This document shows positions 1 to 64,000 of a DNA stretch of 64,000 nucleotides, piece after piece. This stretch comes from Parasphingopyxis sp. (lineage in GTDB: Bacteria; Pseudomonadota; Alphaproteobacteria; Sphingomonadales; Sphingomonadaceae). The stretch lies in the NCBI RefSeq assembly GCF_028279465.1, contig NZ_JANQNS010000008.1, positions 248,001-312,000 of the forward strand, read 5' to 3'. Numbering within the stretch: the first letter of the stretch is position 1; the number at the start of each line of letters is the position of its first letter. The notes under the pieces are model-generated. The model was not told the origin of the DNA and searched no databases. It saw nothing but the letters and a program-made list of their open reading frames with translations. The translations under genes were made by a program, and so were the position numbers.

Positions 1-1488
1 GGCCAGCCGCTGGCGCTGGCCGCCGGAGAGCCGGGCGCCGCCTTCGCCGAGATAGGTATCGAGGCCGTCCGGCAGCTTCTTGATGAACTCGGCCGCATTG
101 GCCGCTTCGGCAGCGGTCCAGAGATCTTCGTCGCTCGCGTCCCAATCGCCATAGCGCAGATTATCCCGCGCCGAGGCGGCGAAGATCACCGTATCCTGCG
201 GCACCATGGCGATCCGGTTGCGAACCGCGCCCGGATCCGCATCGCGCACATCGACGCCATCAAGCGTCACCGCACCCTTTTGCGGGTCGTAGAAACGCTG
301 GGCGAGCTGGAACAGGGTCGACTTGCCCGCGCCGGAGGGACCGACAACGGCAACCAGCTCGCCCGGGTCGACATGCAGGGTAAAATCTTCGAGCGCCGCC
401 GTCTCCGGGCGCGTCGGATAGTAGAAGGTGACATCGTCGAAATGGAGCGCGCCGCGCGCCGGCTCGGGGAGCGGTTTTGGACTGTCCGGTGCGCGAATTT
501 CAGGAACTTCCTGGAGCAATTCGCTCAGGCGGCCGGCGGCTCCGGCGCCGCGCATCAACTCGCCATAGACTTCGGTCAGTGCGCCGAACGCCCCGGCGAC
601 GATCATGCCGGTCAGCACGAAGGCCGCGACGGCGCCGCCGGTTATCCGATCGTTGATCACGTCTGATGCAGCCTGCCACATCACCATGGTGATCGCGCCG
701 AAAATTAGCGTGATGACGATCGCTGTCATGAATGACCGAATGGTGATCCGCCGGCGGGCCGTTTTGAACGCGCTCTGTACGGCTGTATCGAAACGATCAC
801 CCTCGCGGCGCTCCTGCCCGAAGGCCTGAACGATCTTCATCGCACCCAGCGTTTCCGCGACCATCGCACCGACATCGGCGATGCGATCCTGGCTGTGCCG
901 CGATACGTTACGCAGTTTCCGTCCCAATATGACGATCGGCACGATCGCCAGCGGTATGCCGAGCAGCAGCATCAACGCGAGTTTGGGCGAGAGGGTCAGC
1001 AGATAGATGATCCCGCCGATACCCATCACGATATTGCGCAGGGCGACGGAGATGGTCGTGCCCACGATCATCTCGATCACGGACGTGTCGGACGTCATCC
1101 GCGACGCGATTTCGGAGGGGCGGTTTTCCTCGAAATATTTGGGGTCGAGCGCGAGCAGGTTCCGCTGTACCGCGACGCGCAGATCGGCGACGACGCGCTC
1201 ACCAAGCCAGGACACGAAATAGAAGCGCATCGCCGTCGCCAGCGCCAGCACGACGACGATCAGCAGCAGATAGTAGAAATATTGCGAGATATCGCCCGCC
1301 GTTCCACTGAATCCCTGATCGATCACGCGGCGAAAACCGTCCGGGATTGCCAGCGTGGCCGCGGCCGCGAGGAGCAGCGAGATCGCCGCGCCGAATATGC
1401 GGCCCGGATAGCGGATTGCGAAGCGCCAGATCAGCGCCAAATTGCCGAGATTCTTGGATTTCGGGGTTTCGGTATCGCTCTCGTCCAT
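1..1488 (-). CDS. ABC exporter, fused permease and ATPase, 3' end cut off
   Basis: Only the first 496 codons are in the window; the gene continues past the left edge. Residues about 20-320 form a six-helix exporter membrane domain. The nucleotide-binding domain follows, with Walker A GPSGAGKST near residues 383-391, a Q-loop MVPQD near 428-432 and signature LSGGQRQ just before the edge. The Walker B, D-loop and H-loop lie outside. The architecture is that of MsbA/LmrA-type homodimeric half transporters in the inner membrane. The substrate could be a lipid, a drug or a peptide; the sequence does not say. The ATG at 1488-1486 gives a short charged N terminus before the first helix. Confidence 0.9.
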   Translation of the reverse strand, partial: MDESDTETPKSKNLGNLALIWRFAIRYPGRIFGAAISLLLAAAATLAIPDGFRRVIDQGFSGTAGDISQYFYYLLLIVVVLALATAMRFYFVSWLGERVVADLRVAVQRNLLALDPKYFEENRPSEIASRMTSDTSVIEMIVGTTISVALRNIVMGIGGIIYLLTLSPKLALMLLLGIPLAIVPIVILGRKLRNVSRHSQDRIADVGAMVAETLGAMKIVQAFGQERREGDRFDTAVQSAFKTARRRITIRSFMTAIVITLIFGAITMVMWQAASDVINDRITGGAVAAFVLTGMIVAGAFGALTEVYGELMRGAGAAGRLSELLQEVPEIRAPDSPKPLPEPARGALHFDDVTFYYPTRPETAALEDFTLHVDPGELVAVVGPSGAGKSTLFQLAQRFYDPQKGAVTLDGVDVRDADPGAVRNRIAMVPQDTVIFAASARDNLRYGDWDASDEDLWTAAEAANAAEFIKKLPDGLDTYLGEGGARLSGGQRQRLA

Positions 1489-1619
1489 GGCAATCGCCTA
1501 GCAGCGCGGCCCGAACGGCTCAACACGGCACATTGCAAATTGCTGCATTGCAACGTGACATGAAAAGCGCCTAGAACGCTCCGCCAAGCGGCCATGGTGT
1601 CGCGCATGCGGGGATATTG

Positions 1620-2837
1620 ATGCTTTACAACATGTACGAAATGCAGCGCTCCATGCTGGCGGGGGCCAGCGCGATGGCGGGATGGAGCGCCGAACTGCTG
1701 CAGAATCCGGTGAACCCCTTCGCCTATATGGGCATGGGGCCGATTGTCGCCTCGGCGCTCGATGTCTTCTCTCACGCGTCCGCGCCGCGTGGAAAGCCGG
1801 TATTCGGCATCGAATCGGTGGAGCTGGACTGTGAAACGGTGCCCGTTTCCATCGAGATCGAGGCGCGCAAGCCGTTCGGCCAGCTCAAACATTTCGTGAA
1901 AGACGGGGTTTCGGGTCAGCCCAAGCTGCTGATCGTCGCGCCGATGTCGGGCCACTATGCGACGCTGCTGCGCGGCACGGTGGAACGAATGCTGCCGAGC
2001 CATGATGTTTGGATCACCGATTGGCGCGACGCGAAAACCGTACCGCTAGCCAACGGGCATTTCGATCTCGATGACTATATCGATTATCTGATCGAATTTC
2101 TCGAGCATATTGGGCCGGGCGCGCATATGCTGGCCGTCTGCCAGCCATCCGTACCTTGTTATGCAGCGGCGGCGCTGATGTCTACGGACAAGCATCCGGA
2201 CCGACCGCGCACGCTCACCATGATGGGCGGGCCGATTGATACCCGCGAGGCGCCGACATCGGTGAATACGCTGGCGACGCAGCGCCCGCATGCCTGGTTC
2301 GAGCAGAATGTCATCGCGACCGTGCCGCTCTATTATCAGGGGGCGGGTCGGCAGGTTTATCCCGGCTTCCTCCAGCTCGCTGGCTTCATGTCGATGAATC
2401 TGGGCAACCACATGATTACCCATTGGGAGATGTTCAAACATCTGGTCGAGGGCGACGGCGATAGTGCCGATGCGACCAAGGATTTCTACGACGAGTATCG
2501 CTCGACCTGCGACATGACGGCCGAATTCTACCTGCAGACGATCGATGTCGTGTTCCAGAACCATCTCCTGCCGAAAGGCGAGTTTCGGCATCGCGGCAAT
2601 CTGATAGATCCGTCCGCGATCACCGACATCGCCATGCTGGCGATCGAGGGCGAGCGCGACGATATCTCAGGCCTCGGTCAGACCAAGGCCGCGCTGAAGC
2701 TGTCGTCCAAGCTGCCGAAGAAGAAAAAGAAATATCATATGGCGGAAGAAGTCGGCCATTACGGCATCTTTCACGGCCGCAAATGGCGCGAGCGCATCGC
2801 GCCCGTCGTAGAGGACTGGATCGCGACGCACGATTGA
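1620..2837 (+). CDS. phaZ: Intracellular polyhydroxybutyrate depolymerase
   Basis: This 405-residue protein matches intracellular PHB depolymerases of the Ralstonia PhaZ1 type, which release 3-hydroxybutyrate from storage granules. It starts MLYNMYEMQRSM, as family members do, and has no signal peptide, as expected for a cytoplasmic granule enzyme. The nucleophile of this family is a cysteine rather than serine; here it is in VCQPSVP at about Cys174. ATG at 1620 is preferred over an in-frame TTG one codon upstream. It faces a thiolase operon across a shared terminator. A local phaC or phaB was not seen. Confidence 0.9.
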   Translation: MLYNMYEMQRSMLAGASAMAGWSAELLQNPVNPFAYMGMGPIVASALDVFSHASAPRGKPVFGIESVELDCETVPVSIEIEARKPFGQLKHFVKDGVSGQPKLLIVAPMSGHYATLLRGTVERMLPSHDVWITDWRDAKTVPLANGHFDLDDYIDYLIEFLEHIGPGAHMLAVCQPSVPCYAAAALMSTDKHPDRPRTLTMMGGPIDTREAPTSVNTLATQRPHAWFEQNVIATVPLYYQGAGRQVYPGFLQLAGFMSMNLGNHMITHWEMFKHLVEGDGDSADATKDFYDEYRSTCDMTAEFYLQTIDVVFQNHLLPKGEFRHRGNLIDPSAITDIAMLAIEGERDDISGLGQTKAALKLSSKLPKKKKKYHMAEEVGHYGIFHGRKWRERIAPVVEDWIATHD

Positions 2838-2855
2838 TCGCGGTTGCGTAAACGA

Positions 2856-2887
2856 AAAAGGGCGCCGGCGAAATCCGGCGCCCTTTT
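2856..2887. terminator. Bidirectional intrinsic terminator between phaZ and thiolase
   Basis: A 13-bp perfect stem (AAAAGGGCGCCGG paired with its complement) with a 6-base loop is flanked by an A run on the left and a T run on the right. It can therefore stop transcription from both converging genes. Confidence 0.85.
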
Positions 2888-2905
2888 CTTTTTATCCGCT
2901 GGCCC

Positions 2906-4084
2906 TTAGAGGACTTCGAACAGCCCGGCCGCGCCCATGCCGCCGCCGACGCACATCGTGACGACGACATATTGCGCGCCGCGGCGCTTGCCTTCGATCA
3001 GGGCGTGGCCCGTGCAGCGGGCGCCCGTCATGCCATAGGGGTGGCCGATCGAGATCGAGCCGCCATTGACGTTCAGGAGATCGTTCGGGATGCCGAGACG
3101 GTCGCGGCAATAGATGACCTGCACGGCGAACGCTTCGTTGAGTTCCCAGAGTCCGATATCGTCCATCTTCAGGTCGAACCGTTCGAGCAGCTTCGGAATG
3201 GCGAAGACGGGGCCGATGCCCATCTCGTCAGGCTCGGTGCCGGCGACGGCCATGCCGACATAGCGGCCGAGCGGGGTCAGGCCCTTCTTTTCGGCGACAG
3301 ACGCTTCCATCACGACGCTCGCCGACGAACCGTCGGAAAGCTGAGACGCGTTACCCGCGGTGATCGTCATTTCCGGGCCCATCACCGGCTGCAGCGAAGC
3401 CAAGCCTTCCAGCGTGGTCGAGGGACGGTTGCCCTCATCCTGGGACAGTGTGACTTCTTCCTGGCTCGTCTCGCCGGTCGCTTTGTCGACTACGATCTTT
3501 GTGGTCGTCGTCGGGACGATCTCGTCGTCGAAATGGCCGGCTTCCTGAGCTGCGGCGGTGCGCATCTGGGATTCGAGCGAATATTCGTCCATCGCCTCGC
3601 GGCTGATGTCGTAGCGTTTTGCGACGGTCTCCGCCGTGCCGAGCATCGGCATATAGACGTCCTTGTGCATGGCCACGAGCTCGGGGTCGGGCTGGACGCG
3701 CATTTCCTTGGTCTGGACGAGCGAGATCGATTCGAGCCCACCGGCGACCACGATATCCATCCGATCGACGATCACCTGCTTGGCCGCAGTGGCGATCGTC
3801 ATGAGGCCGGACGAGCATTGCCGGTCCATCGTCATGCCCGAAACGCCGACCGGCAGGCCGGAGCGCAGCGCAATCTGCCGGCCGACATTGGTGCCGGTCG
3901 AACCCTGCTGTAGCGCCGCGCCGATGATGCAGTCGTCGACCTCGCCCCCCTTGATGCCGGCGCGCTCGACTGCGGCCTTGACCGCGAAGCTGCCGAGCGT
4001 CGGACCCTGCGTATTGTTGAACGCGCCGCGATAGGCCTTGCCGATCGGGGTGCGGGCGGTGGAAACGATAACTGCATCACGCAT
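2906..4084 (-). CDS. Acetyl-CoA C-acyltransferase (thiolase family)
   Basis: A full-length 392-residue thiolase. The acyl-accepting cysteine is Cys90 in MDRQCSSGL. The other catalytic residues are His348 in GHPYGMTG and Cys378 in TMCVGGGMG. Such enzymes either cleave 3-ketoacyl-CoA in beta-oxidation or condense acetyl-CoA. The N-terminal [16 protein letters not shown] and overall form fit a FadA-like degradative thiolase, but a PhaA-type role cannot be excluded. It is the last gene of an operon after a MaoC hydratase and a CMD-family protein, which favours acyl-CoA breakdown. AAGGAG lies 9 bases before the ATG. Confidence 0.9.
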
Positions 4085-4116
4085 GGTGAAACTCCTTGTT
4101 GAATTACGGTGTTAGG

Positions 4117-4659
4117 TCAGGCCGGGATCGGCGGCGTGCCGGCTTCCGGCGGAATATCGAAAGTGCCGATGATCATTGCGACGCCCTGGTAAAAACCGAC
4201 AAGCTGCACGATTTCGAACAGCTGGTCCGATGTGAAATGCGCCGAAACCCGCGCAAACTCTTCATCGTCGAGATGGCGGCGCTCGATGAGGATATCAACC
4301 GTGGCGATCAGCGCCGCATCGGCATCGGACCAACCGCCCGATTCCGTGTCCTTCTTCGCCAGCGCCTCAAGCTGTTCGGCATCGATACCGCAACGCTCGG
4401 CGAAGAGCGCGGCATGCATGCCCCACTCATACTCCGAACCGATCCGCGCTGCCGTCCGGAAGATGACGAGTTCGCGCTCGCGCATCGGCAGCGGACCCTT
4501 GTCGAGCAAAGACCCGTCGGCGAACTTCTTCCACGCGCGTTCGGACGTGCCGATGATACGGAACAGCATCGGCGGCGGGACGTCGTCGGGCGTCAGTGCA
4601 TCGAAAGCCGGCGCCAGCGCTTCGGGATAGGGTTCGGACAGGGGCGCAATCCGCGTCAT
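4117..4659 (-). CDS. Carboxymuconolactone decarboxylase (AhpD-like) family protein
   Basis: The 180-residue all-helical protein carries the CMD-type core LPMRERELVIFRTAARIGSEYEWGMH and a C-terminal DQLFEIVQLVGFYQGVAM helix typical of the family. The CxxC pair used by peroxidase-type AhpD proteins is missing, so a disulfide-based reductase role is unlikely; many such proteins have no assigned reaction. Its ATG overlaps the stop of the upstream MaoC gene by 4 bases (ATGA), indicating translational coupling. A longer upstream frame exists but runs through the MaoC gene and is not used. Confidence 0.82.
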   Translation of the reverse strand: MTRIAPLSEPYPEALAPAFDALTPDDVPPPMLFRIIGTSERAWKKFADGSLLDKGPLPMRERELVIFRTAARIGSEYEWGMHAALFAERCGIDAEQLEALAKKDTESGGWSDADAALIATVDILIERRHLDDEEFARVSAHFTSDQLFEIVQLVGFYQGVAMIIGTFDIPPEAGTPPIPA

Positions 4660-5114
4660 GTGAAGAACTGGCTGATCCATTCGGCGATCAGGGCGGGCTT
4701 CTCCTCGCCCTCGATCTCGACGGTAAATTCCAGCGTCTGCTGATACTGGTTCGGGCGCTTTTCGATGAGTTCGAGCAGCTTGAAATGGCCGCGCACGCGC
4801 TTGCCGGATTTTACCGGCGCGAGGAAGCGCGTTTTGTTGCCGCCATAATTGACGCCCATCTTCACGCCTTCGGGGCGTGGGCAATCGGATTTCGCCATCA
4901 TCACCGGAAACAGCGAAAGCGTGAGAAAACCATGCGCGATCGTCGTCCCGAACGGCGTCATCTTCGCCGCCTCTTCGTTGACATGGATGAACTGGTGATC
5001 CCCGGTCGCATCGGCGAATTTGTTGATCATGTCTTGGTCGACTGTGATCCATTCGGATGTGCCCAGATCCTGTCCGGCCATGTTCATCATTTCGTCGATG
5101 CTGACGGTGCTCAT
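4656..5114 (-). CDS. MaoC family enoyl-CoA hydratase-like protein
   Basis: A single hotdog domain of 152 residues with the hydratase-2 signature DATGDHQFIH, followed by GTTIAHGFLTLSL. In this family the Asp and His of the first motif hydrate trans-2-enoyl-CoA to the (R)-3-hydroxyacyl-CoA. That product can feed PHA synthesis, which fits the PHB depolymerase gene close by. It is the first gene of the three-gene minus-strand operon, with GAGGAAA as the ribosome binding site. The operon is divergent from putA across about 100 bases. Confidence 0.85.
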   Translation of the reverse strand: MSTVSIDEMMNMAGQDLGTSEWITVDQDMINKFADATGDHQFIHVNEEAAKMTPFGTTIAHGFLTLSLFPVMMAKSDCPRPEGVKMGVNYGGNKTRFLAPVKSGKRVRGHFKLLELIEKRPNQYQQTLEFTVEIEGEEKPALIAEWISQFFT

Positions 5115-5215
5115 ATACGTTTCCTCTTTGTGATTATCTGCTAAATGGAGCGGGCTTCCCGCTCATAGTGCCAGCGTATAGTGGAAGCCAAATCCTCTAA
5201 CCGCAAGGCCCGTCC

Positions 5216-8200
5216 ATGCCCAGCCAGATGCACGATCCCGATTCCGCTACGTCAGCCGCGTGGGAGCATATGGAAGAGGTGCATCACGCGCCCGAGCCGG
5301 AAGTGCTGCTACCGCTGGTCGAGCGGGCGCGACTCGCGCCGGACGAGCGCGCGCGGGTCGAAGCGACGGCGCTCGAATTGCTCGCCGATCTGCGCGAGGG
5401 GCAGCGCACGGGCTGGGTCAATCAGTTCCTCCAGGAATATCGGCTCAACAGTTCCGAAGGCGTCGCGCTGCTCAGCCTCGCCGAGGCGTTTCTGCGCGTG
5501 CCCGATCCCGATACCGCGGACCGACTGATCTCGGACAAGCTTGGCGATGGCGACTGGCGCTCGCATCGCGGTCAATCGCATTCGCAGCTCGTCAACTCGG
5601 CGACCTGGGGGCTGGTGATCGGCCGCGCGCTGGTAGGGCAGCAGGAACAGGCCAATGCGCTGAAACGGTTGATCTCGCGCTCCGGGGAGCCTTTCGTCCG
5701 CCAGGCGGTCGGTGCGGCGATGCGGATGATGGGCGAGATCTTCGTCATGGGTCGCACGATCGACGAAGCGATCCGCCGGATGAAGAAGCCGGAGAATAGA
5801 GGCTTTACCGCGAGCTTTGACATGCTCGGCGAAGCGGCGCGGACCTTCCCCGATGCGGACCGCTATTTCGAGTCCTATCTCCGCGCGATCGAAACCGTCG
5901 GCAAGGCGCGCGGCGACGGGACGACCGAGGAGAATCATTCGGTCTCGGTGAAGCTGTCCGCGTTGCATCCGCGCTATGAGGTTGCGCAATGGGGTCGGTG
6001 CGTGCCCGCGCTGACCGAGATGCTCGAAGCTTTGGCGGAAGCGGCCGCCAAGGCCCAAATCGGACTGACCGTCGATGCCGAGGAATCCGAGCGGCTGGAG
6101 ATGAGCCTCGATATTATCGAAGCGATTGCCGGGCTGCCGTCGCTCAAAGGCTGGAACGGCTTCGGCATGGCGATCCAGGCCTATGGCAAGCGCGCCCAGC
6201 GGACTATCGGCTGGGCCGAAGCGCTGGCCAGCCGCACGGGGCGTTCGATGCCGGTGCGGCTTGTCAAAGGCGCCTATTGGGACAGCGAGATCAAGCATGC
6301 ACAGGAGATGGGCCTGTCCGACTATCCGCTGTTCACGCGCAAGGCCGCGACCGATGTCTGCTATCTCGCCTGCGCGAAGGACATGCTCGAGGCCAAGTCC
6401 ATCCGCCCGGCCTTCGCTACCCACAATGCGCTGACCGCCGCGACGATCATCGAATGGGCGCCGGACAAAAGGAGCTTCGAGTTTCAGCGGCTGCACGGCA
6501 TGGGCGAGGGGCTGTTCGAGCGGCTGGTGCGCGACGAGGGCTATCGCTGCCGCATCTACGCGCCCGTGGGCGGGCACCGCGACCTGCTTGCCTATCTCGT
6601 GCGGCGCCTGCTGGAGAATGGCGCGAATTCGAGCTTCGTTCACCAGCTCGCCGACGAGCAACTGACCGACGATCAGCTGCTGGCCGATCCGGTCGACAAG
6701 ATCGTCGCCGTCCGCGGCACGCGGCATCCGAGCATCCCGCTGCCCAAGGATCTGTTCATGCCGCAACGGCCGAACAGCCAGGGGCTGGACCTCGAAGATT
6801 GGCGGGTTCTGAAACGCGTGAAGGAGGGCATAGCCAAGCGCTCCGATATCGGCCCCGAACCCGATCCCGTGACCGATGTCGCACCGTCGATCGACCGGGC
6901 GAGCGCGGCCTTTCCGGATTGGTCCGCCCTGCCGGTCGAGGAGCGCGCCGGCTGCCTGATCCGGCTGGCCGATCTGTTCGAGGAGCGGCGCGGCGAGCTG
7001 ATGGCGCTCGCCGTGCACGAAGCCAACAAGACGATCCCCGACGCGCTGGCCGAAGTGCGCGAAGCGATCGATTTCTGCCGCTATTATGCGGGCGAAGCTG
7101 TCGAGAAGTTGCAGCCCGAAGAGCTGCCGGGCCCGACCGGCGAGAGCAATGTGTTGCGGATGGAAGGGCGGGGCGTTTGGACCTGCATCGCGCCATGGAA
7201 TTTTCCGTTGGCGATTTTCACGGGCCAAGTCGTCGCCGCGCTCGTCACCGGCAACACGGTTATCGCCAAGCCCGCACCGCAGACGCCGCGGATCGCGGCC
7301 GAAGCTGTGCGGCTCGCGCACAAGGCCGGCGTACCGAAGGATGCGCTGATCCTGGCGCCGGGCGGTCCCGAAGTGGGCGCGGCGCTGACCGGCGACCCCC
7401 GCATTGCAGGTGTTGCGTTTACGGGCTCGACAGCCACAGCGAAGAAGATCGCGCACAGCCTGCTCGAAGGCGAGGATCGGCCGATCGTCCCGCTGATCGC
7501 GGAGACGGGCGGCGTCAATGCGATGATCGTCGATTCCACGGCCTTGCCGGAGCAGGTCGTCGCGGACGTGCTGCTCTCCGCTTTTGGCTCCGCCGGGCAG
7601 CGCTGCTCCGCCTTGCGGCTGCTGCTGGTGCAGGAAGAAGTGGCCGATCAGATGATCGAGATGCTGACCGGCGCGATGGACGCGCTGATCGTCGGCGATC
7701 CGGCCGATCACGAGACCGATGTGGGCCCGGTCATCGACGATGCGGCGTACGAGAAGCTGATGGCGTATCGCGCGGCGATGAAGGATCGATGGCTAAAGAC
7801 GCTGGATGTGCCCGAACAGGGCCGCTTCGTGCCGCCGACGCTGATCCGGCTCGACAGCATGGACGACCTTACCACCGAATGGTTCGGCCCACTGCTGCAC
7901 GTCGCGACATGGAGGTCGGGCAAGCTTGAAGAGACGGTGCGCCGCGTGAACGCCAAGGGCTTTGGCCTCACCATGGGGCTGCACAGCCGGATTGCGCGCG
8001 CGGGCGATCTCGTCGAGGCGAAAGCGCGGGTCGGTAATCTCTACGTCAATCGTTCGATGATCGGCGCGATCGTCGGTTCCCAGCCATTTGGCGGGGAGGG
8101 GCTTTCCGGCACTGGCCCCAAGGCCGGCGGGCCGCATTACCTGCCACGTTTTTGCGCCGAGCGCGTGACGAGCATCGACACGACGAGCGCGGGCGGCAAT

Positions 8201-8242
8201 GCGGCGCTCTTAAGCCTCGAAGATGTCGGGCTGGGGCTCTAG
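5216..8242 (+). CDS. putA: Bifunctional proline dehydrogenase / glutamate-semialdehyde dehydrogenase
   Basis: This 1008-residue enzyme oxidises proline to glutamate in two steps, first on FAD and then on NAD+. The proline dehydrogenase barrel has [25 protein letters not shown] and the GANSSFVH end motif. The aldehyde dehydrogenase half has PWNFPLAIF, Glu763 in AETGG and catalytic Cys797 in GQRCSALR. The length matches minimal type A PutA proteins of about 1000 residues. No N-terminal ribbon-helix-helix domain is present, so it should not repress its own gene as E. coli PutA does. Its TAG stop shares a CTAG with the opposing carrier gene. Confidence 0.95.
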
Positions 8243-9708
8243 CTGAACCCGGCTGCTTGGGCGCCAAGCAGAAAGATGGTCGCCATCACGAACAGGGCGA
8301 TGAGCGGCCGCCAGATAAAGGTGAGCCAGGTACCGAAACTCACGCGCGCGGCGGTCAGGCAACCCATCAGCGCGGCGCTCGTGGGAACGACGAGATTGGT
8401 AAGGCCGTCGCCAAGCTGGAAGGCGAGCACGGTCACCTGCCGCGTCACGCCCGAGATGTCGCCGAGCGGCGCGAGCAACGGCATGGTCACCGCCGCCTGG
8501 CCCGATCCCGATGGGATGAAGAAGTTGATACAGCTCTGGGCCAAGAACATGCCAAAGGCGGTCAACCATTCGGGCAGCAGCAATGTTACCGAGGAGAGCG
8601 CATTGAGGGTCGCGTTGAGCAGGCTGGGCACGGTCGGGTCGTCGCCGCCCATTAACAAGACGATGCCCTTTGCGGCCGCGACGATCAGGATCACCGGCAC
8701 CATTTGCGCGGCGCCATCGCGAAAGGCTCCGGCCAATCGGCCCGCGTCGAGATCGTTGAGACGGAATGCCCATGCGACCAGCGCTGCCGCGAGTCCGATG
8801 GCGAAGAACTGCCCGCCCATTTCGGCAAAATAATAGCCCTCGGCGGCGACGCCCCATGCGACCCATGCCACGCCTGCGACAAGTATCGCGACGATCAGCG
8901 CGTCACCGATACCGAACCGCGGTTGGTGACCGCCGTCTGCGATCTCTTCAAGATCGCCATGGGTGCCATAAACGAGCGAGGTCTCAGGGGCGAGCCGCAC
9001 GCGCCGTGCATAGCGCCAGACATAGGCGGCCGAGAGCGTTGTAAACAGAAGCCACATCGCGAGCCTGACTTCGATGCCCGACATCGCCGGAACGCCAGCG
9101 ACGCTTTGCGCGATGATGACGTTGAACGGGTTCATCCAGGAGGTCGCGAACCCGATCTGGCTGCCACAGAAACAGACAAGCAAAGCCGTGATCCCGTCAT
9201 AGCCGGCGCGGATAAGCACCGGCGTGAGCACTAGGGTCAGTGCGATGGTTTCCTCGGCCATACCGAACACCGCGCCGCATAGCGAGAAGATCACGAACAG
9301 CACCGGAATCATCAGATCGCTCGGGTTCTCGGCGTTCGACGTCAGCGCGGCGATCCCGCGCTCGATCGCGCCTGTATGCATGATAATCCCGAACACGCCG
9401 CCGATGATCAGGATGAAAGCGCCGAGCGCGACCACGCCGCTCTCCCGTCCGCCACTGACCAGGCCGTTGTATAGAAAGTCGATCAGACCGGTGCGTTCCG
9501 CCGACCCGAACCAGGGTGCGCCCTGCGCTTCGCTCAGTGCGCGGTAGCTGGCCGGATCGATGCGATCGGTGCCGGGAATATAGTCATAGACGCCCGGCGC
9601 GAAAATCCACGTCGCGGCGAAGGTGATCAGCGCCAGCGCCAGCAGGAGAATAAGCACGTCAGGGATGCGCGAGACCCTGGTTTCGGCGCGGCTGTCAGTC
9701 TCCGTCAT
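8239..9708 (-). CDS. YfcC/DcuC-family inner-membrane carrier
   Basis: The 489-residue protein has about 12 hydrophobic segments, among them [31 protein letters not shown] and the C-terminal [20 protein letters not shown]. These are signatures of the YfcC branch of the DcuC family. Members are annotated as C4-dicarboxylate or basic amino-acid carriers, but few have tested substrates. The convergent overlap with putA makes an amino-acid or dicarboxylate substrate plausible, though that is inference. The MscS gene lies 22 bases upstream on the same strand and may share its promoter. Confidence 0.82.
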
Positions 9709-9730
9709 ACGAGCTTCGCGTCGATCGCCA

Positions 9731-10906
9731 TCAGCTCGCTTCTTGCGCGCCGCTCCAGCCGCCCTCCGGATAGGGCAGGATCATCTCGCCATCCGGCGCT
9801 GCGGTGAAGGTCGTTTGCGTCGGATAGGCGAATTCAAGGCCTTCCTCAGCGAAGCGTTTGAAGATTGCGACACCGACCGCGTGACGGGCATTGTAGACGA
9901 CTTCATAATCGGCGCTCTGCACGTCGAACTGCAGCTCGTAATCGAGGCTGGAATCGCCGAATCCGGTAAAGCCCGAGCGGATGAAAGTATGGCCCTCGGC
10001 ATTGACGACATCGCGCAGGATATCGGGCACGCGCTTCGCCTTTTCGGCATCGGTCTGGTAGATCACACCGACAGCGAAAATTATGCGGCGGCGGTTGAGC
10101 CGGGTCAGGTTCAATATCTCCTTGTCGAGCAGATTGGTGTTCGAGATGATCACTTCCTCGCCCGTTACCGACCGGAGCCGCGTCGATTTCAGCCCGATCT
10201 GCTCGACGGTCGCGAAGGTCCCGTCATAGTTGATCGTGTCACCGACCTTGAACGGCTTGTCGAAGATGATCGAGAGCGCGGCGAAAAGGTCGGAGAAGAT
10301 GCCCTGCGCGGCCAGGCCGATAGCGATGCCGCCGATGCCGAGACCGGCGATCAGACCTGTCACATTGACGTTGAGATTATCGAGGACGACGATCGTCGCG
10401 ATTGCCACGACGCCGAAGGTGACGAGCACGCGGATCAGCTTCATCGCGCTGCCCAGCGCTTCGCTCGAGCTTTCGTCGGTCCGGGTACGGTGTTCGACGA
10501 AGCCGAGAATGATCGACCGCGTCCAGATCGCAACCTGAACAATCATCGCGATCGAGAACAGGAAAGCGATCGACTGCGCGATCAGGCTCGGCGCGGCGGA
10601 GAGGACCGCGACAATTTCCAGCGCCAGCGCAATCATGAACCAGGTGCGCGTCTTTGCAATCGCTCGGCCGACAACCGATTGCCACGTGTCGAGGCTCGTA
10701 TTGCGCTCGTACAGGCGACGTCCGAACCGTCGAATTCCGATCAGGACGAGCACAATTAGAAAGGCGACGCCCAGACCGATCAGGATCTCCACAGAGTGGG
10801 TCTCCACCCAGGCTATGCCGTCATCTGCGAACGTCCGGAACCGATCGCCCAGGTTCGTATCGCCCATATCGGGCAGGATTTCGGCAGCTTCGCTGGGCTG
10901 AGTCAT
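9731..10906 (-). CDS. MscS-family mechanosensitive channel
   Basis: A 391-residue small-conductance channel homologue. An N-terminal helix (ILIGLGVAFLIVLVLIG) and further segments precede the pore-lining helix LIAGLGIGGIAIGLAAQGIF, which has the Gly/Ala packing pattern of MscS TM3. The beta domain follows with FKVGDTINYDGTFATVEQIGL. Such channels open under membrane tension to release solutes in osmotic downshock. About 150 C-terminal residues form the cytoplasmic cage. It appears to lead a two-gene unit with the YfcC-type carrier. Confidence 0.9.
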   Translation of the reverse strand: MTQPSEAAEILPDMGDTNLGDRFRTFADDGIAWVETHSVEILIGLGVAFLIVLVLIGIRRFGRRLYERNTSLDTWQSVVGRAIAKTRTWFMIALALEIVAVLSAAPSLIAQSIAFLFSIAMIVQVAIWTRSIILGFVEHRTRTDESSSEALGSAMKLIRVLVTFGVVAIATIVVLDNLNVNVTGLIAGLGIGGIAIGLAAQGIFSDLFAALSIIFDKPFKVGDTINYDGTFATVEQIGLKSTRLRSVTGEEVIISNTNLLDKEILNLTRLNRRRIIFAVGVIYQTDAEKAKRVPDILRDVVNAEGHTFIRSGFTGFGDSSLDYELQFDVQSADYEVVYNARHAVGVAIFKRFAEEGLEFAYPTQTTFTAAPDGEMILPYPEGGWSGAQEAS

Positions 10907-10955
10907 CGTGAAACGGCTCTTAAGCGTTTAGCGCCTCGCTTGTCGAGCGCAGCCG

Positions 10956-12047
10956 CTATGCGGTCTGTGGTTTCCGCGCGAAGAGCTTTTCGAACTGTTT
11001 GTTGAGCGTCCGTTGGGCCGGCCTTTCGACCAGATGATAGAGCAGCGCGGACACGATGAAGGTCAACACAAGGAACCCGGCCAGTCCGCCCGCACCGATC
11101 TGACCGCTATCGTCAACGAACAGCAGTTTGAAGAGCACGAACAGGAGGAAATGCGCCAGATAGGTCGCATAGCTGATTTCGCCGAGATAATGCAGCGGCC
11201 GCGCGGCGAGCGGGTTACGCGGCATTGTGGCGGTCAACGCCGCGGTCAAAAGCAGGCCGGAAAAGGCGAGCGGGACAGCCAGCGTTTCGGCGATCACGCC
11301 GGTAAGGGCCAATGCACCGACTGCGATACCGCCAGCCGCCGAGAGTGCCGCCATTGCAATCGCCCGGTCCCGCCAGCGCAGCCAGAGCGCGCAGAGGATC
11401 GTGCCGATGGTGAACTGTATCAGGCAGCGCAAAAGCCCGGTTTGCGTGATATTGGCGTCTAGGATCGGCGCGTCCATCGCCACAAAAAAGCTATGCAATG
11501 CGAGCGCGAACAGGCCGATCAGCGCCAGCAATATCGGCGTCGAGATCGCGCGCCAGTCCGTACCGAGCGCGATCAACGGGAATAGCAGATAGGCCGCCAT
11601 TTCGACGCTGATCGACCAGGCCGGATCGTTCCAGCTTAGCGCCGTGGTGAATCCCCAATTCTGGATGAGCAGCAGGTGCAGCGGCAGTTCCTGCCATGGA
11701 TAGGCTTCTGGGCTGGATCGCCCGGTTGCGGCCAGCACCAGGGCGAAGACCATGGCACCGCACAGGATTACGAAGTGCAATGGATAGATGCGAGCGAAGC
11801 GCCGCGCGAGAAAGCCGGGTATCGCGGCGATTCCGTTTTCGGCAATCCGGTCCCGATAGCTGAGCCAGATGACAAAGCCGGAGAGCAGGAAAAAGAAGTC
11901 CACCGCCAGATAGCCCTTTGCAAAGATGTCGAGCAGGAAAGGCGGCAGCAAATCGGCCGATGACGTGCGTATATGGTACAGCACCACATACCAGGCCGCG
12001 ATGCCGCGCAGCGCGGTCAGTGCTGCCAGATCAGGTTTGGCCGTCAT
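10956..12047 (-). CDS. Acyltransferase 3 family membrane protein (OafA/YrhL-like)
   Basis: The 363-residue polytopic protein begins with the family hallmark LTALRGIAAWYVVLYHI, and FFFLLSGFVIWLSYRDRI follows. Roughly ten membrane segments are visible, and the short tail is basic. These enzymes move acetyl or other acyl groups onto surface sugars. The ATG overlaps the stop of the O-antigen-ligase-like gene by 4 bases, so the two are translationally coupled. That supports a job in decorating the polysaccharide made by this region. The longer upstream frame overlaps the ligase gene and was rejected. Confidence 0.88.
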   Translation of the reverse strand: MTAKPDLAALTALRGIAAWYVVLYHIRTSSADLLPPFLLDIFAKGYLAVDFFFLLSGFVIWLSYRDRIAENGIAAIPGFLARRFARIYPLHFVILCGAMVFALVLAATGRSSPEAYPWQELPLHLLLIQNWGFTTALSWNDPAWSISVEMAAYLLFPLIALGTDWRAISTPILLALIGLFALALHSFFVAMDAPILDANITQTGLLRCLIQFTIGTILCALWLRWRDRAIAMAALSAAGGIAVGALALTGVIAETLAVPLAFSGLLLTAALTATMPRNPLAARPLHYLGEISYATYLAHFLLFVLFKLLFVDDSGQIGAGGLAGFLVLTFIVSALLYHLVERPAQRTLNKQFEKLFARKPQTA

Positions 12048-13438
12048 GTCAGGTTGCCCGGCAAGGGCTTGCCCATGCGCGGCGTGCCCGGTTCCTTGAG
12101 CGCTTCGGCGACCGGCTTGAAGCCCTCGCGTTTCCGTAGACGCGAGAGGTACATGTCGAGGCTGGCCTGCACGGCGAGCAGCATCAGCGGGAAGGGCTGG
12201 AATGCGATCGCGATGAACAGGGCGCCGATCAGATAGATGATCTGACAATGTTGGAGCGCAGTGGCGAGCGGCGACACCCATTCATAACCCGGTGGCGCGC
12301 GCTCCTTCCGGTAACGCCGGCGTACGATTTCCATGCGCAAAAGGCCGATGCCATGCAGGGCGAGCCATAGCGCGAGACCGATCCAACCCTGTTCCGCAAG
12401 CACTTCGAAATAGGCGGAATGATAGGCGCGGCCCCGGTCGACGACGACGCGTTGCTGTACCGAGGTCGCGCCCGCGGATTCGAGCGTCTCGGTCGTCGTG
12501 TATTGGATATTGTTGCCGCGATAGATACCGAAGCCGCCGCCCGTGGGATTCTCGCTCACATATTCGAGTGTCCAGCGCCACACGGCGATGCGCGTCATCG
12601 CCGACATGTCCGCCTGATAGGTGGAGATCGTGCCCATTCGGTCGGAGAAGCTTTGCGGCAGGAAGGGCAGGGAGACGATGGCGCCGAAGCCGGCGAGGCC
12701 GATAAAGAGCAAGCGCCGCCTGTTGTCGCGCAGCATCAGCGCGGCGAGAACGACGATACAGACGAGGCCGGTGCGCGCTTCGGTGCCGATCGGGATCAGC
12801 AGACAGGCGAAGACAAGGCAGCCGGCGAAAACCTTCACCTTCCAGTCTTGCGGAAAAATGGTGTTGAAACGGCCGACCCACAGGATCAGCGGGATGATCG
12901 CAATCGCGATGGTTGCCGCCGTACTGCTTTCGTAAATGCCGCTGTTGGAATCGACCATAATGGCGAGCGAGCCGTAGCCGCCGCCCGACAGGACCGTCTT
13001 GATGCCACCCGCGATCATGATGAGCGCCGGCCCCAGAACCATGAACAGGACATAGGCCTCGATGCGCAGCCGCGTCCTGAGCACGAAGGGCAGGAACATC
13101 GCCCAGATCATGCCCTTCCAGACCCAGTCCCATTTGAACTGCGCTTCGACCGGAAATTCGGCGTAAAGCGTCGTGAATCCACACCATAGCCCAAGCATGC
13201 CGATCAGCCATTGCGTGGTGCTGATTTGGAACGACTTTTCCTTGTCGAAGATCAGCCACCCCATGATCGCCAGCGGTGCGACTACGAGTGAGAGCGGGAT
13301 GCTGTCGAAAATATAATAGGTAAGCTCATGCGGCGAGACGATGTCGACATAGGCATAGGCGAGCACCCAGATGAACGGGCGGCGCAAACCGAGCACAAGC
13401 ATCGCGGCGAGAAATCCGGCAAAGGCGAGATCGGTCAC
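12044..13438 (-). CDS. O-antigen ligase/polymerase-like membrane protein, exosortase-A-associated type
   Basis: The 464-residue protein has about ten membrane helices and a periplasmic loop with the Wzy/WaaL-type stretch MTRIAVWRWTLEYVSENPTGGGFGIY. The N terminus with DIVSPHELTYYIFDSIPL matches the putative O-glycosylation ligase family found with exosortase A systems, as I recall that family. It would join or transfer polysaccharide chains at the periplasmic face. It starts with GTG, whose GTGA overlaps the stop of a 48-codon gene upstream. The exosortase gene itself is not in the window. Confidence 0.8.
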   Translation of the reverse strand: MTDLAFAGFLAAMLVLGLRRPFIWVLAYAYVDIVSPHELTYYIFDSIPLSLVVAPLAIMGWLIFDKEKSFQISTTQWLIGMLGLWCGFTTLYAEFPVEAQFKWDWVWKGMIWAMFLPFVLRTRLRIEAYVLFMVLGPALIMIAGGIKTVLSGGGYGSLAIMVDSNSGIYESSTAATIAIAIIPLILWVGRFNTIFPQDWKVKVFAGCLVFACLLIPIGTEARTGLVCIVVLAALMLRDNRRRLLFIGLAGFGAIVSLPFLPQSFSDRMGTISTYQADMSAMTRIAVWRWTLEYVSENPTGGGFGIYRGNNIQYTTTETLESAGATSVQQRVVVDRGRAYHSAYFEVLAEQGWIGLALWLALHGIGLLRMEIVRRRYRKERAPPGYEWVSPLATALQHCQIIYLIGALFIAIAFQPFPLMLLAVQASLDMYLSRLRKREGFKPVAEALKEPGTPRMGKPLPGNLT

Positions 13439-13581
13439 GGTCGCTCAGCCTTCGGATCGAGATTTTTGGGCTTGGGTGTGTTGTCCGCCATATCGTCGTC
13501 AAGGTCCGGGCGCGACAACAGCCGCCATGCCGCAAGCAGCATGAGCCCGTGCGTCACCAAGAGCGCGAACTTATCGATCAT
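13435..13581 (-). CDS. Small single-helix membrane protein, unrecognised
   Basis: A 48-residue frame (MIDKFALLVTHGLMLLAAWR at its start) has one hydrophobic helix at about residues 5-20, then a charged tail of Asp, Pro and Lys. Its TGA overlaps the GTG start of the ligase-like gene by 4 bases, which is the main argument that it is translated. No strong Shine-Dalgarno was found. I do not recognise a family. By position it could be an accessory subunit of the ligase-like protein. Confidence 0.5.
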   Translation of the reverse strand: MIDKFALLVTHGLMLLAAWRLLSRPDLDDDMADNTPKPKNLDPKAERP

Positions 13582-13690
13582 TACCGGCGCAAGCCCTCCA
13601 TCATGGCCCTTCAGGGCTTAGCCATGCCGAGTTGAGGATGTATTAAGCCTAATGCGTAATATCTTAAATATCCTGCGCTAAGGGCACTGT

Positions 13691-15442
13691 ATGACCGCGC
13701 TTTTTCTGGTCCGGAATGACGATGAGAGCTTCGCCGGGCCGGCGATTGCCGATGCGCGCGCCGAATTCGCACAGCAGGGTTTCGACGCGATGGAGGAACT
13801 GGCGATACCCGGCTGGCGATTGCTCCATGCGCCCTATATTCAGGGCGGGCCGGTTAACTTCCTGCAAGCGGGCGAAGATTTTATCGGTTTCGCCGGCAGT
13901 TTTGTCTTCGATGGCAAGATCGGCAAACCGGCGCTCGAAGCCGCACTCAAGGATCTCGATCCCGTGGCGATCGACTGGAGCCGGGTCGGCGGGCAGTTCG
14001 TCATGGTCGTTCGCAAAAGCGGTCAAACCTTCCTCTTCACGGACTGGTTCGGTGCGTTCGAAATCTACCATGACGCGGACCGGCGGATATTCTCGACATC
14101 GCTGCTCGCCGCAGTCTCCTGCCTGCCGAAGCTGAGTTTCTATCCGCAGGGTGTTTACGAACATGTCTTCAATGTCCTGCCGATCGGCGATGATACGGTG
14201 TTCAATGAACTGAAACGGCTGGGGCCTTTCGAGGTGGTCGAACTCGGCCAAGACGGCGCAGCTTCGCACCCGATCGAAAAGCCGATGCAGGAAGGTTTCG
14301 GTTCGCGCGACACTGGCGCGCATATCGAGGCGCAGCGAGAGGCGCTTGGCCGTGCCGTCCGGCCTTGGGTCGAGCATTTCGGCGACCGTATTTTCTGCGC
14401 ATTGTCCGGCGGTCTGGACTCGCGCCTCGCGCTTGCGCTGCTGCGAGAACAGAACATCTTGCCGTCGGTCTTCTGCTATGGCGCGGAGGACGAATGCGAT
14501 GTGCGTGTCGCGCGCGAAATCTGCGCAGCGCTCGGCACCGAGGTCGATGTGCTGGACAAGGATGTGTATCGCGAAGTCGCGCTTGATGCGTTTCCGGCGC
14601 AGGTCGAGCGCAATTTTTACGACCATGATGGCCTGCCGAACTTCGGCAGCATCTTCGATAACGGCGCCGATTATCATGCACGCAAGAAGCGGCACACCGA
14701 TGGCGCGCTGTCGGTCTCAGGCGGTTGTGGCGAGGTGTTTCGCAACTTCTTTTTCCTGCCGGATGGCCGCTTCACGGCGGCCGATGTCGCCCGCGCATTT
14801 TACGCCCGATACAGCCTTGGCGATGTGACTGAGACCTTTGACGAAAGGGCGTTTCTGCGCGGAATCGAAGACAAGATATTGGCCGGGCTGGGGCGAGAGG
14901 GCGATCGCGGCGCATTGCCGCGCGCGGCTGTCGAGCGGATCTACCCGACCGTGCGGTGCCGTTCGCTGTTCGGCCATGAGATCAGTCTGGAAGCGCGGCA
15001 GGGCGCGTATCTGATGCCGTTTCTGGAACAACTCGTCGTCGCGCAGGCGCTAAAGTTGCCGCTGTCCATGAAGAATGCGGGCCGGTTCGAAGCCGCGTTG
15101 CTTGCAGCGATCGATCCAGAGCTGGCGGCCATGCCATCCTGCTACGGCCATGATTTTTCCGGTCCGCCCGGTCTTCGGCATCGGTTTAGCGAGTGGACGA
15201 CGCGGCGGCGGCCCATTGCGCTGCGCCATAGAAGCTATGCCATCCAGCGCCGGCTTGGGCCGATGGGCGACGAACATGGTGGGCTGGAGACGGACGCGTA
15301 TCTGAGACGGGTCATCGATCTCGATTACCCGATCATGCGGCGCTTCTTCCGGATCGGGGAAATCGGCGATAGCGCCGTCATGCGCCGGATCGCCAATCTC
15401 GAATATCTTGGGCAGCGGCTCGGATCGAAGCTGCGCGGCTGA
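13691..15442 (+). CDS. Asparagine-synthase-like protein without glutaminase cysteine
   Basis: The C-terminal half carries a PP-loop, CALSGGLDSRLALALL at residues 237-252, which is the ATP pyrophosphatase motif of asparagine synthetase B. The N-terminal 200 residues resemble the amidotransferase fold (FVFDGKIGKPALEAAL, VGGQFVMVV). They begin MTALFLV, so the catalytic Cys at position 2 of true AsnB is absent. The protein should therefore not hydrolyse glutamine, but could adenylate a carboxylate and use free ammonia or another amine. Surrounding glycan genes suggest amidation of a sugar acid, which is inference. AAGGG precedes the start by 7 bases. Confidence 0.75.
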   Translation: MTALFLVRNDDESFAGPAIADARAEFAQQGFDAMEELAIPGWRLLHAPYIQGGPVNFLQAGEDFIGFAGSFVFDGKIGKPALEAALKDLDPVAIDWSRVGGQFVMVVRKSGQTFLFTDWFGAFEIYHDADRRIFSTSLLAAVSCLPKLSFYPQGVYEHVFNVLPIGDDTVFNELKRLGPFEVVELGQDGAASHPIEKPMQEGFGSRDTGAHIEAQREALGRAVRPWVEHFGDRIFCALSGGLDSRLALALLREQNILPSVFCYGAEDECDVRVAREICAALGTEVDVLDKDVYREVALDAFPAQVERNFYDHDGLPNFGSIFDNGADYHARKKRHTDGALSVSGGCGEVFRNFFFLPDGRFTAADVARAFYARYSLGDVTETFDERAFLRGIEDKILAGLGREGDRGALPRAAVERIYPTVRCRSLFGHEISLEARQGAYLMPFLEQLVVAQALKLPLSMKNAGRFEAALLAAIDPELAAMPSCYGHDFSGPPGLRHRFSEWTTRRRPIALRHRSYAIQRRLGPMGDEHGGLETDAYLRRVIDLDYPIMRRFFRIGEIGDSAVMRRIANLEYLGQRLGSKLRG

Positions 15443-15445
15443 GCG

Positions 15446-16375
15446 TTATTGCAGCGCGAATTCGGTGATCTGTTCGCCGAGATCGTTATTGCGCACCGTC
15501 ATGCTTTCGCCGCCCCAGTCCCGCACGAAAACAGTGTCCCAGCGAAAGCCGGGCGCCACCCAGGCGCGGTTGTTCTCGACGACGAGATTGCGGGTGCTGT
15601 GATCATTGCCCTCGGGCGAGACGGCGATGATTGTGCTGTAATTTTCCTTGTCTGCGCCTTGCACGAAGGTATTGCCGGCGATCCGGCCGCTGCCACCGAC
15701 CGAAAGATCGATATGATAATTGGTCTGTCGGCCCCGGCTGTCGTCGAAACTGTTGTTCAGAATCTGCACGACGGGCGCGCGGCTCTTCAGATAATGCGCT
15801 TCCTGACCCTGTTCGAAGCGCGAATTGGTGACGATCAGCTCGCCATAATAGCCGATATAGAGCGAGTGCGCACCGTCCCCGTCGGGCCGCCGACCAAGCC
15901 GGCGGAAGGTCGAATGATCGATGCGGATCGCCGAAGACGGGTCGTTCGCTGACAGGATGCCGCTCTGAGAATCCGTAAACAGCGTCTGGGTGACGTCCAG
16001 ATTGCCCTCTTCGATGCGGATGCCCGCGCCATTGCCGTCCGGCACGCTGATATTGGCGAATGTCAGCCCGTCCACCGAAGCGCCGCGCCCGCGTAGGACG
16101 AGGGTCGCTTTCCCCTCGCATGCACCGCCGTCGAACACGACTGTGCCCGCTTCCGCCGCCACGAAGGCGATACTGCCGGCTTCCTGCACCGCGCAATCGC
16201 GATAACGGCCCGGCGCAATGCGGATCGTGCCCGAACCGTTGCCGATTGCGCGCACGGCATCGCTGAGCGTCCCGAAACCCTGGCCCGTTTCGGCGATCAC
16301 GAACGGAGCCGGGCGCTGTGCGACGGCGATGGCCGACAGCGTCAGGCAGGTGGCGAGCAAAGCGAGCTTCTTCAT
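15446..16375 (-). CDS. Secreted right-handed parallel beta-helix protein
   Basis: After a clear signal peptide (MKKLALLATCLTLSAIAVAQ) the 309-residue protein runs as short repeats typical of pectate-lyase-like beta-helices: GAGIRIEEGNLDVTQTLF, SAIRIDHSTF, ELIVTNSRF, PVVQILNNSF, GRIAGNTF, NLVVENNRA. Such proteins bind, cleave or epimerise polysaccharides in the periplasm or outside. No catalytic set could be assigned. The ATG at 16375 puts the signal peptide at the N terminus; a longer frame adds 29 unlikely residues. It converges on the asparagine-synthase-like gene with only 3 bases between. Confidence 0.8.
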   Translation of the reverse strand: MKKLALLATCLTLSAIAVAQRPAPFVIAETGQGFGTLSDAVRAIGNGSGTIRIAPGRYRDCAVQEAGSIAFVAAEAGTVVFDGGACEGKATLVLRGRGASVDGLTFANISVPDGNGAGIRIEEGNLDVTQTLFTDSQSGILSANDPSSAIRIDHSTFRRLGRRPDGDGAHSLYIGYYGELIVTNSRFEQGQEAHYLKSRAPVVQILNNSFDDSRGRQTNYHIDLSVGGSGRIAGNTFVQGADKENYSTIIAVSPEGNDHSTRNLVVENNRAWVAPGFRWDTVFVRDWGGESMTVRNNDLGEQITEFALQ

Positions 16376-16460
16376 TCCGGCACTCCAGCAGAATTTGGTT
16401 TTTCTTGATAGAACAGTAGCGGTTGACGGCGCGTTAAGCAGTTTGTGGCAAGCGCCGGAC

Positions 16461-17663
16461 ATGCGGATCTTGCATATTCTCGATCATTCGATGCCGCTCC
16501 ACAGCGGCTACAGCTTTCGCACGCGGGCCATTCTGAAAGCGCAGCTGGCCAATGGCTGGGATGTGGCGGGAGTCACTGGCTCGCGCCACACGGAGGACGG
16601 GCCTGACGTCGAGACGGTCGACGGGCTGACCTTCTATCGCACCAAAGCGCCCGAGACGATGACGACGCCGATGCGCGAATGGCGCGAAATCGCATTGCTG
16701 GCCGACCGTGTCGACGAAGTCGTGCAGGAGTGGAAACCGGATCAGCTCCACGTCCATTCGCCGGTGTTGAACGCGATGGCGGCGCTGCGGGTGGCGCGGC
16801 GCCGTAAGCTGCCCCTGATCTACGAAATTCGCGCTTTCTGGGAGGATGCCGCTGTCGGCAACGGCAAGGGCCGGGTCAATTCCGCGCGCTATTGGCTGAC
16901 GCGGATGCTCGAAACGCATGCCGCCAACCAGGCGGATGCCGTGGCGGTGATTTGCGAGGGGTTGCGGCAGGATCTCATCCGGCGCGGGGTGAGCGGTGAC
17001 AAGATCATGGTCGCGCCGAACGGCGTCGATATGGCGCTGTTCGGCGATCCGGCGCCTGCCGATGCCGATCTGGCCCAGTCACTCGGGCTAGCCGGCAAGG
17101 AAGTGGTCGGCTTCGTCGGTAGTTTCTATGATTATGAGGGGCTCGACGATCTGATCGCCGCTATGCCGCGGCTCGTAATGGCGCGGCCCGATGCCCATCT
17201 GCTGCTCGTTGGCGGCGGGCCGATGGATGCTGCGCTACGCGACCAGGCCGCGCAGTCCGATGTCGCCGATCATATCCGCTTTACCGGCCGCGTGCCGCAT
17301 CAGGAGGTGGAGCGCTATTACGGCCTGATCGATATTCTCGCCTATCCGCGCAAGAAGATGCGGCTGACCGATCTTGTAACGCCGCTCAAGCCGCTCGAGG
17401 CGATGGCGCAGAAACGGCTCGTTGCCGCGTCCGATGTCGGCGGGCATCGCGAGCTGATCGAGGACGGGGTCACGGGCACACTCTTCCCGCCCGACGATCC
17501 CGATGCTCTGGCCGCGGCGCTCGCCGAGATGTTCGACAATCGCGAGATTTGGGACGAACGACGGAAAATCGCCCGGGAATTCGTCGAACGCGATCGTAAC
17601 TGGTCGTCAAACATTTCGCGTTATGCCCCTGTTTACCAAAAACTCACCGGCAAGGCGGTTTAG
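16461..17663 (+). CDS. GT4 glycosyltransferase, exosortase-A-associated type
   Basis: A 400-residue GT-B glycosyltransferase. The N-terminal domain has MRILHILDHSMPLHSGYSFR, a start I associate with the exosortase-A-linked glycosyltransferase family. The C-terminal domain has VGFVGSFYDYEGLDDLI, FTGRVPHQEVERYY and the donor-binding KPLEAMAQKRLVAASDVGG. It would add a sugar from a nucleotide donor at the cytoplasmic face. The ATG at 16461 was chosen because it opens the first beta strand. The next gene follows after 3 bases, so the two are probably one transcript. Confidence 0.85.
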   Translation: MRILHILDHSMPLHSGYSFRTRAILKAQLANGWDVAGVTGSRHTEDGPDVETVDGLTFYRTKAPETMTTPMREWREIALLADRVDEVVQEWKPDQLHVHSPVLNAMAALRVARRRKLPLIYEIRAFWEDAAVGNGKGRVNSARYWLTRMLETHAANQADAVAVICEGLRQDLIRRGVSGDKIMVAPNGVDMALFGDPAPADADLAQSLGLAGKEVVGFVGSFYDYEGLDDLIAAMPRLVMARPDAHLLLVGGGPMDAALRDQAAQSDVADHIRFTGRVPHQEVERYYGLIDILAYPRKKMRLTDLVTPLKPLEAMAQKRLVAASDVGGHRELIEDGVTGTLFPPDDPDALAAALAEMFDNREIWDERRKIAREFVERDRNWSSNISRYAPVYQKLTGKAV

Positions 17664-17666
17664 GCT

Positions 17667-18611
17667 ATGAATGTGAATCTCGATGCGATCCGGAGCGGCA
17701 CTCCGCTCAAGGAACTGATGGGCCGGCTGCCCAAGATTCCGACAGCTTCGGCGGTTTCGGGACTGATCGTCGCCGCGTTGATCCTGATGACGCCGAACCC
17801 CTGGTTCGAAGCTTTTATCGTAGAAACCGGTTTGCCGAGCGTACTTGGCGCGGCGCAGCCGCCGCTTGGCGCACGGGCGCGCATCGTGTTCGCGCTCGTC
17901 GCCGCGCTGATCGTTACCAGCGCTGCTTGGGTCATCCTGTCGTTCATTCTGAACCGCAAACAGCGCGCCGCGGCCGAGGCCGACTATCATGCCGAAGATT
18001 TCGATGAGACCCAAGAGCGCTATGGCAGCAGGGCCGGCGCATTGCGCCAGGCCGATGCGCATCCGGACGCACCCTATCGCCGGCCGATTATGGCCGAGGA
18101 CGATCTCGGCACGCCGCTAGATCTCGTCGATATTGCGCCGCAGGATATGTCGGAAGCCGAAGTGGCGGATGAACCACTGGACCTTGGCGCGGTGGCAGAG
18201 ATCGTTGCGGAAGAGAAGCCTATCGCGACTGTAGAGGATGTCGATACGGGCGACTCAGAAGACTTTGAAGCAGTCGAAACCGAAGCAGAGGCGCCGCCAG
18301 CCGAACCCGTATTCGAAGTGCCGCTGCCGAGACGCGATGATCCGGTTGCGGAGGAAGCGGCTCCGGCGGAGAAGGTCGATAGCTTCACGCTGCCGGAAGA
18401 TACCCGTACGGAACTGACGAAGCTCGTCGATCGGCTGGAGGCTGGGCTCGAGCGCAAAAAGGCGCGCGAGCAGCATCAGCGGGCAGAGACGGGCGATCAG
18501 GTTTCCGGGCAGGCGACGCAGCGACGCGAGACGCGGCCGGCTGCAGACCGCGATGCCGCGCTACGCGACGCGTTGGATACACTACAGCAAGTGGCGGCCA
18601 AACAGGGCTGA
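17667..18611 (+). CDS. Two-helix membrane protein with long acidic cytoplasmic tail, unrecognised
   Basis: The 314-residue protein has hydrophobic segments at about residues 29-44 and 72-96, a 25-residue loop between them and then some 215 mainly acidic residues rich in Ala, Glu and Asp. The last 70 residues turn basic and likely helical (LVDRLEAGLERKKAREQHQ). It is 3 bases behind the glycosyltransferase gene. The plan, two helices plus a large soluble part, vaguely recalls chain-length or scaffold proteins, but no Wzz motif was found and no function is proposed. Confidence 0.7.
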   Translation: MNVNLDAIRSGTPLKELMGRLPKIPTASAVSGLIVAALILMTPNPWFEAFIVETGLPSVLGAAQPPLGARARIVFALVAALIVTSAAWVILSFILNRKQRAAAEADYHAEDFDETQERYGSRAGALRQADAHPDAPYRRPIMAEDDLGTPLDLVDIAPQDMSEAEVADEPLDLGAVAEIVAEEKPIATVEDVDTGDSEDFEAVETEAEAPPAEPVFEVPLPRRDDPVAEEAAPAEKVDSFTLPEDTRTELTKLVDRLEAGLERKKAREQHQRAETGDQVSGQATQRRETRPAADRDAALRDALDTLQQVAAKQG

Positions 18612-18615
18612 GCCA

Positions 18616-18936
18616 TCAGTCGTTGGCGAGGATCAGCGCTTCGAGCTCGATGCGTGCCTGATCGTCGTCGATATCGCTTTCGACGATTGCGATATCGACG
18701 AGAATACACCGTCCGAGATCGAATTCGGCATAGTCGAGATTCTGCGAAAGCCGGTTGACGGTATCCGCCGCATGCTCTCCCGCGAACGTCAATGCGAAGC
18801 GATGCCGCATGCCCGTAAAGGTGATGCTCGACCAAGGCTTGGCGCTAATGGTGTCGACGACGGGCCTGTCGCCTGCCCGCACGGCGAGGGCGCGGACGAG
18901 TGCGGCCAGCCCGAAAATCAGCACCGGACGCGTCAT
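18616..18936 (-). CDS. Small protein with N-terminal hydrophobic segment, unrecognised
   Basis: The 106-residue protein starts with one hydrophobic stretch (VLIFGLAALVRALAV) that may be a signal peptide or anchor. A mixed alpha/beta body follows with FGTGM-like turns (SSITFTGMRHRFALTF) and an acidic end. The ATG overlaps the stop of the Cro-like gene by 4 bases, so it is coupled to it. No family was recognised. It could equally be periplasmic or inner-membrane. Confidence 0.55.
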   Translation of the reverse strand: MTRPVLIFGLAALVRALAVRAGDRPVVDTISAKPWSSITFTGMRHRFALTFAGEHAADTVNRLSQNLDYAEFDLGRCILVDIAIVESDIDDDQARIELEALILAND

Positions 18937-19118
18937 GAGCGCGCCTGCATCTGGGCCGCGATATAGGCGAGAATGCGCGCGCGAACCTTGGCCCCGCATT
19001 CGCGCCCCCGCCTGATATCGAACACCAGGCGCGGATCGTTGACGGCTTCGCGGCCGAAGCGGGTCGGCGGCATATCGGTCTTGCGCAAGAAACGGTCGAT
19101 TTCGATCAGCAGGCTCAT
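18933..19118 (-). CDS. Small Cro-like helix-turn-helix protein
   Basis: A 61-residue, mostly helical, basic protein. The segment TRFGREAVNDPRLVFDIRRG resembles the helix-turn-helix of small phage-type regulators, where a recognition helix ends in the L-R-x-G-R pattern. It faces the S24 repressor gene across 112 bases that hold repeated TTTCCTA sites. This recalls a CI/Cro-like switch, though no phage genes are nearby. It starts at 19118 with AAGGAGAA just upstream, a strong ribosome binding site. DNA binding is inferred, not shown. Confidence 0.6.
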   Translation of the reverse strand: MSLLIEIDRFLRKTDMPPTRFGREAVNDPRLVFDIRRGRECGAKVRARILAYIAAQMQARS

Positions 19119-19168
19119 CCTTTTCTCCTTTGAAACTTGATGCTGACCGGCGAATCACCGATAAGCTT

Positions 19169-19214
19169 TTTCCTATCTCAAAGGTAATTTCCTACTTGTC
19201 TAGGAATAATCCTA
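19169..19214. promoter_or_regulatory. Candidate operator between the S24 repressor and the Cro-like gene
   Basis: TTTCCTA occurs at 19169-19175 and again at 19188-19194, 19 bases on. TTCCTA at 19189-19194 pairs with TAGGAA at 19201-19206 as a 6-bp dyad, and TAGGA-ATAA-TCCTA (19201-19214) makes a second overlapping dyad. The block is AT-rich within GC-rich DNA and ends 16 bases before the repressor start, a natural place for autoregulation. Confidence 0.55.
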
Positions 19215-19230
19215 TTGCTATTGTGCCAAT

Positions 19231-19908
19231 ATGGATGGAGATAATCCCCAACAGGTGTTGGAGCGTCTGGCGCGCGAGCGGGGCGACGATTATGCCGCGC
19301 TATCCCGGCTTATCGGCCGAAATGCGGCCTATATCCAGCAATTTATCAAACGTGGCACGCCGCGGCGGCTTGCCGAGGAAGATCGGCGCATTCTCGCCGA
19401 ATATTACGGCATCGACGAACAGCTGCTCGGCGCGCCGACGGGCAAGGCGTCAAGGAAAAATCCTTTTTCGGACGATAGCGCAGCGGGCAAGATGGTCGCT
19501 GTCAGCCACTATGCCGTGAACGCGTCGGCGGGCCCCGGCGCGCTGACCGGCGAAGAGGAAGAGCTGTCGCGCATCGCTTTTCCCGAGCGCTGGCTGCGCC
19601 GGTTGGCGGGTGGCGACCCGGCCCGGCTCTCGATCATCACCGTGTCCGGCGATTCGATGGAGCCGACCCTGTCGGACGGCGATGAGATTTTGGTGAGTGG
19701 TGACGATGGCGCGGACCGGTTGCGCGATGGCATCTATGTGCTGCGCGTGGACAATGCGCTGATGGTGAAGCGTATCGCCATGAACCCGGCGAACCGCCGC
19801 TTCACGATCAAGAGCGACAATGATGGCTATCCGGACTGGCCCGATTGCGATCCGGATTCGCTTGAGGTGATCGGGCGCGTGGTCTGGGCGGGGCGGCGGC
19901 TTGCCTAG
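19231..19908 (+). CDS. LexA/CI-type transcriptional repressor with S24 peptidase domain
   Basis: The 225-residue protein has an N-terminal helix-turn-helix (LSRLIGRNAAYIQQFIKRGT, about residues 24-43) and a C-terminal S24 domain. The catalytic pair is visible: Ser142 in SGDSMEPTL and Lys180 in NALMVKRIA. An Ala-Gly self-cleavage site was not clearly found; AGPGAL at about residues 97-102 is in the right region. Proteins of this plan repress stress genes and can cleave themselves under DNA damage. It is divergent from the Cro-like gene and likely binds the TTTCCTA sites between them. Confidence 0.85.
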   Translation: MDGDNPQQVLERLARERGDDYAALSRLIGRNAAYIQQFIKRGTPRRLAEEDRRILAEYYGIDEQLLGAPTGKASRKNPFSDDSAAGKMVAVSHYAVNASAGPGALTGEEEELSRIAFPERWLRRLAGGDPARLSIITVSGDSMEPTLSDGDEILVSGDDGADRLRDGIYVLRVDNALMVKRIAMNPANRRFTIKSDNDGYPDWPDCDPDSLEVIGRVVWAGRRLA

Positions 19909-19911
19909 GGC

Positions 19912-20082
19912 CTAACGGTTCAGCGCCCAAACCGCCGTTGCGGCCAGCGCACCGGCAACGATTCCGCCGATTATCCCCATTGCCGGCTCGCCGATAAGGA
20001 AACCGATACCGAGCCCCGCCAATGGTCCGATTGCGACAAATATTCCGCCGCCGAGGCGGTTTTCCCGGCTGTTGTCATTCAT
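19912..20082 (-). CDS. Small glycine-rich membrane protein
   Basis: A 56-residue protein with two hydrophobic, glycine-rich helices (GGGIFVAIGPLAGLGIGFLI and IIGGIVAGALAATAVWAL) and a charged N terminus. Gly-rich helices of this kind pack tightly, as in small membrane stress proteins, but no family was recognised. The ATG at 20082 was preferred over one 63 bases upstream, which would add a non-hydrophobic arginine-rich leader. It converges on the S24 repressor gene. Confidence 0.55.
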   Translation of the reverse strand: MNDNSRENRLGGGIFVAIGPLAGLGIGFLIGEPAMGIIGGIVAGALAATAVWALNR

Positions 20083-20230
20083 GACCGCCCTATGGCAGCG
20101 CGACCCGGCTCTGTCACCTGTTCCTATGGCTAATCCAATCTTCACTCTGTTTTTGCGCGATATATGAAAGGCTTTTCGCCTAATGGCAGATGCTCATACG
20201 CGCCCGTGATCGCTCCAGGATATGCACCAT

Positions 20231-20443
20231 ATGTACGAGAATTTTTACCTCGAAGACCGTCAGGCTGTGTTCGATGCCGCTGACCTTATCGCCGAGTTCG
20301 GCGCGCATGCGGGCATGGAAGCGGCGGCGCGCGCGTCGCGCAGCCGGGAAAAGGGCAATGTCGTGCATTTCTGCCGCTGGCGCCAGATCGAGCGGCTCGT
20401 CGATTGGATGGACAGTGCTGAGAACGAGGCCACGCGCCACTGA
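20231..20443 (+). CDS. Small conserved-looking protein of unknown function
   Basis: A 70-residue soluble protein beginning MYENFYLEDRQAVFDAADLI, with an alpha-helical, aromatic-rich sequence and one Cys in VVHFCRWRQIERLV. I recall similar short proteins in sphingomonads but no function. Two ATGs are possible: AGGA at 20217-20220 is only 1 base from the ATG at 20222 but 10 bases from the one at 20231, so the second is chosen. It stands alone between a convergent small gene and tamA. Confidence 0.55.
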   Translation: MYENFYLEDRQAVFDAADLIAEFGAHAGMEAAARASRSREKGNVVHFCRWRQIERLVDWMDSAENEATRH

Positions 20444-20529
20444 TACGGTGTGCGGTTCATCCGCCACGCCGTTGAATTTCAGCGCAATTTGATTGGCGCA
20501 TACCGGGGTTTCGCGCTACGAGCCGCTCC

Positions 20530-22560
20530 ATGACGGCCGCGACTAAATCGGGCAGGGCGTGTATCTGTTCCCTTTTCCTGCTTGGCGCGCTGGGGACACC
20601 GTGCGCACTCCATGCGCAGTCCGCGTCCGATGAAATTGCCGAAGACGTGGCGGACGAGGTCGAATCCCTTTCCACGCAAGAGCTCGAACCGCTGGAGAGC
20701 AGCGACGAGTTTCGCGCTTCGGCGCCGATGACCGAGATGACCGATTTCGGCGTCGCATGGCCCGACATGTCCGAAGTCGCCGACACCGAAACCGCGAGCA
20801 GCCGCGCGGCCGCGGCGATCGGTACCGAACAGCGCTATTCCGTCACCCTACGCGGTATCGATAACCTCGATGCAGCCGACGAAATCCGCTCGCAGTTCGA
20901 CGCGCTCTCCGTGCTGAAAGAGAATGATGGCGACACGGCCGTCGTCGCGCAGATCAATCGCCGCGCGGATATCGATCGTGATCTGCTCAACGAACTGCTG
21001 CGCTCGCACGGCTATTACGACGCTGGCGTTGCTGCCATAGTGTCCGGCGAAGCTGGCGGGGAGCGGATCGAGGTCGTCTTCGAGATCGATGCGGGGCCGC
21101 TTTACCGGTTCGACAGCGTTGAGCTGCCCGGTCTCGCGGCGGCGGGCGAGCGGACGGACGAACTGCGCGCGCAGTTCCCGGTGGAGGTCGACGATCCGGT
21201 CGACGCCACCGCGGTAACGGCCGCCGAAACCAATCTGGCGGCGGAACTGGGCAATCGCGGCTATCCCTTCGCCGAAGTCAGCGAGGAGCGAGTCGTTATC
21301 GATCATGCGAACCGCGTCGCGTCGTTGACAGTGCCGGTCGAAACGGGCGGCGAGCGCAACTATGGCGAAATCCGCGTGACCGAAGGCGAAGACGAGATTT
21401 TCGGCGCCGATCATGTCGCGACAATCGCCCGGTTCGAACCCGGCGAACTCTATTCGACCATGATGGTGGAGGATTTGCGCCGCGCGCTGATCCAGACCGG
21501 TCTGGTATCGCGGGTAGAGCTGACGCCGGTCGAGAATGCGGACCCGTTGCTGGTCGATCTCGCCGTAGCAATGCAACCAGCCCCGCCGCGCACGATTTCG
21601 GGCCAGCTCGGCTATAGCACGGGTGAGGGCGCCCGCGTCGAAGTCGGCTGGGAACATCGCAACCTGATCCGGCCCGAGGGCGCCATCAGATTGCGGGGGA
21701 TACTCGGCACCGACGAACAGTTCGCAAGCGCGAGCTTCCGGCGCAGCAATTTTCTCGCGCGCGACCAAGTCCTCACCGCTCAACTGTTCGCCGGCAACAC
21801 GAACCGCGACGCGTTTGATGCGCGCACGGCGGGCCTGACATTCGGGATCGAGCGGATATCCAATCAGCTCTGGCAGAAAAGATGGGTCTGGTCGGCTGGC
21901 CTCGAACTGATCGCATCCGACGAGCGCGATGTCGTCGGCATGGCCGGACTGCGTGCGCGCGAGACCTTTCTCATCGGCGCAATTCCGCTGAGCCTCGGCT
22001 ATGACGGCACGACGGACCTCCTCAATCCGACCGATGGTTTCCGGCTGTCCGCCTTCGTTTCGCCCGAGCTCTCGCTGCAGGATGGCACCTTCGCCTATGC
22101 GCGCGTGCAGATCGACGGCAGCGTCTATCTGCAATTGATGGATTCGACGGTACTGGCGGGCCGCGTCCGCCTCGGGGCAATTCCCGGCGCATCGACCAAC
22201 AATATCGCGCCCTCGCGGCGTTTCTATGCGGGCGGCGGCGGATCGGTGCGCGGCTATGGCTATCAATCGATCGGGCCGCGTGATGCGAATAACGATCCGA
22301 TCGGCGGGCGCAGCCTAGTCGAGCTGGCGCTGGAGGCGCGCTACCGGTTCGGCAGTTTCGGCATCGTGCCGTTTATCGACGCCGGCGCGATCTATACCGA
22401 TCTCTATCCGGACTTCAGCGATCTGCGTTTCGGCGCCGGTCTCGGTGTGCGCTATTATAGCAGTTTCGGGCCGATCCGGCTCGACGTCGGCACGCCGATC
22501 AACCCGCAGCCCGGCGATCCCGTCATCGCCATTTACATCTCGCTCGGTCAGGCTTTCTGA
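20530..22560 (+). CDS. tamA: Autotransporter assembly factor TamA (Omp85 family)
   Basis: After a signal peptide (CSLFLLGALGTPCALHAQS) the 676-residue protein has an acidic spacer, POTRA domains with INRRADIDRDLLNELLRSHGYYDAG and DRFE-type turns, then a C-terminal 16-strand barrel. The barrel includes the Omp85 motif region GGGGSVRGYGYQSIGPRD and ends in LGQAF, the terminal aromatic signal read by the BAM machine. With TamB it helps insert outer-membrane proteins or move lipids between membranes. The tamB start overlaps its stop by one base (TGATG). Confidence 0.92.
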   Translation: MTAATKSGRACICSLFLLGALGTPCALHAQSASDEIAEDVADEVESLSTQELEPLESSDEFRASAPMTEMTDFGVAWPDMSEVADTETASSRAAAAIGTEQRYSVTLRGIDNLDAADEIRSQFDALSVLKENDGDTAVVAQINRRADIDRDLLNELLRSHGYYDAGVAAIVSGEAGGERIEVVFEIDAGPLYRFDSVELPGLAAAGERTDELRAQFPVEVDDPVDATAVTAAETNLAAELGNRGYPFAEVSEERVVIDHANRVASLTVPVETGGERNYGEIRVTEGEDEIFGADHVATIARFEPGELYSTMMVEDLRRALIQTGLVSRVELTPVENADPLLVDLAVAMQPAPPRTISGQLGYSTGEGARVEVGWEHRNLIRPEGAIRLRGILGTDEQFASASFRRSNFLARDQVLTAQLFAGNTNRDAFDARTAGLTFGIERISNQLWQKRWVWSAGLELIASDERDVVGMAGLRARETFLIGAIPLSLGYDGTTDLLNPTDGFRLSAFVSPELSLQDGTFAYARVQIDGSVYLQLMDSTVLAGRVRLGAIPGASTNNIAPSRRFYAGGGGSVRGYGYQSIGPRDANNDPIGGRSLVELALEARYRFGSFGIVPFIDAGAIYTDLYPDFSDLRFGAGLGVRYYSSFGPIRLDVGTPINPQPGDPVIAIYISLGQAF

Positions 22561-25500
22561 TGGCGGAGACGGTTGTCGAGAAGGGGCAAGAGGATGTCGA
22601 TTTCATTTCGGCAACACCGCGCCGCCGCCAGATAACCCGGTGGGTGCTGCTCGGTTTCACCGGTATATTGGCGCTGCTGATCGTTACGATATTCGCGCTC
22701 GATACGCCGCCCGGTCGCAGGTTCATCATCGACCGGATCGAGGCGCTGGAACCGGCGAACGGTCTGCGCATACGGATCGGGCGGATCGACGGATCGATCT
22801 ACGGCCAGATGACGATATCCGATTTGCGGCTCTACGATCCCGACGGCCTCTTCTTTGAAGCGCCGGAGCTGGAGGTAGACTGGCAGCCGCTTATGTATCC
22901 GTTCGATAATGAGCTGCACATTCGCAGCCTGATATCGGACCTTGTCATCCTCCACCGCGCCCCGGCGCTGATTCCGCCGGAAGAAGAGCAGCCCATCCTG
23001 CCCGATTTCGACATCTATCTGGGCAATCTGGCTATCGAGCGGTTCCGTTTCGAGGAGGCGATCGCGGGGGAGCGCCAGCATATCTCGCTCGCCGCCAATG
23101 CGAATATTCAACTGGGGCGCGCGCAGATCGAAGCGCGGGCGAATGCTTTGGATGGCGGCGAGCGGCTGGAACTCCTGCTCGATGCCGAGCCCGATGGCGA
23201 CGTCTTCGATGTCGATATGCAGCTTTATGCGCCGGAAGATGGCATTCTCGCCGGGCTGACGGGGATCGAACGGTCGCTGGCCGTCGATATCGCGGGCAGC
23301 GGAACATGGCAGCGCTGGGACGGCCGCGCCCAGGTCGATAGCGGCGATGCCCGGGTGATTGATCTCAATCTCGAAGCGCGCGACGGCGATTTCCTGCTCG
23401 GCGGCGTCATGCGCTCGGCCGCGCTGTTCGATCCGGGCATCGTCCAGCGACTCACCGCGCCGGAACTGAATCTGACCGCGCGGGCGACGCTGGAAGACCG
23501 GCGCCTTGCCGGCGATTTCGATATCCGCTCTGCGGCGGCCCTGATCGAGGGGCGGGGGACGCTCGATCTGGCGGAAAACGCGTTCGACGGGTTCGTCGCC
23601 GATATCCGGCTGCTCGATCCATCGGCGCTCGTCACCGATATGCGCGGCACCGATGTTCGCATGAACTTGGGTCTGGACGGTCCGTTCGACGGCGCGCGGT
23701 TCCGTTATCAACTGACCGCGCCGCGCGCATCTATCGCGACGACCGGGTTCGAAAATTTGCGCGTGGCCGGGGAGGGGCGCTGGGGCGAACCGCCGTTCGT
23801 ATTGCCAGTCGGTGCAACGGCGAGCGCGATCACCGGACTTCCCGATACATTCTCTGAGATCGTCCGCAACGTCGCGCTCGACGGCGACTTGCTGATTACC
23901 GCCGATCAGATTGTCGGCGACGATCTGCGGTTGCGGTCCGATCGTGTCCGGGGCGACGCGTCCATCGTCTACGATCTGGCGAGCGGCGATTATGCCGCCG
24001 GATGGGATGGCGCTATCGATCGCTTCGCGCTGCCAGGCCTTGGTGTTTTCGACATTCGCACGCGGGTAGAGGTTCAGCCCGCGCCCGGCGGCGGCTTTCA
24101 GATTGCTGGGCAAGCGCGTGCCGTAACACCCACGCTCGACAACGATTTCTTCCAATCGCTAGCCGGCGGCGCGACGACGGTCGACACGGCGATCGCTTAT
24201 GGGCCGGACGGCCGTTTCAGCTTTTCGAACATGCAGGTCCGCGCGCCGGCCTTGCGGTTCGACGGCTCCGGCTATCTCGACGGCGATGGCCAGCTTTCGG
24301 TCGCGGGGTCGGGGGAGCAGACGCAATATGGGCCGGTGACGCTGACCGCCCGGGGCGAGCCATCACGGCCGCGCGTCGAACTTACGCTGGCCAGTCCGGT
24401 TCCTGCGGCGGGTATCGCCAATGTCGATGCCGTGCTCGATCCGAATGCGAATGGCTATTCCTATATGGCGCGTGGCAACTCGATGGCCGGGCCGTTTACA
24501 TCGGTTGGTCAGCTCCTGCTGCCCGCCGATGCGCCGGCGGGGGTCAATGTGGGCGAGTTGCTGGTTGCCGACACGCGGACCGAAGGACGCTTCGCTTTTC
24601 GCGATGGCGGCATTATCGGCGTGCTCGATCTCGAAGGTCCGGGCGTCACCGGCGATATAGAACTGACGATGGACGGCGGCGAGCAGCTGGTCGTCGTCGA
24701 TATCGATGCGGAAAATGCCCGGCTGGGCGGCGAAATCGACGCGACGATGCGGCGGGCGCTTCTCGATCTGCGCTGGCGTCCGCTGCGCGAGGCACCCACG
24801 CTACAGGCTGGCGTGGAGCTGACCGGCTTTCGCAGGCGCGGCATTTCCCTCGCGCGGTTCGGCGCGGCGGTCCAAATCGACAATGGCTATGGCGAGGCCG
24901 ATTTCGATGTCGGCGGCGCCCGCGGCCGCGATTTCGACTTTGAAGCGGTCGCGCAGATCGCACCGGGCCTCATTACCGTCGAAGGTGGAGGATCGTTCCG
25001 CGACGAACCGATTACCCTCACGCCGCTCGTCCTGCGCAAGGAGGAAGAGGGCTGGGTCGTCCCCGAAAGCACGATCGGCTATGCTGGCGGCGGCGCGACC
25101 GTGGCGGCGCGCTTCGGCGGTCCGGTTACCGAGGTCGAGACTACGCTGGACAGCATCCCGCTTTCGGTGGTCGATATCTTCTATCCCGAGACCGGCCTCG
25201 GCGGCATGGCGACCGGCACGCTGCGCTATCGCCAGACGGCTGACGAAGTCGTACCGACGGCCAATGCGGAGCTCCGCATCCGCAGCCTGACCCGAGAGGG
25301 TTTTGCGCTCCGGCCGCGGCCAGTTAATTTCGGCCTCAACGTGCGCGTTGAGGATGAGCGGCTGGCGACCCGCGCGATCATGGAAAGCGATGGCGAGGAA
25401 ATCCTGCGCTTCCAGTCGCGGATCGATCCGATCGCGGGCGCCGGCAATTTCGGCGACCTGCTGGCTACCGCGCCGCTGCTTGCCGAACTGCGCTATAACG

Positions 25501-26792
25501 GACCATCGGAGACGCTCTGGCAGCTAACGGGTAACGAGCTGTTCAGCCTGTCCGGCCCGTTGCTTGCGCGAATGGATATCAAGGGCACGCTCGAAACGCC
25601 GCGCATCACGGGCGCGCTGGAAACCGAAAATGCGCGTCTCGAAAGTGCGCTGACGGGGACGGTCGTCGAAGGGGTGACGACTACCGGCACCTTCCGCAAT
25701 GCGCGTCTCGAATTTGCCGAGCTTTCCGGCACGACGCCGGGCGGCGGCACGGTATCGGGCCGGGCCGCGTTCGACCTGGGCCTCGCCACGGGCTTCGGCA
25801 TGGACATCGATTTGCGAGCGGATGAGGCCTGGCTGCTGCGCCGCGACGATATCTCCGCCCAGGTCACTGGCCCGCTCCGTATCCAGCTCCAAGTACCCGC
25901 GGGCACGGCAATCGGCACCGCCGCGGCCCGGCCTGTCGGCACGATCAGCGGCGAATTCGAGATGGTCCGCGGTGAGTTCATGCTGGGCCAAGCCGCTCCT
26001 TCCATCGTTGTCCCGCAATTGAACGTCGTCGAGGTCAACCGGCGGATCGACGATCCCGACCCCCGGGCCGAACCGATCGATTGGACGCTTGATATCGATG
26101 TGAACGCGCGCAACCGCTTCATGGCGAGGGGCCTGGGGCTGGACAGCGAATGGGACGCGGATATCGATGTGCGCGGGCCGCTCACCGAGTTCCAGATACT
26201 CGGTCAGATGAACCTCATCCGGGGCGGCTATCAATTCGCCGGCAGGCGGTTCGAACTCGAACGTGGCCGGATCGAATTCTATGGCAACCAGCCTGTCGAT
26301 CCCGTGCTCGACATTGTCGCCGAGGCGGATGTTGAGGGTCTGGAGGCTACGATCAATATCGGCGGTACGGGCTTCAGTCCCGAGATCACCTTCACCAGCG
26401 TTCCCGCGCTCGAACAGAGCGAATTGCTGAGCCGCCTGTTGTTCGGGACGTCCATTACCGATCTGTCGGCGCCCGAAGCCATTCAGCTCGGCGTAGCGCT
26501 CGCGTCATTGCAGGGCGGGGGTAACGGCCTCAATCCGATCAACGCTGTGCGCGATGCGATCGGGCTTGATCGGCTGCGCATCCTGCCGGCCGATCCCGCC
26601 GAAGATCGCGGCACGGCCGTGGCAGCCGGCTTCTATGTGACACGGCGATTGTTTGTCGAGGTGATCACGGACGGACAGGGCTATTCGGCGACGGAAACCG
26701 AATTCCGGATCACGCGCTGGCTCTCACTGCTCTCCAGCATCAGCACCGTCGGCCGCGTCGGTGGCGATATCCAGATCAGCCGGGATTATTGA
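22560..26792 (+). CDS. tamB: Translocation and assembly module protein TamB
   Basis: This 1410-residue protein has one N-terminal inner-membrane helix (VLLGFTGILALLIVTIFAL, about residues 32-50) and then a very long beta-rich periplasmic part made of repeating hydrophobic strands. The C-terminal 300 residues form the DUF490/TamB domain, with GGYQFAGRRFELERGRIEFY and the final YSATETEFRITRWLSLLSSI. It forms a groove bridging the envelope and docks on TamA in the outer membrane; roles in protein insertion and phospholipid transport are known in the AsmA-like superfamily. It is translationally coupled to tamA. Confidence 0.92.
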   Translation: MAETVVEKGQEDVDFISATPRRRQITRWVLLGFTGILALLIVTIFALDTPPGRRFIIDRIEALEPANGLRIRIGRIDGSIYGQMTISDLRLYDPDGLFFEAPELEVDWQPLMYPFDNELHIRSLISDLVILHRAPALIPPEEEQPILPDFDIYLGNLAIERFRFEEAIAGERQHISLAANANIQLGRAQIEARANALDGGERLELLLDAEPDGDVFDVDMQLYAPEDGILAGLTGIERSLAVDIAGSGTWQRWDGRAQVDSGDARVIDLNLEARDGDFLLGGVMRSAALFDPGIVQRLTAPELNLTARATLEDRRLAGDFDIRSAAALIEGRGTLDLAENAFDGFVADIRLLDPSALVTDMRGTDVRMNLGLDGPFDGARFRYQLTAPRASIATTGFENLRVAGEGRWGEPPFVLPVGATASAITGLPDTFSEIVRNVALDGDLLITADQIVGDDLRLRSDRVRGDASIVYDLASGDYAAGWDGAIDRFALPGLGVFDIRTRVEVQPAPGGGFQIAGQARAVTPTLDNDFFQSLAGGATTVDTAIAYGPDGRFSFSNMQVRAPALRFDGSGYLDGDGQLSVAGSGEQTQYGPVTLTARGEPSRPRVELTLASPVPAAGIANVDAVLDPNANGYSYMARGNSMAGPFTSVGQLLLPADAPAGVNVGELLVADTRTEGRFAFRDGGIIGVLDLEGPGVTGDIELTMDGGEQLVVVDIDAENARLGGEIDATMRRALLDLRWRPLREAPTLQAGVELTGFRRRGISLARFGAAVQIDNGYGEADFDVGGARGRDFDFEAVAQIAPGLITVEGGGSFRDEPITLTPLVLRKEEEGWVVPESTIGYAGGGATVAARFGGPVTEVETTLDSIPLSVVDIFYPETGLGGMATGTLRYRQTADEVVPTANAELRIRSLTREGFALRPRPVNFGLNVRVEDERLATRAIMESDGEEILRFQSRIDPIAGAGNFGDLLATAPLLAELRYNGPSETLWQLTGNELFSLSGPLLARMDIKGTLETPRITGALETENARLESALTGTVVEGVTTTGTFRNARLEFAELSGTTPGGGTVSGRAAFDLGLATGFGMDIDLRADEAWLLRRDDISAQVTGPLRIQLQVPAGTAIGTAAARPVGTISGEFEMVRGEFMLGQAAPSIVVPQLNVVEVNRRIDDPDPRAEPIDWTLDIDVNARNRFMARGLGLDSEWDADIDVRGPLTEFQILGQMNLIRGGYQFAGRRFELERGRIEFYGNQPVDPVLDIVAEADVEGLEATINIGGTGFSPEITFTSVPALEQSELLSRLLFGTSITDLSAPEAIQLGVALASLQGGGNGLNPINAVRDAIGLDRLRILPADPAEDRGTAVAAGFYVTRRLFVEVITDGQGYSATETEFRITRWLSLLSSISTVGRVGGDIQISRDY

Positions 26793-26914
26793 GCGCAGCG
26801 CTGTTATGATCGGCCTGTCCGCTTGACTGGTGATTCGAGATGGGTGACCATCGGGAAGTGCGGACCTCAGACAGCCGCTCGCCTGGGCATCACCGCACAA
26901 TCAGGGAGACGCCC

Positions 26915-27607
26915 ATGAAGATCGTTATTCTGCTCTACCCCAATATGACCCAGCTCGATTTTACCGGGCCGTTTGAGGTGTTCGCCGCGCTGCCCGATGC
27001 CGAGATCGATCTCGTCTGGAAAGACACTGAGCCGGTGTGCGACGTGAACGGTCTGATGATCGTGCCAAGCGCCAGCCTTACCGATGCGCCTCAGGCCGAT
27101 TTGCTGTTCGTGCCCGGCGGCTTCGGTCAGGCCGCGCTGATGGAAGATGACGAGGTGCTAGGCTGGCTGCGGCAGCAAGCCGAAGGCGCGAAATATGTCA
27201 CGTCAGTCTGCACTGGCTCGCTGGTTTTGGCCGCGGCGGGGCTGCTCGATGGTTATCGCGCAACCAGCCATTGGCACTGGATCGACCAGCTTAAACTGTT
27301 CGGCGCGGAGCCCGTCAGCGAGCGCGTGGTGATCGACCGCAACCGGATTACCGGGGCAGGCGTGTCAGCGGGTATCGATATGGCGCTCTCGCTGGTCGCT
27401 GAAGTCTATGGCGAGCCTGTCGCGCGGCTGATCCAGCTCGGTATCGAATATGACCCCGATCCGCCCTTCGACGGCGGCCATCCGAGCCGCGAGTCCGAAG
27501 AGCTGGTCGCCATGCTGACTGCGCGGCTGGCTGATATCGAAGAAGCGCGCTGGGAGGTTGCGGAGAGAGCGGCGGCTCGCATGAAGGAGCGCGAGCCGAC
27601 CGACTGA
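26915..27607 (+). CDS. DJ-1/PfpI family protein (isonitrile-hydratase-like)
   Basis: The 230-residue protein begins MKIVILLYPNMTQLDFTGPF, as in isonitrile hydratases and the N-terminal domain of GATase1-like AraC regulators. The nucleophile elbow is Cys99 in TSVCTGSLVLAAAGLL, with the HWHW motif (residues about 117-120) following. No AraC-type DNA-binding domain is attached. The start at 26915 has AGGGAG 7 bases upstream; a longer frame from 26840 is discounted. A substrate cannot be named; a protein-repair or glyoxalase-like role is another option in this superfamily. Confidence 0.82.
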   Translation: MKIVILLYPNMTQLDFTGPFEVFAALPDAEIDLVWKDTEPVCDVNGLMIVPSASLTDAPQADLLFVPGGFGQAALMEDDEVLGWLRQQAEGAKYVTSVCTGSLVLAAAGLLDGYRATSHWHWIDQLKLFGAEPVSERVVIDRNRITGAGVSAGIDMALSLVAEVYGEPVARLIQLGIEYDPDPPFDGGHPSRESEELVAMLTARLADIEEARWEVAERAAARMKEREPTD

Positions 27608-27615
27608 CCATGCGT

Positions 27616-27697
27616 CGTCATTCCAGCGGAGGCTGGAATCTCAGGCCGCAAACGCTGTGCCAAACCGCCAGAGATCCCAGCTTTCGCTGGGATGACG
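27616..27697. repeat. REP-like pair of inverted hairpins
   Basis: Two hairpins face each other. The left has CGTCA, then stem TTCCAGC with loop GGAG, then TCTC. The right, on the opposite strand, has the same CGTCA and TCTC flanks around stem TCCCAGC. One stem pair differs (T-A versus C-G) with pairing kept. The CGTCATTCC...GC form is like intergenic REP elements common in proteobacteria. It lies between convergent genes. Confidence 0.75.
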
Positions 27698-27701
27698 AAA
27701 G

Positions 27702-27735
27702 AAAAAAGGGCGACAGGATTGCTCCCGCCGCCCTT
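27702..27735 (-). terminator. Intrinsic terminator of the aldehyde dehydrogenase gene
   Basis: On the minus strand AAGGGCG pairs with CGCCCTT around an interrupted inner stem, and the hairpin is followed by six T residues. It begins 27 bases beyond the aldehyde dehydrogenase stop. Confidence 0.75.
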
Positions 27736-27761
27736 CTAACGATTGAGATAGATGCGCCCGA

Positions 27762-29186
27762 TCAGGCGGGTTCGCCGATAATCGTCTTCACTTCCATGAA
27801 TTCGCGCAGGCCATATTTGCCCATTTCGCGGCCATTGCCCGACTGTTTGTAGCCGCCAAACGGCGCGTCGGGGATCGGGCCCCAGTTATTGACGCCGACG
27901 AGACCGGCGCGGAGCTTGCCCGTGAACTTCTTGGCTTCCTCGGCCGGGCCGTAGACACAGGCCGAGAGGCCGTAATCGGTGTCGTTGGCGATCTCGACCG
28001 CCTCGTCGTCATTCTCATATTTGATCAGCGTGACAACGGGCCCGAAAATCTCTTCGCGTGCGATCGTCATGTCGCTCGTGATGTCCGAGAAGACGGTCGG
28101 TTTGACGTAGAAGCCCTGATTGACGCCATCCGGACGGCCCGTGCCGCCGGTTTCGACCTTGCCGCCCTCATCCATGCCTTTCTGGATAAGGCCCTGAATT
28201 TTTTCATACTGCGCGGCATTAACGACGGGGCCGATATGGCCGCCCATCTCCTTGGGATCGCCGACCGGCACGCTTTCCATCACGCCCTTGGCGATCTGCA
28301 CGGCCTCGTCATATTGAGATTCATGAACGAGCATCCGCGTCGGCGCGATGCAGCTCTGGCCGGAATTGATGATGACGCCCTGCAGGCCGTTCGGCACGGC
28401 TTCGGAAAGGTCCGCGCCTTCGAGTACGATGTTCGGCGTCTTGCCGCCCAGCTCCTGGTGCACGCGCTTGACGGTGTCGGCGGCGTTCTTGGCGATGATG
28501 ATGCCGGCGCGGGTCGAGCCGGTGAAGCTCACCATGTCGACATCGTCATGCTTGGTCAGCATCGTGCCGACGCCCGGGCCGTCGCCCTGGACCAGGTTGA
28601 ACACGCCAGCCGGCACGCCCGCGGCATCCATGATCTCGGCGAAGATGGCGGCTGAGCCTGGCGTTTCCTCGGACGGCTTCAGCACCATCGTATTGCCCGC
28701 GGCGAGCGCCGGGGCGACCTTGGCGGTGATCTGGTTCAGCGGCCAGTTCCACGGCGTGATCATCGCGACAACGCCGATCGGCTCATGCACGACGCGCGCC
28801 GGGCCGAGCTGCTCTTCCCATTCGAACTCTTTCAGCACTTCGGCGGCCTTGGCGATATGGCCGAGGCCCGCCGGGCCTTGGGCCGCATTGCCGATGGCGA
28901 TTGGGCAGCCCATCTCGTCGGCCATCACATTGGCTATGTCGGGAATCCGCTTCTTATATTCTTCGGCGATCCGCTCGAGCATCGCGATGCGTTCTTCGAC
29001 ACTGGTCTGGGAGAAGGTCTTGAACGCTTCCTTGGCGGCCGCGACGGCCTTGTCCGTATCGGCCTGGCTGCCGAGCGTGATTTCCGTACACGGTTCTTCG
29101 GTGGCCGGGTTGATTACCTCATGGCGTGTGCCGCCATCGCTCTCCACCCATTCGCCGTTGATATAATGCTTGAGATAGCTGTGCAT
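27762..29186 (-). CDS. NAD(P)-dependent aldehyde dehydrogenase
   Basis: A 474-residue member of the aldehyde dehydrogenase superfamily, which oxidises an aldehyde to its acid with NAD(P)+. It has the cofactor segment TPWNWPLNQITAK, catalytic Glu245 in HQELGGK, nucleophile Cys279 in NSGQSCIAPT and the C-terminal PFGGYKQSGNGREMG. The sequence is closest in style to broad-specificity class 1/2 enzymes, so no substrate is assigned. It has its own terminator and no coupled neighbour, with about 176 bases to the glnA stop. Confidence 0.92.
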   Translation of the reverse strand: MHSYLKHYINGEWVESDGGTRHEVINPATEEPCTEITLGSQADTDKAVAAAKEAFKTFSQTSVEERIAMLERIAEEYKKRIPDIANVMADEMGCPIAIGNAAQGPAGLGHIAKAAEVLKEFEWEEQLGPARVVHEPIGVVAMITPWNWPLNQITAKVAPALAAGNTMVLKPSEETPGSAAIFAEIMDAAGVPAGVFNLVQGDGPGVGTMLTKHDDVDMVSFTGSTRAGIIIAKNAADTVKRVHQELGGKTPNIVLEGADLSEAVPNGLQGVIINSGQSCIAPTRMLVHESQYDEAVQIAKGVMESVPVGDPKEMGGHIGPVVNAAQYEKIQGLIQKGMDEGGKVETGGTGRPDGVNQGFYVKPTVFSDITSDMTIAREEIFGPVVTLIKYENDDEAVEIANDTDYGLSACVYGPAEEAKKFTGKLRAGLVGVNNWGPIPDAPFGGYKQSGNGREMGKYGLREFMEVKTIIGEPA

Positions 29187-29313
29187 GGCAGTCCGCTCCT
29201 ATGATTCGATGATTTTGGGTTCGTCTTTGCAACGAAGATAGGGGAAGGGAGGCGCTGGTTCAACGCAAACCGCGCCGGGCCGCCAATTTCGAGCGATCAG
29301 AACACGGAAAAGA

Positions 29314-29345
29314 AAAAGGGCCCGGTGTCGCCACCGAGCCCTTTC
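29314..29345 (-). terminator. Intrinsic terminator of glnA
   Basis: On the minus strand GGGCTCGGTG pairs with CACCGGGCCC (one T-G wobble) around the loop GCGA, followed by TTTTTC. It starts 17 bases after the glnA stop. Confidence 0.85.
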
Positions 29346-29362
29346 GCATATTGGTTCGGTGA

Positions 29363-30775
29363 TCAGGCCGAATAATACATGTCGAACTCGACCGGGCTGG
29401 GGGTCGTTTCCCAGCGGTCATTCTCTTCCCATTTGAGCTCGGCATAGCCTTCGATCTGGTCGACCGAGAAGACGTCGCCCTTGGTCAGGAAGTCGTGATC
29501 CTCTTCGAGCGCTTCGAGCGCTTCGCGGAGCGAGCCGCAGACGGTCGGTACGCCTTCGAGTTCCGCCGGGGGCAGATCGTAGAGATTCTTGTCCATCGCG
29601 TCGCCCGGATGGATACGGTTTTCGATTCCGTCGAGGCCCGCCATCAGCAGCGCCGAGTAGCAGAGATAGGGATTGGCCGTCGCGTCGGGGAAACGGAACT
29701 CGACGCGCTTCGCCTTGTCGCCCGTGCCGTACGGAATGCGGCAGGAGGCCGAGCGGTTGCGGCTCGAATAGGCGAGCAGCACCGGTGCTTCATAGCCCGG
29801 GACGAGGCGCTTGTAGCTGTTCGTCGTCGGGTTGGTGAAGGCGTTGAGCGCGCGGGCGTGCTTGATCACGCCGCCGATATAATAGAGGCAGGTTTCGCTG
29901 AGCCCCGCATAGCCGTCGCCGGCGAAGAGCGGCTTGTCGCCATCCCAGATCGACATATGCGTATGCATGCCCGAACCGTTATCTTCCTTGATCGGCTTGG
30001 GCATGAAGGTCGCCGTCTTGCCATAGGCCTGGGCGACCATGTGCACGACATATTTATAGACCTGCATGCGATCCGCCGTCTCGACGAGCGAGCCGAAGGT
30101 GAGGCCGAGTTCATGCTGCGCCGCGCCGACCTCGTGATGATGCTTGTCCATGGGCAGGCCCATTTCCATCATCGTCGAGACCATCTCGGCGCGGATATCC
30201 ATGGCGCTGTCGACCGGCGGCACGGGGAAATAGCCGCCCTTGGCGCGCGGACGGTGGGCCATATTACCCATCTCATATTCGCGGCCCGAATTGGTCGGCA
30301 GCTCGATATCGTCGATCTTGAAATAGCTGGTGTCATAGCCGTCTTCGAAGCGCACATCGTCGAACATGAAAAATTCGGCTTCCGGGCCGACATAGACGGT
30401 GTCGCCGACGCCCGATGCCTTCACGAAAGCTTCGGCGCGTTTTGCGGTCGAGCGCGGATCCCGGCCATAGAGTTCGCCGGTGCCGGGTTCGACGATGTCG
30501 CAGCATACCGCGAGCATCGGCGTGGCGGAGAAGGGGTCCTCATAGACCGCGTCGAGATCGGGCCGCAGGATCATGTCGGATTCGTTGATCGCTTTCCAGC
30601 CGGCGATCGACGAGCCGTCGAACATCAGGCCGTCTTCGAGAGCGTCTTCGTCCATGACACCGGAGCACATTTGCAGATGCTGCCATTTGCCCTTCGGATC
30701 GGTGAATCTGAGATCGATCCATTCGATCTCTTCTTCCTCGATGCGTTTGATAATATCTTTGGCGGTGGTCGTCAT
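29363..30775 (-). CDS. glnA: Glutamine synthetase type I
   Basis: The 470-residue enzyme makes glutamine from glutamate, ammonia and ATP and forms dodecamers. Diagnostic parts are MFDGSSIAGW near residue 51, the glutamate-site NGSGMHTHMS near 266, the ATP-binding NPTTNSYKRLVPGYEAP near 315 and the adenylylation Tyr399 in MDKNLYDLPPAE. The presence of that Tyr points to GlnE-type control. It follows glnB on the same strand with a 94-base gap, the normal alphaproteobacterial glnBA order, so it is probably co-transcribed as well as having its own promoter. Confidence 0.97.
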   Translation of the reverse strand: MTTTAKDIIKRIEEEEIEWIDLRFTDPKGKWQHLQMCSGVMDEDALEDGLMFDGSSIAGWKAINESDMILRPDLDAVYEDPFSATPMLAVCCDIVEPGTGELYGRDPRSTAKRAEAFVKASGVGDTVYVGPEAEFFMFDDVRFEDGYDTSYFKIDDIELPTNSGREYEMGNMAHRPRAKGGYFPVPPVDSAMDIRAEMVSTMMEMGLPMDKHHHEVGAAQHELGLTFGSLVETADRMQVYKYVVHMVAQAYGKTATFMPKPIKEDNGSGMHTHMSIWDGDKPLFAGDGYAGLSETCLYYIGGVIKHARALNAFTNPTTNSYKRLVPGYEAPVLLAYSSRNRSASCRIPYGTGDKAKRVEFRFPDATANPYLCYSALLMAGLDGIENRIHPGDAMDKNLYDLPPAELEGVPTVCGSLREALEALEEDHDFLTKGDVFSVDQIEGYAELKWEENDRWETTPSPVEFDMYYSA

Positions 30776-30869
30776 GGAACTTTGCCTTCCTCTCGCTGGG
30801 AATCAGAGAAACAAACCTATACTATTCTTCGCATCTGCACAAAATTTTTTTGCACTGCGCTATAAACCG

Positions 30870-31454
<585 letters not shown>

Positions 31455-31489
31455 TTAGAGAGGCGGGGACATAGAGTAAGGACCTGAAC

Positions 31490-31753
31490 ATGCGTAAATT
31501 CACTATGTTAGGCGCCGCAGCTTTTGCTGGTGCCATTCTCTCCACCCCGGCGGTCGCACAGTCGGAAGGCGAGCCGATGCCGCCCGAAGAACAGGCGATC
31601 CCCGAACCCACGATCGACACGGATGGCGATGGTACGCCGGACGCCTGGGATCAGCGCGGCGATGGCCGGGCCGATAGCTGGGACATGGACGGTGATGGCC
31701 GACCCGATGTCTTCGATCAGGATGGCGACGGCCAGCCGGACGATCCTCAATAG
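31490..31753 (+). CDS. Small exported protein with calcium-binding aspartate repeats
   Basis: A signal peptide (MLGAAAFAGAILSTPAVAQS) leads to a 60-residue mature part containing DTDGDGTPDAWD, DMDGDGRPDVFD and DQDGDGQPDD. These DxDxDGxxD loops are like the calcium-binding repeats of thrombospondin type 3 or dockerin-like proteins. The whole mature part is about three such loops, so it may simply fold around calcium in the periplasm or outside. No enzyme domain is attached. A strong hairpin follows the stop. Confidence 0.75.
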   Translation: MRKFTMLGAAAFAGAILSTPAVAQSEGEPMPPEEQAIPEPTIDTDGDGTPDAWDQRGDGRADSWDMDGDGRPDVFDQDGDGQPDDPQ

Positions 31754-31777
31754 CGGGCTAGGCCCTGACCACCCTAG

Positions 31778-31811
31778 GCGCCGCCGGGCTCCATCTCCCG
31801 GCGGCGCATTT
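31778..31811 (+). terminator. Hairpin terminator after the calcium-binding protein gene
   Basis: GCGCCGCCGGG pairs perfectly with CCCGGCGGCGC around an 8-base loop, followed only by ATTTC. The T run is short, so termination may be partial and read through into the lipoprotein gene. Confidence 0.6.
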
Positions 31812-31825
31812 CAAGGATAGATACC

Positions 31826-32110
31826 ATGCGATATTTGATTTGGCCGGCCAGTTTCGGCCTATTGCTCGCCGCGTGCGGACCGGCTCAGGAGACGGCCGAC
31901 ACAGCGGAGGAAGATACGCTCGATGCGGCGCCCGAACTCGTCGATCCGGTCGTCGAAGACCCGGTAGACGATATCGGCATGCCGCCGCCCGATATGCTCG
32001 AAGAGGATGTTGGCGAGGCAATGCCCGAAGACCCGGCGATGACGGAAGACGAGCTTCCGGAAGAGGACGATATGGAGCCGGAGGATCCGGCAGCGCCTGA
32101 CGGCGGCTAG
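31826..32110 (+). CDS. Acidic small lipoprotein, unrecognised
   Basis: The 94-residue protein has a lipobox (FGLLLAACG), so Cys17 should be lipidated and the protein anchored in a membrane. The mature part is almost wholly Glu, Asp, Pro and Met with no hydrophobic core and is probably disordered. It could bind metal ions or act as a charged spacer. It lies 72 bases after the calcium-loop protein gene, and the two may be functionally linked. No homologous family came to mind. Confidence 0.6.
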   Translation: MRYLIWPASFGLLLAACGPAQETADTAEEDTLDAAPELVDPVVEDPVDDIGMPPPDMLEEDVGEAMPEDPAMTEDELPEEDDMEPEDPAAPDGG

Positions 32111-32138
32111 CCTTGTTACCGGTGCAACGATAGGGCGT

Positions 32139-34313
32139 TTAGGACTCGCCCTCGGCATCCTCGCGCCGCGCGCGGAGGCGGGCAATATCTTCGCTCGCCT
32201 TGTCGATGACATAGAGCCGGATAGTCTCGGCCAGTTCGGCCGGCAGGACGCTGGTGAAGCTCGGCATCCCGTTTTCAGCGAGCGAACCACCGCGCACCAC
32301 ATCCTGCCAGGCTTCCGCGCTCGTCAGATAGCCGGAGAAGCGCATGTCCGGGTTGATGCCGCCGCCGACCGCGCCTTCGCCGTGACAGACCATGCAGTAG
32401 CGCAGATAGAGTTGTTCGCCGCGCGCTATCTGTTCGGGCGTGCCCGTCGATGCCGGGGGATCGAGCAGCTCTCGCTCCATATCCGGCGCCGCCGGCAGCA
32501 CACCTGTTCCGTCGAGCCGGAGGACGATGAGGCGCGGGACATTGGGCACTTGGCCGGCCGTGATATCGGCCGCGCCGGCCGTGATCTGGAAGGCGCCGCC
32601 GCGGCCGGTCGTGAAGCCGATATGCTGTACGCCGTCGATCAGGAAGGTCGAGGCGCCGGCGAGCACGCCGGACTGGACGTCCATCGACCAAAGCTCCTCT
32701 CCCGTATCGGCGGCATAGGCCTTGAACTGGCCGGTCGCCGTGCCCTGGAACACGAGATTGCCAGCCGTCGTCAGAATGCCGCCATTCCAGGGCGTGTCGT
32801 AATCGATCGTCCAGCGCGCTTCCTGCGCGACCGGGTCCCAAGCGACCAGCTGGCCGCGCACGGCCGAGATCATCGCGCGCATCGCCGCTTCGTCGCGGGG
32901 GAGAGCAGTGTCCTCGATATTGGTTCCGGTGTTGAAGCCGATCGGACTCAGCGCCGAATGATCGTCTGTCGTTGGCGGGAGGAAGACCGATGGCACGATG
33001 TTGGCCGGGATATAGGCGAGGCCCGTCATCGGGCTGAACGCCATGGGCTGCCAGTTATGCGCGCCGATCGGCCCGGGATTGGCGATGAACATCTCGCCCG
33101 TGCGGTAGAAACGCGCCTCCGGATTCTCGATCGGCCGGCCGGTCGCCAGATCGTAGCCCGTCGCCCAGTTCACGCCCTCGACGAAGGGTTCGGCGGACAG
33201 CAGCGATCCGGTCTCGCGGTCGATGACGAAGAAGAAGCCGTTTTTCGGCGCGTGCAGGATGACCGGGCGGCTCTCTCCATCGAGCTCGAGATCGGCGAGG
33301 ATTATCGACTGGGTCGCCGTATAGTCCCAGGTTTCGCCGGGCGTCTGCTGGTAGTGCCAGAGATATTCGCCGGTATCGGGATTGAGCGCGACGATGGAGG
33401 AAAGGAAGAGATTGTCCCCCTGGCCGTTCGAGCGCGTCCCGTGATTCCATGGGCTGCCATTGCCGACGCCGATATAGAGCTGGTTCAGTTCATGGTCGTA
33501 GACGATCGAGTCCCAGACGGTGCCGCCGCCGCCGGTTTCGCGCCACTGGCCTTCCTCGGACCAGGTGCGTGCGGCGGTCTGGAGTACTTCGTCCGACGCC
33601 GCATTGTCGGCTTCGCCATCGGGATTGGGCACGGTGTAGAAGCGCCATTCGAGCGCGCCGGTGTTCGCATCATAGGCCGAGACATAGCCGCGCACGCCGA
33701 ACTCCGCGCCGCCATTGCCGATGATCACCTTGTTGTTCACGACGCGCGGGACGCCGGTGATCGTGTAGGGCCGGTCCCGGTTGGTCGTCTGTTCGGACCA
33801 GAGCTGCGCGCCGGTGATCGCATCAAGCGCGATCAGCCGCCCGTCGAGCGTGCCCAGATAGAGCTTGCCGCGCCATATGGCGACGCCGCGATTGACCGCG
33901 TCGCAGCAAGTGTTCTGCAACACCGAGCGCGGCACTTCCGGATCGAAGGTCCAGAGCGGTTCGCCATTGCTGGCATCGAAAGCGAAGACTTTGGACCAAG
34001 GGCCGGTCACATACATGACGCCATCGACGACGAGTGGTGTCGCTTCCTGCGCGCGCGCATCCGGCAGTTCGGCGGTCCAGGCGATGCCAAGATTGGAAAC
34101 GTTTTCAGTAGTAATCTGATCGAGCGGGCTGAAACGCTGCTCGGAGTAACTGTAACTGGCTGCCGCCCAGTCGCTGCCGTCGCCGCCGGTGATCAGAAAC
34201 TCGCCATCAATCTTGGCCGCGCCTTCGGCTGCGCTATCGGTGTTTGTCTCGCCGGCTCCCGCGGAACAGGCCGCCAGACCGAGTATCATGACCAGTCCGA
34301 TCCAAGCACGCAT
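32139..34313 (-). CDS. Quinohemoprotein alcohol dehydrogenase (PQQ and haem c)
   Basis: The 724-residue protein has an eight-bladed PQQ propeller followed by a C-terminal cytochrome c domain with the haem site YCMVCHGEG. The vicinal Cys pair that covers PQQ is in QNTCCDAVNRG, and the propeller has W-docking repeats such as GEPLWTFDPE and GEELWSMDV. It oxidises alcohols and passes electrons to the respiratory chain. The N terminus (LVMILGLAACSAG) looks like a lipobox, so it may be membrane-anchored. No PQQ synthesis genes are present. The start at 34313 gives this signal directly. Confidence 0.9.
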   Translation of the reverse strand: MRAWIGLVMILGLAACSAGAGETNTDSAAEGAAKIDGEFLITGGDGSDWAAASYSYSEQRFSPLDQITTENVSNLGIAWTAELPDARAQEATPLVVDGVMYVTGPWSKVFAFDASNGEPLWTFDPEVPRSVLQNTCCDAVNRGVAIWRGKLYLGTLDGRLIALDAITGAQLWSEQTTNRDRPYTITGVPRVVNNKVIIGNGGAEFGVRGYVSAYDANTGALEWRFYTVPNPDGEADNAASDEVLQTAARTWSEEGQWRETGGGGTVWDSIVYDHELNQLYIGVGNGSPWNHGTRSNGQGDNLFLSSIVALNPDTGEYLWHYQQTPGETWDYTATQSIILADLELDGESRPVILHAPKNGFFFVIDRETGSLLSAEPFVEGVNWATGYDLATGRPIENPEARFYRTGEMFIANPGPIGAHNWQPMAFSPMTGLAYIPANIVPSVFLPPTTDDHSALSPIGFNTGTNIEDTALPRDEAAMRAMISAVRGQLVAWDPVAQEARWTIDYDTPWNGGILTTAGNLVFQGTATGQFKAYAADTGEELWSMDVQSGVLAGASTFLIDGVQHIGFTTGRGGAFQITAGAADITAGQVPNVPRLIVLRLDGTGVLPAAPDMERELLDPPASTGTPEQIARGEQLYLRYCMVCHGEGAVGGGINPDMRFSGYLTSAEAWQDVVRGGSLAENGMPSFTSVLPAELAETIRLYVIDKASEDIARLRARREDAEGES

Positions 34314-34392
34314 AAGTCACTCCCTCCGATACGCCTTCTTATTGGCGCAGCATCGGGCGCGTTGCAAATATCCTGCTATGCGTCCGGCGCGG

Positions 34393-35220
34393 TCAGTCGT
34401 AGGGCGGTTTGTCCAACCCTGCCGGGCTCGTGGTGAAAATCTCGACGCCGTCTTCGGTCACGCCGATGGAATGTTCGAACTGTGCCGACAGCTTCCGGTC
34501 CCGCGTGACAGCGGTCCAGCCGTCTTCGAGCACCTTCACACCCGGCTTGCCGATATTGATCATCGGTTCGATGGTGAAGAACATGCCGGGCTTGAGTTCG
34601 GGGCCAGTGCCAGCCCGGCCCGCATGGATGACCTCGGGCGCATCGTGAAACAGCCTGCCAAGGCCATGGCCGCAAAAATCGCGAACGACGCCATAGCGGT
34701 GCGATTCGGCAAAGGTCTGGATCGCGTTGGACACATCGCCCAGCCGCGCGCCGGGTTTCACTTCCGCGATACCGAGCATCATTGCTTCATAGGTCACATC
34801 GATCAGCCGCTGCGCCTTGATCGGCACCTTGCCAACCGTGAACATGCGGCTGGTATCGCCGTGCCAGCCATCGAGGATCGGCGTGACGTCGATATTGACG
34901 ATATCGCCTTTCTTGAGGGCCTTGGGGCCCGGAATGCCGTGGCAGACCACATGGTTGATCGAGGTGCAGGAGCTTTTCGTATAGCCGCGATAGCCAAGCG
35001 TTGCGGGAATGCCGCCGCCCGCCTTCATGCGTTCGAACACGAAATCGTCGAGCTCTTCGGTCATCACGCCGGGCTGGACCAGCGGCACAAGTGCATCGAG
35101 AATCTCGGCAGCGAGGCGCCCGGCGGCGCGCATGCCTTCGAAACCGGCTGCGTCATGCAATTTGATCGTGCCGTCCCGGGCGACGGAATCGGCGGCGGTT
35201 ATCGTCTGATACTGGTTCAT
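34393..35220 (-). CDS. map: Type I methionine aminopeptidase
   Basis: A 275-residue enzyme that removes the initiator methionine from new proteins. The five metal ligands of the pita-bread fold are visible in order: Asp in NIDVTPIL, Asp in HGDTSRMF, His in CGHGLGRLFHD, Glu in FTIEPM and Glu in QFEHSIGV. The substrate-side His lies in NHVVCHGIPG. No zinc-finger or SH3-like N-terminal extension is present, so it is the plain bacterial form. It is a single gene, with a promoter presumably in the 52 bases between it and the phosphatase gene. Confidence 0.95.
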   Translation of the reverse strand: MNQYQTITAADSVARDGTIKLHDAAGFEGMRAAGRLAAEILDALVPLVQPGVMTEELDDFVFERMKAGGGIPATLGYRGYTKSSCTSINHVVCHGIPGPKALKKGDIVNIDVTPILDGWHGDTSRMFTVGKVPIKAQRLIDVTYEAMMLGIAEVKPGARLGDVSNAIQTFAESHRYGVVRDFCGHGLGRLFHDAPEVIHAGRAGTGPELKPGMFFTIEPMINIGKPGVKVLEDGWTAVTRDRKLSAQFEHSIGVTEDGVEIFTTSPAGLDKPPYD

Positions 35221-35272
35221 GCGGGGCTATATAGCGTTTTCACAGGCGCTTCGCCACAGTATCGCTAGCGGC

Positions 35273-36430
35273 TCAGCGAAACGCTATCGTCTCCGCATGC
35301 AACGAGCTGCCGTCGGCGGCTTTGAGGTCTAGCGTTACCCGCCCGGCCGCCCAGTCGATGTCGACGAAGCCGAAATTTTCGTCAGACATGAATCCCGAGC
35401 GGCGCAGCGGATCGGGTTCGCGCTCGCTATTGTCGCCCGATGCAAAGGAGAAGTTGAGCGACGAGGAGGTCAGTTCCCACACCCCTTCGCCGAGCGCTTC
35501 GGGTTCGCCATGATAGATCGCGCCGCTGTGCCGGTCGCCCGACAGGAACACCATGCCGCCGCCATTGCGCGTGGCGAGCGCGCGGTAGAGCCGTTCGCGT
35601 TCTAGCGGCATATTGCCCCATTTCTCGTAATTATGCGCGTCGGTCAGGATCTGGATCGAGGAGACGATGAGCCGCAGATCGGCCGGTTCGGCGAGCTCCT
35701 GCTCCAGCCATGCCCATTGCGCCGCGCCAAGCATCGTCGCGCCGGGATCGTCGGTGATGCCATAATGACCGAGCGGGCGGCGTTCATAGCTATAGGGTTG
35801 GGATACGAGCGGATCGCGGAAAAAACGCGTGTCGAGCATGATGATCTGGATGCGCTGGCCTTCGGGGCCGGCGACCATACTGTCATAGATGCCAGGGCGG
35901 GCGCGCACTTCCGCGCTCGACCCCCAGAAGCTCTCGAACAGATCTTCGGATCGTTCGCGGAATGCGAAATTGCCGCCCGAATCGTTCGGGCCGAAATCAT
36001 GATCATCCCAGCTTGCGAGCATCGGGACCTGTTCGCGGAACGCCCGGAATTCCGGATGTGAGGCCTGTAGCCGATAGCCATGGGCGAATGTGCCGAGATC
36101 GGCCTCGCCGCGATATCCATAGTCGCCATAGATATTGTCGCCGATCATCAGGAAGAGATCGGGGTTATGGTTGGCGATCACCGGCCAGATGGTCTGGTGC
36201 CGGTGCTGATGGTTGCAACTGCCAAAGGCGATGCGACTGATCGCCTGGCTCGTATCGATGGCTGGGCCGGGGTTCGCCCGCGGCAGTTCGCCGGTCAGCG
36301 TCGCATAATAGGGCCGCAGCGCTTCGACAGCGCTTTGCGGCGGAGGCGGCGCGCTAGCCATCGTACATGCGCCGAGCAACAGTGCGCCCATTCCGGCGAA
36401 TAGGGCGGTCTTGGTTCGGTTCATCGTCAT
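35273..36430 (-). CDS. PhoD-like metallophosphatase lipoprotein
   Basis: The 385-residue protein shows a lipobox (MGALLLGACTMA), so it is probably lipid-anchored. The phosphatase core has the metal-binding blocks FGSCNHQHRH, MIGDNIYGDYGYRG, SWDDHDFGPNDSG and LSGDRHSGAIYHG, the arrangement of alkaline phosphatase D and related phosphodiesterases. Substrates may be phosphate esters or teichoic-acid-like polymers; a Pho-type operator was not searched for in detail. The TonB-dependent receptor gene lies downstream on the same strand, beyond the terminator that sits between them. Confidence 0.85.
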   Translation of the reverse strand: MTMNRTKTALFAGMGALLLGACTMASAPPPPQSAVEALRPYYATLTGELPRANPGPAIDTSQAISRIAFGSCNHQHRHQTIWPVIANHNPDLFLMIGDNIYGDYGYRGEADLGTFAHGYRLQASHPEFRAFREQVPMLASWDDHDFGPNDSGGNFAFRERSEDLFESFWGSSAEVRARPGIYDSMVAGPEGQRIQIIMLDTRFFRDPLVSQPYSYERRPLGHYGITDDPGATMLGAAQWAWLEQELAEPADLRLIVSSIQILTDAHNYEKWGNMPLERERLYRALATRNGGGMVFLSGDRHSGAIYHGEPEALGEGVWELTSSSLNFSFASGDNSEREPDPLRRSGFMSDENFGFVDIDWAAGRVTLDLKAADGSSLHAETIAFR

Positions 36431-36456
36431 TTGCGTCCCACTTCTTTGGTCACATG

Positions 36457-36490
36457 AAAAAGGCCGGCGGCATGATCGCCACCGGCCCCT
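36457..36490 (-). terminator. Intrinsic terminator of the TonB-dependent receptor gene
   Basis: On the minus strand GGCCGGTGGC and GCCGCCGGCC pair (one wobble) around a 6-base loop, followed by TTTTTC. It starts about 28 bases beyond the receptor stop. Confidence 0.75.
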
Positions 36491-36517
36491 TTCTTCTAGC
36501 AGTTATCTGCGGTCATC

Positions 36518-39500
36518 CTAGAACTCGTAGCGCACGCCGAGCTGGATCCGCCAGACCGACGCCGAGGTCGAGACGTTCTGGTCGATATCGGGGTTAAAGC
36601 CCGAAATTATATACCGGCCCTCGTCGTCGATACCGTCGAGATCGACCAGGTCGACAACCTGACCGTCACCGAATGCACCACGCGTCTTGAAGGTGTTCCA
36701 GCTGCTGTCGAGCATGTTCAGGAAGTTATCGATATCCGCGAAGAATTCGATCCGGTCCTGGGTAATGCCGAACCAGCTGCCGGGTCCCGGAATTTCCTGA
36801 CTGATTCGAATGTCCATGTCATAGGTCCAGTCCTCCCGGCAGGTGTTGCGACGGACCGTCGTACCGATGGCATCGCGGGCACAATCCCATTGCTGGGCAA
36901 AGTTCACGAGTTCGGCAACTTCAGACATAGTTGACTGCGGCGAGACGTTCGGATCGTCCACCCCGGTGGGGATATAGATTAGCGCGTTGTCGTTACCCGA
37001 CGAACTATCGTTGAAGACGCCGCCACCGTCGAAGGTGAGGCTGTAGGGGCGACCCGAACGGGCACTGAAGAACATACCGAGCTGCGTGTCGTAGCCGTCG
37101 ATGAACTCTTCCGTGAAGTTGACCGCGAAAGTGAACTGATGCCGTGTTTCATAGTTCGAGGTCGAGTTCGCCGGGTTCTGGCGGTCGAAAGCTCCCGATT
37201 CATCGAAGCTGGACGTTGCCGTCGAGCTGTTATTGTTTCGGAAGTTGTTCGAGTCCGTAAAAGCGTAACCGAAGTTCACGAACACGCTGCCATTTTCGGT
37301 GAAGACACCGCGGTCGAACAATTTCGACATGGTGAAGGAGAAGACATGGCTGTCATAGGACCGGCCATTGGTCAGCTGAATCTCGTCGTCGCGGCGGGTG
37401 TTGAAGCAGGCGAAATTCACATTCGTATATGTAGGCGGTGTCCCACCAGTACCTTGCAGTTGAGCCGTACACGGAACCGTTAATCCTGTGTCGGGGTCAA
37501 TGTCAGTCGCTCTGGGATCGATGGCGGCATATATTGGCCGACCGTCAATGGTGAACCCGTTCAGACCCCGGCGAAAATCAATCGTTTGAGACAGATCGAC
37601 GAAATTCAACGGATCGATGAAGTGGCTGTAGATGTAATCGAATTGCAGCTGCCAGTTATCGAAGAAGCCGTCGCCCCAGCCGAATTCCGTCGAGAATCCG
37701 ATATTGGCGCGGAACACGGTCGGTACGTCGAAATTCGGATCGGTCGATTGCGTATCCGCTTCACCCGCCGCGGCCTGAGCTGAAGCTGCTTGAGTGGCGC
37801 AGGTAGGAAATCCCGTGAAATTGCCGTTTGCGTCCAGAACACTGAAACTACCGTCCGGGTTGGTGAAGCCTGCGCACAGTCCATCGAACGTATTGTCTTC
37901 GCCAGTGGAGAAGCCGTTGTTCGAGAACGCGTTGGAGAAATAGACAACGGGATCGCCGCCCGAGAACACGCCGACACCGCCGGTCAACTGACTGTTGCGA
38001 ATGAGACCTTCGAAGTCATCGAAATCATAGGTAATACCTATGCGCGGCAAAATGATCGGGTCGAGTTGGCTAAACGAAAAATTGTTACCGAAACCGTAGC
38101 GTGCTTGGAACGCCGGGTTGTTTCGCGGTGCACTACCATCGAACCACTCCACGCGAACGCCCGCCAGCACGCTGAGCTGATCGGTGACTTGCCAATCATC
38201 TTGTGCGTAGATGGCGTATATCCGACGATTGAACTGCGCGGCTGCTTCGTTGATGTCGCCGGTGGGCGTTGCACGGATGGTGCCGCCGCCGAGAAACTCG
38301 AGCTCTCCGTCCCTGTTAAGACTCCCATCAATCAGATTATCAGCGGTATCGCCGAAGACGCTCGAGAAGTCGCCACTTGCGACGATCCCGTTCCGGAAGT
38401 CATCCAAGTTGCGGAAGAACAGAGTACCGGTCGCGTTGATGGCGAACAGGTTGAACACTTCGAGATCATTGATCTCGGCGCCAAACTTGATGTCGTGATC
38501 ACCGGTCGTCCAGTTGGCAGTGAGGCGCATCACGTCGATTTGCGTTTCAAGCGCGTTGGCTGACCGGAAAATACCGGGCCCCGTACTCAGCACGCCGTTT
38601 TGCGACGGGCCGACAACCCCGACCGAAAGACGCGGGATCGGGTTGCCGTCTTGCGCTTCACCGCCGCCGACCGGGCCTTGCACGTCCGTGACGTCCGATC
38701 GCGAGAGGCGCAGTTCGGTGGAGAAGTTGTCGCTCCAGTCTGAATAGACACGCAGCGAATAATAGTCGGAAACCGTTCCTTCGTCCTCGAAGCTGTTGAA
38801 ACCGGTCAGTTCCTGATCGCCCGTGTCGGATTCGACATTGGTTTCCTCAAGCCGCTGATAGGTGGCTTCGACGCGATGATCGTCATTCACATACCAGTCG
38901 AGACGGCCGAAATAGCGTACGCTCGATTCGGGCAGGGCGCGAGGATAGCCGCCGATATCGATGCCATAAACATTCTGGGCGATCTGCTGGAACTCGTCGA
39001 ACTGAGCTTGGGTCACAAATTCCGCTTCGTTCGGGAAGCCGGCGCCGGTCGGACCAAAGTCATTGGCGTCGCCAAGATCGGTTTCCTCATAAGCGCCGAA
39101 GAAGAAGAGACGGTCGGGAATGATCGGACCGCCGAGCGTAACGCCCCAGCGCTTCTCTTCGAAGGCGGCAGGCGTGAAGTCCTGACCATCGACCGTATCG
39201 CCGCGCAGGTCTTCGTTACGGAAGGTGAAGAAGGCCGAACCCGAAAAGCGGTTCGTACCCGATTGGGTCACAACATTGACGGCGCAGCCGGTGAAGCCAG
39301 AATATTCGACATCGAACGGCGCGAACTCGATCGACGTTTCGCGGATGGCGTCGAATGGAATGGGGAGCGCGTTACGCGCTGCGAAGGGCGTGCCGTTCAG
39401 GCCGAATACGTCGGCCTGAACGATGCCGTCCACGGTGAAAGTGTTGGACCGGTCATTGCCGCCGAGGCACGAGATGCGATCAACCTCGTTAGACCGATCG

Positions 39501-40009
39501 AGGCTGACACGCGGGTCGATACGAATCAGGTCGCGAACGTCGCGCGTGATCGACGGAAAGCTTTCGAGCACTTCCTCGTTGAAAGAGTTGCCGGGGCCGA
39601 GTGCGAGCTGAGTCAGGTTGGCGCGCGCCGCGGTAACGACGATCGTTGCTTCCTGTGCGCTGCGCGTCAGTTCGAACGCGAGCGACGTATCGCCCGAAAG
39701 ATTGATCCGGATATTCTCGACCGTTTGCCCTTCAAAGCCCGACGCTGTCGCGGTGACGGTGTATGGGCCGCCTGTGACAAGGTTGCCTGCGCGGAACGAA
39801 CCGTCCGAACCGGTTACCAGCCGGCGCGTCGAACCCGTGCGCGTATCGGTTACCGACACCGATGCATTGGGAACCGCATTCCCGGCATCGTCGACGACTC
39901 GGCCCTGCACACCGGACGTAATTTGCTGCGCCGCAGCAGGGGTGGCGACTACGCCAGCAACCGACACGGAGGCCGCGCTGGCGGCCAGAAAAGCTTTGAA
40001 AAATCGCAT
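36518..40009 (-). CDS. Oar-like TonB-dependent outer-membrane receptor
   Basis: The 1163-residue protein has a signal peptide (FFKAFLAASAASVSVAGVVA), a carboxypeptidase-regulatory-like beta-sandwich (GRVVDDAGNAVPNASVSVTD), a plug domain (NTFTVDGIVQADVFG) and a 22-strand barrel ending YEF-like (QLGVRYEF). Oar proteins are large outer-membrane receptors in myxobacteria and sphingomonads; some import peptides or export proteases. Start 40009 gives the signal at the N terminus; a longer frame adds 49 residues. It is a single gene with its own terminator. The ligand is unknown. Confidence 0.85.
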   Translation of the reverse strand: MRFFKAFLAASAASVSVAGVVATPAAAQQITSGVQGRVVDDAGNAVPNASVSVTDTRTGSTRRLVTGSDGSFRAGNLVTGGPYTVTATASGFEGQTVENIRINLSGDTSLAFELTRSAQEATIVVTAARANLTQLALGPGNSFNEEVLESFPSITRDVRDLIRIDPRVSLDRSNEVDRISCLGGNDRSNTFTVDGIVQADVFGLNGTPFAARNALPIPFDAIRETSIEFAPFDVEYSGFTGCAVNVVTQSGTNRFSGSAFFTFRNEDLRGDTVDGQDFTPAAFEEKRWGVTLGGPIIPDRLFFFGAYEETDLGDANDFGPTGAGFPNEAEFVTQAQFDEFQQIAQNVYGIDIGGYPRALPESSVRYFGRLDWYVNDDHRVEATYQRLEETNVESDTGDQELTGFNSFEDEGTVSDYYSLRVYSDWSDNFSTELRLSRSDVTDVQGPVGGGEAQDGNPIPRLSVGVVGPSQNGVLSTGPGIFRSANALETQIDVMRLTANWTTGDHDIKFGAEINDLEVFNLFAINATGTLFFRNLDDFRNGIVASGDFSSVFGDTADNLIDGSLNRDGELEFLGGGTIRATPTGDINEAAAQFNRRIYAIYAQDDWQVTDQLSVLAGVRVEWFDGSAPRNNPAFQARYGFGNNFSFSQLDPIILPRIGITYDFDDFEGLIRNSQLTGGVGVFSGGDPVVYFSNAFSNNGFSTGEDNTFDGLCAGFTNPDGSFSVLDANGNFTGFPTCATQAASAQAAAGEADTQSTDPNFDVPTVFRANIGFSTEFGWGDGFFDNWQLQFDYIYSHFIDPLNFVDLSQTIDFRRGLNGFTIDGRPIYAAIDPRATDIDPDTGLTVPCTAQLQGTGGTPPTYTNVNFACFNTRRDDEIQLTNGRSYDSHVFSFTMSKLFDRGVFTENGSVFVNFGYAFTDSNNFRNNNSSTATSSFDESGAFDRQNPANSTSNYETRHQFTFAVNFTEEFIDGYDTQLGMFFSARSGRPYSLTFDGGGVFNDSSSGNDNALIYIPTGVDDPNVSPQSTMSEVAELVNFAQQWDCARDAIGTTVRRNTCREDWTYDMDIRISQEIPGPGSWFGITQDRIEFFADIDNFLNMLDSSWNTFKTRGAFGDGQVVDLVDLDGIDDEGRYIISGFNPDIDQNVSTSASVWRIQLGVRYEF

Positions 40010-40247
40010 GATGATCCCCGATGGAATTATGTGTACCCCAATCGACAACGACTTGTGGTGCGCTATCGATCTTCCGAAACGCCATCTACATACTCGGCAT
40101 GTCACTAATGTTACATTTGCCCGCATTTGCGGAGTCCGCAGCAACCTATGTTGCACGGTTTTTCGTCACCTGTGTGAATCATGCGACACTTTTCCATAAG
40201 GCGGTGTTTCTTTGCGCAAGTGCGTTCGAGCGGCTAAGCTTTGTATC

Positions 40248-41006
40248 ATGGAAAACACGAAAATCTGGCGCGCCGGCCTTATCGTCATCGGCGACGAAAT
40301 CCTGTCCGGGCGGACCCAGGACCGGAATGTTGCTGCACTTGCGAAGTGGTTGAATGTGCAGGGAATCCGCCTTGTCGAGGTGCGAATCGTGCCCGACATA
40401 TTGGAGCGCATCGTTGAGGCGGTGAACGCTGTCCGCGCGTCGACTGACTATCTGTTCACGACCGGCGGGATCGGTCCGACGCATGACGATATCACGGTTG
40501 ATGCGGTCGCCGCTGCGCTCGGCGTGGACGTGATCGTCCATCCCCGCGCGCGCGCCATGCTCGAAGGCTATTATGCGGACAAGGGCGGTCTCACCGAAGC
40601 GCGGCTGCGCATGGCGCGCGTCCCGGACGGCGGGGAGCTGATCGAAAACCGGATGTCGGGCGCGCCGGGCATCCGGCACGGCAACGTCTTCATCATGGCC
40701 GGCATCCCGCATATCGCCGAACAGATGATGGATGCGCTGACCGGCCAGCTTGAAGGCGGCGATCCGCTGATTTCGGAAACGATCGGCTGCTGGACGGCCG
40801 AAAGCGAAGTCGCCGATATATTAGGCGCGATTGAGGACGCGCACCCCGACTGCCAGATCGGCAGCTATCCGTTTTTTCGAGAAGGCCGGGTTGGCGCGAA
40901 CTTCGTCGTCCGCTCCACCGATGCCGATCGCCTTGCACTATGCGTGACAGCCCTTAGCGAAGCGTTGACGGATAATGGCCAGGCGGTAACGCCCGGCGGG
41001 ATCTAG
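40248..41006 (+). CDS. CinA/MoaB-like molybdopterin-binding domain protein
   Basis: The 252-residue protein starts with GLIVIGDEILSGRTQDRNVA, and has the family fingerprint FTTGGIGPTHDDIT near residues 76-89. This is the MoCF fold shared by CinA and molybdenum cofactor proteins. The C-terminal CinA amidohydrolase (pyrophosphatase) part is missing. The 70-residue tail may be a separate small domain. A nucleotide-salvage or cofactor role is the family expectation. Its TAG stop shares CTAG with the MFS gene on the other strand. Confidence 0.85.
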   Translation: MENTKIWRAGLIVIGDEILSGRTQDRNVAALAKWLNVQGIRLVEVRIVPDILERIVEAVNAVRASTDYLFTTGGIGPTHDDITVDAVAAALGVDVIVHPRARAMLEGYYADKGGLTEARLRMARVPDGGELIENRMSGAPGIRHGNVFIMAGIPHIAEQMMDALTGQLEGGDPLISETIGCWTAESEVADILGAIEDAHPDCQIGSYPFFREGRVGANFVVRSTDADRLALCVTALSEALTDNGQAVTPGGI

Positions 41007-42226
41007 GGCGCCGCAGCCGTCGAACGCCGCGAGACCATCAGCATCAGCAGCGCGAAAGCGCCGATGCATGTCGAGATCACGAACGGCGCGCCTGCGAATT
41101 GCGTCGGCGCTTCGGGACTCGTGAAATAAGCAAGCGAAGGATTGAAAATAAGCGGCGCGGCGATGGCGGCCAAAGCGGTCAAGCTGCTGTTGAAGCCCTG
41201 CAGCTCGCCTTGCATCTCGGCCGGAACGCGGCGGCTCATCAGCGCGATCAGCGACGGTCCGGCCAGCGCGTGCAGCGCCGTGACCGCCATGATCGCATAG
41301 GTCACCCAGCCGGTGGAGACGAGCGCGACGAGGAAGAAACCCGTCGTGCCGCTCGCTATGCCAATCATCGCCGCTCGCCGCTCGCCGAACCGCTTGACCA
41401 GCGGGCCGATCGCCAGCGCTTGGACGAGGGCCATCAGCATGCCGACCCAGGCCAGCGAGAGGCCGACCAGCCCTTCCGACCAACCGAATCTCAGCTGCGT
41501 GAAATAGGCCCAGATGGACGGATAGATATTCATCGCAGTCGTCCAGAGCAGGAATATCGCGGCGATCGGCAATATGCCCGGCACCGTGCGCAGCTTGAGC
41601 AATGCACCGAGCGGATTGGCACGCGCGAGGCGGAACGGCCGGCGATTTTCCGGAGCGTGCGTCTCCGGAAATGCGAAAAAGCCATATATCAGCGTCACAA
41701 TGGCCAGCCCGGAGGCGATGAAGAAAGGCAGGCGCGTGCCGAATTCGCCAACGACCCCGCCGATTGCCGGGCCTACGATAAAGCCGATCCCGAAGGCCGC
41801 CCCGATCAGCCCGAACACGCGGGCGCGGTCCTCCTCGCCATAAATGTCCGATAGGGTCGCATACCCGGTGGCGAACGCCGCGCCGAACATGCCCGCGATC
41901 ATCCGCCCGGCGAACAGCCAGGCCAGCGTCGGTGCGAAACCCATGATTGCATAGTCGATCCCGAAACCCGCCATGGAGAGAAGCAGTACGGGGCGCCGGC
42001 CGAACCGGTCGCTCAGATTGCCGATCAACGGGCCGAAGAGAAACTGGAACGCGGCGTAAACCAGGATCAGCCAGCCTCCGATCCGCGCGGCTTCGGACAG
42101 CGTCGTATCGCCCAGCGTGACGACCAGTTGCGGTAACACGGGCATGATGATCCCGAAGCCGACGGCAAAGACGAAAATCGCGGCGAGCACGAAGCGCGTA
42201 GCGGCTCTGGCTTGGCGATCGTCCAT
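41003..42226 (-). CDS. MFS transporter of the TetA/TCR type
   Basis: The 407-residue protein has 12 predicted helices. Motifs include the MFS loop 2-3 sequence GNLSDRFGRRPVLLLSM and the motif C segment GAAFGIGFIVGPAIGGVVG of drug:proton antiporters. It looks like the tetracycline-resistance branch, which also includes housekeeping carriers, so no drug is claimed. Its end overlaps the CinA-like gene stop by 4 bases. The start has no coupled upstream gene; the tRNA-Gly gene is on the same strand about 165 bases upstream. Confidence 0.88.
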   Translation of the reverse strand: MDDRQARAATRFVLAAIFVFAVGFGIIMPVLPQLVVTLGDTTLSEAARIGGWLILVYAAFQFLFGPLIGNLSDRFGRRPVLLLSMAGFGIDYAIMGFAPTLAWLFAGRMIAGMFGAAFATGYATLSDIYGEEDRARVFGLIGAAFGIGFIVGPAIGGVVGEFGTRLPFFIASGLAIVTLIYGFFAFPETHAPENRRPFRLARANPLGALLKLRTVPGILPIAAIFLLWTTAMNIYPSIWAYFTQLRFGWSEGLVGLSLAWVGMLMALVQALAIGPLVKRFGERRAAMIGIASGTTGFFLVALVSTGWVTYAIMAVTALHALAGPSLIALMSRRVPAEMQGELQGFNSSLTALAAIAAPLIFNPSLAYFTSPEAPTQFAGAPFVISTCIGAFALLMLMVSRRSTAAAP

Positions 42227-42273
42227 GGCCGAGCCTTAGGTTGATTGGGGAACTAAAGCCAAGACAGATTATC

Positions 42274-42299
42274 TGGAGTGGGTGAAGGGCATCGAACCC
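42274..42299 (-). repeat. Detached copy of the tRNA-Gly 3' end
   Basis: 26 bases match the 3' half of the intact tRNA-Gly (T arm, acceptor strand and CCA) with three differences, and lie 117 bases away in direct orientation. No 5' half is present nearby, so it is not a second tRNA. It may be an attachment-site scar or a slipped duplication. Confidence 0.6.
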
Positions 42300-42390
42300 C
42301 GCAGGCTGGGCTTGCCCAGCCGTCTGCACGAAAAGAACGAGGATTTTGCGTTCCGGCTGCAACGGGCACTTCGGCCGCCATTTGCGGTTC

Positions 42391-42464
42391 TGGAGCGGGT
42401 GAAGGGAATCGAACCCTCGTCGTCAGCTTGGGAAGCTGCTGCTCTACCATTGAGCTACACCCGC
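42391..42464 (-). tRNA. tRNA-Gly (anticodon CCC), CCA encoded
   Basis: Read on the minus strand, the acceptor GCGGGTG pairs with CACCCGC. The D stem is GCTC/GAGC with the loop AATGGTA. The anticodon loop is TTCCCAA on stem CAGC/GCTG, giving CCC for the GGG codon. The T arm is GAGGG-TTCGATT-CCCTT, and discriminator T is followed by an encoded CCA. The antisense frame of this gene yields the well-known false protein with GIEPSSSAW. Confidence 0.95.
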
Positions 42465-42575
42465 GCGCCGGAGCGGCTCTTTGGCAAAATGAGTTATGCT
42501 TGTCCATGGGCGTCGCCGACGCGCTTTGCCTACCAGTCCACCGCTGCTAGACAGCCGCCAAGCAGGAGAGACGAG

Positions 42576-43376
42576 ATGAGCGAAGCGGTTATGCGGACGC
42601 CGCACCCCATTGTGAGCTGGATTGCGCGGATCGGCGCGATCCTTGGGATCGGCGCGCCGGTCGCCGCAGTTGCCATGGCGCTCGCAACAGGCGCCGGCAT
42701 GCTGGACTGGCAGACTAGCCTCGGTTCGCTGCGGCCGCTCACCTATGCCGCAATGGCCGGCGGCGGTCTTGCGCTGATCGGCATTATCGCACTGCTGATC
42801 GGAAAGCATATGCGCCGCATCCTTTGGCCGCTAGTCGCGATCCTGCTTGCAGGCGGGTTCGTCGGCTATGCGTCCTACAGCTTCGGCAAGGCCGCGACCG
42901 TCCCGCCGATTCACGACATCACGACCGATCTCTCCAATCCGCCCGCGTTTGAAACGCTGACACTGCGCGCCGATAATCGGGAGGTCGTCCCGGATGGCGG
43001 CCGCGCGGACCTCGCGGCGCTCGACAATGCCGCGCGTTGGCGGCGCTGGCACGAAGAGGCCTATGCAGACATTCAGCCGATCATCGTCCCGGTTTCGGTG
43101 CCCGATGCCGTGGCGGCGGCCGAACAGCTTGTCGAAGAGCGCGGCTGGGAATTGGCGGCGGCCGATCCCGCGACCGGGCGTCTCGAAGCCACCGATACGG
43201 TGTCGATCTACCGCTTCAAGGACGATGTCGTGCTACGCATCACGCCCAATCCGGACGGCGAGGGCAGCATCGTCCATATGCGTTCGGTGAGCCGGGTTGG
43301 GGTGAGCGATATCGGCGTGAATGCGGAGCGTATCCGGGCGTTCCTGGCTGATCTCGAAACCGCGACGGCCGGCTAG
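42576..43376 (+). CDS. DUF1499 domain membrane protein
   Basis: The 266-residue protein has three N-terminal hydrophobic segments (GAPVAAVAMALATGAG, AAMAGGGLALIGIIALLIG, PLVAILLAGGFVGYASYS). A soluble DUF1499 domain follows, opening with PPIHDITTDLSNPPAF. This domain is conserved in proteobacteria and plants without an assigned reaction. The start at 42576 has AGGAGAG 8 bases upstream and begins exactly where the tRNA-antisense frame ends being relevant. The chemoreceptor gene converges on it 12 bases downstream. Confidence 0.85.
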   Translation: MSEAVMRTPHPIVSWIARIGAILGIGAPVAAVAMALATGAGMLDWQTSLGSLRPLTYAAMAGGGLALIGIIALLIGKHMRRILWPLVAILLAGGFVGYASYSFGKAATVPPIHDITTDLSNPPAFETLTLRADNREVVPDGGRADLAALDNAARWRRWHEEAYADIQPIIVPVSVPDAVAAAEQLVEERGWELAAADPATGRLEATDTVSIYRFKDDVVLRITPNPDGEGSIVHMRSVSRVGVSDIGVNAERIRAFLADLETATAG

Positions 43377-43388
43377 TCTTCCCGCGCG

Positions 43389-45101
43389 TCAGGCGGCGCG
43401 CAGTTCATCGAGAAATGCGGCTGTCGCATCGCGCAGCGCGTCGGCCTGGGCAGCCAGGCTTTCGGCTGTCCGGCTGACATCGGCGCTCAATGTGCCGCTG
43501 TTGCGCGCGGCCTCGGCCACCCGCTGAATCCGCTGCTGCACATCGTCCGTATCGTGTGCGGCTTGAATACTGTTATCGCCGATATTCCGCGTCGCTTCGC
43601 GCTGCTGCATCACGGCCGAGGCGATCGAGTTCGACATATCGGTGATCCCGCCAATCTCGCGCGTCGCCTTGGTCATGGCGTCGGCCGCCTGCCGCACGGC
43701 TTCGTCGATCTCGCGCAACTGGCGGTCGACATTGTCGGTGGCGTCGGTCGTCTGCTGCGCAAGCGACTTCACCTCTTGCGCGACGACGCTGAATCCGCGT
43801 CCTGCTTCGCCGGCGCGCGCGGCCTCGATCGTCGCGTTCAGCGCGAGCAGATTGGTCTGTCCGGCGATTTCGGAGATTGCCGCGACGATCTTGCCGATCC
43901 CCTGTGTGCGTTCGAGCAGCAACTGCATCGCGGTATCGCTCTCGCGTGCGGCTTCGGCGACCATGGTGTTGAGCGAGAGGCCGTTGCCGATCTGCTCGGA
44001 GATTTCGCTGACCGAGGAATCGAGCTGCTGGACGGCGCTGGCGACAAGCTGGACCGCATTGTTTGCGCCCGATGCGCGCTCCGATACCTTGGAAGCAACC
44101 GCGCTGGTTTCGCCGGATAGCCGGGCGAGGTCCGACGAAGAGAGGTCGAGCATTGCGATCGCTTCGCCGACACCATTCGCAACCTTGACGACCGATTGCT
44201 TGAATCGCTCACCCAGCGCCAGCAGCTCTTCATGCTTTTCCTTCGCCATCTTTTCGCGCTCGGCCAGCAGCGCTTGCGCATTGTCGACCTCGCGCTTGCG
44301 TTCGGCTTCAAGCCGCCGGCTCTCCGTCTCGATCAGTGCCCTGCGCTCATTTTCGGATTCGCTGAGCTTCTCCATCGCCATCTGATTGGCGACGAGCTGG
44401 CTCGACTGGTCGACGACCGTCCGCGCCAACATGACCATCAGGATGATGAGCAGCGGGAACATGATCCAATGGCCGAGCGCGTCGCGCAGGGCGATATTGA
44501 TGATCAGGTCGATCGCGATAGGCACCGAGAAACTCGCGAACGCCGAGGGCAGGGTGATGAACATCAGTGCGCCCGTGCTGATCAGGCCGACCTGCAGCGT
44601 GAGGACGAGAAGCCGGGCTTCCTCAGCCGAGCTGCCGGTGTGAAGCGCGCTCAGCATCAGGCTCCAGCCGATCGCCGCGACAAAGGCGTTGGCGCAGATG
44701 AAGAGAGCGAGCTTTTTGGGATTTTCGATCCCGGTTTCGATCCGCTTTTGCGAGAAGCTCATCAAGCCGAAGATCGAACTCCCGGCGACGAGCGTTGCGC
44801 CGACTACGACCAGATTGAAATTGGGCGTTTCGGCATAGAGAAAGGTGAGCAACGGCGCGAAGATCAGGGCGGCGGGCAGCAGCGCATAGTAGGAGCGCGA
44901 GGCCGAGCGGATCTGGTTCTGAAAAGCGCGATGGCGCAGCGAACCGCTTTTCGCGCTGACCCGGAAGAGCTCGCGCAGCAGGAACCGGGGGTTACCCGAC
45001 CAGTATTTTTGCGTCGATATGGCGCTATCTTCTGCCAATGATCTGCCCCGTCTGACGAGCTGTGAAAGTAGCGCGCCGCGAGTAAAAAAGGCGTTAACCA
45101 A
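43389..45101 (-). CDS. Methyl-accepting chemotaxis protein, no periplasmic ligand domain
   Basis: The 570-residue protein ends in a canonical cytoplasmic signalling bundle, with the hairpin tip [20 protein letters not shown] and [18 protein letters not shown]. The N-terminal half holds about five to six hydrophobic segments with only short loops, so ligands would be sensed within or at the membrane. A long helical linker rich in Glu and Arg ([20 protein letters not shown]) replaces a classic HAMP. The only full-length start is TTG at 45101, so the exact N terminus is uncertain. CheW/CheA partners are not in the window. Confidence 0.85.
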
Positions 45102-45107
45102 GGGCGC

Positions 45108-46334
45108 CTAGCGCAAGGCGTTCCAGTCGATTGGCTGCGCGATATCCAGCGGCGCACCCGCATCGGGCATCGGATATTTAAGGCCATTGCCGCAATTGAA
45201 GAGAATGGCGCGTTCGTCCTTACCGACTGTGCCGTCCTCCAGCGCCTGGAAATAGGCGGCCGCCGTCGCCGCGCCTTCGGGGCAGAGCAAGAGCCCGTCT
45301 TCGCGGCCGATCCGGGCGCGGGCGTCGAGGATCGCCTCATCTTCCACAGCTGCGGCATAGCCACCGGACTCGCGGACCGCGCGCAGGATCAGGAAATCGC
45401 CGATCGCCACGGGCACGCGGATACCGGCTGCGACCGTATGCGCATCCTGCCAGAGTTCGGCATGCTCCTCGCCGGCCTCATAGGCTTTGACGATCGGCGC
45501 GCAGCCGGTCGCCTGCACGGCCACCATGCGCGGGCGTTTCGATCCGATGAAGCCGATGGCTTCGAGTTCCTCAAACGCCTTCCACATGCCGATCAGGCCC
45601 GTGCCGCCGCCGGTGGGATAGAAGATGATATCGGGCATCTCCCAGCCCAGCTGTTCGGCCAGTTCGAGCCCCATCGTTTTCTTGCCTTCGATCCGATAGG
45701 GCTCTTTGAGCGTCGACAGGTTGAACCATCCCATTTCCGCTTCGCCATCGGCGACGATCTTGCCGCAATCGTTGATCAGCCCGTCGACTTTCCAGACGCG
45801 CGCGCCCTGCAACTCGGTTTCCTGGATGTTGATCGGCGGCGTGTCCGACGGACAGAAGACATAGCTTTCGATGCCGACCCGGCTCGCATAGGCGGCCGTC
45901 GCCGCGCCCGCATTGCCGTTGGTTGGGATCGCAACCTTGGTGACACCCAGCTCCTTCGCCATCGCGATCGCCATGGCGAGCCCGCGTGCTTTGAACGAGC
46001 CGGTCGGCAGGCGGCCTTCATCTTTGACGAGCGCATGGCCGTCGGTGCTGCGGTGCAGACGGATCAGCGGCGTCATCTCCTCGCCAAGCGATGCGATATT
46101 GGCGGCATCGCGCACCGGCGCCAATTCGCGATAGCGCCAGAAATTGGGCGCGCGCTTTGCGAGCGCGTCTTTCGTCAGTGCCGCGCGGACGCCATCGAGA
46201 TCGTAGCGTACGAGGATCGGCACTCCGGCCGATGACAGATTCTGCAGCGTATGCGCTTCGATCCGCTCGCCCGTCTTCGAACATTCGAGATGAGTGACGA
46301 AATTGGGGATGTCCGCCGTAGCGCCGTCAATCAT
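45108..46334 (-). CDS. Threonine synthase (PLP-dependent)
   Basis: The 408-residue enzyme would convert phosphohomoserine to threonine. It begins with the short HLECSKTGERIEAHTLQNLS element found in threonine synthases of this branch. The PLP-binding Lys115 is in LPTGSFKARG, and the substrate pocket TNGNAGAATAAYA and phosphate loop YPTGGGTGLIGM follow. A threonine dehydratase-like or cysteine synthase-like activity cannot be fully excluded by reading alone. The start overlaps the SDR stop by 8 bases. Confidence 0.8.
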   Translation of the reverse strand: MIDGATADIPNFVTHLECSKTGERIEAHTLQNLSSAGVPILVRYDLDGVRAALTKDALAKRAPNFWRYRELAPVRDAANIASLGEEMTPLIRLHRSTDGHALVKDEGRLPTGSFKARGLAMAIAMAKELGVTKVAIPTNGNAGAATAAYASRVGIESYVFCPSDTPPINIQETELQGARVWKVDGLINDCGKIVADGEAEMGWFNLSTLKEPYRIEGKKTMGLELAEQLGWEMPDIIFYPTGGGTGLIGMWKAFEELEAIGFIGSKRPRMVAVQATGCAPIVKAYEAGEEHAELWQDAHTVAAGIRVPVAIGDFLILRAVRESGGYAAAVEDEAILDARARIGREDGLLLCPEGAATAAAYFQALEDGTVGKDERAILFNCGNGLKYPMPDAGAPLDIAQPIDWNALR

Positions 46335-47151
46335 GGGAGAGGTCCGTCCATTGGGCCGCACGCGCGGTATGGCGCGCTTCGAATTTGTCGCGCGTATCGC
46401 CCTCGGTCTGGACGACGCACCAGCCGCCGCCGGCCTCGACCGTTTCACGCACGGGTCCGGCGATCACCTCCGGCGTCATCGCCTTGCGCCAATACTCGCC
46501 AACGCTGTCGTCGAGTTGCCGTTCGCCGCCATAGCGTTCGGGCCGTGCGCGGCCGCTGTTCCAGATGCCGGTGTTCAGCAGGCCCGGACACAGGATCGTC
46601 ACGCCGATATCATATTCGCGCATTTCGTTGAGCAGGGCCTCGCCGACGGCGGCGGTCGCATATTTGGAGGCCGCGTAGAGCGGGAAGGGGCCGTCTATCG
46701 GTACCAATGTCGCGCTCGATGCGGTCACGCCGATATGGGCGGGGCCCGCGCGCGCGATCATCTTCGGTGCGAAAGCCTGGGCCGTCCAGATCGTACCGAA
46801 GAGGTTTACATCATAGACCCAGCGGATCGCCTTTTCCTTGCCGTCCGACAGTTTCGCCGCCGCACCGACTCCCGCGTTGATCCAAAGCATGGATGGGACG
46901 ACATCGTCCGCCGCGAGTCGATCGGCCAGCGCGATCATCGCATCGCGATCGCTGACATCGGCGGTTTCTGTGCGGACGGATACGCCCGTATCGGCCAGCT
47001 TCGCAGCGGCTTCGGCGAGCGCGTCATCCCGGATATCGAGCAGGACGATATTGGCGCCGGCTTCGGCGAAGGAACGGGCGAGGGCGAAGCCGATGCCATC
47101 GGCTGCGCCGGTTACGAGCGCCCAGCGCCCGGCAAGATCGGAATAGAGCAT
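46327..47151 (-). CDS. Short-chain dehydrogenase/reductase
   Basis: A 274-residue classical SDR. The Rossmann motif is VTGAADGIGFALA at residues 14-26, and the acidic residue of LLDIRDD suggests NAD(H). The NAG-type motif is WINAGVG, the catalytic Tyr and Lys are in YAASKYATAAV, and the Ser in TASSATLVP. The substrate is unknown. It is upstream of, and overlaps by 8 bases, the threonine synthase gene, so the two probably form one transcript. A terminator of the rplM-rpsI operon lies upstream. Confidence 0.9.
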   Translation of the reverse strand: MLYSDLAGRWALVTGAADGIGFALARSFAEAGANIVLLDIRDDALAEAAAKLADTGVSVRTETADVSDRDAMIALADRLAADDVVPSMLWINAGVGAAAKLSDGKEKAIRWVYDVNLFGTIWTAQAFAPKMIARAGPAHIGVTASSATLVPIDGPFPLYAASKYATAAVGEALLNEMREYDIGVTILCPGLLNTGIWNSGRARPERYGGERQLDDSVGEYWRKAMTPEVIAGPVRETVEAGGGWCVVQTEGDTRDKFEARHTARAAQWTDLSHD

Positions 47152-47176
47152 GCCGCAGTTCTACGCGGCGTGGCTC

Positions 47177-47206
47177 AAAAGAAAAGGCGGCCCGAAGACC
47201 GCCTTT
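47177..47206 (-). terminator. Intrinsic terminator of rplM-rpsI
   Basis: On the minus strand AAAGGCGG pairs with CCGCCTTT around an 8-base loop and is followed by TCTTTT. It lies 27 bases beyond the rpsI stop. Confidence 0.8.
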
Positions 47207-47232
47207 CCAAAGTGTCGAATTGATCGAACGCC

Positions 47233-47814
47233 CTAGCGCTTCGAGAACTGGAAGCTCTTGCGCGCCTTGGCCCGGCCATATTTCTTACGCTCGACGACGC
47301 GGCTGTCGCGGGTCAGGAACCCGGCGGCCTTCATCGTGCCGCGCAGCTTCGGCTCGTACCGGGCGAGCGCCTGGCTGATGCCATGCTTGACCGCGCCGGC
47401 CTGGCCCGAAAGCCCGCCGCCTTTGACGGTAGCGACGATATCATACTGGCCGCGCCGCTCCGAGATATCAAAGGGCTGGTTGATGATGAGACGCAGCGAA
47501 GGCCGCGCGAAATATTTGGACTGGTCCCGGCCATTGACCGTGATCATACCCTTGCCCGGCTTCAGCCAGACGCGCGCAACGGCATCCTTGCGGCGGCCGG
47601 TCGCATAGGCGCGGCCGAGATCGTCGATCTCCTGTTCGCGCAGCGGCGTTTCTTCGACGGGCGGCGCGGCTTCCTCAGCAGAGTCAGTGGTGTCTTCCGC
47701 AGGCGTGTCCGCAGCGGCTTCGGCTTCGGCGGCCGGCTTTTCTTCCGTCTTGGTCTCCGCTTCAGCGGCTTCGGTGATCTCTTTGAGATCTGACAGGGAT
47801 TTCTTGTCGGCCAT
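47233..47814 (-). CDS. rpsI: 30S ribosomal protein S9 with long acidic N-terminal extension
   Basis: The ribosomal core starts at about residue 69 ([15 protein letters not shown]) and ends with the conserved [11 protein letters not shown] tail that reaches the P site. Before it lies an unusual 65-residue Ala/Glu/Pro-rich acidic arm ([16 protein letters not shown]). S9 proteins in most bacteria are about 130 residues; this one has 193. The start overlaps the rplM stop by one base (TAATG), the usual rplM-rpsI coupling. Whether the arm stays on the ribosome is unknown. Confidence 0.95.
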
Positions 47815-48293
47815 TATGCGCTCACCTTATTCTTGCGATTGCGGGAAGCGAGATCGATCGTCTCGGGCTTGAGCGCCTCATGCGGATGCTCGGCGCCCGG
47901 GAAGACGCGCAGGTTGCGCATCTGCTGACGGCCCAGCGGGCCACGCGGGATCATCCGCTCGACGGCTTTCTGGAACACGCGCTCGGGGAACTTGCCCTCG
48001 AAAATCCGTTCCGGCGTCGTTTCCTTCAGGCCGCCCGGATAACCGGTATGCTTGTAATAGATCTTGTCGGTCGTCTTGTTGCCGGTGAAGCGGGCTTTCG
48101 CGGCGTTGATGACGATGACATTGTCGCCGCAGTCGACATGCGGCGTGAAAATCGGCTTGTGCTTGCCGCGCAGAATCTTCGCGACTTCGGCTGCGGCGCG
48201 ACCGACGACGAGACCGTCGACATCGACCAACACCCATTTCTTTTCCACTTCGGTCTTGTTCGCCGAGCGGGTGGTTTTCGTGAGCGCCTTCAT
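47814..48293 (-). CDS. rplM: 50S ribosomal protein L13
   Basis: A 159-residue L13, an early-assembly protein of the large subunit. Recognisable parts are [20 protein letters not shown], the basic [18 protein letters not shown] and [21 protein letters not shown]. Start 48293 is chosen because GGAGG lies 9-13 bases upstream; the earlier in-frame ATG at 48308 would overlap that site. It heads the rplM-rpsI operon. A promoter and a hairpin are visible upstream. In E. coli L13 represses its own mRNA, and the hairpin next to the ribosome site is a candidate here. Confidence 0.96.
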
Positions 48294-48310
48294 GGCCTCA
48301 ACCTCCATAA

Positions 48311-48325
48311 GGGGCTCTGCGCCCC
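48311..48325 (-). promoter_or_regulatory. Hairpin in the rplM leader
   Basis: GGGGC and GCCCC pair around TCTGC, immediately upstream of the GGAGG ribosome site of rplM. It could serve as the landing site for autogenous control by L13, as is known for other ribosomal operons. This is inferred from position. Confidence 0.4.
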
Positions 48326-48379
48326 GGCTTGCGTAAAAAACAGATACGCCACCCCGTGAGGAGCGGCGTTTCGAGCGGC

Positions 48380-48408
48380 CTAATGGCGACTAATGCGCGC
48401 TACGTCAA
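48380..48408 (-). promoter_or_regulatory. Sigma-70-type promoter of rplM-rpsI
   Basis: On the minus strand TTGACG (48403-48408) is followed by a 17-base spacer and CATTAG (48380-48385). The -35 matches the consensus in five of six positions. It lies about 90 bases upstream of rplM. Confidence 0.5.
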
Positions 48409-48460
48409 GCAGAGCGGGGCTTTGCTGACGGGTATTATGATACCATCGCTTACGCCGCGC

Positions 48461-48781
48461 TCAATCATCGGTCTCCGAATTGACCCATTCCGCATAGCTT
48501 TCGAGCGTACGCGCGATCGGCCAGAGACAGACCGCGGGGACGTCATAGCTGTGCATTTGCGTGATGCCAGCGATCAGCGCGTTGGCCGCGTCCATGGTCG
48601 TCTTGAATAGCGTGGGGACCTCCTCTGCCGTCTCGATATCGCCGTCCCAGCGGTAGATCGATTTGGCGGGCCCGAGGATATTGACGCAGGCGGCGAGGCG
48701 CTTCTCGACCATCGCGCGGCCGATCCGCTCGGCTTCGTCCCGCGATCCGAACACCGCATAGACGGTCGCGATATCGCTCAT
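48461..48781 (-). CDS. cutA: Divalent-cation tolerance protein CutA
   Basis: A 106-residue CutA1 trimer subunit. The family features are TVYAVFGSRDEAERIGRAMVEKRLAACVN (split here by the Cys-containing strand), YRWDGDIETAEEV and the HSYDVPAVCLWPI block. CutA is linked to copper tolerance in E. coli, but its molecular role is not settled. The ATG overlaps the ctaA stop by 4 bases. The pairing with haem A synthase, an enzyme of the copper-dependent oxidase pathway, is suggestive. A longer frame continuing into ctaA was rejected. Confidence 0.92.
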   Translation of the reverse strand: MSDIATVYAVFGSRDEAERIGRAMVEKRLAACVNILGPAKSIYRWDGDIETAEEVPTLFKTTMDAANALIAGITQMHSYDVPAVCLWPIARTLESYAEWVNSETDD

Positions 48782-49824
48782 GCCGGTTCCCGCCGGCCGA
48801 TCAGATGCGCGCCCCATGCGGCGGTGATGACGACCAGTGCGCCCACCGCCTGATGCGAGGTAGCGATCACGATGTTCATGCCCGAGAGCAGCGTGGCGAT
48901 GCCGAGCAGAAACTGGGTGCCGAAGGCAGTGTGGATCGCGACCGAAGCCATGCGATGCTCTTTGCGGACCTTCCGCGCCATCCAGACGAGCGCGATCACG
49001 GTAACGACCGCCCACCAGCGATGCGCGAATTGCACCACGATGGGATTGTCGACGAGATTGCGCCAGGCGGTTTCCAGCATCGGCGTATTGGCCGGGAAGA
49101 ACTCGTTGCCCATCAGCGGCCAGGTCGCGAAGGCGTAGCCCGCCTTAAGGCCGGCGACGAACGCGCCGAGCATGATCTGGATGGCGAGCACGAGCAGTAC
49201 GCCGAGCGAAAAGCCGGTCATTCTCGCCGGTTGCGCCTCCGCATTGCGATCGAGCGCGAACAGGTCGAGCGCCGTCCAGACGAGCCCGCCGAGAATGAAG
49301 AGCGCCGTCATCAGATGCACGGCGAGCCGGATATGGCTGACATCTGGGCGGTCGACGAGGCCGCTCGCGACCATCCACCAGCCGATTGCGCCCTGGAACC
49401 CGCCAAGCGCGAGCAGCGCGACAAGACGGAAATGATAGCCGGTCGGGATCGCCTTCTTGATCCAGAACCAGGCGAGCGGGATGGCGAAAGCGAGGCCGAT
49501 CAGCCGGCCAAGCACGCGGTGGACATATTCCCAGAAGAAGATCGCCTGGAATTCGGCCATCGACATGCCGCGATTGATCTGTTGGTATTCGGGCGAGGTG
49601 CGATAGGCTTCGAGTTCGGCTTCCCATTGTTCGGCGTTAAGCGGAGGTATGATCCCCGAAATCGGCTCCCAGCGCACCATGGAGAGTCCGGATTCGGTCA
49701 GCCGCGTGATCCCGCCGACGACGACCATCACGAACACCAGCGCGGCCACGCCGAGCAGCCACCAGGCGATAGCTCTGGGGCGTCCGATGGTTTCGCTGGG
49801 TTGGGGCAGGGCAACACTCGTCAT
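48778..49824 (-). CDS. ctaA: Haem A synthase (COX15/CtaA type 2)
   Basis: The 348-residue inner-membrane enzyme converts haem O to haem A for cytochrome c oxidase. It has eight helices in two four-helix halves. The haem-ligand histidines sit in WEYVHRVLGR, SHIRLAVHLMTAL, QFAHRWWAV and ATSHQAVGALV. The loop GGITRLTESGLSMVRWEPI is typical of the proteobacterial/mitochondrial form. It is coupled to cutA downstream. Two palindromes sit 39-81 bases upstream of its start and may regulate it. Confidence 0.95.
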   Translation of the reverse strand: MTSVALPQPSETIGRPRAIAWWLLGVAALVFVMVVVGGITRLTESGLSMVRWEPISGIIPPLNAEQWEAELEAYRTSPEYQQINRGMSMAEFQAIFFWEYVHRVLGRLIGLAFAIPLAWFWIKKAIPTGYHFRLVALLALGGFQGAIGWWMVASGLVDRPDVSHIRLAVHLMTALFILGGLVWTALDLFALDRNAEAQPARMTGFSLGVLLVLAIQIMLGAFVAGLKAGYAFATWPLMGNEFFPANTPMLETAWRNLVDNPIVVQFAHRWWAVVTVIALVWMARKVRKEHRMASVAIHTAFGTQFLLGIATLLSGMNIVIATSHQAVGALVVITAAWGAHLIGRREPA

Positions 49825-49862
49825 GATGCAGCGCAGATATGCTTCCCTATGCCGATTGCCAA

Positions 49863-49905
49863 CATGTGCCGGGGCACATGCTTTTCCGCTGCATGATATT
49901 GCAGC
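49863..49905. promoter_or_regulatory. Two adjacent palindromes between ctaA and the Fur/Zur gene
   Basis: CATGTGCC-GG-GGCACATG (49863-49880) is a perfect 18-base palindrome. GCTGCA-TGATAT-TGCAGC (49888-49905) is a second, with centres 25 bases apart. They sit upstream of both divergent genes and are natural binding sites for dimeric regulators. Neither matches a Fur or Zur box I can name. Confidence 0.5.
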
Positions 49906-50011
49906 CTCGAAAAGTGATCAGTCCGCGATGGGCTGGCGACCGCCAGATCGAGCCTGATAAACCAGGCTTACAGGGATTGCGAAAGCGCCCGATTCGCCGT
50001 ATTTTCCGCAT

Positions 50012-50476
50012 ATGTCTGACCCACATCATACGCATATACTCCATGAAGGGGAGGCGCTCGTCTCTGCGGCGCGATCGGCGCTTGAGGCTTCCGGTGAGCA
50101 ATGGACGAAGATGCGCGCCGCCGTCTTCGATGCGCTCGCGGCGTTCGAACGCCCGGCCTCGGCCTATGACATCGCCGAGGCGGTGTCCAAGGCGCAGGAT
50201 CGCCGGGTCGCGGCGAACAGTGTGTACCGAATTCTTGATCTTTTTACCGCGGCCAATGTCGCGCGCCGGATCGAAAGCGAGAACGCGTATATGGTGAACC
50301 GGCATCCCGAATGTCTGCACGATTGTATCTTTCTCGTATGCGATAATTGCGGCGGAACGACGCATCTGGATGATGACAGGCTGGCCGATGGCGTGCGCGC
50401 GGCAGCCAAGCAGCAGGGGTTCAATCCCGAACGTCCGGTGATCGAGGTGCGCGGCCTGTGCGCCGAATGCGGCTGA
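50012..50476 (+). CDS. Fur family regulator, probably Zur
   Basis: A 154-residue metalloregulator. The winged-helix part has SAYDIAEAVSKAQDRRVAANSVYRILDLF, and the dimer domain has HPECLHDCIFLVCDNCGG and the final VRGLCAECG. Those two Cys pairs make the structural zinc site. The Cys- and His-rich sensory residues and the N-terminal HHTHILH fit Zur better than Fur, though a Fur or PerR role cannot be excluded. It is divergent from ctaA; dxs follows after 75 bases. Confidence 0.8.
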   Translation: MSDPHHTHILHEGEALVSAARSALEASGEQWTKMRAAVFDALAAFERPASAYDIAEAVSKAQDRRVAANSVYRILDLFTAANVARRIESENAYMVNRHPECLHDCIFLVCDNCGGTTHLDDDRLADGVRAAAKQQGFNPERPVIEVRGLCAECG

Positions 50477-50551
50477 TCTCAACTGCCTAGCGGGTTCGAC
50501 AGCACGGATTCCAGACATTAGAACGGCGAATCGAGAAAGGTTGCACTTCCT

Positions 50552-52483
50552 ATGTCCGATCGCCCCGATACCCCGTTGCTCGACCAAGTCGAATATCCGG
50601 CGGATCTCCGGAAACTCAAATCCGAACAGCTGACTCAGCTCGCGGACGAGTTACGGCAGGAAGTCATTTCCGCCGTGTCCGTGACCGGTGGGCATCTCGG
50701 CGCGGGACTCGGCGTCGTCGAACTGACGGCGGCCATCCATTATGTGTTCAATACGCCTGAGGACCGGCTGGTCTGGGATGTCGGCCATCAATGCTATCCG
50801 CATAAGATCCTTACCGGCCGCCGCGAACGCATCCGCACGCTGCGGCAGGGTGGGGGCCTGTCCGGCTTCACCAAGCGGTCCGAAAGCGAATATGATCCGT
50901 TCGGTGCCGCACACAGCTCGACCTCGATTTCGGCGGCGCTCGGCTTTGCGACCGCCAACAAGCTGGCGGGCAAACCCGGCAAGGCGATTGCTGTAATCGG
51001 CGACGGCGCGATGAGCGCCGGCATGGCCTATGAGGCGATGAACAACGCCGAGGCTGCGGGAAACCGGCTCGTCGTGATCCTCAACGACAATGATATGTCG
51101 ATTGCGCCGCCGGTCGGCGGCCTGTCTGGTTATTTGGCGCGACTAATATCGTCGCGCGAATTTCTGGGCCTGCGCGATATTGCCAAGAAGGTCGCGAAGA
51201 AGCTGCCCAAGCGGTTGCAGACCACGGCGAAAAAGGCGGACGAATATACGCGCGGCATGGTCACCGGCGGCACGCTCTTCGAAGAACTCGGCTTCTATTA
51301 TGTCGGCCCGATCGACGGGCATGACATGGATCATCTGATCCCGGTGCTCGAAAATGTGCGCGATGCGGCGGAAGGCCCTTGCCTGATCCATGTCGTGACG
51401 AAAAAGGGCAAGGGCTATTCCTTCGCCGAGGAATCGGCCGACAAATATCATGGCGTCGCCAAGTTCGACGTCGTGACCGGCAAGCAGGACAAGGGTCCGG
51501 GCGGCGGTCCGCCTGCCTATCAGAATGTCTTCGGCGAGACGCTCGCCAAGCTTGCCGAGACGGACGACCGTATCTGCGCCATTACAGCGGCCATGCCGAG
51601 CGGCACAGGCGTCGACAAATTCGCCGCTGCGCATCCCGATCGCGCCTTCGATGTCGGCATTGCCGAGCAACATGCGGTGACATTCGCAGCGGGGCTGGCC
51701 GCGCAGGGTATGCGGCCCTTCTGCGCGATTTATTCGACCTTCCTGCAACGCGCCTATGATCAGGTCGTCCATGATGTGGCGATCCAGAACCTGCCTGTGC
51801 GGTTCGCGATGGACCGGGCCGGATTCGTCGGCGCCGACGGATCGACCCATGCCGGCAGTTTCGATCTCGCCTATCTGGCGACATTGCCGAATTTCGTCGT
51901 CATGGCAGCGGCCGACGAAGCCGAACTGGCGCATATGGTCTATACCATGGTCGAGCATGATAGCGGGCCGATAGCCGTGCGCTATCCGCGCGGCGCCGGT
52001 GTCGGCGTTCCGTTGCCGGAGACGCCCGAAAAGCTCGAAATCGGCAAGGGCCGTATCGTGCGGCATGGCAGCAAGGTTGCGATCCTGTCCTTGGGCGCGC
52101 GGCTCGAAGAGGCGAAAAAGGCGGCCGACCGGCTCGACGCCATGGGGCTTAGCACCACCGTCGCCGATCTGCGCTTCGCCAAGCCGCTCGACGACGACCT
52201 GATCCGCCAGCTTCTGACCAGTCATGAGGTCGCGATCACCATCGAGGAGGCGAGCGTCGGCGGGTTTGGCGCGCATGTGCTGACCATGGCCAGCGATGAC
52301 GGACTCACCGATGCGGGTCTTACCGTCCGCACGATGCGGATGCCTGACGCATTCATCGATCAGGACAAGCCCGACAAGCAATATGCGATGGCCGGCCTCG
52401 ATGCCGACGGTATCGTCGAAACCGTGCTCAAGGCGCTGCGCCACAACAGCGTCAATGTCGAGGAACTCGGCGAGCGGGCCTAG
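50552..52483 (+). CDS. dxs: 1-deoxy-D-xylulose-5-phosphate synthase
   Basis: This 643-residue thiamine-diphosphate enzyme joins pyruvate and glyceraldehyde 3-phosphate in the first step of the MEP isoprenoid pathway. The cofactor site [18 protein letters not shown] with [13 protein letters not shown] is intact, the catalytic Glu is in [15 protein letters not shown], and the early [12 protein letters not shown] and [13 protein letters not shown] blocks are present. In sphingomonads this supplies carotenoids and quinones. The K+ channel gene follows 14 bases after the stop and is likely on the same transcript. Confidence 0.97.
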
Positions 52484-52497
52484 GCAAAAGGCGGGCG

Positions 52498-53256
52498 ATG
52501 TCGATCCGGTCCCGCTTCTATTACGATCTCGAACCCCGGGCGCGGCCCGAAGGGCTATCGCGCGTAAACATCATTATCGCCGTCCTGATCGTGATGGCCG
52601 CGATCGTTGCGGTGCTCGAGACCGAGCCGACGCTCCGCGATCCCTATGCGCATACATTTCTAACGATCCAACTCATTCTCGGGGTTATTTTTCTGATCGA
52701 ATATCTGCTGCGCCTTTGGGTAGCCGCAGAGGACCCGCGTTTTGCCGGCAAGCCGCTGGGCCGGCTGCGCTGGATGATGACGCCCTCGGCGATTATCGAC
52801 TTGCTGGCGCTGCTGCCACTGTTCCTGACGCTGGCCTCGACAAGCCTCTACTGGTTGCGTTTTGCGCGCATTCTCAGGATTTTGCGCGTCGTTCGGCTGG
52901 GCCGTATGAGCCGGGCGTTCGACAATGTGATGGTCGCATTGTTCGAGCGCCGCTTCGAACTCGCGGTCGCGGTCATCATCGCGCTGCTGCTGATGCTGTT
53001 CAGCGCGACCCTACTCTATTTCGCGGAGGCCGAAGCCCAGCCCGAAGCCTTCGGATCGGTGCCGCGCGCGCTGTGGTGGGCGGTCGTGACACTGACCACG
53101 ATCGGCTATGGCGATGTCTATCCGGTGACCCTGCTCGGCCGCGCCTGCGCCGCATTGATCGCGATCAGCGGGATCGGCGTGATCGCCATGCCGACCGGCA
53201 TCTTCGCCGCCGCCTTTTCCGATGCGATGCAGAAGAAGGATGAGGACGGAGAATAG
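52498..53256 (+). CDS. Voltage-gated potassium channel-like protein
   Basis: The 252-residue protein has six predicted helices. The S4-like helix carries regular arginines (RFARILRILRVVRLGR), and the pore loop has the potassium filter TTIGYGD at residues 200-206. No RCK or cyclic-nucleotide domain follows. It should form a tetrameric cation channel in the inner membrane. The ATG follows the dxs stop by 14 bases. Confidence 0.92.
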   Translation: MSIRSRFYYDLEPRARPEGLSRVNIIIAVLIVMAAIVAVLETEPTLRDPYAHTFLTIQLILGVIFLIEYLLRLWVAAEDPRFAGKPLGRLRWMMTPSAIIDLLALLPLFLTLASTSLYWLRFARILRILRVVRLGRMSRAFDNVMVALFERRFELAVAVIIALLLMLFSATLLYFAEAEAQPEAFGSVPRALWWAVVTLTTIGYGDVYPVTLLGRACAALIAISGIGVIAMPTGIFAAAFSDAMQKKDEDGE

Positions 53257-53264
53257 GCTGGGCC

Positions 53265-53768
53265 CTAATGCTCGGCCTTGCGTAGTATCGAACGGATAAC
53301 TTTTGTGGCCGAACGGAATGCGCTCGCGCCCGAGGCCTCCGCCCAACGCCCCAAAGTCCACTTGTTCAACCACGGATAAAGGTGCTGTGTGTAGAGTTTG
53401 GCATCGTCCTGAGCCGCGATAAAGTCGCGCAATTTCTTCTCCCGCGTTCCGAGTGTCCTGCGCACCTCGACCCAATCGAGGCCGCTATAAGTGTCCTTTA
53501 CCATCGCATTGTATGATTTGAGCTTGTTCCACTTGTAACCGGGAGCCGGCGTTTCAACGGCTTCGCCGGCCTTACCGCCGTCGTACCAGGTGAAGAACAG
53601 CCCGATCCAATGGGCGCGGTGTGCAACAATATCCTTGATCCGCCAATCGTCATCGGGTGCTGCAAGCAAAGCAGTTTGCGCATCGATTCTGTCCAGGGTC
53701 TTGATGAGTTTGGCATATTCCTTGTCGTGAACGGCGAGCAGCGCTTCACGGTCGGTGGCGGCAGGCAT
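53265..53768 (-). CDS. ClbS/DfsB family four-helix-bundle protein
   Basis: The 167-residue protein has the family pattern: an N-terminal helix with LLAVHDKEYAKLIKTLDRI, then WRIKDIVAHRAHWIGLFFTWY and C-terminal HLYPWLNKWTLGRWAEASGA. ClbS protects E. coli from colibactin as a cyclopropane hydrolase; DfsB-type and other relatives are DinB-fold proteins of uncertain role. No toxin synthesis genes are nearby, so a general detoxification or stress role is more likely. It converges on the channel gene with an 8-base gap. Confidence 0.82.
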   Translation of the reverse strand: MPAATDREALLAVHDKEYAKLIKTLDRIDAQTALLAAPDDDWRIKDIVAHRAHWIGLFFTWYDGGKAGEAVETPAPGYKWNKLKSYNAMVKDTYSGLDWVEVRRTLGTREKKLRDFIAAQDDAKLYTQHLYPWLNKWTLGRWAEASGASAFRSATKVIRSILRKAEH

Positions 53769-53848
53769 GGGATACTCCGGAAGATGGTGTCAGCGATTAC
53801 TGTAAACGCCTAGGGCATTGAAGATAAGACATTTTTGATGTTCAGAGA

Positions 53849-54712
53849 TCAATGCCCAAACCCCAGTCGCGCCAGTAGGCCGTCCGGTTTGCCGAGCATC
53901 CGCGCGACTTCCTCACCGACAATCCGCTGCTGTACTTCGGATGGTGGCGGAATATGGCCCTTGCCCCAATCGCCGAGGATCAGCTTGAACCGGCCGTCAT
54001 CGCCCGGCTCGGTCGATACGCCCAGGATCTCCGCGAGCGGCTCGAGCTGCAGCTCGACATGATCGTCATGCTCATTCTGACAATAGACGATCCGGCCCTT
54101 GGGCGGCGTATCGCGCAGGTCGCAATGCCGCGCGCCATAATCGCGGCCTTCCCAATATTCGTCGAGGTCCCAGGCGTGGAGCAGCCAAGGCTCAACCCGG
54201 CTCCAGGTAAAATTGCGCAGGATGATCTGCGGGTTCATGACGACGCTGACATCCTGGTCCCGGGCATAGCGCAAAGCGGCCGTGCCGCCCGCGCTGTTGC
54301 CCCAAAGCAACCGACGGGTCGCGCCGGTCAGCGCGTCGATCTTGTCCATGATCGGCGGTAACTCCTCGACGAGATTGCAATATTTGTTGCCGAAGAACCA
54401 GCCGACCCGGACATCCTCATCCAGATAGAGTGAGGGATCGCAGACCAGAATCTGATTCAGCCGCTTGGGCGCGACCTTGCGGCCCTGAAAATATGGCACG
54501 GGCTGACGCATGACCGGGCTCTGCGCGGCGTGAAACCCGAAAAAGCTCGCTTCGGCATGCCGGTTCTTGATGAGCATGGCGAGTTCGACCGCACCATACT
54601 CGATGAGGATCAGGCCAGAGGGCAGGCGATCGAGCGCAAGAAAGTCTTGCGGGGAATAGCGATACTGTTTCTGCCGCCAGCGGCGGTAATCGGTCTTGAC
54701 CGGGAAACTCAT
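53849..54712 (-). CDS. Serine-hydrolase-like protein, not firmly recognised
   Basis: The 287-residue protein has a nucleophile-elbow motif LWGNSAGGTAAL near residue 150, like alpha/beta hydrolases (G-x-S-x-G). Two late blocks, YCQNEHDDHVELQLEPL and ILGDWGKGHIPPP, may hold the acid and histidine. The N terminus (LDRLPSGLILIEYGA) does not match a familiar family. Starting at 54712 avoids a short upstream leader. Similar proteins are sometimes found in capsule or LPS regions, but no local support was seen. Confidence 0.6.
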   Translation of the reverse strand: MSFPVKTDYRRWRQKQYRYSPQDFLALDRLPSGLILIEYGAVELAMLIKNRHAEASFFGFHAAQSPVMRQPVPYFQGRKVAPKRLNQILVCDPSLYLDEDVRVGWFFGNKYCNLVEELPPIMDKIDALTGATRRLLWGNSAGGTAALRYARDQDVSVVMNPQIILRNFTWSRVEPWLLHAWDLDEYWEGRDYGARHCDLRDTPPKGRIVYCQNEHDDHVELQLEPLAEILGVSTEPGDDGRFKLILGDWGKGHIPPPSEVQQRIVGEEVARMLGKPDGLLARLGFGH

Positions 54713-54778
54713 GGCGCTCCATTGCCCGGAAACGGTCGGCAAGCGCAATGGATTATGTTCACAAGGATCGTGAGCGTG

Positions 54779-54963
54779 TTTGTCAGAAACTTCCTTGCGG
54801 AAGTTCGCGGCACCGGGAGTTTGTTTGTCAGACTCGACCTAGCGGTCGAGCGCGGCACCGGGCCTCTCCCCCTCCCGACCTCCCAAACAGGGTACACTCA
54901 GTGGGAGGTCGGGAGGGGGAGAGGGCCGGTGCCGCGATTTTCCGCCAGGAAAATTCTGACAAA
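54779..54963. repeat. Structured repeat: three hairpin modules around a 35-bp inverted repeat
   Basis: Each module is TTTGTCAGA, then a 7-bp stem with a 4-base loop, then CGCGGCACCGG. Modules begin at 54779 and 54824 in one direction, and one ends at 54963 in the opposite direction. Stems are AACTTCC, CTCGACC and ATTTTCC, each perfectly paired; in module orientation the loops are TTGC, TAGC and TGGC. The outer five stem pairs vary with pairing kept. Modules 2 and 3 are joined by a further 23-bp perfect inverted repeat (54863-54885 with 54902-54924). Outside this element, the 320-base gap between 54712 and 55033 shows nothing. Confidence 0.9.
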
Positions 54964-55032
54964 AGGAATCTCCTCTTCGACAAGCTCGACGCGAACCAAT
55001 AGGAAAAAGCTAAAGGCAGACGAGGACACCCC

Positions 55033-55782
55033 ATGACCAAATCACGGGCGGATCAGGCGCTGGTCGAGCGCGGGCTCGTCGAAAGTCGCTCCAAGGCGCA
55101 GGCGCTGATTCTCGCCGGCAAGGTCTTCTCGGGTGAACGCCGCGTCGAGAAAGCGGGCCAGCCGGTCAAGCCGGACCAGCCGCTCGAAGTGCGCGGCCGC
55201 GATCATCCCTGGGTGTCGCGCGGGGGAATCAAGCTCGCCCATGGTCTGGCACATTTCGGTTGGACGGGGGAGGGCGTTGTCGCGCTCGATATCGGGTCGT
55301 CGACCGGCGGCTTTACCGATGTGCTGCTGAGCCAGGGTGCGGTGCGCGTCTACGCCGTCGATTCGGGTACCAATCAGCTCGCCTGGAAGCTGCGCGACGA
55401 TGATCGGGTAATCGTCCATGAGCGCACCAATGCGCGCCATCTGTCGGCCGAGCAGCTTCCCGAGCCGATCGACATGGTGGTCTGCGACGCAAGCTTCATA
55501 TCGCTCGCCAAGGTGCTAGAAACGCCGCTAAAATTTGCGCGGCCCGGCGCTCGCCTAGTGGCGCTGATCAAGCCGCAATTCGAAGCCGGGCGCGGCGAGG
55601 TAGGCAAGGGCGGCGTGGTGCGCGATCCCGCCATTCATGAGCGGGTTTGCAGGGAAGTTTCGGATTGGCTGGAAAGCGCCGGATGGCGCGTCCTGGGTAT
55701 CACGCCAAGTCCCATTACGGGACCGCAGGGCAATGTCGAATTCCTTGTGGGTGCGGAACGGTTGGAAAGCACGGGCCGTTGA
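55033..55782 (+). CDS. tlyA: TlyA-family rRNA 2'-O-methyltransferase
   Basis: A 249-residue protein with an N-terminal S4 RNA-binding domain (ADQALVERGLVESRSKAQAL) and a Rossmann-type methyltransferase with the SAM loop LDIGSSTGGFTDVLL near residue 79. Members methylate ribose at C1409 of 16S and C1920 of 23S rRNA in mycobacteria, and loss gives capreomycin resistance; some are called haemolysins. The K-D-K-E style catalytic residues appear as K in GGIKLAHG and DASF/K in VALIKPQFEAG. It starts 69 bases after the structured repeat. Confidence 0.88.
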   Translation: MTKSRADQALVERGLVESRSKAQALILAGKVFSGERRVEKAGQPVKPDQPLEVRGRDHPWVSRGGIKLAHGLAHFGWTGEGVVALDIGSSTGGFTDVLLSQGAVRVYAVDSGTNQLAWKLRDDDRVIVHERTNARHLSAEQLPEPIDMVVCDASFISLAKVLETPLKFARPGARLVALIKPQFEAGRGEVGKGGVVRDPAIHERVCREVSDWLESAGWRVLGITPSPITGPQGNVEFLVGAERLESTGR

Positions 55783-55822
55783 CGCTAACGAAGAAACGAA
55801 AGCCGTAATCGGGAGTCGCAAT

Positions 55823-56368
55823 ATGGTCGGCATCGCCACCAAAGGGCAGCTGCGAATGTCATTCCTGCGCTGGGCGCTGGTGCTGGTGCCGTTGATCGTG
55901 CTGGCGGGATCGCTGGCCGGCGCGCTGTCCGGTTCGGGCCAGACGAGTTGGTATGAGGCGCTCGAAAAGCCGCCCTTCCAGCCGCCATCCTATCTGTTCG
56001 GCATTGTCTGGCCGATTCTCTACGCGCTGATGGCATTCGCTTTGGTGATGGTAATCCAGGCGCGCGGATCGCGCTTGCGCGGCCTCGCCATCGGGCTCTT
56101 CATTGGCCAACTGATCGTCAATCTGCTCTGGTCGCCGATCTTCTTCGGCATGCATCAGGTGAGCTTCGCCTTCTGGTGGATTCTGCTCATGCTGGTTCTG
56201 GCTGTGGCGACGACCCTGGTTTTCTGGCGCATCCGCAAGCTCGCGGCGGGGCTGATGCTGCCTTACATCGCCTGGATATGTTTCGCCGCGGCGCTCAATT
56301 TCGAGATTGACCGGATGAACCCCGATGCGGAAACCCTTGTCGTGGGCGAAACGAGCACCCAGATATAG
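55823..56368 (+). CDS. tspO: TspO/MBR family membrane protein
   Basis: A 181-residue five-helix protein of the TspO family, which binds porphyrins and sterols. The signature WYEALEKPPFQPPSYLFG lies near residue 45, and PYIAWICFAAALNFEI near the end keeps the conserved W and ALN core. In Rhodobacter TspO tunes porphyrin and photosynthesis gene expression; the same role here is inference. Start 55823 has GGGAG 7 bases upstream. A longer frame runs back through the tlyA gene. Confidence 0.9.
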   Translation: MVGIATKGQLRMSFLRWALVLVPLIVLAGSLAGALSGSGQTSWYEALEKPPFQPPSYLFGIVWPILYALMAFALVMVIQARGSRLRGLAIGLFIGQLIVNLLWSPIFFGMHQVSFAFWWILLMLVLAVATTLVFWRIRKLAAGLMLPYIAWICFAAALNFEIDRMNPDAETLVVGETSTQI

Positions 56369-56403
56369 CTGTATTGCACCATTAACGCACCCGGGAAGAG
56401 ACT

Positions 56404-56706
56404 ATGCAGACCGAAAACAAGCTGATCGAAGATTTCGTGAAAATGGTGAACAGTGCCGCCGGAACGCTGGCCGGTGTCGGGCGAGAGGCGGAAGCTTCGA
56501 TGCGCGAAAAGGCCAAGGATTTCGTCGGCGGCATGGATTTTGTGAGCCGGGAAGAGTTCGAGGCGGTGAAGGAAATGGCGGCCGCGGCGCGCGACGAAGC
56601 GGACGCTCTGAAAGCCCGGCTCGACGCGCTCGAAGCTGGCAATACCAGTACGAAGCGCAAGGCATCTGCCTCAAAAACAACGAAAAAGGCCAGCGATTCT
56701 AAATAG
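56404..56706 (+). CDS. UbiK/BMFP family accessory protein
   Basis: The 100-residue protein begins MQTENKLIEDFVKMVNSAAG and contains a long coiled-coil segment (SREEFEAVKEMAAAARDEAD, then ALKARLDALEAG) like the membrane-fusing BMFP/UbiK family (YqiC). UbiK is an accessory factor for ubiquinone synthesis that binds lipids. A Lys/Ser-rich C-terminal tail (KASASKTTKKASDSK) is extra. It follows tspO by 35 bases. Confidence 0.82.
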   Translation: MQTENKLIEDFVKMVNSAAGTLAGVGREAEASMREKAKDFVGGMDFVSREEFEAVKEMAAAARDEADALKARLDALEAGNTSTKRKASASKTTKKASDSK

Positions 56707-56822
56707 AAAGCGGGGGCGGCGAGTCGCGCGCTCGTCCACAGTTTTCTGGCTGGCTCGCTTGCAGGATAGCGGCTGATTCTTCACCTCCGGGCCATGGCAC
56801 ATGGTCGGGAATCGGGCGCAGG

Positions 56823-57332
56823 ATGAACCTCGAAGATTATAGCGAAGGATCGCTGGCAAGCGCACCCCTCGATATTCTCGAGGAGTATTTTTCCGCGCAT
56901 GACTGGCAGTCCGAACGCAATGGCGACGAGGAAATCGTCGCCGCGGTCAAGGGCAGCTGGACGCAATATGAGCTGCGCGCGGTCTGGCGGTCCGAAGATC
57001 GCGTGCTCCAGTTTCTCGCGCTGCCCGATATCCGTGTTCCCGAAGAAAAGCGGCAGCTCGTCTATGAGACATTCGGCCTGATCAATGAACAGCTCTGGCT
57101 CGGCCATTTCGAGCTTTGGGCGGCGTCCGGCATGATCCTGTTCCGCCATGCGGCCTTGCTCGATACGTCGAGTCAAGCAGGGCTGACGCTCGAACAGGCC
57201 GAAACGCTGATCGAGGCGGCGCTCGACGAATGCGAGCGCTTCTATCCCGTTTTCCAGTTCGTGCTCTGGGGCGACAAGACGCCCGAAGAGGCGCTCGAAG
57301 CCGCGCTCGTCGATACCGCGGGCGAGGCCTGA
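56823..57332 (+). CDS. YbjN-domain protein
   Basis: The 169-residue protein has the YbjN fold, an alpha/beta sandwich related to type III secretion chaperones. Family-like parts are SAPLDILEEYFSAHDWQSER near the start, ELWAASGMILFRHAALL in the middle and ERFYPVFQFVLWGDKTPEEA near the end. The role in E. coli is loosely linked to motility and stress; no target is known. It precedes proC by 4 bases and probably shares its transcript. Confidence 0.85.
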   Translation: MNLEDYSEGSLASAPLDILEEYFSAHDWQSERNGDEEIVAAVKGSWTQYELRAVWRSEDRVLQFLALPDIRVPEEKRQLVYETFGLINEQLWLGHFELWAASGMILFRHAALLDTSSQAGLTLEQAETLIEAALDECERFYPVFQFVLWGDKTPEEALEAALVDTAGEA

Positions 57333-57336
57333 CGCG

Positions 57337-58143
57337 ATGGCCGGGCGCCCGGTCTGGCTAATCGGTTGCGGTAATATGGCCGGCGCGATGCTGACCGGCT
57401 GGCTGGCCGCCGGAGAAAACCCCAAGCGATTCCACGTGATCGATCCGGCAGGCCCCGATCTGCCCGATGGTGTCGAACTCGTCGCCGCGCCGCCGGCCGA
57501 GGGTTTCGGGGATACGATGGTCCAGCTGGGCTTCAAGCCGCATATGCTGGCCGATATCGCGCCGGGCTTGCGGCCATCGATCGGCGCAGAGACCATCCTG
57601 CTGTCGATCCTTGCGGGCGTTGAACTGGAGACACTGCGCGCGGCCTTTCCGGTAGCGGGTCAAATTGTGCGAATCATGCCCAACACGCCGGTCGCGCTCG
57701 GCAAGGGCGCGGTGGGTCTGCTTGCCGAGGATCGCGCCGATCCGCGCGCCCGGAGCGTCGCCGAACTAATGGCTATGCTCGGGCTTGCTGAGTGGATCGC
57801 GGACGAAGCGCTGTTCGACGTCGTGACCGCTCTGTCGGGCAGCGGTCCGGCCTTTCTGTTCCGCTTTATCGATGGGCTGGCCCAAGGCGGCGCCTCGCTT
57901 GGGTTGGACGCGGATATCGCAAAGCGGCTGGCGATTGCGACCGTGCAAGGTGCAGCGGAGCTGGCGGCGACATCGGACGAGGATCCCGGCCGCTTGGCGG
58001 ATCGCGTCGCCAGCCCGGGTGGATCGACGCGCAAGGGTCTCGATATTCTCGACGATGGCGATGCGCTGGCGGACTTGCTCGCGCGCACGCTCGACGCGGC
58101 GACCCGGCGCAATCGCGAGATGGCGGAAGAGGCGAAGCGCTAG
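57337..58143 (+). CDS. proC: Pyrroline-5-carboxylate reductase
   Basis: The 268-residue enzyme performs the last step of proline synthesis. The N-terminal Rossmann motif is LIGCGNMAGAML, then RIMPNTPVALGKG, and the C-terminal dimer domain has VTALSGSGPAFLFRFIDGLA and the signature DRVASPGGSTRKGLD. It is the biosynthetic partner of putA in this window, though about 50 kb away. The start overlaps nothing and follows the ybjN-like stop by 4 bases. Confidence 0.95.
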   Translation: MAGRPVWLIGCGNMAGAMLTGWLAAGENPKRFHVIDPAGPDLPDGVELVAAPPAEGFGDTMVQLGFKPHMLADIAPGLRPSIGAETILLSILAGVELETLRAAFPVAGQIVRIMPNTPVALGKGAVGLLAEDRADPRARSVAELMAMLGLAEWIADEALFDVVTALSGSGPAFLFRFIDGLAQGGASLGLDADIAKRLAIATVQGAAELAATSDEDPGRLADRVASPGGSTRKGLDILDDGDALADLLARTLDAATRRNREMAEEAKR

Positions 58144-58152
58144 GCCCTGACC

Positions 58153-58662
58153 CTAGCCGCCGCGGCGCGAGAGATCGGCCGCCCGGTCCCGCATATCCTC
58201 GGTCAGCAGCTGTTCCAGCACCGCCCAGAACCCCGTCACCGCGCCCGGTCCGGCATCGCGATAGGCGGCAATCATCTTTTCGCGAAAGGCCGCGAAGAGC
58301 TCGCCTTCCAGCGCTTCGCCCGACGGCGTCAGCCGGATCAGCACCTGCCGCCGGTCGCGCTGGCCCTTGTGCCGCGAGATAAGTCCGCGCGTCTCGAGAT
58401 CGCCGAGCGTCCGGCCAAGCGATTGCTTCGTAACGCCGAGCAATGTCATCAATTCGCCGACGGCCAGGCCGGGCTTGCGCGCGATAAAATACAGTGCGCG
58501 GTGATGGGCGCGCCCGAGTTCGTGGGCGGCGAGAATATCGTCGCCGCTGCGCATCAACTCGGCATGGCCGAAAAAGAGCAGCTCGATCCCGCGCCGTATC
58601 TCGGCTTCGCGCAGAAAGAGCGGGGAGGCGGCGGACGAAGGGTTGCGCGGATCGGATGCCAT
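58153..58662 (-). CDS. MarR-family transcriptional regulator
   Basis: The 169-residue protein has the winged-helix core: LAVGELMTLLGVTKQSLGRTLGDLETRGLI (helix-turn-helix) and the wing RDRRQVLIRLTPSGEALEGE. The first 30 residues are a variable tail. MarR proteins usually repress their own and neighbouring genes and release on binding phenolic or other ligands. It is divergent from ilvE with only 71 bases between, so it may regulate ilvE. The start at 58662 avoids a poor upstream leader. Confidence 0.88.
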   Translation of the reverse strand: MASDPRNPSSAASPLFLREAEIRRGIELLFFGHAELMRSGDDILAAHELGRAHHRALYFIARKPGLAVGELMTLLGVTKQSLGRTLGDLETRGLISRHKGQRDRRQVLIRLTPSGEALEGELFAAFREKMIAAYRDAGPGAVTGFWAVLEQLLTEDMRDRAADLSRRGG

Positions 58663-58733
58663 ATTGACCCGTTTTGGCAGCGCGCCTAACCGGGTGCAAT
58701 ATCCAGCTGACACCGATCCAAGAGGCAATTTCG

Positions 58734-59618
58734 ATGGCCGAACCCCAACCCTATGACGACCGCGACGGCAAGATCTGGCTCGACGGCCAGCTCGTCGATT
58801 GGCGCGGCGCGAACGTCCATATCCTGACCCATGCGATGCACTATGCGTCGTCCGTTTTCGAAGGCCAGCGCGCCTATGGCGGCGAAATTTTCGAACTCAC
58901 CCGGCACAGCGAGCGGCTCCACACGTCCGCTAAAATTCTCGGCATGCCGATGCCCTACAGCGTCGAAGAGATCGACCAGGCCTGCCGCGATGTGCTCGCC
59001 GCCAACAATCTGGTCGACGCCTATGTGCGGCCGGTGGCCTGGCGCGGGCCCGAGCAGATGGGCGTCGCGGCGCAGGCGACGAAAACGCATGTCGCCGTCG
59101 CGGCCTGGGAATGGGGCGATTATTTTCAAAACAAGGAACGCGGCATCCGCCTAGACATAGCGCCCTGGCGGCGACCTGCGCCCTATACCGCGCCCGTTCA
59201 TGCCAAGGCGGCCGGGCTCTATATGATCTGCACCATGTCCAAGCATCATGCATCCGATCGCGGCTATGACGATGCGCTGATGATGGACTGGCGCGGACAG
59301 GTGGCCGAAGCGACCGGGGCCAATGCCTTTTTCATCCAGGACGGTATCATTCATACACCGACACCCGATTGTTTCCTCAACGGCATCACGCGGCAGACCG
59401 TGATGGGCCTTGCCAAGAAGCGCGGGATTAAGGTCGTCGAGCGTGATATCTGGCCCGAGGAGCTGGAAAGCTTCGAACAATTCTTCCTAACCGGCAGCGC
59501 CGCCGAGGTGACGCCCGTGCGCGAAGCCGGCCCGTGGAATTTCGAGGTGGGCGAAATGACGCTCGACCTGATGAACGATTATTCGAAACTGGTGCGGGGG
59601 CAGCTCAGTAACAGCTAG
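58734..59618 (+). CDS. ilvE: Branched-chain amino acid aminotransferase
   Basis: A 294-residue PLP enzyme of fold type IV that transfers amino groups to make valine, leucine and isoleucine. The PLP Lys158 is in PVHAKAAGLYM, the phosphate-binding LNGITRQTVMGLA is near residue 220, and HAMHYASSVFEGQRAYGG is the BCAT-type opening. Start 58734 has AGAGG 9 bases upstream. D-amino acid aminotransferases share the fold, but the opening motif favours IlvE. Confidence 0.93.
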   Translation: MAEPQPYDDRDGKIWLDGQLVDWRGANVHILTHAMHYASSVFEGQRAYGGEIFELTRHSERLHTSAKILGMPMPYSVEEIDQACRDVLAANNLVDAYVRPVAWRGPEQMGVAAQATKTHVAVAAWEWGDYFQNKERGIRLDIAPWRRPAPYTAPVHAKAAGLYMICTMSKHHASDRGYDDALMMDWRGQVAEATGANAFFIQDGIIHTPTPDCFLNGITRQTVMGLAKKRGIKVVERDIWPEELESFEQFFLTGSAAEVTPVREAGPWNFEVGEMTLDLMNDYSKLVRGQLSNS

Positions 59619-59685
59619 TCGCGGCTGGTTTAGCGCTCCGCTGCCGATTTGGAGCGGACACTATGCCCTCCCAGCAAAAAGCCCG

Positions 59686-60564
59686 TTACAGCCGGAATTT
59701 CTCGCCGATCAGCTCTTCCGACACCTCCCAGAGTCTTCTGGCCGCCGCCGGATCCTTTGCGGATGCATCGCGTTCGGCTGGCCCGACCTTGCCACGCAGC
59801 TCCTTAAATCCCTGCGGGCCATAATAGTCGCCGCCCTTCACATTGGGAGACAAGGCCGCATGGAGTGCGGGCTGTGCCGCCGATGCGTTGCTGTGGGTTA
59901 TCAAGGGGGCGATGATTTTCATCAAATAATATTGCATGCGCGACATGTCGTCGAACAGACCACTGTCCGATCCACCCGGATGAACCGACAACGAGAGAAT
60001 TTCCCGGCCCGCCGCCCGCAATTTTTTATCGAGTTCGTCACCGAATAACAGGCAGGCCAGCTTCGACTGGCTGTAGGCGGCCACGCCTTCGACATGTTCG
60101 CAGTGGATGTCGTCGAAGTGAATCTTCGCGCCTCTGTGCGCTACGCTGCTCAGCGAAACGATGCGCGATTCCCGCATGTCGGGCATCATGTCTAGCAGCA
60201 GCGATGTCAGCAACATGTGTCCCAGATGATTGGTCATCAATTGCAGTTCGTACCCGTTACCCGCTTTCCGGCCGGAATAATCCAGAACCCCGGCATTGTT
60301 GATCAGCACGTCCAGATGATCGAATTGCTCGCGAAAAGCGGCCGCAAAACTGCGCACTGAGTCGAAATCGCTGAGATCCAACAACAGCAGCGTAAACTGT
60401 CCGTCGGGCACGCGTTTTTTCATGTCCGCCATGGCGGTCTGGCCCTTGGCCTCGCTGCGGCAGGCGAGCACGGTATGATAGCCTGCCTTCGCCATCCCGA
60501 TGGCGGTTTCAAATCCGATACCGTTATTGGCCCCGGTGACGATGGCGATTCTCGGTTCACGCAT
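59686..60564 (-). CDS. Short-chain dehydrogenase/reductase (retinol dehydrogenase-like)
   Basis: The 292-residue protein has the SDR cofactor motif VTGANNGIGFETA at about residues 9-21 and ACRSEAKG after it, which favours NADP. NNAGVL, the catalytic Ser region VSLSSVAHRG and Tyr-Lys in YSQSKLACLLF follow. The form is that of the retinol/WW-oxidoreductase SDR branch. It overlaps the TetR stop region by 8 bases (TetR is upstream), so the two are co-expressed. The substrate is unknown. Confidence 0.88.
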   Translation of the reverse strand: MREPRIAIVTGANNGIGFETAIGMAKAGYHTVLACRSEAKGQTAMADMKKRVPDGQFTLLLLDLSDFDSVRSFAAAFREQFDHLDVLINNAGVLDYSGRKAGNGYELQLMTNHLGHMLLTSLLLDMMPDMRESRIVSLSSVAHRGAKIHFDDIHCEHVEGVAAYSQSKLACLLFGDELDKKLRAAGREILSLSVHPGGSDSGLFDDMSRMQYYLMKIIAPLITHSNASAAQPALHAALSPNVKGGDYYGPQGFKELRGKVGPAERDASAKDPAAARRLWEVSEELIGEKFRL

Positions 60565-61249
60565 GATTGGCCTGTTCCTGTCGTTCAAGCTGGAGGAAGG
60601 AACAGGCAAGCGACAGCGCCCGTTCGGCGAATTTCTTGTTCGAAAGTCTGGATAGTTGCGACTTCTGCACATGGGGATCGAACCGGGCGCGTAGCAACGC
60701 GATTAGCAGATCGAGCACATAGCCGCAGGCAAAAGCCGGATCGGGGTGGCCGATTTCCCGTCGCCGGGCGAGCAGCAGCGCCTTGAGCTGCTTGTTGGCC
60801 TTGCGCTGCATTTGCGGGAAATGGTCGCCCAAAGAGGGGTCTAGCCGGACAGCCTCCAGCGCGGCCGTCTTGAAGCCAGGGCGTGTCTTGTTGTTGATGA
60901 TCGAGAATTCAATGAATTCATGCAGGATATCCGCGATCCCCGCGCCGTTCCACCGCGCCGGATCCATCGCTTCGCGCATGGTCAGTTCAAACTCGCGGGT
61001 CATCCGGTCGAACAGGGCAAGGGCGATCGCCTTTTTATCCCTGAAATGATGATAGACCGAACCGATCGAGCATTTCGCCTGCTTGGCGACATCCTGCACG
61101 GACGTGGCGTCATAGCCTTGCTCGAAAAACAGGGTTTCCGCCGCATCGAGGACGCGATTCTGGGTCTTGTGCGCCCGGTCCTGCTGACCTTCGCGGCGCC
61201 AATGCAGTTCCGATTGCCAGGGGTTTTTGCCCATGATTCCGTGTCTCAT
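60557..61249 (-). CDS. TetR/AcrR-family transcriptional regulator
   Basis: The 230-residue protein has the TetR helix-turn-helix: RVLDAAETLFFEQGYDATSV followed by QDVAKQAKCSIGSVYHHFRDK at about residues 50-70. The C-terminal ligand domain is helical and variable. It is first in a two-gene operon with the SDR and divergent from a membrane protein gene. The 86 bases between hold a strikingly symmetric region that would suit a dimer. A start at 61234 is also possible; 61249 is kept because the frame is open there. Confidence 0.9.
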   Translation of the reverse strand: MRHGIMGKNPWQSELHWRREGQQDRAHKTQNRVLDAAETLFFEQGYDATSVQDVAKQAKCSIGSVYHHFRDKKAIALALFDRMTREFELTMREAMDPARWNGAGIADILHEFIEFSIINNKTRPGFKTAALEAVRLDPSLGDHFPQMQRKANKQLKALLLARRREIGHPDPAFACGYVLDLLIALLRARFDPHVQKSQLSRLSNKKFAERALSLACSFLQLERQEQANHA

Positions 61250-61323
61250 AAAATAGAATATATGTTCAGTTTATTGACAGAGCATGTGTGTCATGTCAAC
61301 TATTAGAACGCTGATTCTATTTT
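61250..61323. promoter_or_regulatory. Symmetric 74-base operator/promoter region of tetR
   Basis: Three pairs of inverted words are nested with equal spacing on both sides: AAAATAGAAT/ATTCTATTTT, GTTC/GAAC and TTGACA/TGTCAA around a 14-base core. The inner pair reads TTGACA on each strand, a -35 consensus facing both ways. This fits divergent promoters repressed by TetR. The -10 boxes are not clear. Confidence 0.6.
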
Positions 61324-61335
61324 TGGAGATTCGAT

Positions 61336-61761
61336 ATGGCGCTGCTCTCAACGGCCATGCGGTATTTTCTGCTTCTATCTGCCCTGTTCATGCTGGGCTG
61401 GGGCTTACTGGGCCTGCTGGAATACGCGGGGTTCGTCTTGCTGGATCTCAAAAATCCTGATTTCCTACCGGCCACGCAACTGGTGCATTTCATCATCATC
61501 TTTGTTTCCGGCGCGGTCTATCTGACCGGCTATTTTACGAGATGGTCGGGGACCCCCATCGCCATGGCTGTGATTTTCGGCATGCTCGCGATGATGTGTA
61601 CAATCCAGACGTTCGATATGATGACGAATGACGGACGCTATGCCGCCTATGGCAGGGAAATAGTGATGTATATTGTATTCACAATTTTTCTGTTCCGGTC
61701 GAACGCGATGCAGGAGCATTTCGGTAGACCCTCTCCGGCGCGCATGGCTGGAGACGTCTGA
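61336..61761 (+). CDS. Four-helix membrane protein, unrecognised
   Basis: The 141-residue protein has four hydrophobic segments: LLLSALFMLGWGLLGLLEYA, LVHFIIIFVSGAVYLTGYF, PIAMAVIFGMLAMMCTIQ and IVMYIVFTIFLFRS. I do not recognise the family. It is divergent from the tetR-SDR operon and shares the symmetric region with it, so it is a likely TetR target. GGAG lies 7 bases before the ATG. Confidence 0.65.
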   Translation: MALLSTAMRYFLLLSALFMLGWGLLGLLEYAGFVLLDLKNPDFLPATQLVHFIIIFVSGAVYLTGYFTRWSGTPIAMAVIFGMLAMMCTIQTFDMMTNDGRYAAYGREIVMYIVFTIFLFRSNAMQEHFGRPSPARMAGDV

Positions 61762-61807
61762 CATGGCAGCGAAAGTAAGGCGTTTGCGTTAATGCCGACC
61801 TTTCTCT

Positions 61808-62590
61808 CTAGGTCCCCGCATTGCTCACCGAACGCCGGAACAGGTGCCATGTCGCATGCCCGAGTACCGGTAGTACTACCAGCAACCCGAGAAACGCTGG
61901 CAGCATGGCGATGAACAGCGTGATCGCGATGATGAAGGCCCAGGCCAGCATCACGACCGTGTTCGAGCGCACAACGGCAAGGCTTACAATGATGGCGGTG
62001 ATGAAATCGACATCGCGATCGACGAGCATCGGCAGGCTGATTACCGTGATCGAGTAGAAGGCGAGGGCCATCAGGCCGCCCACGGCGCTGCCGACGATCA
62101 GCATCGCGATGCCCGCGCTCGTCTGGAACAGTTCCCAGGATTCCGAAGCGAGGCCGGATTCGGCCAGGAAGATCGCGAATATGCCGTGCGCGACCATCAG
62201 CCAGAATCCGAAAGCGACGAAAACGATCACGCCCATGCTCGTGATCTGATCGCCGCCGCGTCCGCGCAGCGCGCCAAGGATCGCGGGCCAGCGCATCGGC
62301 ATGCCGGCCTCGCGCCGGCGGCTGACCTCATAAAGTCCGACCGCGATGAACGGTGCGAGAATAGGAAAGCCGGCGGCCGCGGGCACCAGCCAGGCGATCT
62401 CGCCGCGAGTGAACAGCGCGAAATAGAGAAACAGCCCGGCCGCCACATAGATGGACGCGAAAAACAGGCCGAATGCCGGATGGGCTTTGAAATCGCCCCA
62501 TCCCGCCGCAATCGCCGTACGCAGATCGGCGATGGTCAGGTCTTTCGCGACCCGTGCCGGGGCGACCTGGGCTTCTTCGACTTTAGCCAT
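61808..62590 (-). CDS. DUF2189 inner-membrane protein
   Basis: The 260-residue protein has six predicted helices. The DUF2189 marks include the first-loop region TIADLRTAIAAGWGDFKAHP, MLVDRDVDFITAIIVSL and the final LVVLPVLGHATWHLFRRSV. This family occurs beside cytochrome oxidase genes in other proteobacteria, but none is here. The start at 62590 has GGGAGG 8 bases upstream. Function unknown. Confidence 0.8.
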   Translation of the reverse strand: MAKVEEAQVAPARVAKDLTIADLRTAIAAGWGDFKAHPAFGLFFASIYVAAGLFLYFALFTRGEIAWLVPAAAGFPILAPFIAVGLYEVSRRREAGMPMRWPAILGALRGRGGDQITSMGVIVFVAFGFWLMVAHGIFAIFLAESGLASESWELFQTSAGIAMLIVGSAVGGLMALAFYSITVISLPMLVDRDVDFITAIIVSLAVVRSNTVVMLAWAFIIAITLFIAMLPAFLGLLVVLPVLGHATWHLFRRSVSNAGT

Positions 62591-62729
62591 GGCATTTCCC
62601 TCCCACTGGAAACACGGGCTGAAAATGCAACAAGTCGGGCGCGGCATCAAGGTTTGCGCTCGGATTGACCGCAGGACGAGCCTGGTACGAACATTGCAAA
62701 CTGACTGCCCGTCAATGTGCGATCTTGTG

Positions 62730-62836
62730 CCCTCCCCCTTGATGGGGGAGGGTTGGGAGGGGGTGACCCATCCGCAAAGGATTTCGCTAGCCGATAGATC
62801 ACCCCACCCCTAACCCCTCCCCATCAAGGGGAGGGG
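62730..62836. repeat. Inverted pair of GC-rich hairpins
   Basis: CCCTCCCCC-TTGAT-GGGGGAGGG (62730-62752) and CCCCTCCCC-ATCAA-GGGGAGGGG (62814-62836) are 9-bp hairpins on opposite strands with the same loop. The T-A pair sits at a different step in each, with pairing kept, and TTGGGAGGGGGTGA / TCACCCCACCCCTAA form matching inner flanks. This is typical of short dispersed intergenic repeats. The rest of the 483-base gap (62591-63073) shows no gene or further structure. Confidence 0.7.
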
Positions 62837-63073
62837 GATCCAGCCTTCCGCCGGTAAAAGTTCAAAAGTTGGAAAATGTCTGCGAGCTTCGAACGGTGGC
62901 CGTGTTACGGCCTCACCGCTCTTTGAAACCTGTCTATCGCTTTCGATGTTGGATGCATTTGCGCAACAAAACGGCACCTGTGGCCCGCGCGCAGTGCCTA
63001 CTTTGTCAACTTTGGTGGGAAAGGCGGGGGGCTTGCTGGGACCGTGTCAACCAGTGTCAATCGGCCAGCCCGC

Positions 63074-64000
63074 TTATCCGGCGATCCCGTGATAGTCGCG
63101 ATACCAATCGACGAATTTGGGGATACCGTCCTCGATCGTCGTGGTCGGTTCGAAGCCGAGATCGCGTCGGATCGCGCTGATATCGGCGGCGGTCGCCGGC
63201 ACATCGCCGGGCTGGATCGGCTGCAGGTCGCGCACCGCTTTCTTGCCCAGCGCATCTTCGAGTATGTCGATCATATGGCTCAGCTCCTCGGAGCGGTTGT
63301 TGCCGATATTGTAAAGCGCGTGCGGTTTTGTGCTGCCGCCCGCCTTTTCCTCGCCGTCATCGGCCGGCGGGCTGTCGAGCGCCGCGATCACGCCCGCAAT
63401 GATATCGTCGATATAGGTGAAGTCGCGCTGCATTTTGCCATGGTTGAACACCGCGATCGGCTCGTCGGCGAGGATCGCCTTGGTGAAGAGCCACATCGCC
63501 ATGTCCGGGCGGCCCCAGGGTCCATATACGGTGAAGAAACGCAGCCCCGTCATCGGGATCCGGTAGAGATGCGCATAAGTCTCGCTCATCAGCTCGTCGG
63601 ATTTCTTCGTCGCGGCATAGAGCGATACCGGCTGGTCGACCCGGTCCTCGACCCGGAACGGGAAGCTTTCATTGCCGCCATAGACGGACGAGGAGGACGC
63701 ATAGACCATATGCGCCGTGTGCCGGTTGCGCGCGATTTCCATCATATTGAGATGGCCGGCGATATTCGCGGCGATATAGGCGCGCGGGTTGGTCAGGCTG
63801 TACCGCACTCCCGCCTGCGCCCCGAGGTGAACGATCCGGTCGAACTCTTTGCTGGACAAAGATTCTTCGAGCGCGGCGTGATCGGCAAAATCGACCTTTT
63901 CGAATGTGAAGGCGTCGCCTGCTAACGTCGCCAGCCGATCCTTCTTCAGCTGCACCGAATAGTAATCGTTGAGATTGTCGATACCGATGACCTGCTCGCC
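63074..64000 (-). CDS. UDP-sugar 4-epimerase (UDP-glucuronate epimerase type), 5' end cut off
   Basis: The last 309 codons of an extended SDR are present. GIDNLNDYYSVQLKKDR marks the region after the NAD motif, then HLGAQAGVRYSLTNP, the catalytic YAATKKSDELMSE and RFFTVYGPWGRPDMAMW. These fit UDP-glucuronate 4-epimerases that make UDP-galacturonate for capsule or LPS. The N-terminal glycine-rich loop lies beyond the edge. It may belong to a further polysaccharide region outside the window. The stop is TAA at 63074-63076. Confidence 0.9.
   Translation of the reverse strand, partial: GEQVIGIDNLNDYYSVQLKKDRLATLAGDAFTFEKVDFADHAALEESLSSKEFDRIVHLGAQAGVRYSLTNPRAYIAANIAGHLNMMEIARNRHTAHMVYASSSSVYGGNESFPFRVEDRVDQPVSLYAATKKSDELMSETYAHLYRIPMTGLRFFTVYGPWGRPDMAMWLFTKAILADEPIAVFNHGKMQRDFTYIDDIIAGVIAALDSPPADDGEEKAGGSTKPHALYNIGNNRSEELSHMIDILEDALGKKAVRDLQPIQPGDVPATAADISAIRRDLGFEPTTTIEDGIPKFVDWYRDYHGIAG

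What the first reader, a model, noticed from the sequence alone, without database searches (positions are those of the whole stretch)
54779..54963. Three-module repeat whose hairpin stems vary but stay paired
Seen directly: modules of TTTGTCAGA / 7-bp stem / 4-base loop / CGCGGCACCGG occur three times, two direct and one inverted. The two stem pairs next to the loop are always CC/GG and the loop is always TNGC in module orientation, while the outer five pairs differ in all three and are still perfect complements. Covariation like this means selection for the folded form, as RNA or as single-stranded DNA hairpins. Candidate explanations are a family of REP-like or transposon-end hairpins recognised by a Y1 (RAYT-like) transposase, or a small structured RNA. 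I do not recognise the family.
Basis: partly seen in the sequence, partly recalled or inferred. Interest (0 to 1): 0.72.

Follow-up and report, generated by a model that had tools for sequence, protein, structure and literature searches.

The report
Cross-shaped repeats with mismatched neighbour hairpins
A short repeated DNA element found dozens of times in some Parasphingopyxis genomes folds into a cross with two small side hairpins whose sequences vary but stay paired, and neighbouring hairpins are rarely alike, a rule that points to constraint on the folded shape.

Summary
Window 54779-54963 holds one copy of a dispersed element of the genus Parasphingopyxis. Its core (54824-54963) is predicted to fold as a four-way cross: 9-bp closing helix, two side hairpins (7 bp) and a 35-bp rod. 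In 33 aligned copies 96.9% of cells pair; all 14 side-stem pairs and 10 of 35 rod pairs show double changes, the closing helix none.

New finding: neighbouring hairpins avoid each other. Of 150 left/right pairs, 0 have identical stem arms (11.5 expected) and 4 differ by two bases or fewer (32.8 expected); of 94 tandem neighbours 6 do (20.0 expected). Hairpins one apart show no avoidance, 16 of 83 (19.1 expected).

The rod recurs in other Sphingomonadales and other alphaproteobacterial families. 62 of 66 copies adjoin a 3' gene end. G000 and G005, richest in modules, have no Y1/RAYT transposase; G008, the third, has one with no module beside it.

Best reading: a REPIN-like repeat locked into the cross ("clover") fold, spread by an unknown enzyme. 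Mobility and function are inferred.

The parts
54779..54816 (+). extra (outer, tandem) hairpin module: TTTGTCAGA, 7-bp stem AACTTCC/GGAAGTT, loop TTGC, CGCGGCACCGG
54817..54823 (+). linker between tandem modules (GAGTTTG after the shared GG)
54824..54832 (+). left arm of the 9-bp closing helix (TTTGTCAGA), pairs with 54955-54963
   Evidence: conserved, no double changes
54833..54850 (+). left side hairpin CTCGACC-TAGC-GGTCGAG
54851..54885 (+). left arm of the 35-bp rod (CGCGGCACC plus 26 nt C-rich)
54886..54901 (+). apical loop AACAGGGTACACTCAG (similar core seen in either orientation in other copies)
54902..54936 (+). right arm of the rod
54937..54954 (-). right side hairpin ATTTTCC-TGGC-GGAAAAT (module orientation)
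54955..54963 (-). right arm of the closing helix
55033..55782 (+). neighbouring gene: S4 domain plus FtsJ-like methyltransferase (TlyA-like, name recalled)
   Evidence: Pfam PF01479, PF01728
53849..54748 (-). neighbouring divergent ORF (start codon uncertain); no Pfam family for residues read from 54712

Best explanation
The finding is one copy of a dispersed, REPIN-like palindromic repeat family whose functional form is a single strand folded into a four-way cross ("clover"): closing helix, left hairpin, long rod, right hairpin. SHOWN: the copies, side hairpins and rod by covariation, the avoidance of like neighbours, the position bias, and no Y1 enzyme in the two module-richest genomes. INFERRED: the cross is what a processing or mobilising enzyme recognises, so stems may change only if they stay paired. 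A left hairpin identical to the right one would let the element collapse into one uninterrupted hairpin of about 62 bp, and identical tandem neighbours would cross-pair or slip, so such versions are lost; this keeps many stem classes in circulation. The element is non-autonomous, spread by an unidentified trans-acting enzyme, and tolerated mainly at 3' gene ends.
For: Copies: 117 model matches in G000 and 149 in G005, both strands counted, so roughly 58 and 75 sites (150 candidates scored per genome, so G005 may be higher). Modules in 9 of 60 genomes searched, own included; all 9 are in the genus, where G003 is the exception; 0 reversed-pattern controls. Fold: 33 elements, 96.9% of cells paired against 84.3% shuffled and 39-47% slid; cells with a change on both sides 232 against 79.7; all 14 side-stem pairs and 10 of 35 rod pairs with changes on both sides. 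In 344 modules mean 6.67 of 7 pairs against 4.08 with arms shuffled, 25 distinct perfect stems. Exclusion: left stem x right stem pairing is 43.5%, all 500 shuffles at least as high (mean 57.5%); 4 of 150 inner pairs and 6 of 94 tandem neighbours within two differences, against 32.8 and 20.0 expected, 0 of 4000 shuffles as low in either; one apart 16 of 83 against 19.1. In the single-contig genome G005 alone 0 of 42 against 8.4. Position: 35 convergent, 27 tandem, 4 divergent of 66; intergenic gaps of at least 100 bp with a module 35/30/4, without 9/40/30, Fisher P 2e-7 for convergent. Gain or loss: upstream of tlyA present in G000 and G005, not found in the like-ordered gap of G002, G003, G004, G006, G008, G009; filled versus empty sites L201/L074 and L131/L214.
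Against: No mobilising enzyme was found. No target-site duplication is visible at the two empty-site comparisons. Among 34 G000 and 59 G005 elements compared, no pair reaches 95% identity, so recent movement is not shown. The closing helix has no double changes, and one of the five covariation measures is not exceptional (further pair types 54 against 50.8, 66 of 500 shuffles as high). At 13 G000/G005 shared sites the stem classes are no more alike than chance, which needs conversion between copies or re-insertion at the same spot. Exclusion could reflect repeat instability alone. In two other genera the exclusion test is not significant (G107, 17 elements: 0 similar against 1.9 expected, 41 of 300 shuffles as low; G227, 16 elements: 0 against 0.6, 164 of 300, and its mean left-right score, 6.06, is slightly above the shuffled 5.86). 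One module-rich genome, G008, has a Y1 gene.
Confidence: 0.55

Rival explanations
1. A structured RNA element kept at each locus: a symmetric, two-way 3'-end signal (transcript end, RNase block) between convergent genes. Stems stay paired because each locus needs them.
For: Several elements fill the gap between two convergent stop codons within a few bases (for example L005 0 and 3 bp, L039 3 and 2, L079 5 and 9); 35 of 66 convergent. Sites shared between species while stems turn over. RNA fold z -14.7.
Against: No T-run follows the element's right end in the copies printed. The window's own copy lies between divergent genes, upstream of the tlyA-like gene. 3'-end bias is also what passive tolerance of insertions gives. 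No Rfam family at gathering score over the element.
Confidence: 0.25
2. Mutation bias, not selection: template switching inside each quasi-palindrome copies changes from one arm to the other (mechanism recalled, not tested), and repeat instability removes identical neighbours. No function of the fold.
For: The rod is 98.0% paired with many double changes. Core-less deletion derivatives exist (L040, L046, L054, L076). Exclusion involves nearest neighbours only, as slippage or palindrome loss would give.
Against: 52 modules (40, 8 and 4 in three stem contexts) keep a TC/TC 2x2 internal loop that such correction should remove; 1 perfect counterpart was seen for the commonest, none was counted for the other two. 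Correction would also make left and right hairpins alike, the opposite of what is seen.
Confidence: 0.15
3. A classical REPIN moved by a RAYT (Y1 HUH) transposase.
For: Inverted pair of palindromic modules of REPIN size; the REPIN paper itself discusses a hairpin and a clover fold (PMC3116915, passages read). G006 and G008 of the genus have a Y1 gene, and G008 is module-rich.
Against: No Y1 protein in G000, G005 or G002; at E<=10 only a 13-bit fragment in G000 and G005; absent in 12 of 14 copy-rich genomes; no close module match near the Y1 genes of G006 and G008; end motif TTTGTCAGA, not GTAG or CGTC.
Confidence: 0.05

Closest known systems
REPINs with RAYT transposases (PMC3116915, passages read)
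   Same: Two palindromic modules in inverted orientation around a spacer, intergenic, many copies, clusters and tandem modules; a clover fold is named as one of two alternatives
   Different: No RAYT in the two module-richest genomes; end motif differs; a long conserved rod; left and right hairpins are rarely alike, so the clover is favoured, whereas that paper calls the uninterrupted hairpin the more stable of its two folds
REP/BIME and GTAG- or CGTC-tagged repeats (PMC3733652: start of abstract in a listing and a term search of the text)
   Same: Extragenic palindromic repeats with a conserved tag beside a hairpin
   Different: Tag is TTTGTCAGA...CGCSGCACC; the terms sphingo, novosphingobium, alphaproteobacteria, zymomonas and erythrobacter do not occur in that paper's main text
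Rhizobium intergenic mosaic elements (RIME) and Brucella Bru-RS (seen only as citations; details recalled)
   Same: Alphaproteobacterial palindromic intergenic repeats
Double-hairpin elements of fungal and algal mitochondria (search listing only)
   Same: Small hairpin repeats thought to be mobile; stems reported to vary with pairing kept (recalled)
   Different: Organelle genomes; no exclusion between neighbours known to me

Membership tests
REPIN | two palindromic modules in inverted orientation forming one folded unit | tested here: met
REPIN | RAYT (Y1) gene in the same genome | tested here: not met
   none in G000, G005, G002; 8 of 10 genus genomes without; present in G006 and G008
REPIN | modules flank the RAYT gene | tested here: not met
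   Y1 loci L027 and L030: only matches with 4-5 flank mismatches in the scan
REPIN | left and right modules alike, giving a long hairpin | tested here: not met
   0 of 150 pairs with identical arms; left x right pairing at or below all shuffles
REP superfamily (GTAG/CGTC) | GTAG or CGTC tag at the foot of the palindrome | tested here: not met
   conserved flanks are TTTGTCAGA and CGCSGCACC
MITE (DDE transposon derivative) | terminal inverted repeats | tested here: met
   TTTGTCAGA/TCTGACAAA, 93.9% of cells paired
MITE (DDE transposon derivative) | target-site duplication | tested here: inconclusive
   none visible at two empty-site comparisons between diverged species
Rfam structured RNA family | score above a family's gathering threshold over the element | tested here: not met
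   window: only a tRNA and ZMP-ZTP pass, both elsewhere; five loci: matches over the element are below gathering score, nearly all microRNA models
integron attC site | folded-strand recombination by an integron integrase | not tested
   no integrase search made

The most novel reading that the evidence does not exclude
An alphaproteobacterial superfamily of cross-shaped elements with a conserved rod and interchangeable side hairpins, in which adjacent hairpins obey an incompatibility rule. Stem classes behave like mating-type alleles: each needs a different partner, rare classes are favoured, and so diversity is kept. The enzyme that handles the cross is a yet unknown, non-Y1 type.
Probability: 0.25. 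Interest if true: 0.82.

Novelty: new variant of a known kind. Interest (0 to 1): 0.62.

Why it matters
Palindromic repeats are usually described by the likeness of their copies. Here the informative signal is the opposite: neighbouring hairpins tend to be unlike, and only nearest neighbours are affected. That is a quantitative handle on whether such repeats act as folded DNA, as RNA, or are merely filtered by genome instability, and it can be tested by swapping stems. The shared rod ties repeats of several alphaproteobacterial families together, which I did not find in the papers searched, and the lack of a Y1 enzyme in the module-richest genomes leaves open what spreads it.

Tried and rejected
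RAYT/Y1 link: not supported, with G006, G008, G113 and G224 as genomes that do have a Y1 gene. Rfam at relaxed threshold: matches over the element below gathering score, nearly all microRNA models, read as any long hairpin resembling them. Same-stem elements at G000 contig starts C4 and C11: rejected as fold-back assembly artefacts, since their flanks are exact reverse complements (32 of 32 and 33 of 33 bases). The loci holding them (L109, L110, L090, L102) were dropped from the exclusion counts, as were L003 and L004 (repeat views of the window element), loci of other genera, repeated module strings, and two +/- neighbours with almost no spacer (L083, L120; their stems differ). Counting the two artefacts would give 2 identical of 152. 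L316 is a similar contig-end fold-back. An autonomous copy with a gene between two modules: lone modules in the fetched loci look truncated, deleted or cut by the locus end; no whole-genome search for one was made. In-situ descent of stems at shared sites: not above chance; an earlier automatic version parsed only 8 pairs. In one search I first paired L201/L159 and L214/L131 as shared sites; the alignments show they are not, and L131/L214 served as an empty site instead. Element-free gap counts were first got by subtraction (36 tandem, 8 convergent, 28 divergent); the direct count replaces them. The first exclusion counts used a parser that lost ACGTTGC-class modules, among them one identical tandem pair; one search replaces them. 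Loose matches in the tlyA regions of L177 and L178 were taken as chance. Literature: rod sequences as text, 0 papers; Sphingopyxis plus palindromic repeat, 26 papers, 20 listed; Sphingomonas plus REP, 2 papers; Parasphingopyxis plus repeat, 6 papers; none listed is about this by title and start of abstract. These searches cover open-licence PMC papers only. Integron integrase, reverse transcriptase and DDE enzyme searches were not made.

Full report
OBSERVATION. The window has 3 matches to the flank pattern against 0.12 expected. The second and third modules are the two ends of one element, 54824-54963, joined by a rod; the first is an extra tandem hairpin. The predicted fold is a cross, z -14.7 as RNA (54824-54963) and -13.8 as DNA (54779-54963).

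FAMILY. With up to 3 mismatches the module occurs 80 times in G000 (41 forward, 39 reverse). Of 60 genomes searched, own included, 9 have it; these are 9 of the 10 genomes of the genus (G003, 87% complete, has none), and none of the other 50, with no hit to the reversed control pattern. A scan of the named genome collection returned 51 stretches, from Parasphingopyxis or from MAGs labelled Sphingomonadaceae or Sphingomonadales; G002 contig C1 has the length of the P. lamellibrachiae contig NZ_QRDP01000004.1. A covariance model of 33 full elements finds 117 matches in G000, 149 in G005, 64 in G002, 12 in G004 and 7 in G009, both strands counted and at most 150 candidates scored per genome.

FOLD. 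On 33 aligned elements the cross has 96.9% of cells paired (84.3% after shuffling 3' partners; 39-47% with partners slid by 1 to 3 columns). Each of the 14 side-stem pairs and 10 of 35 rod pairs show changes on both sides; the closing helix is 93.9% paired but has no double change, so it rests on conservation only. Four of the five measures exceed all 500 shuffles; further pair types do not (54 against 50.8, 66 of 500 as high). The structure was chosen from these sequences, which favours it in the slid control. Of 435 modules parsed, 344 have at most 2 flank mismatches and an 18-nt insert; 269 of these pair at all 7 positions, mean 6.67 against 4.08 with arms shuffled, with 25 distinct perfect stems.

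EXCLUSION. Pairing the left stem with the right stem gives 43.5% paired cells; all 500 shuffles are at least as high, mean 57.5%. Counting on 5' arms: identical 0 of 150 inner pairs (11.5 expected); within two differences 4 of 150 (32.8 expected, 0 of 4000 shuffles as low). Tandem neighbours: identical 1 of 94 (5.0 expected), within two differences 6 of 94 (20.0 expected, 0 of 4000). One apart, inverted: 16 of 83 (19.1 expected, 962 of 4000 as low); one apart, direct: 2 of 7 (2.4 expected). In G005 alone, a single-contig genome, 0 of 42 against 8.4. Two apparent same-stem elements at G000 contig starts are assembly fold-backs and were dropped. Shuffles do not model relatedness between copies. 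The effect concerns nearest neighbours of either orientation, as expected if like neighbours cross-pair, slip or form a long palindrome. In two other genera it is not significant: G107, 0 similar of 17 against 1.9 expected and mean score 5.53 against 7.34; G227, 0 of 16 against 0.6 and mean score 6.06 against 5.86, the latter slightly the other way.

NOT SIMPLE CORRECTION. Forty modules keep the stem CCT-TC-..-TC-AGG with a 2x2 TC/TC internal loop, against one perfect counterpart; 8 and 4 modules keep a TC/TC loop in two other stem contexts. Template-switch correction of quasi-palindromes (recalled mechanism) should have removed these loops.

PLACE. Using my own GC3-based gene caller, 66 elements with genes called on both sides (14 more were at locus edges; 3 of the 66 overlap a called ORF) are 35 convergent, 27 tandem and 4 divergent. 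Gaps of at least 100 bp in the same 66 loci: with a module 35 convergent, 30 tandem, 4 divergent; without 9, 40 and 30 (Fisher P 2e-7 for convergent). The window copy is one of the divergent minority, upstream of a tlyA-like gene (S4 and FtsJ domains). At that place G000 and G005 have an element, and none was found in the 520 bp upstream in G002, G003, G004, G006, G008 and G009, which keep the same upstream gene; G001 has a different upstream gene. Of 35 fetched G000 loci (L174, L188-L221), 13 were used as sites shared with a G005 element, a lower bound because only known G005 elements, mostly with short flanks, were compared; in some of the 13 only one flank aligns. Junctions can agree closely (L199/L136), yet stem classes at shared sites are no more alike than chance (same side 6, cross side 7; expected 4.9 and 6.8). 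So either copies exchange hairpins in place or the same spots are re-used.

WIDER FAMILY. The model also hits 90 of 246 genomes of the order, own genus included, at E<=1e-6, in 24 of 71 genera (E-values of this model are rough and the rod drives the score). Of ten loci read first, nine show a rod with a side hairpin on each side in the predicted fold and unrelated hairpin sequences; L237, near a contig start, lacks a clear left hairpin, and L231 has a variant rod. Sixty further loci were fetched and parsed (the output was cut in the middle; of the visible rows L278 and L291 gave a short or misplaced rod). A rod pattern matches 46 of 385 genomes drawn from the class, own genome included, but several of these are poly-C chance matches, as the controls show. 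Of 20 stretches then picked for that pattern from other families, 17 contain both rod arms, 2 were not parsed as rods and 1 is a contig-end fold-back. Side hairpins are clear in some (L310) and not in others (L302), so outside the order only the rod is firmly shared. Three plasmid records (Sphingomonas sanguinis, Novosphingobium resinovorum, Sphingopyxis sp. FD7) carry the rod with no feature listed under it; that collection's gene table is incomplete.

MECHANISM. Against this, G006 and G008 of the genus have a Y1 gene, and G008 is third in module number (63); no close module match lies beside either gene. I therefore favour a REPIN-like repeat that must adopt the cross, with an unidentified enzyme. 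The REPIN paper (passages read) names a more stable hairpin and a less stable clover and suggests that the clover is the one recognised; the exclusion seen here would lock the element into the clover. That link is inference. Recent mobility is not shown: no pair among 34 G000 or 59 G005 elements reaches 95% identity, and two empty-site comparisons show no target duplication.

NOVELTY. Rod text searches found no paper, and searches on Sphingopyxis palindromic repeats, Sphingomonas REP and Parasphingopyxis repeats listed none about this by title and start of abstract. I call it a new variant of a known kind (palindromic extragenic repeats); the exclusion rule is the surprising part.

Noticed in passing
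window 26813-26895 (+): ZMP/ZTP riboswitch (RF01750, 49.4 bits).
   Followed up: no
window 42394-42464 (-): tRNA gene (RF00005).
   Followed up: no
G005 (single contig, 3.67 Mb): Element sites are unevenly spread: of 68 sites (100 modules typed from the capped listing) 32 lie in 2.5-3.0 Mb and 2 each in 0.5-1.0, 3.0-3.5 and 3.5-3.67 Mb.
   Followed up: partly
G000 contigs C3, C4, C6, C9, C11, C12, C13, C15, C16: These contigs begin or end within about 200 bp of an element, so the repeats seem to break the assembly; two ends are fold-back artefacts.
   Followed up: partly
Parasphingopyxis modules (40, 8 and 4 copies in three stem contexts) and G107 loci such as L320, L322, L324, L332: A TC/TC 2x2 internal loop recurs in several unrelated side-hairpin stems and in a second genus; its meaning is unexplained.
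   Followed up: partly
L174 and L175, upstream of tlyA: G000 and G005 elements at the same site look like inverted versions of each other (module order, stem classes and apical loop all reversed), with a paired change CTCGACC to CTCGAAC; over 13 sites inversion is not above chance.
   Followed up: partly
L040 958, L046 5427, L054 406, L076 280: Core-less copies in which much of the rod between the two modules is missing.
   Followed up: no
L180 (G006) upstream of tlyA; window near 54970-54990: A different sequence (CTTCGACAAGCTC...) lies beside the elements, probably another sphingomonad repeat (kind recalled; seen).
   Followed up: no
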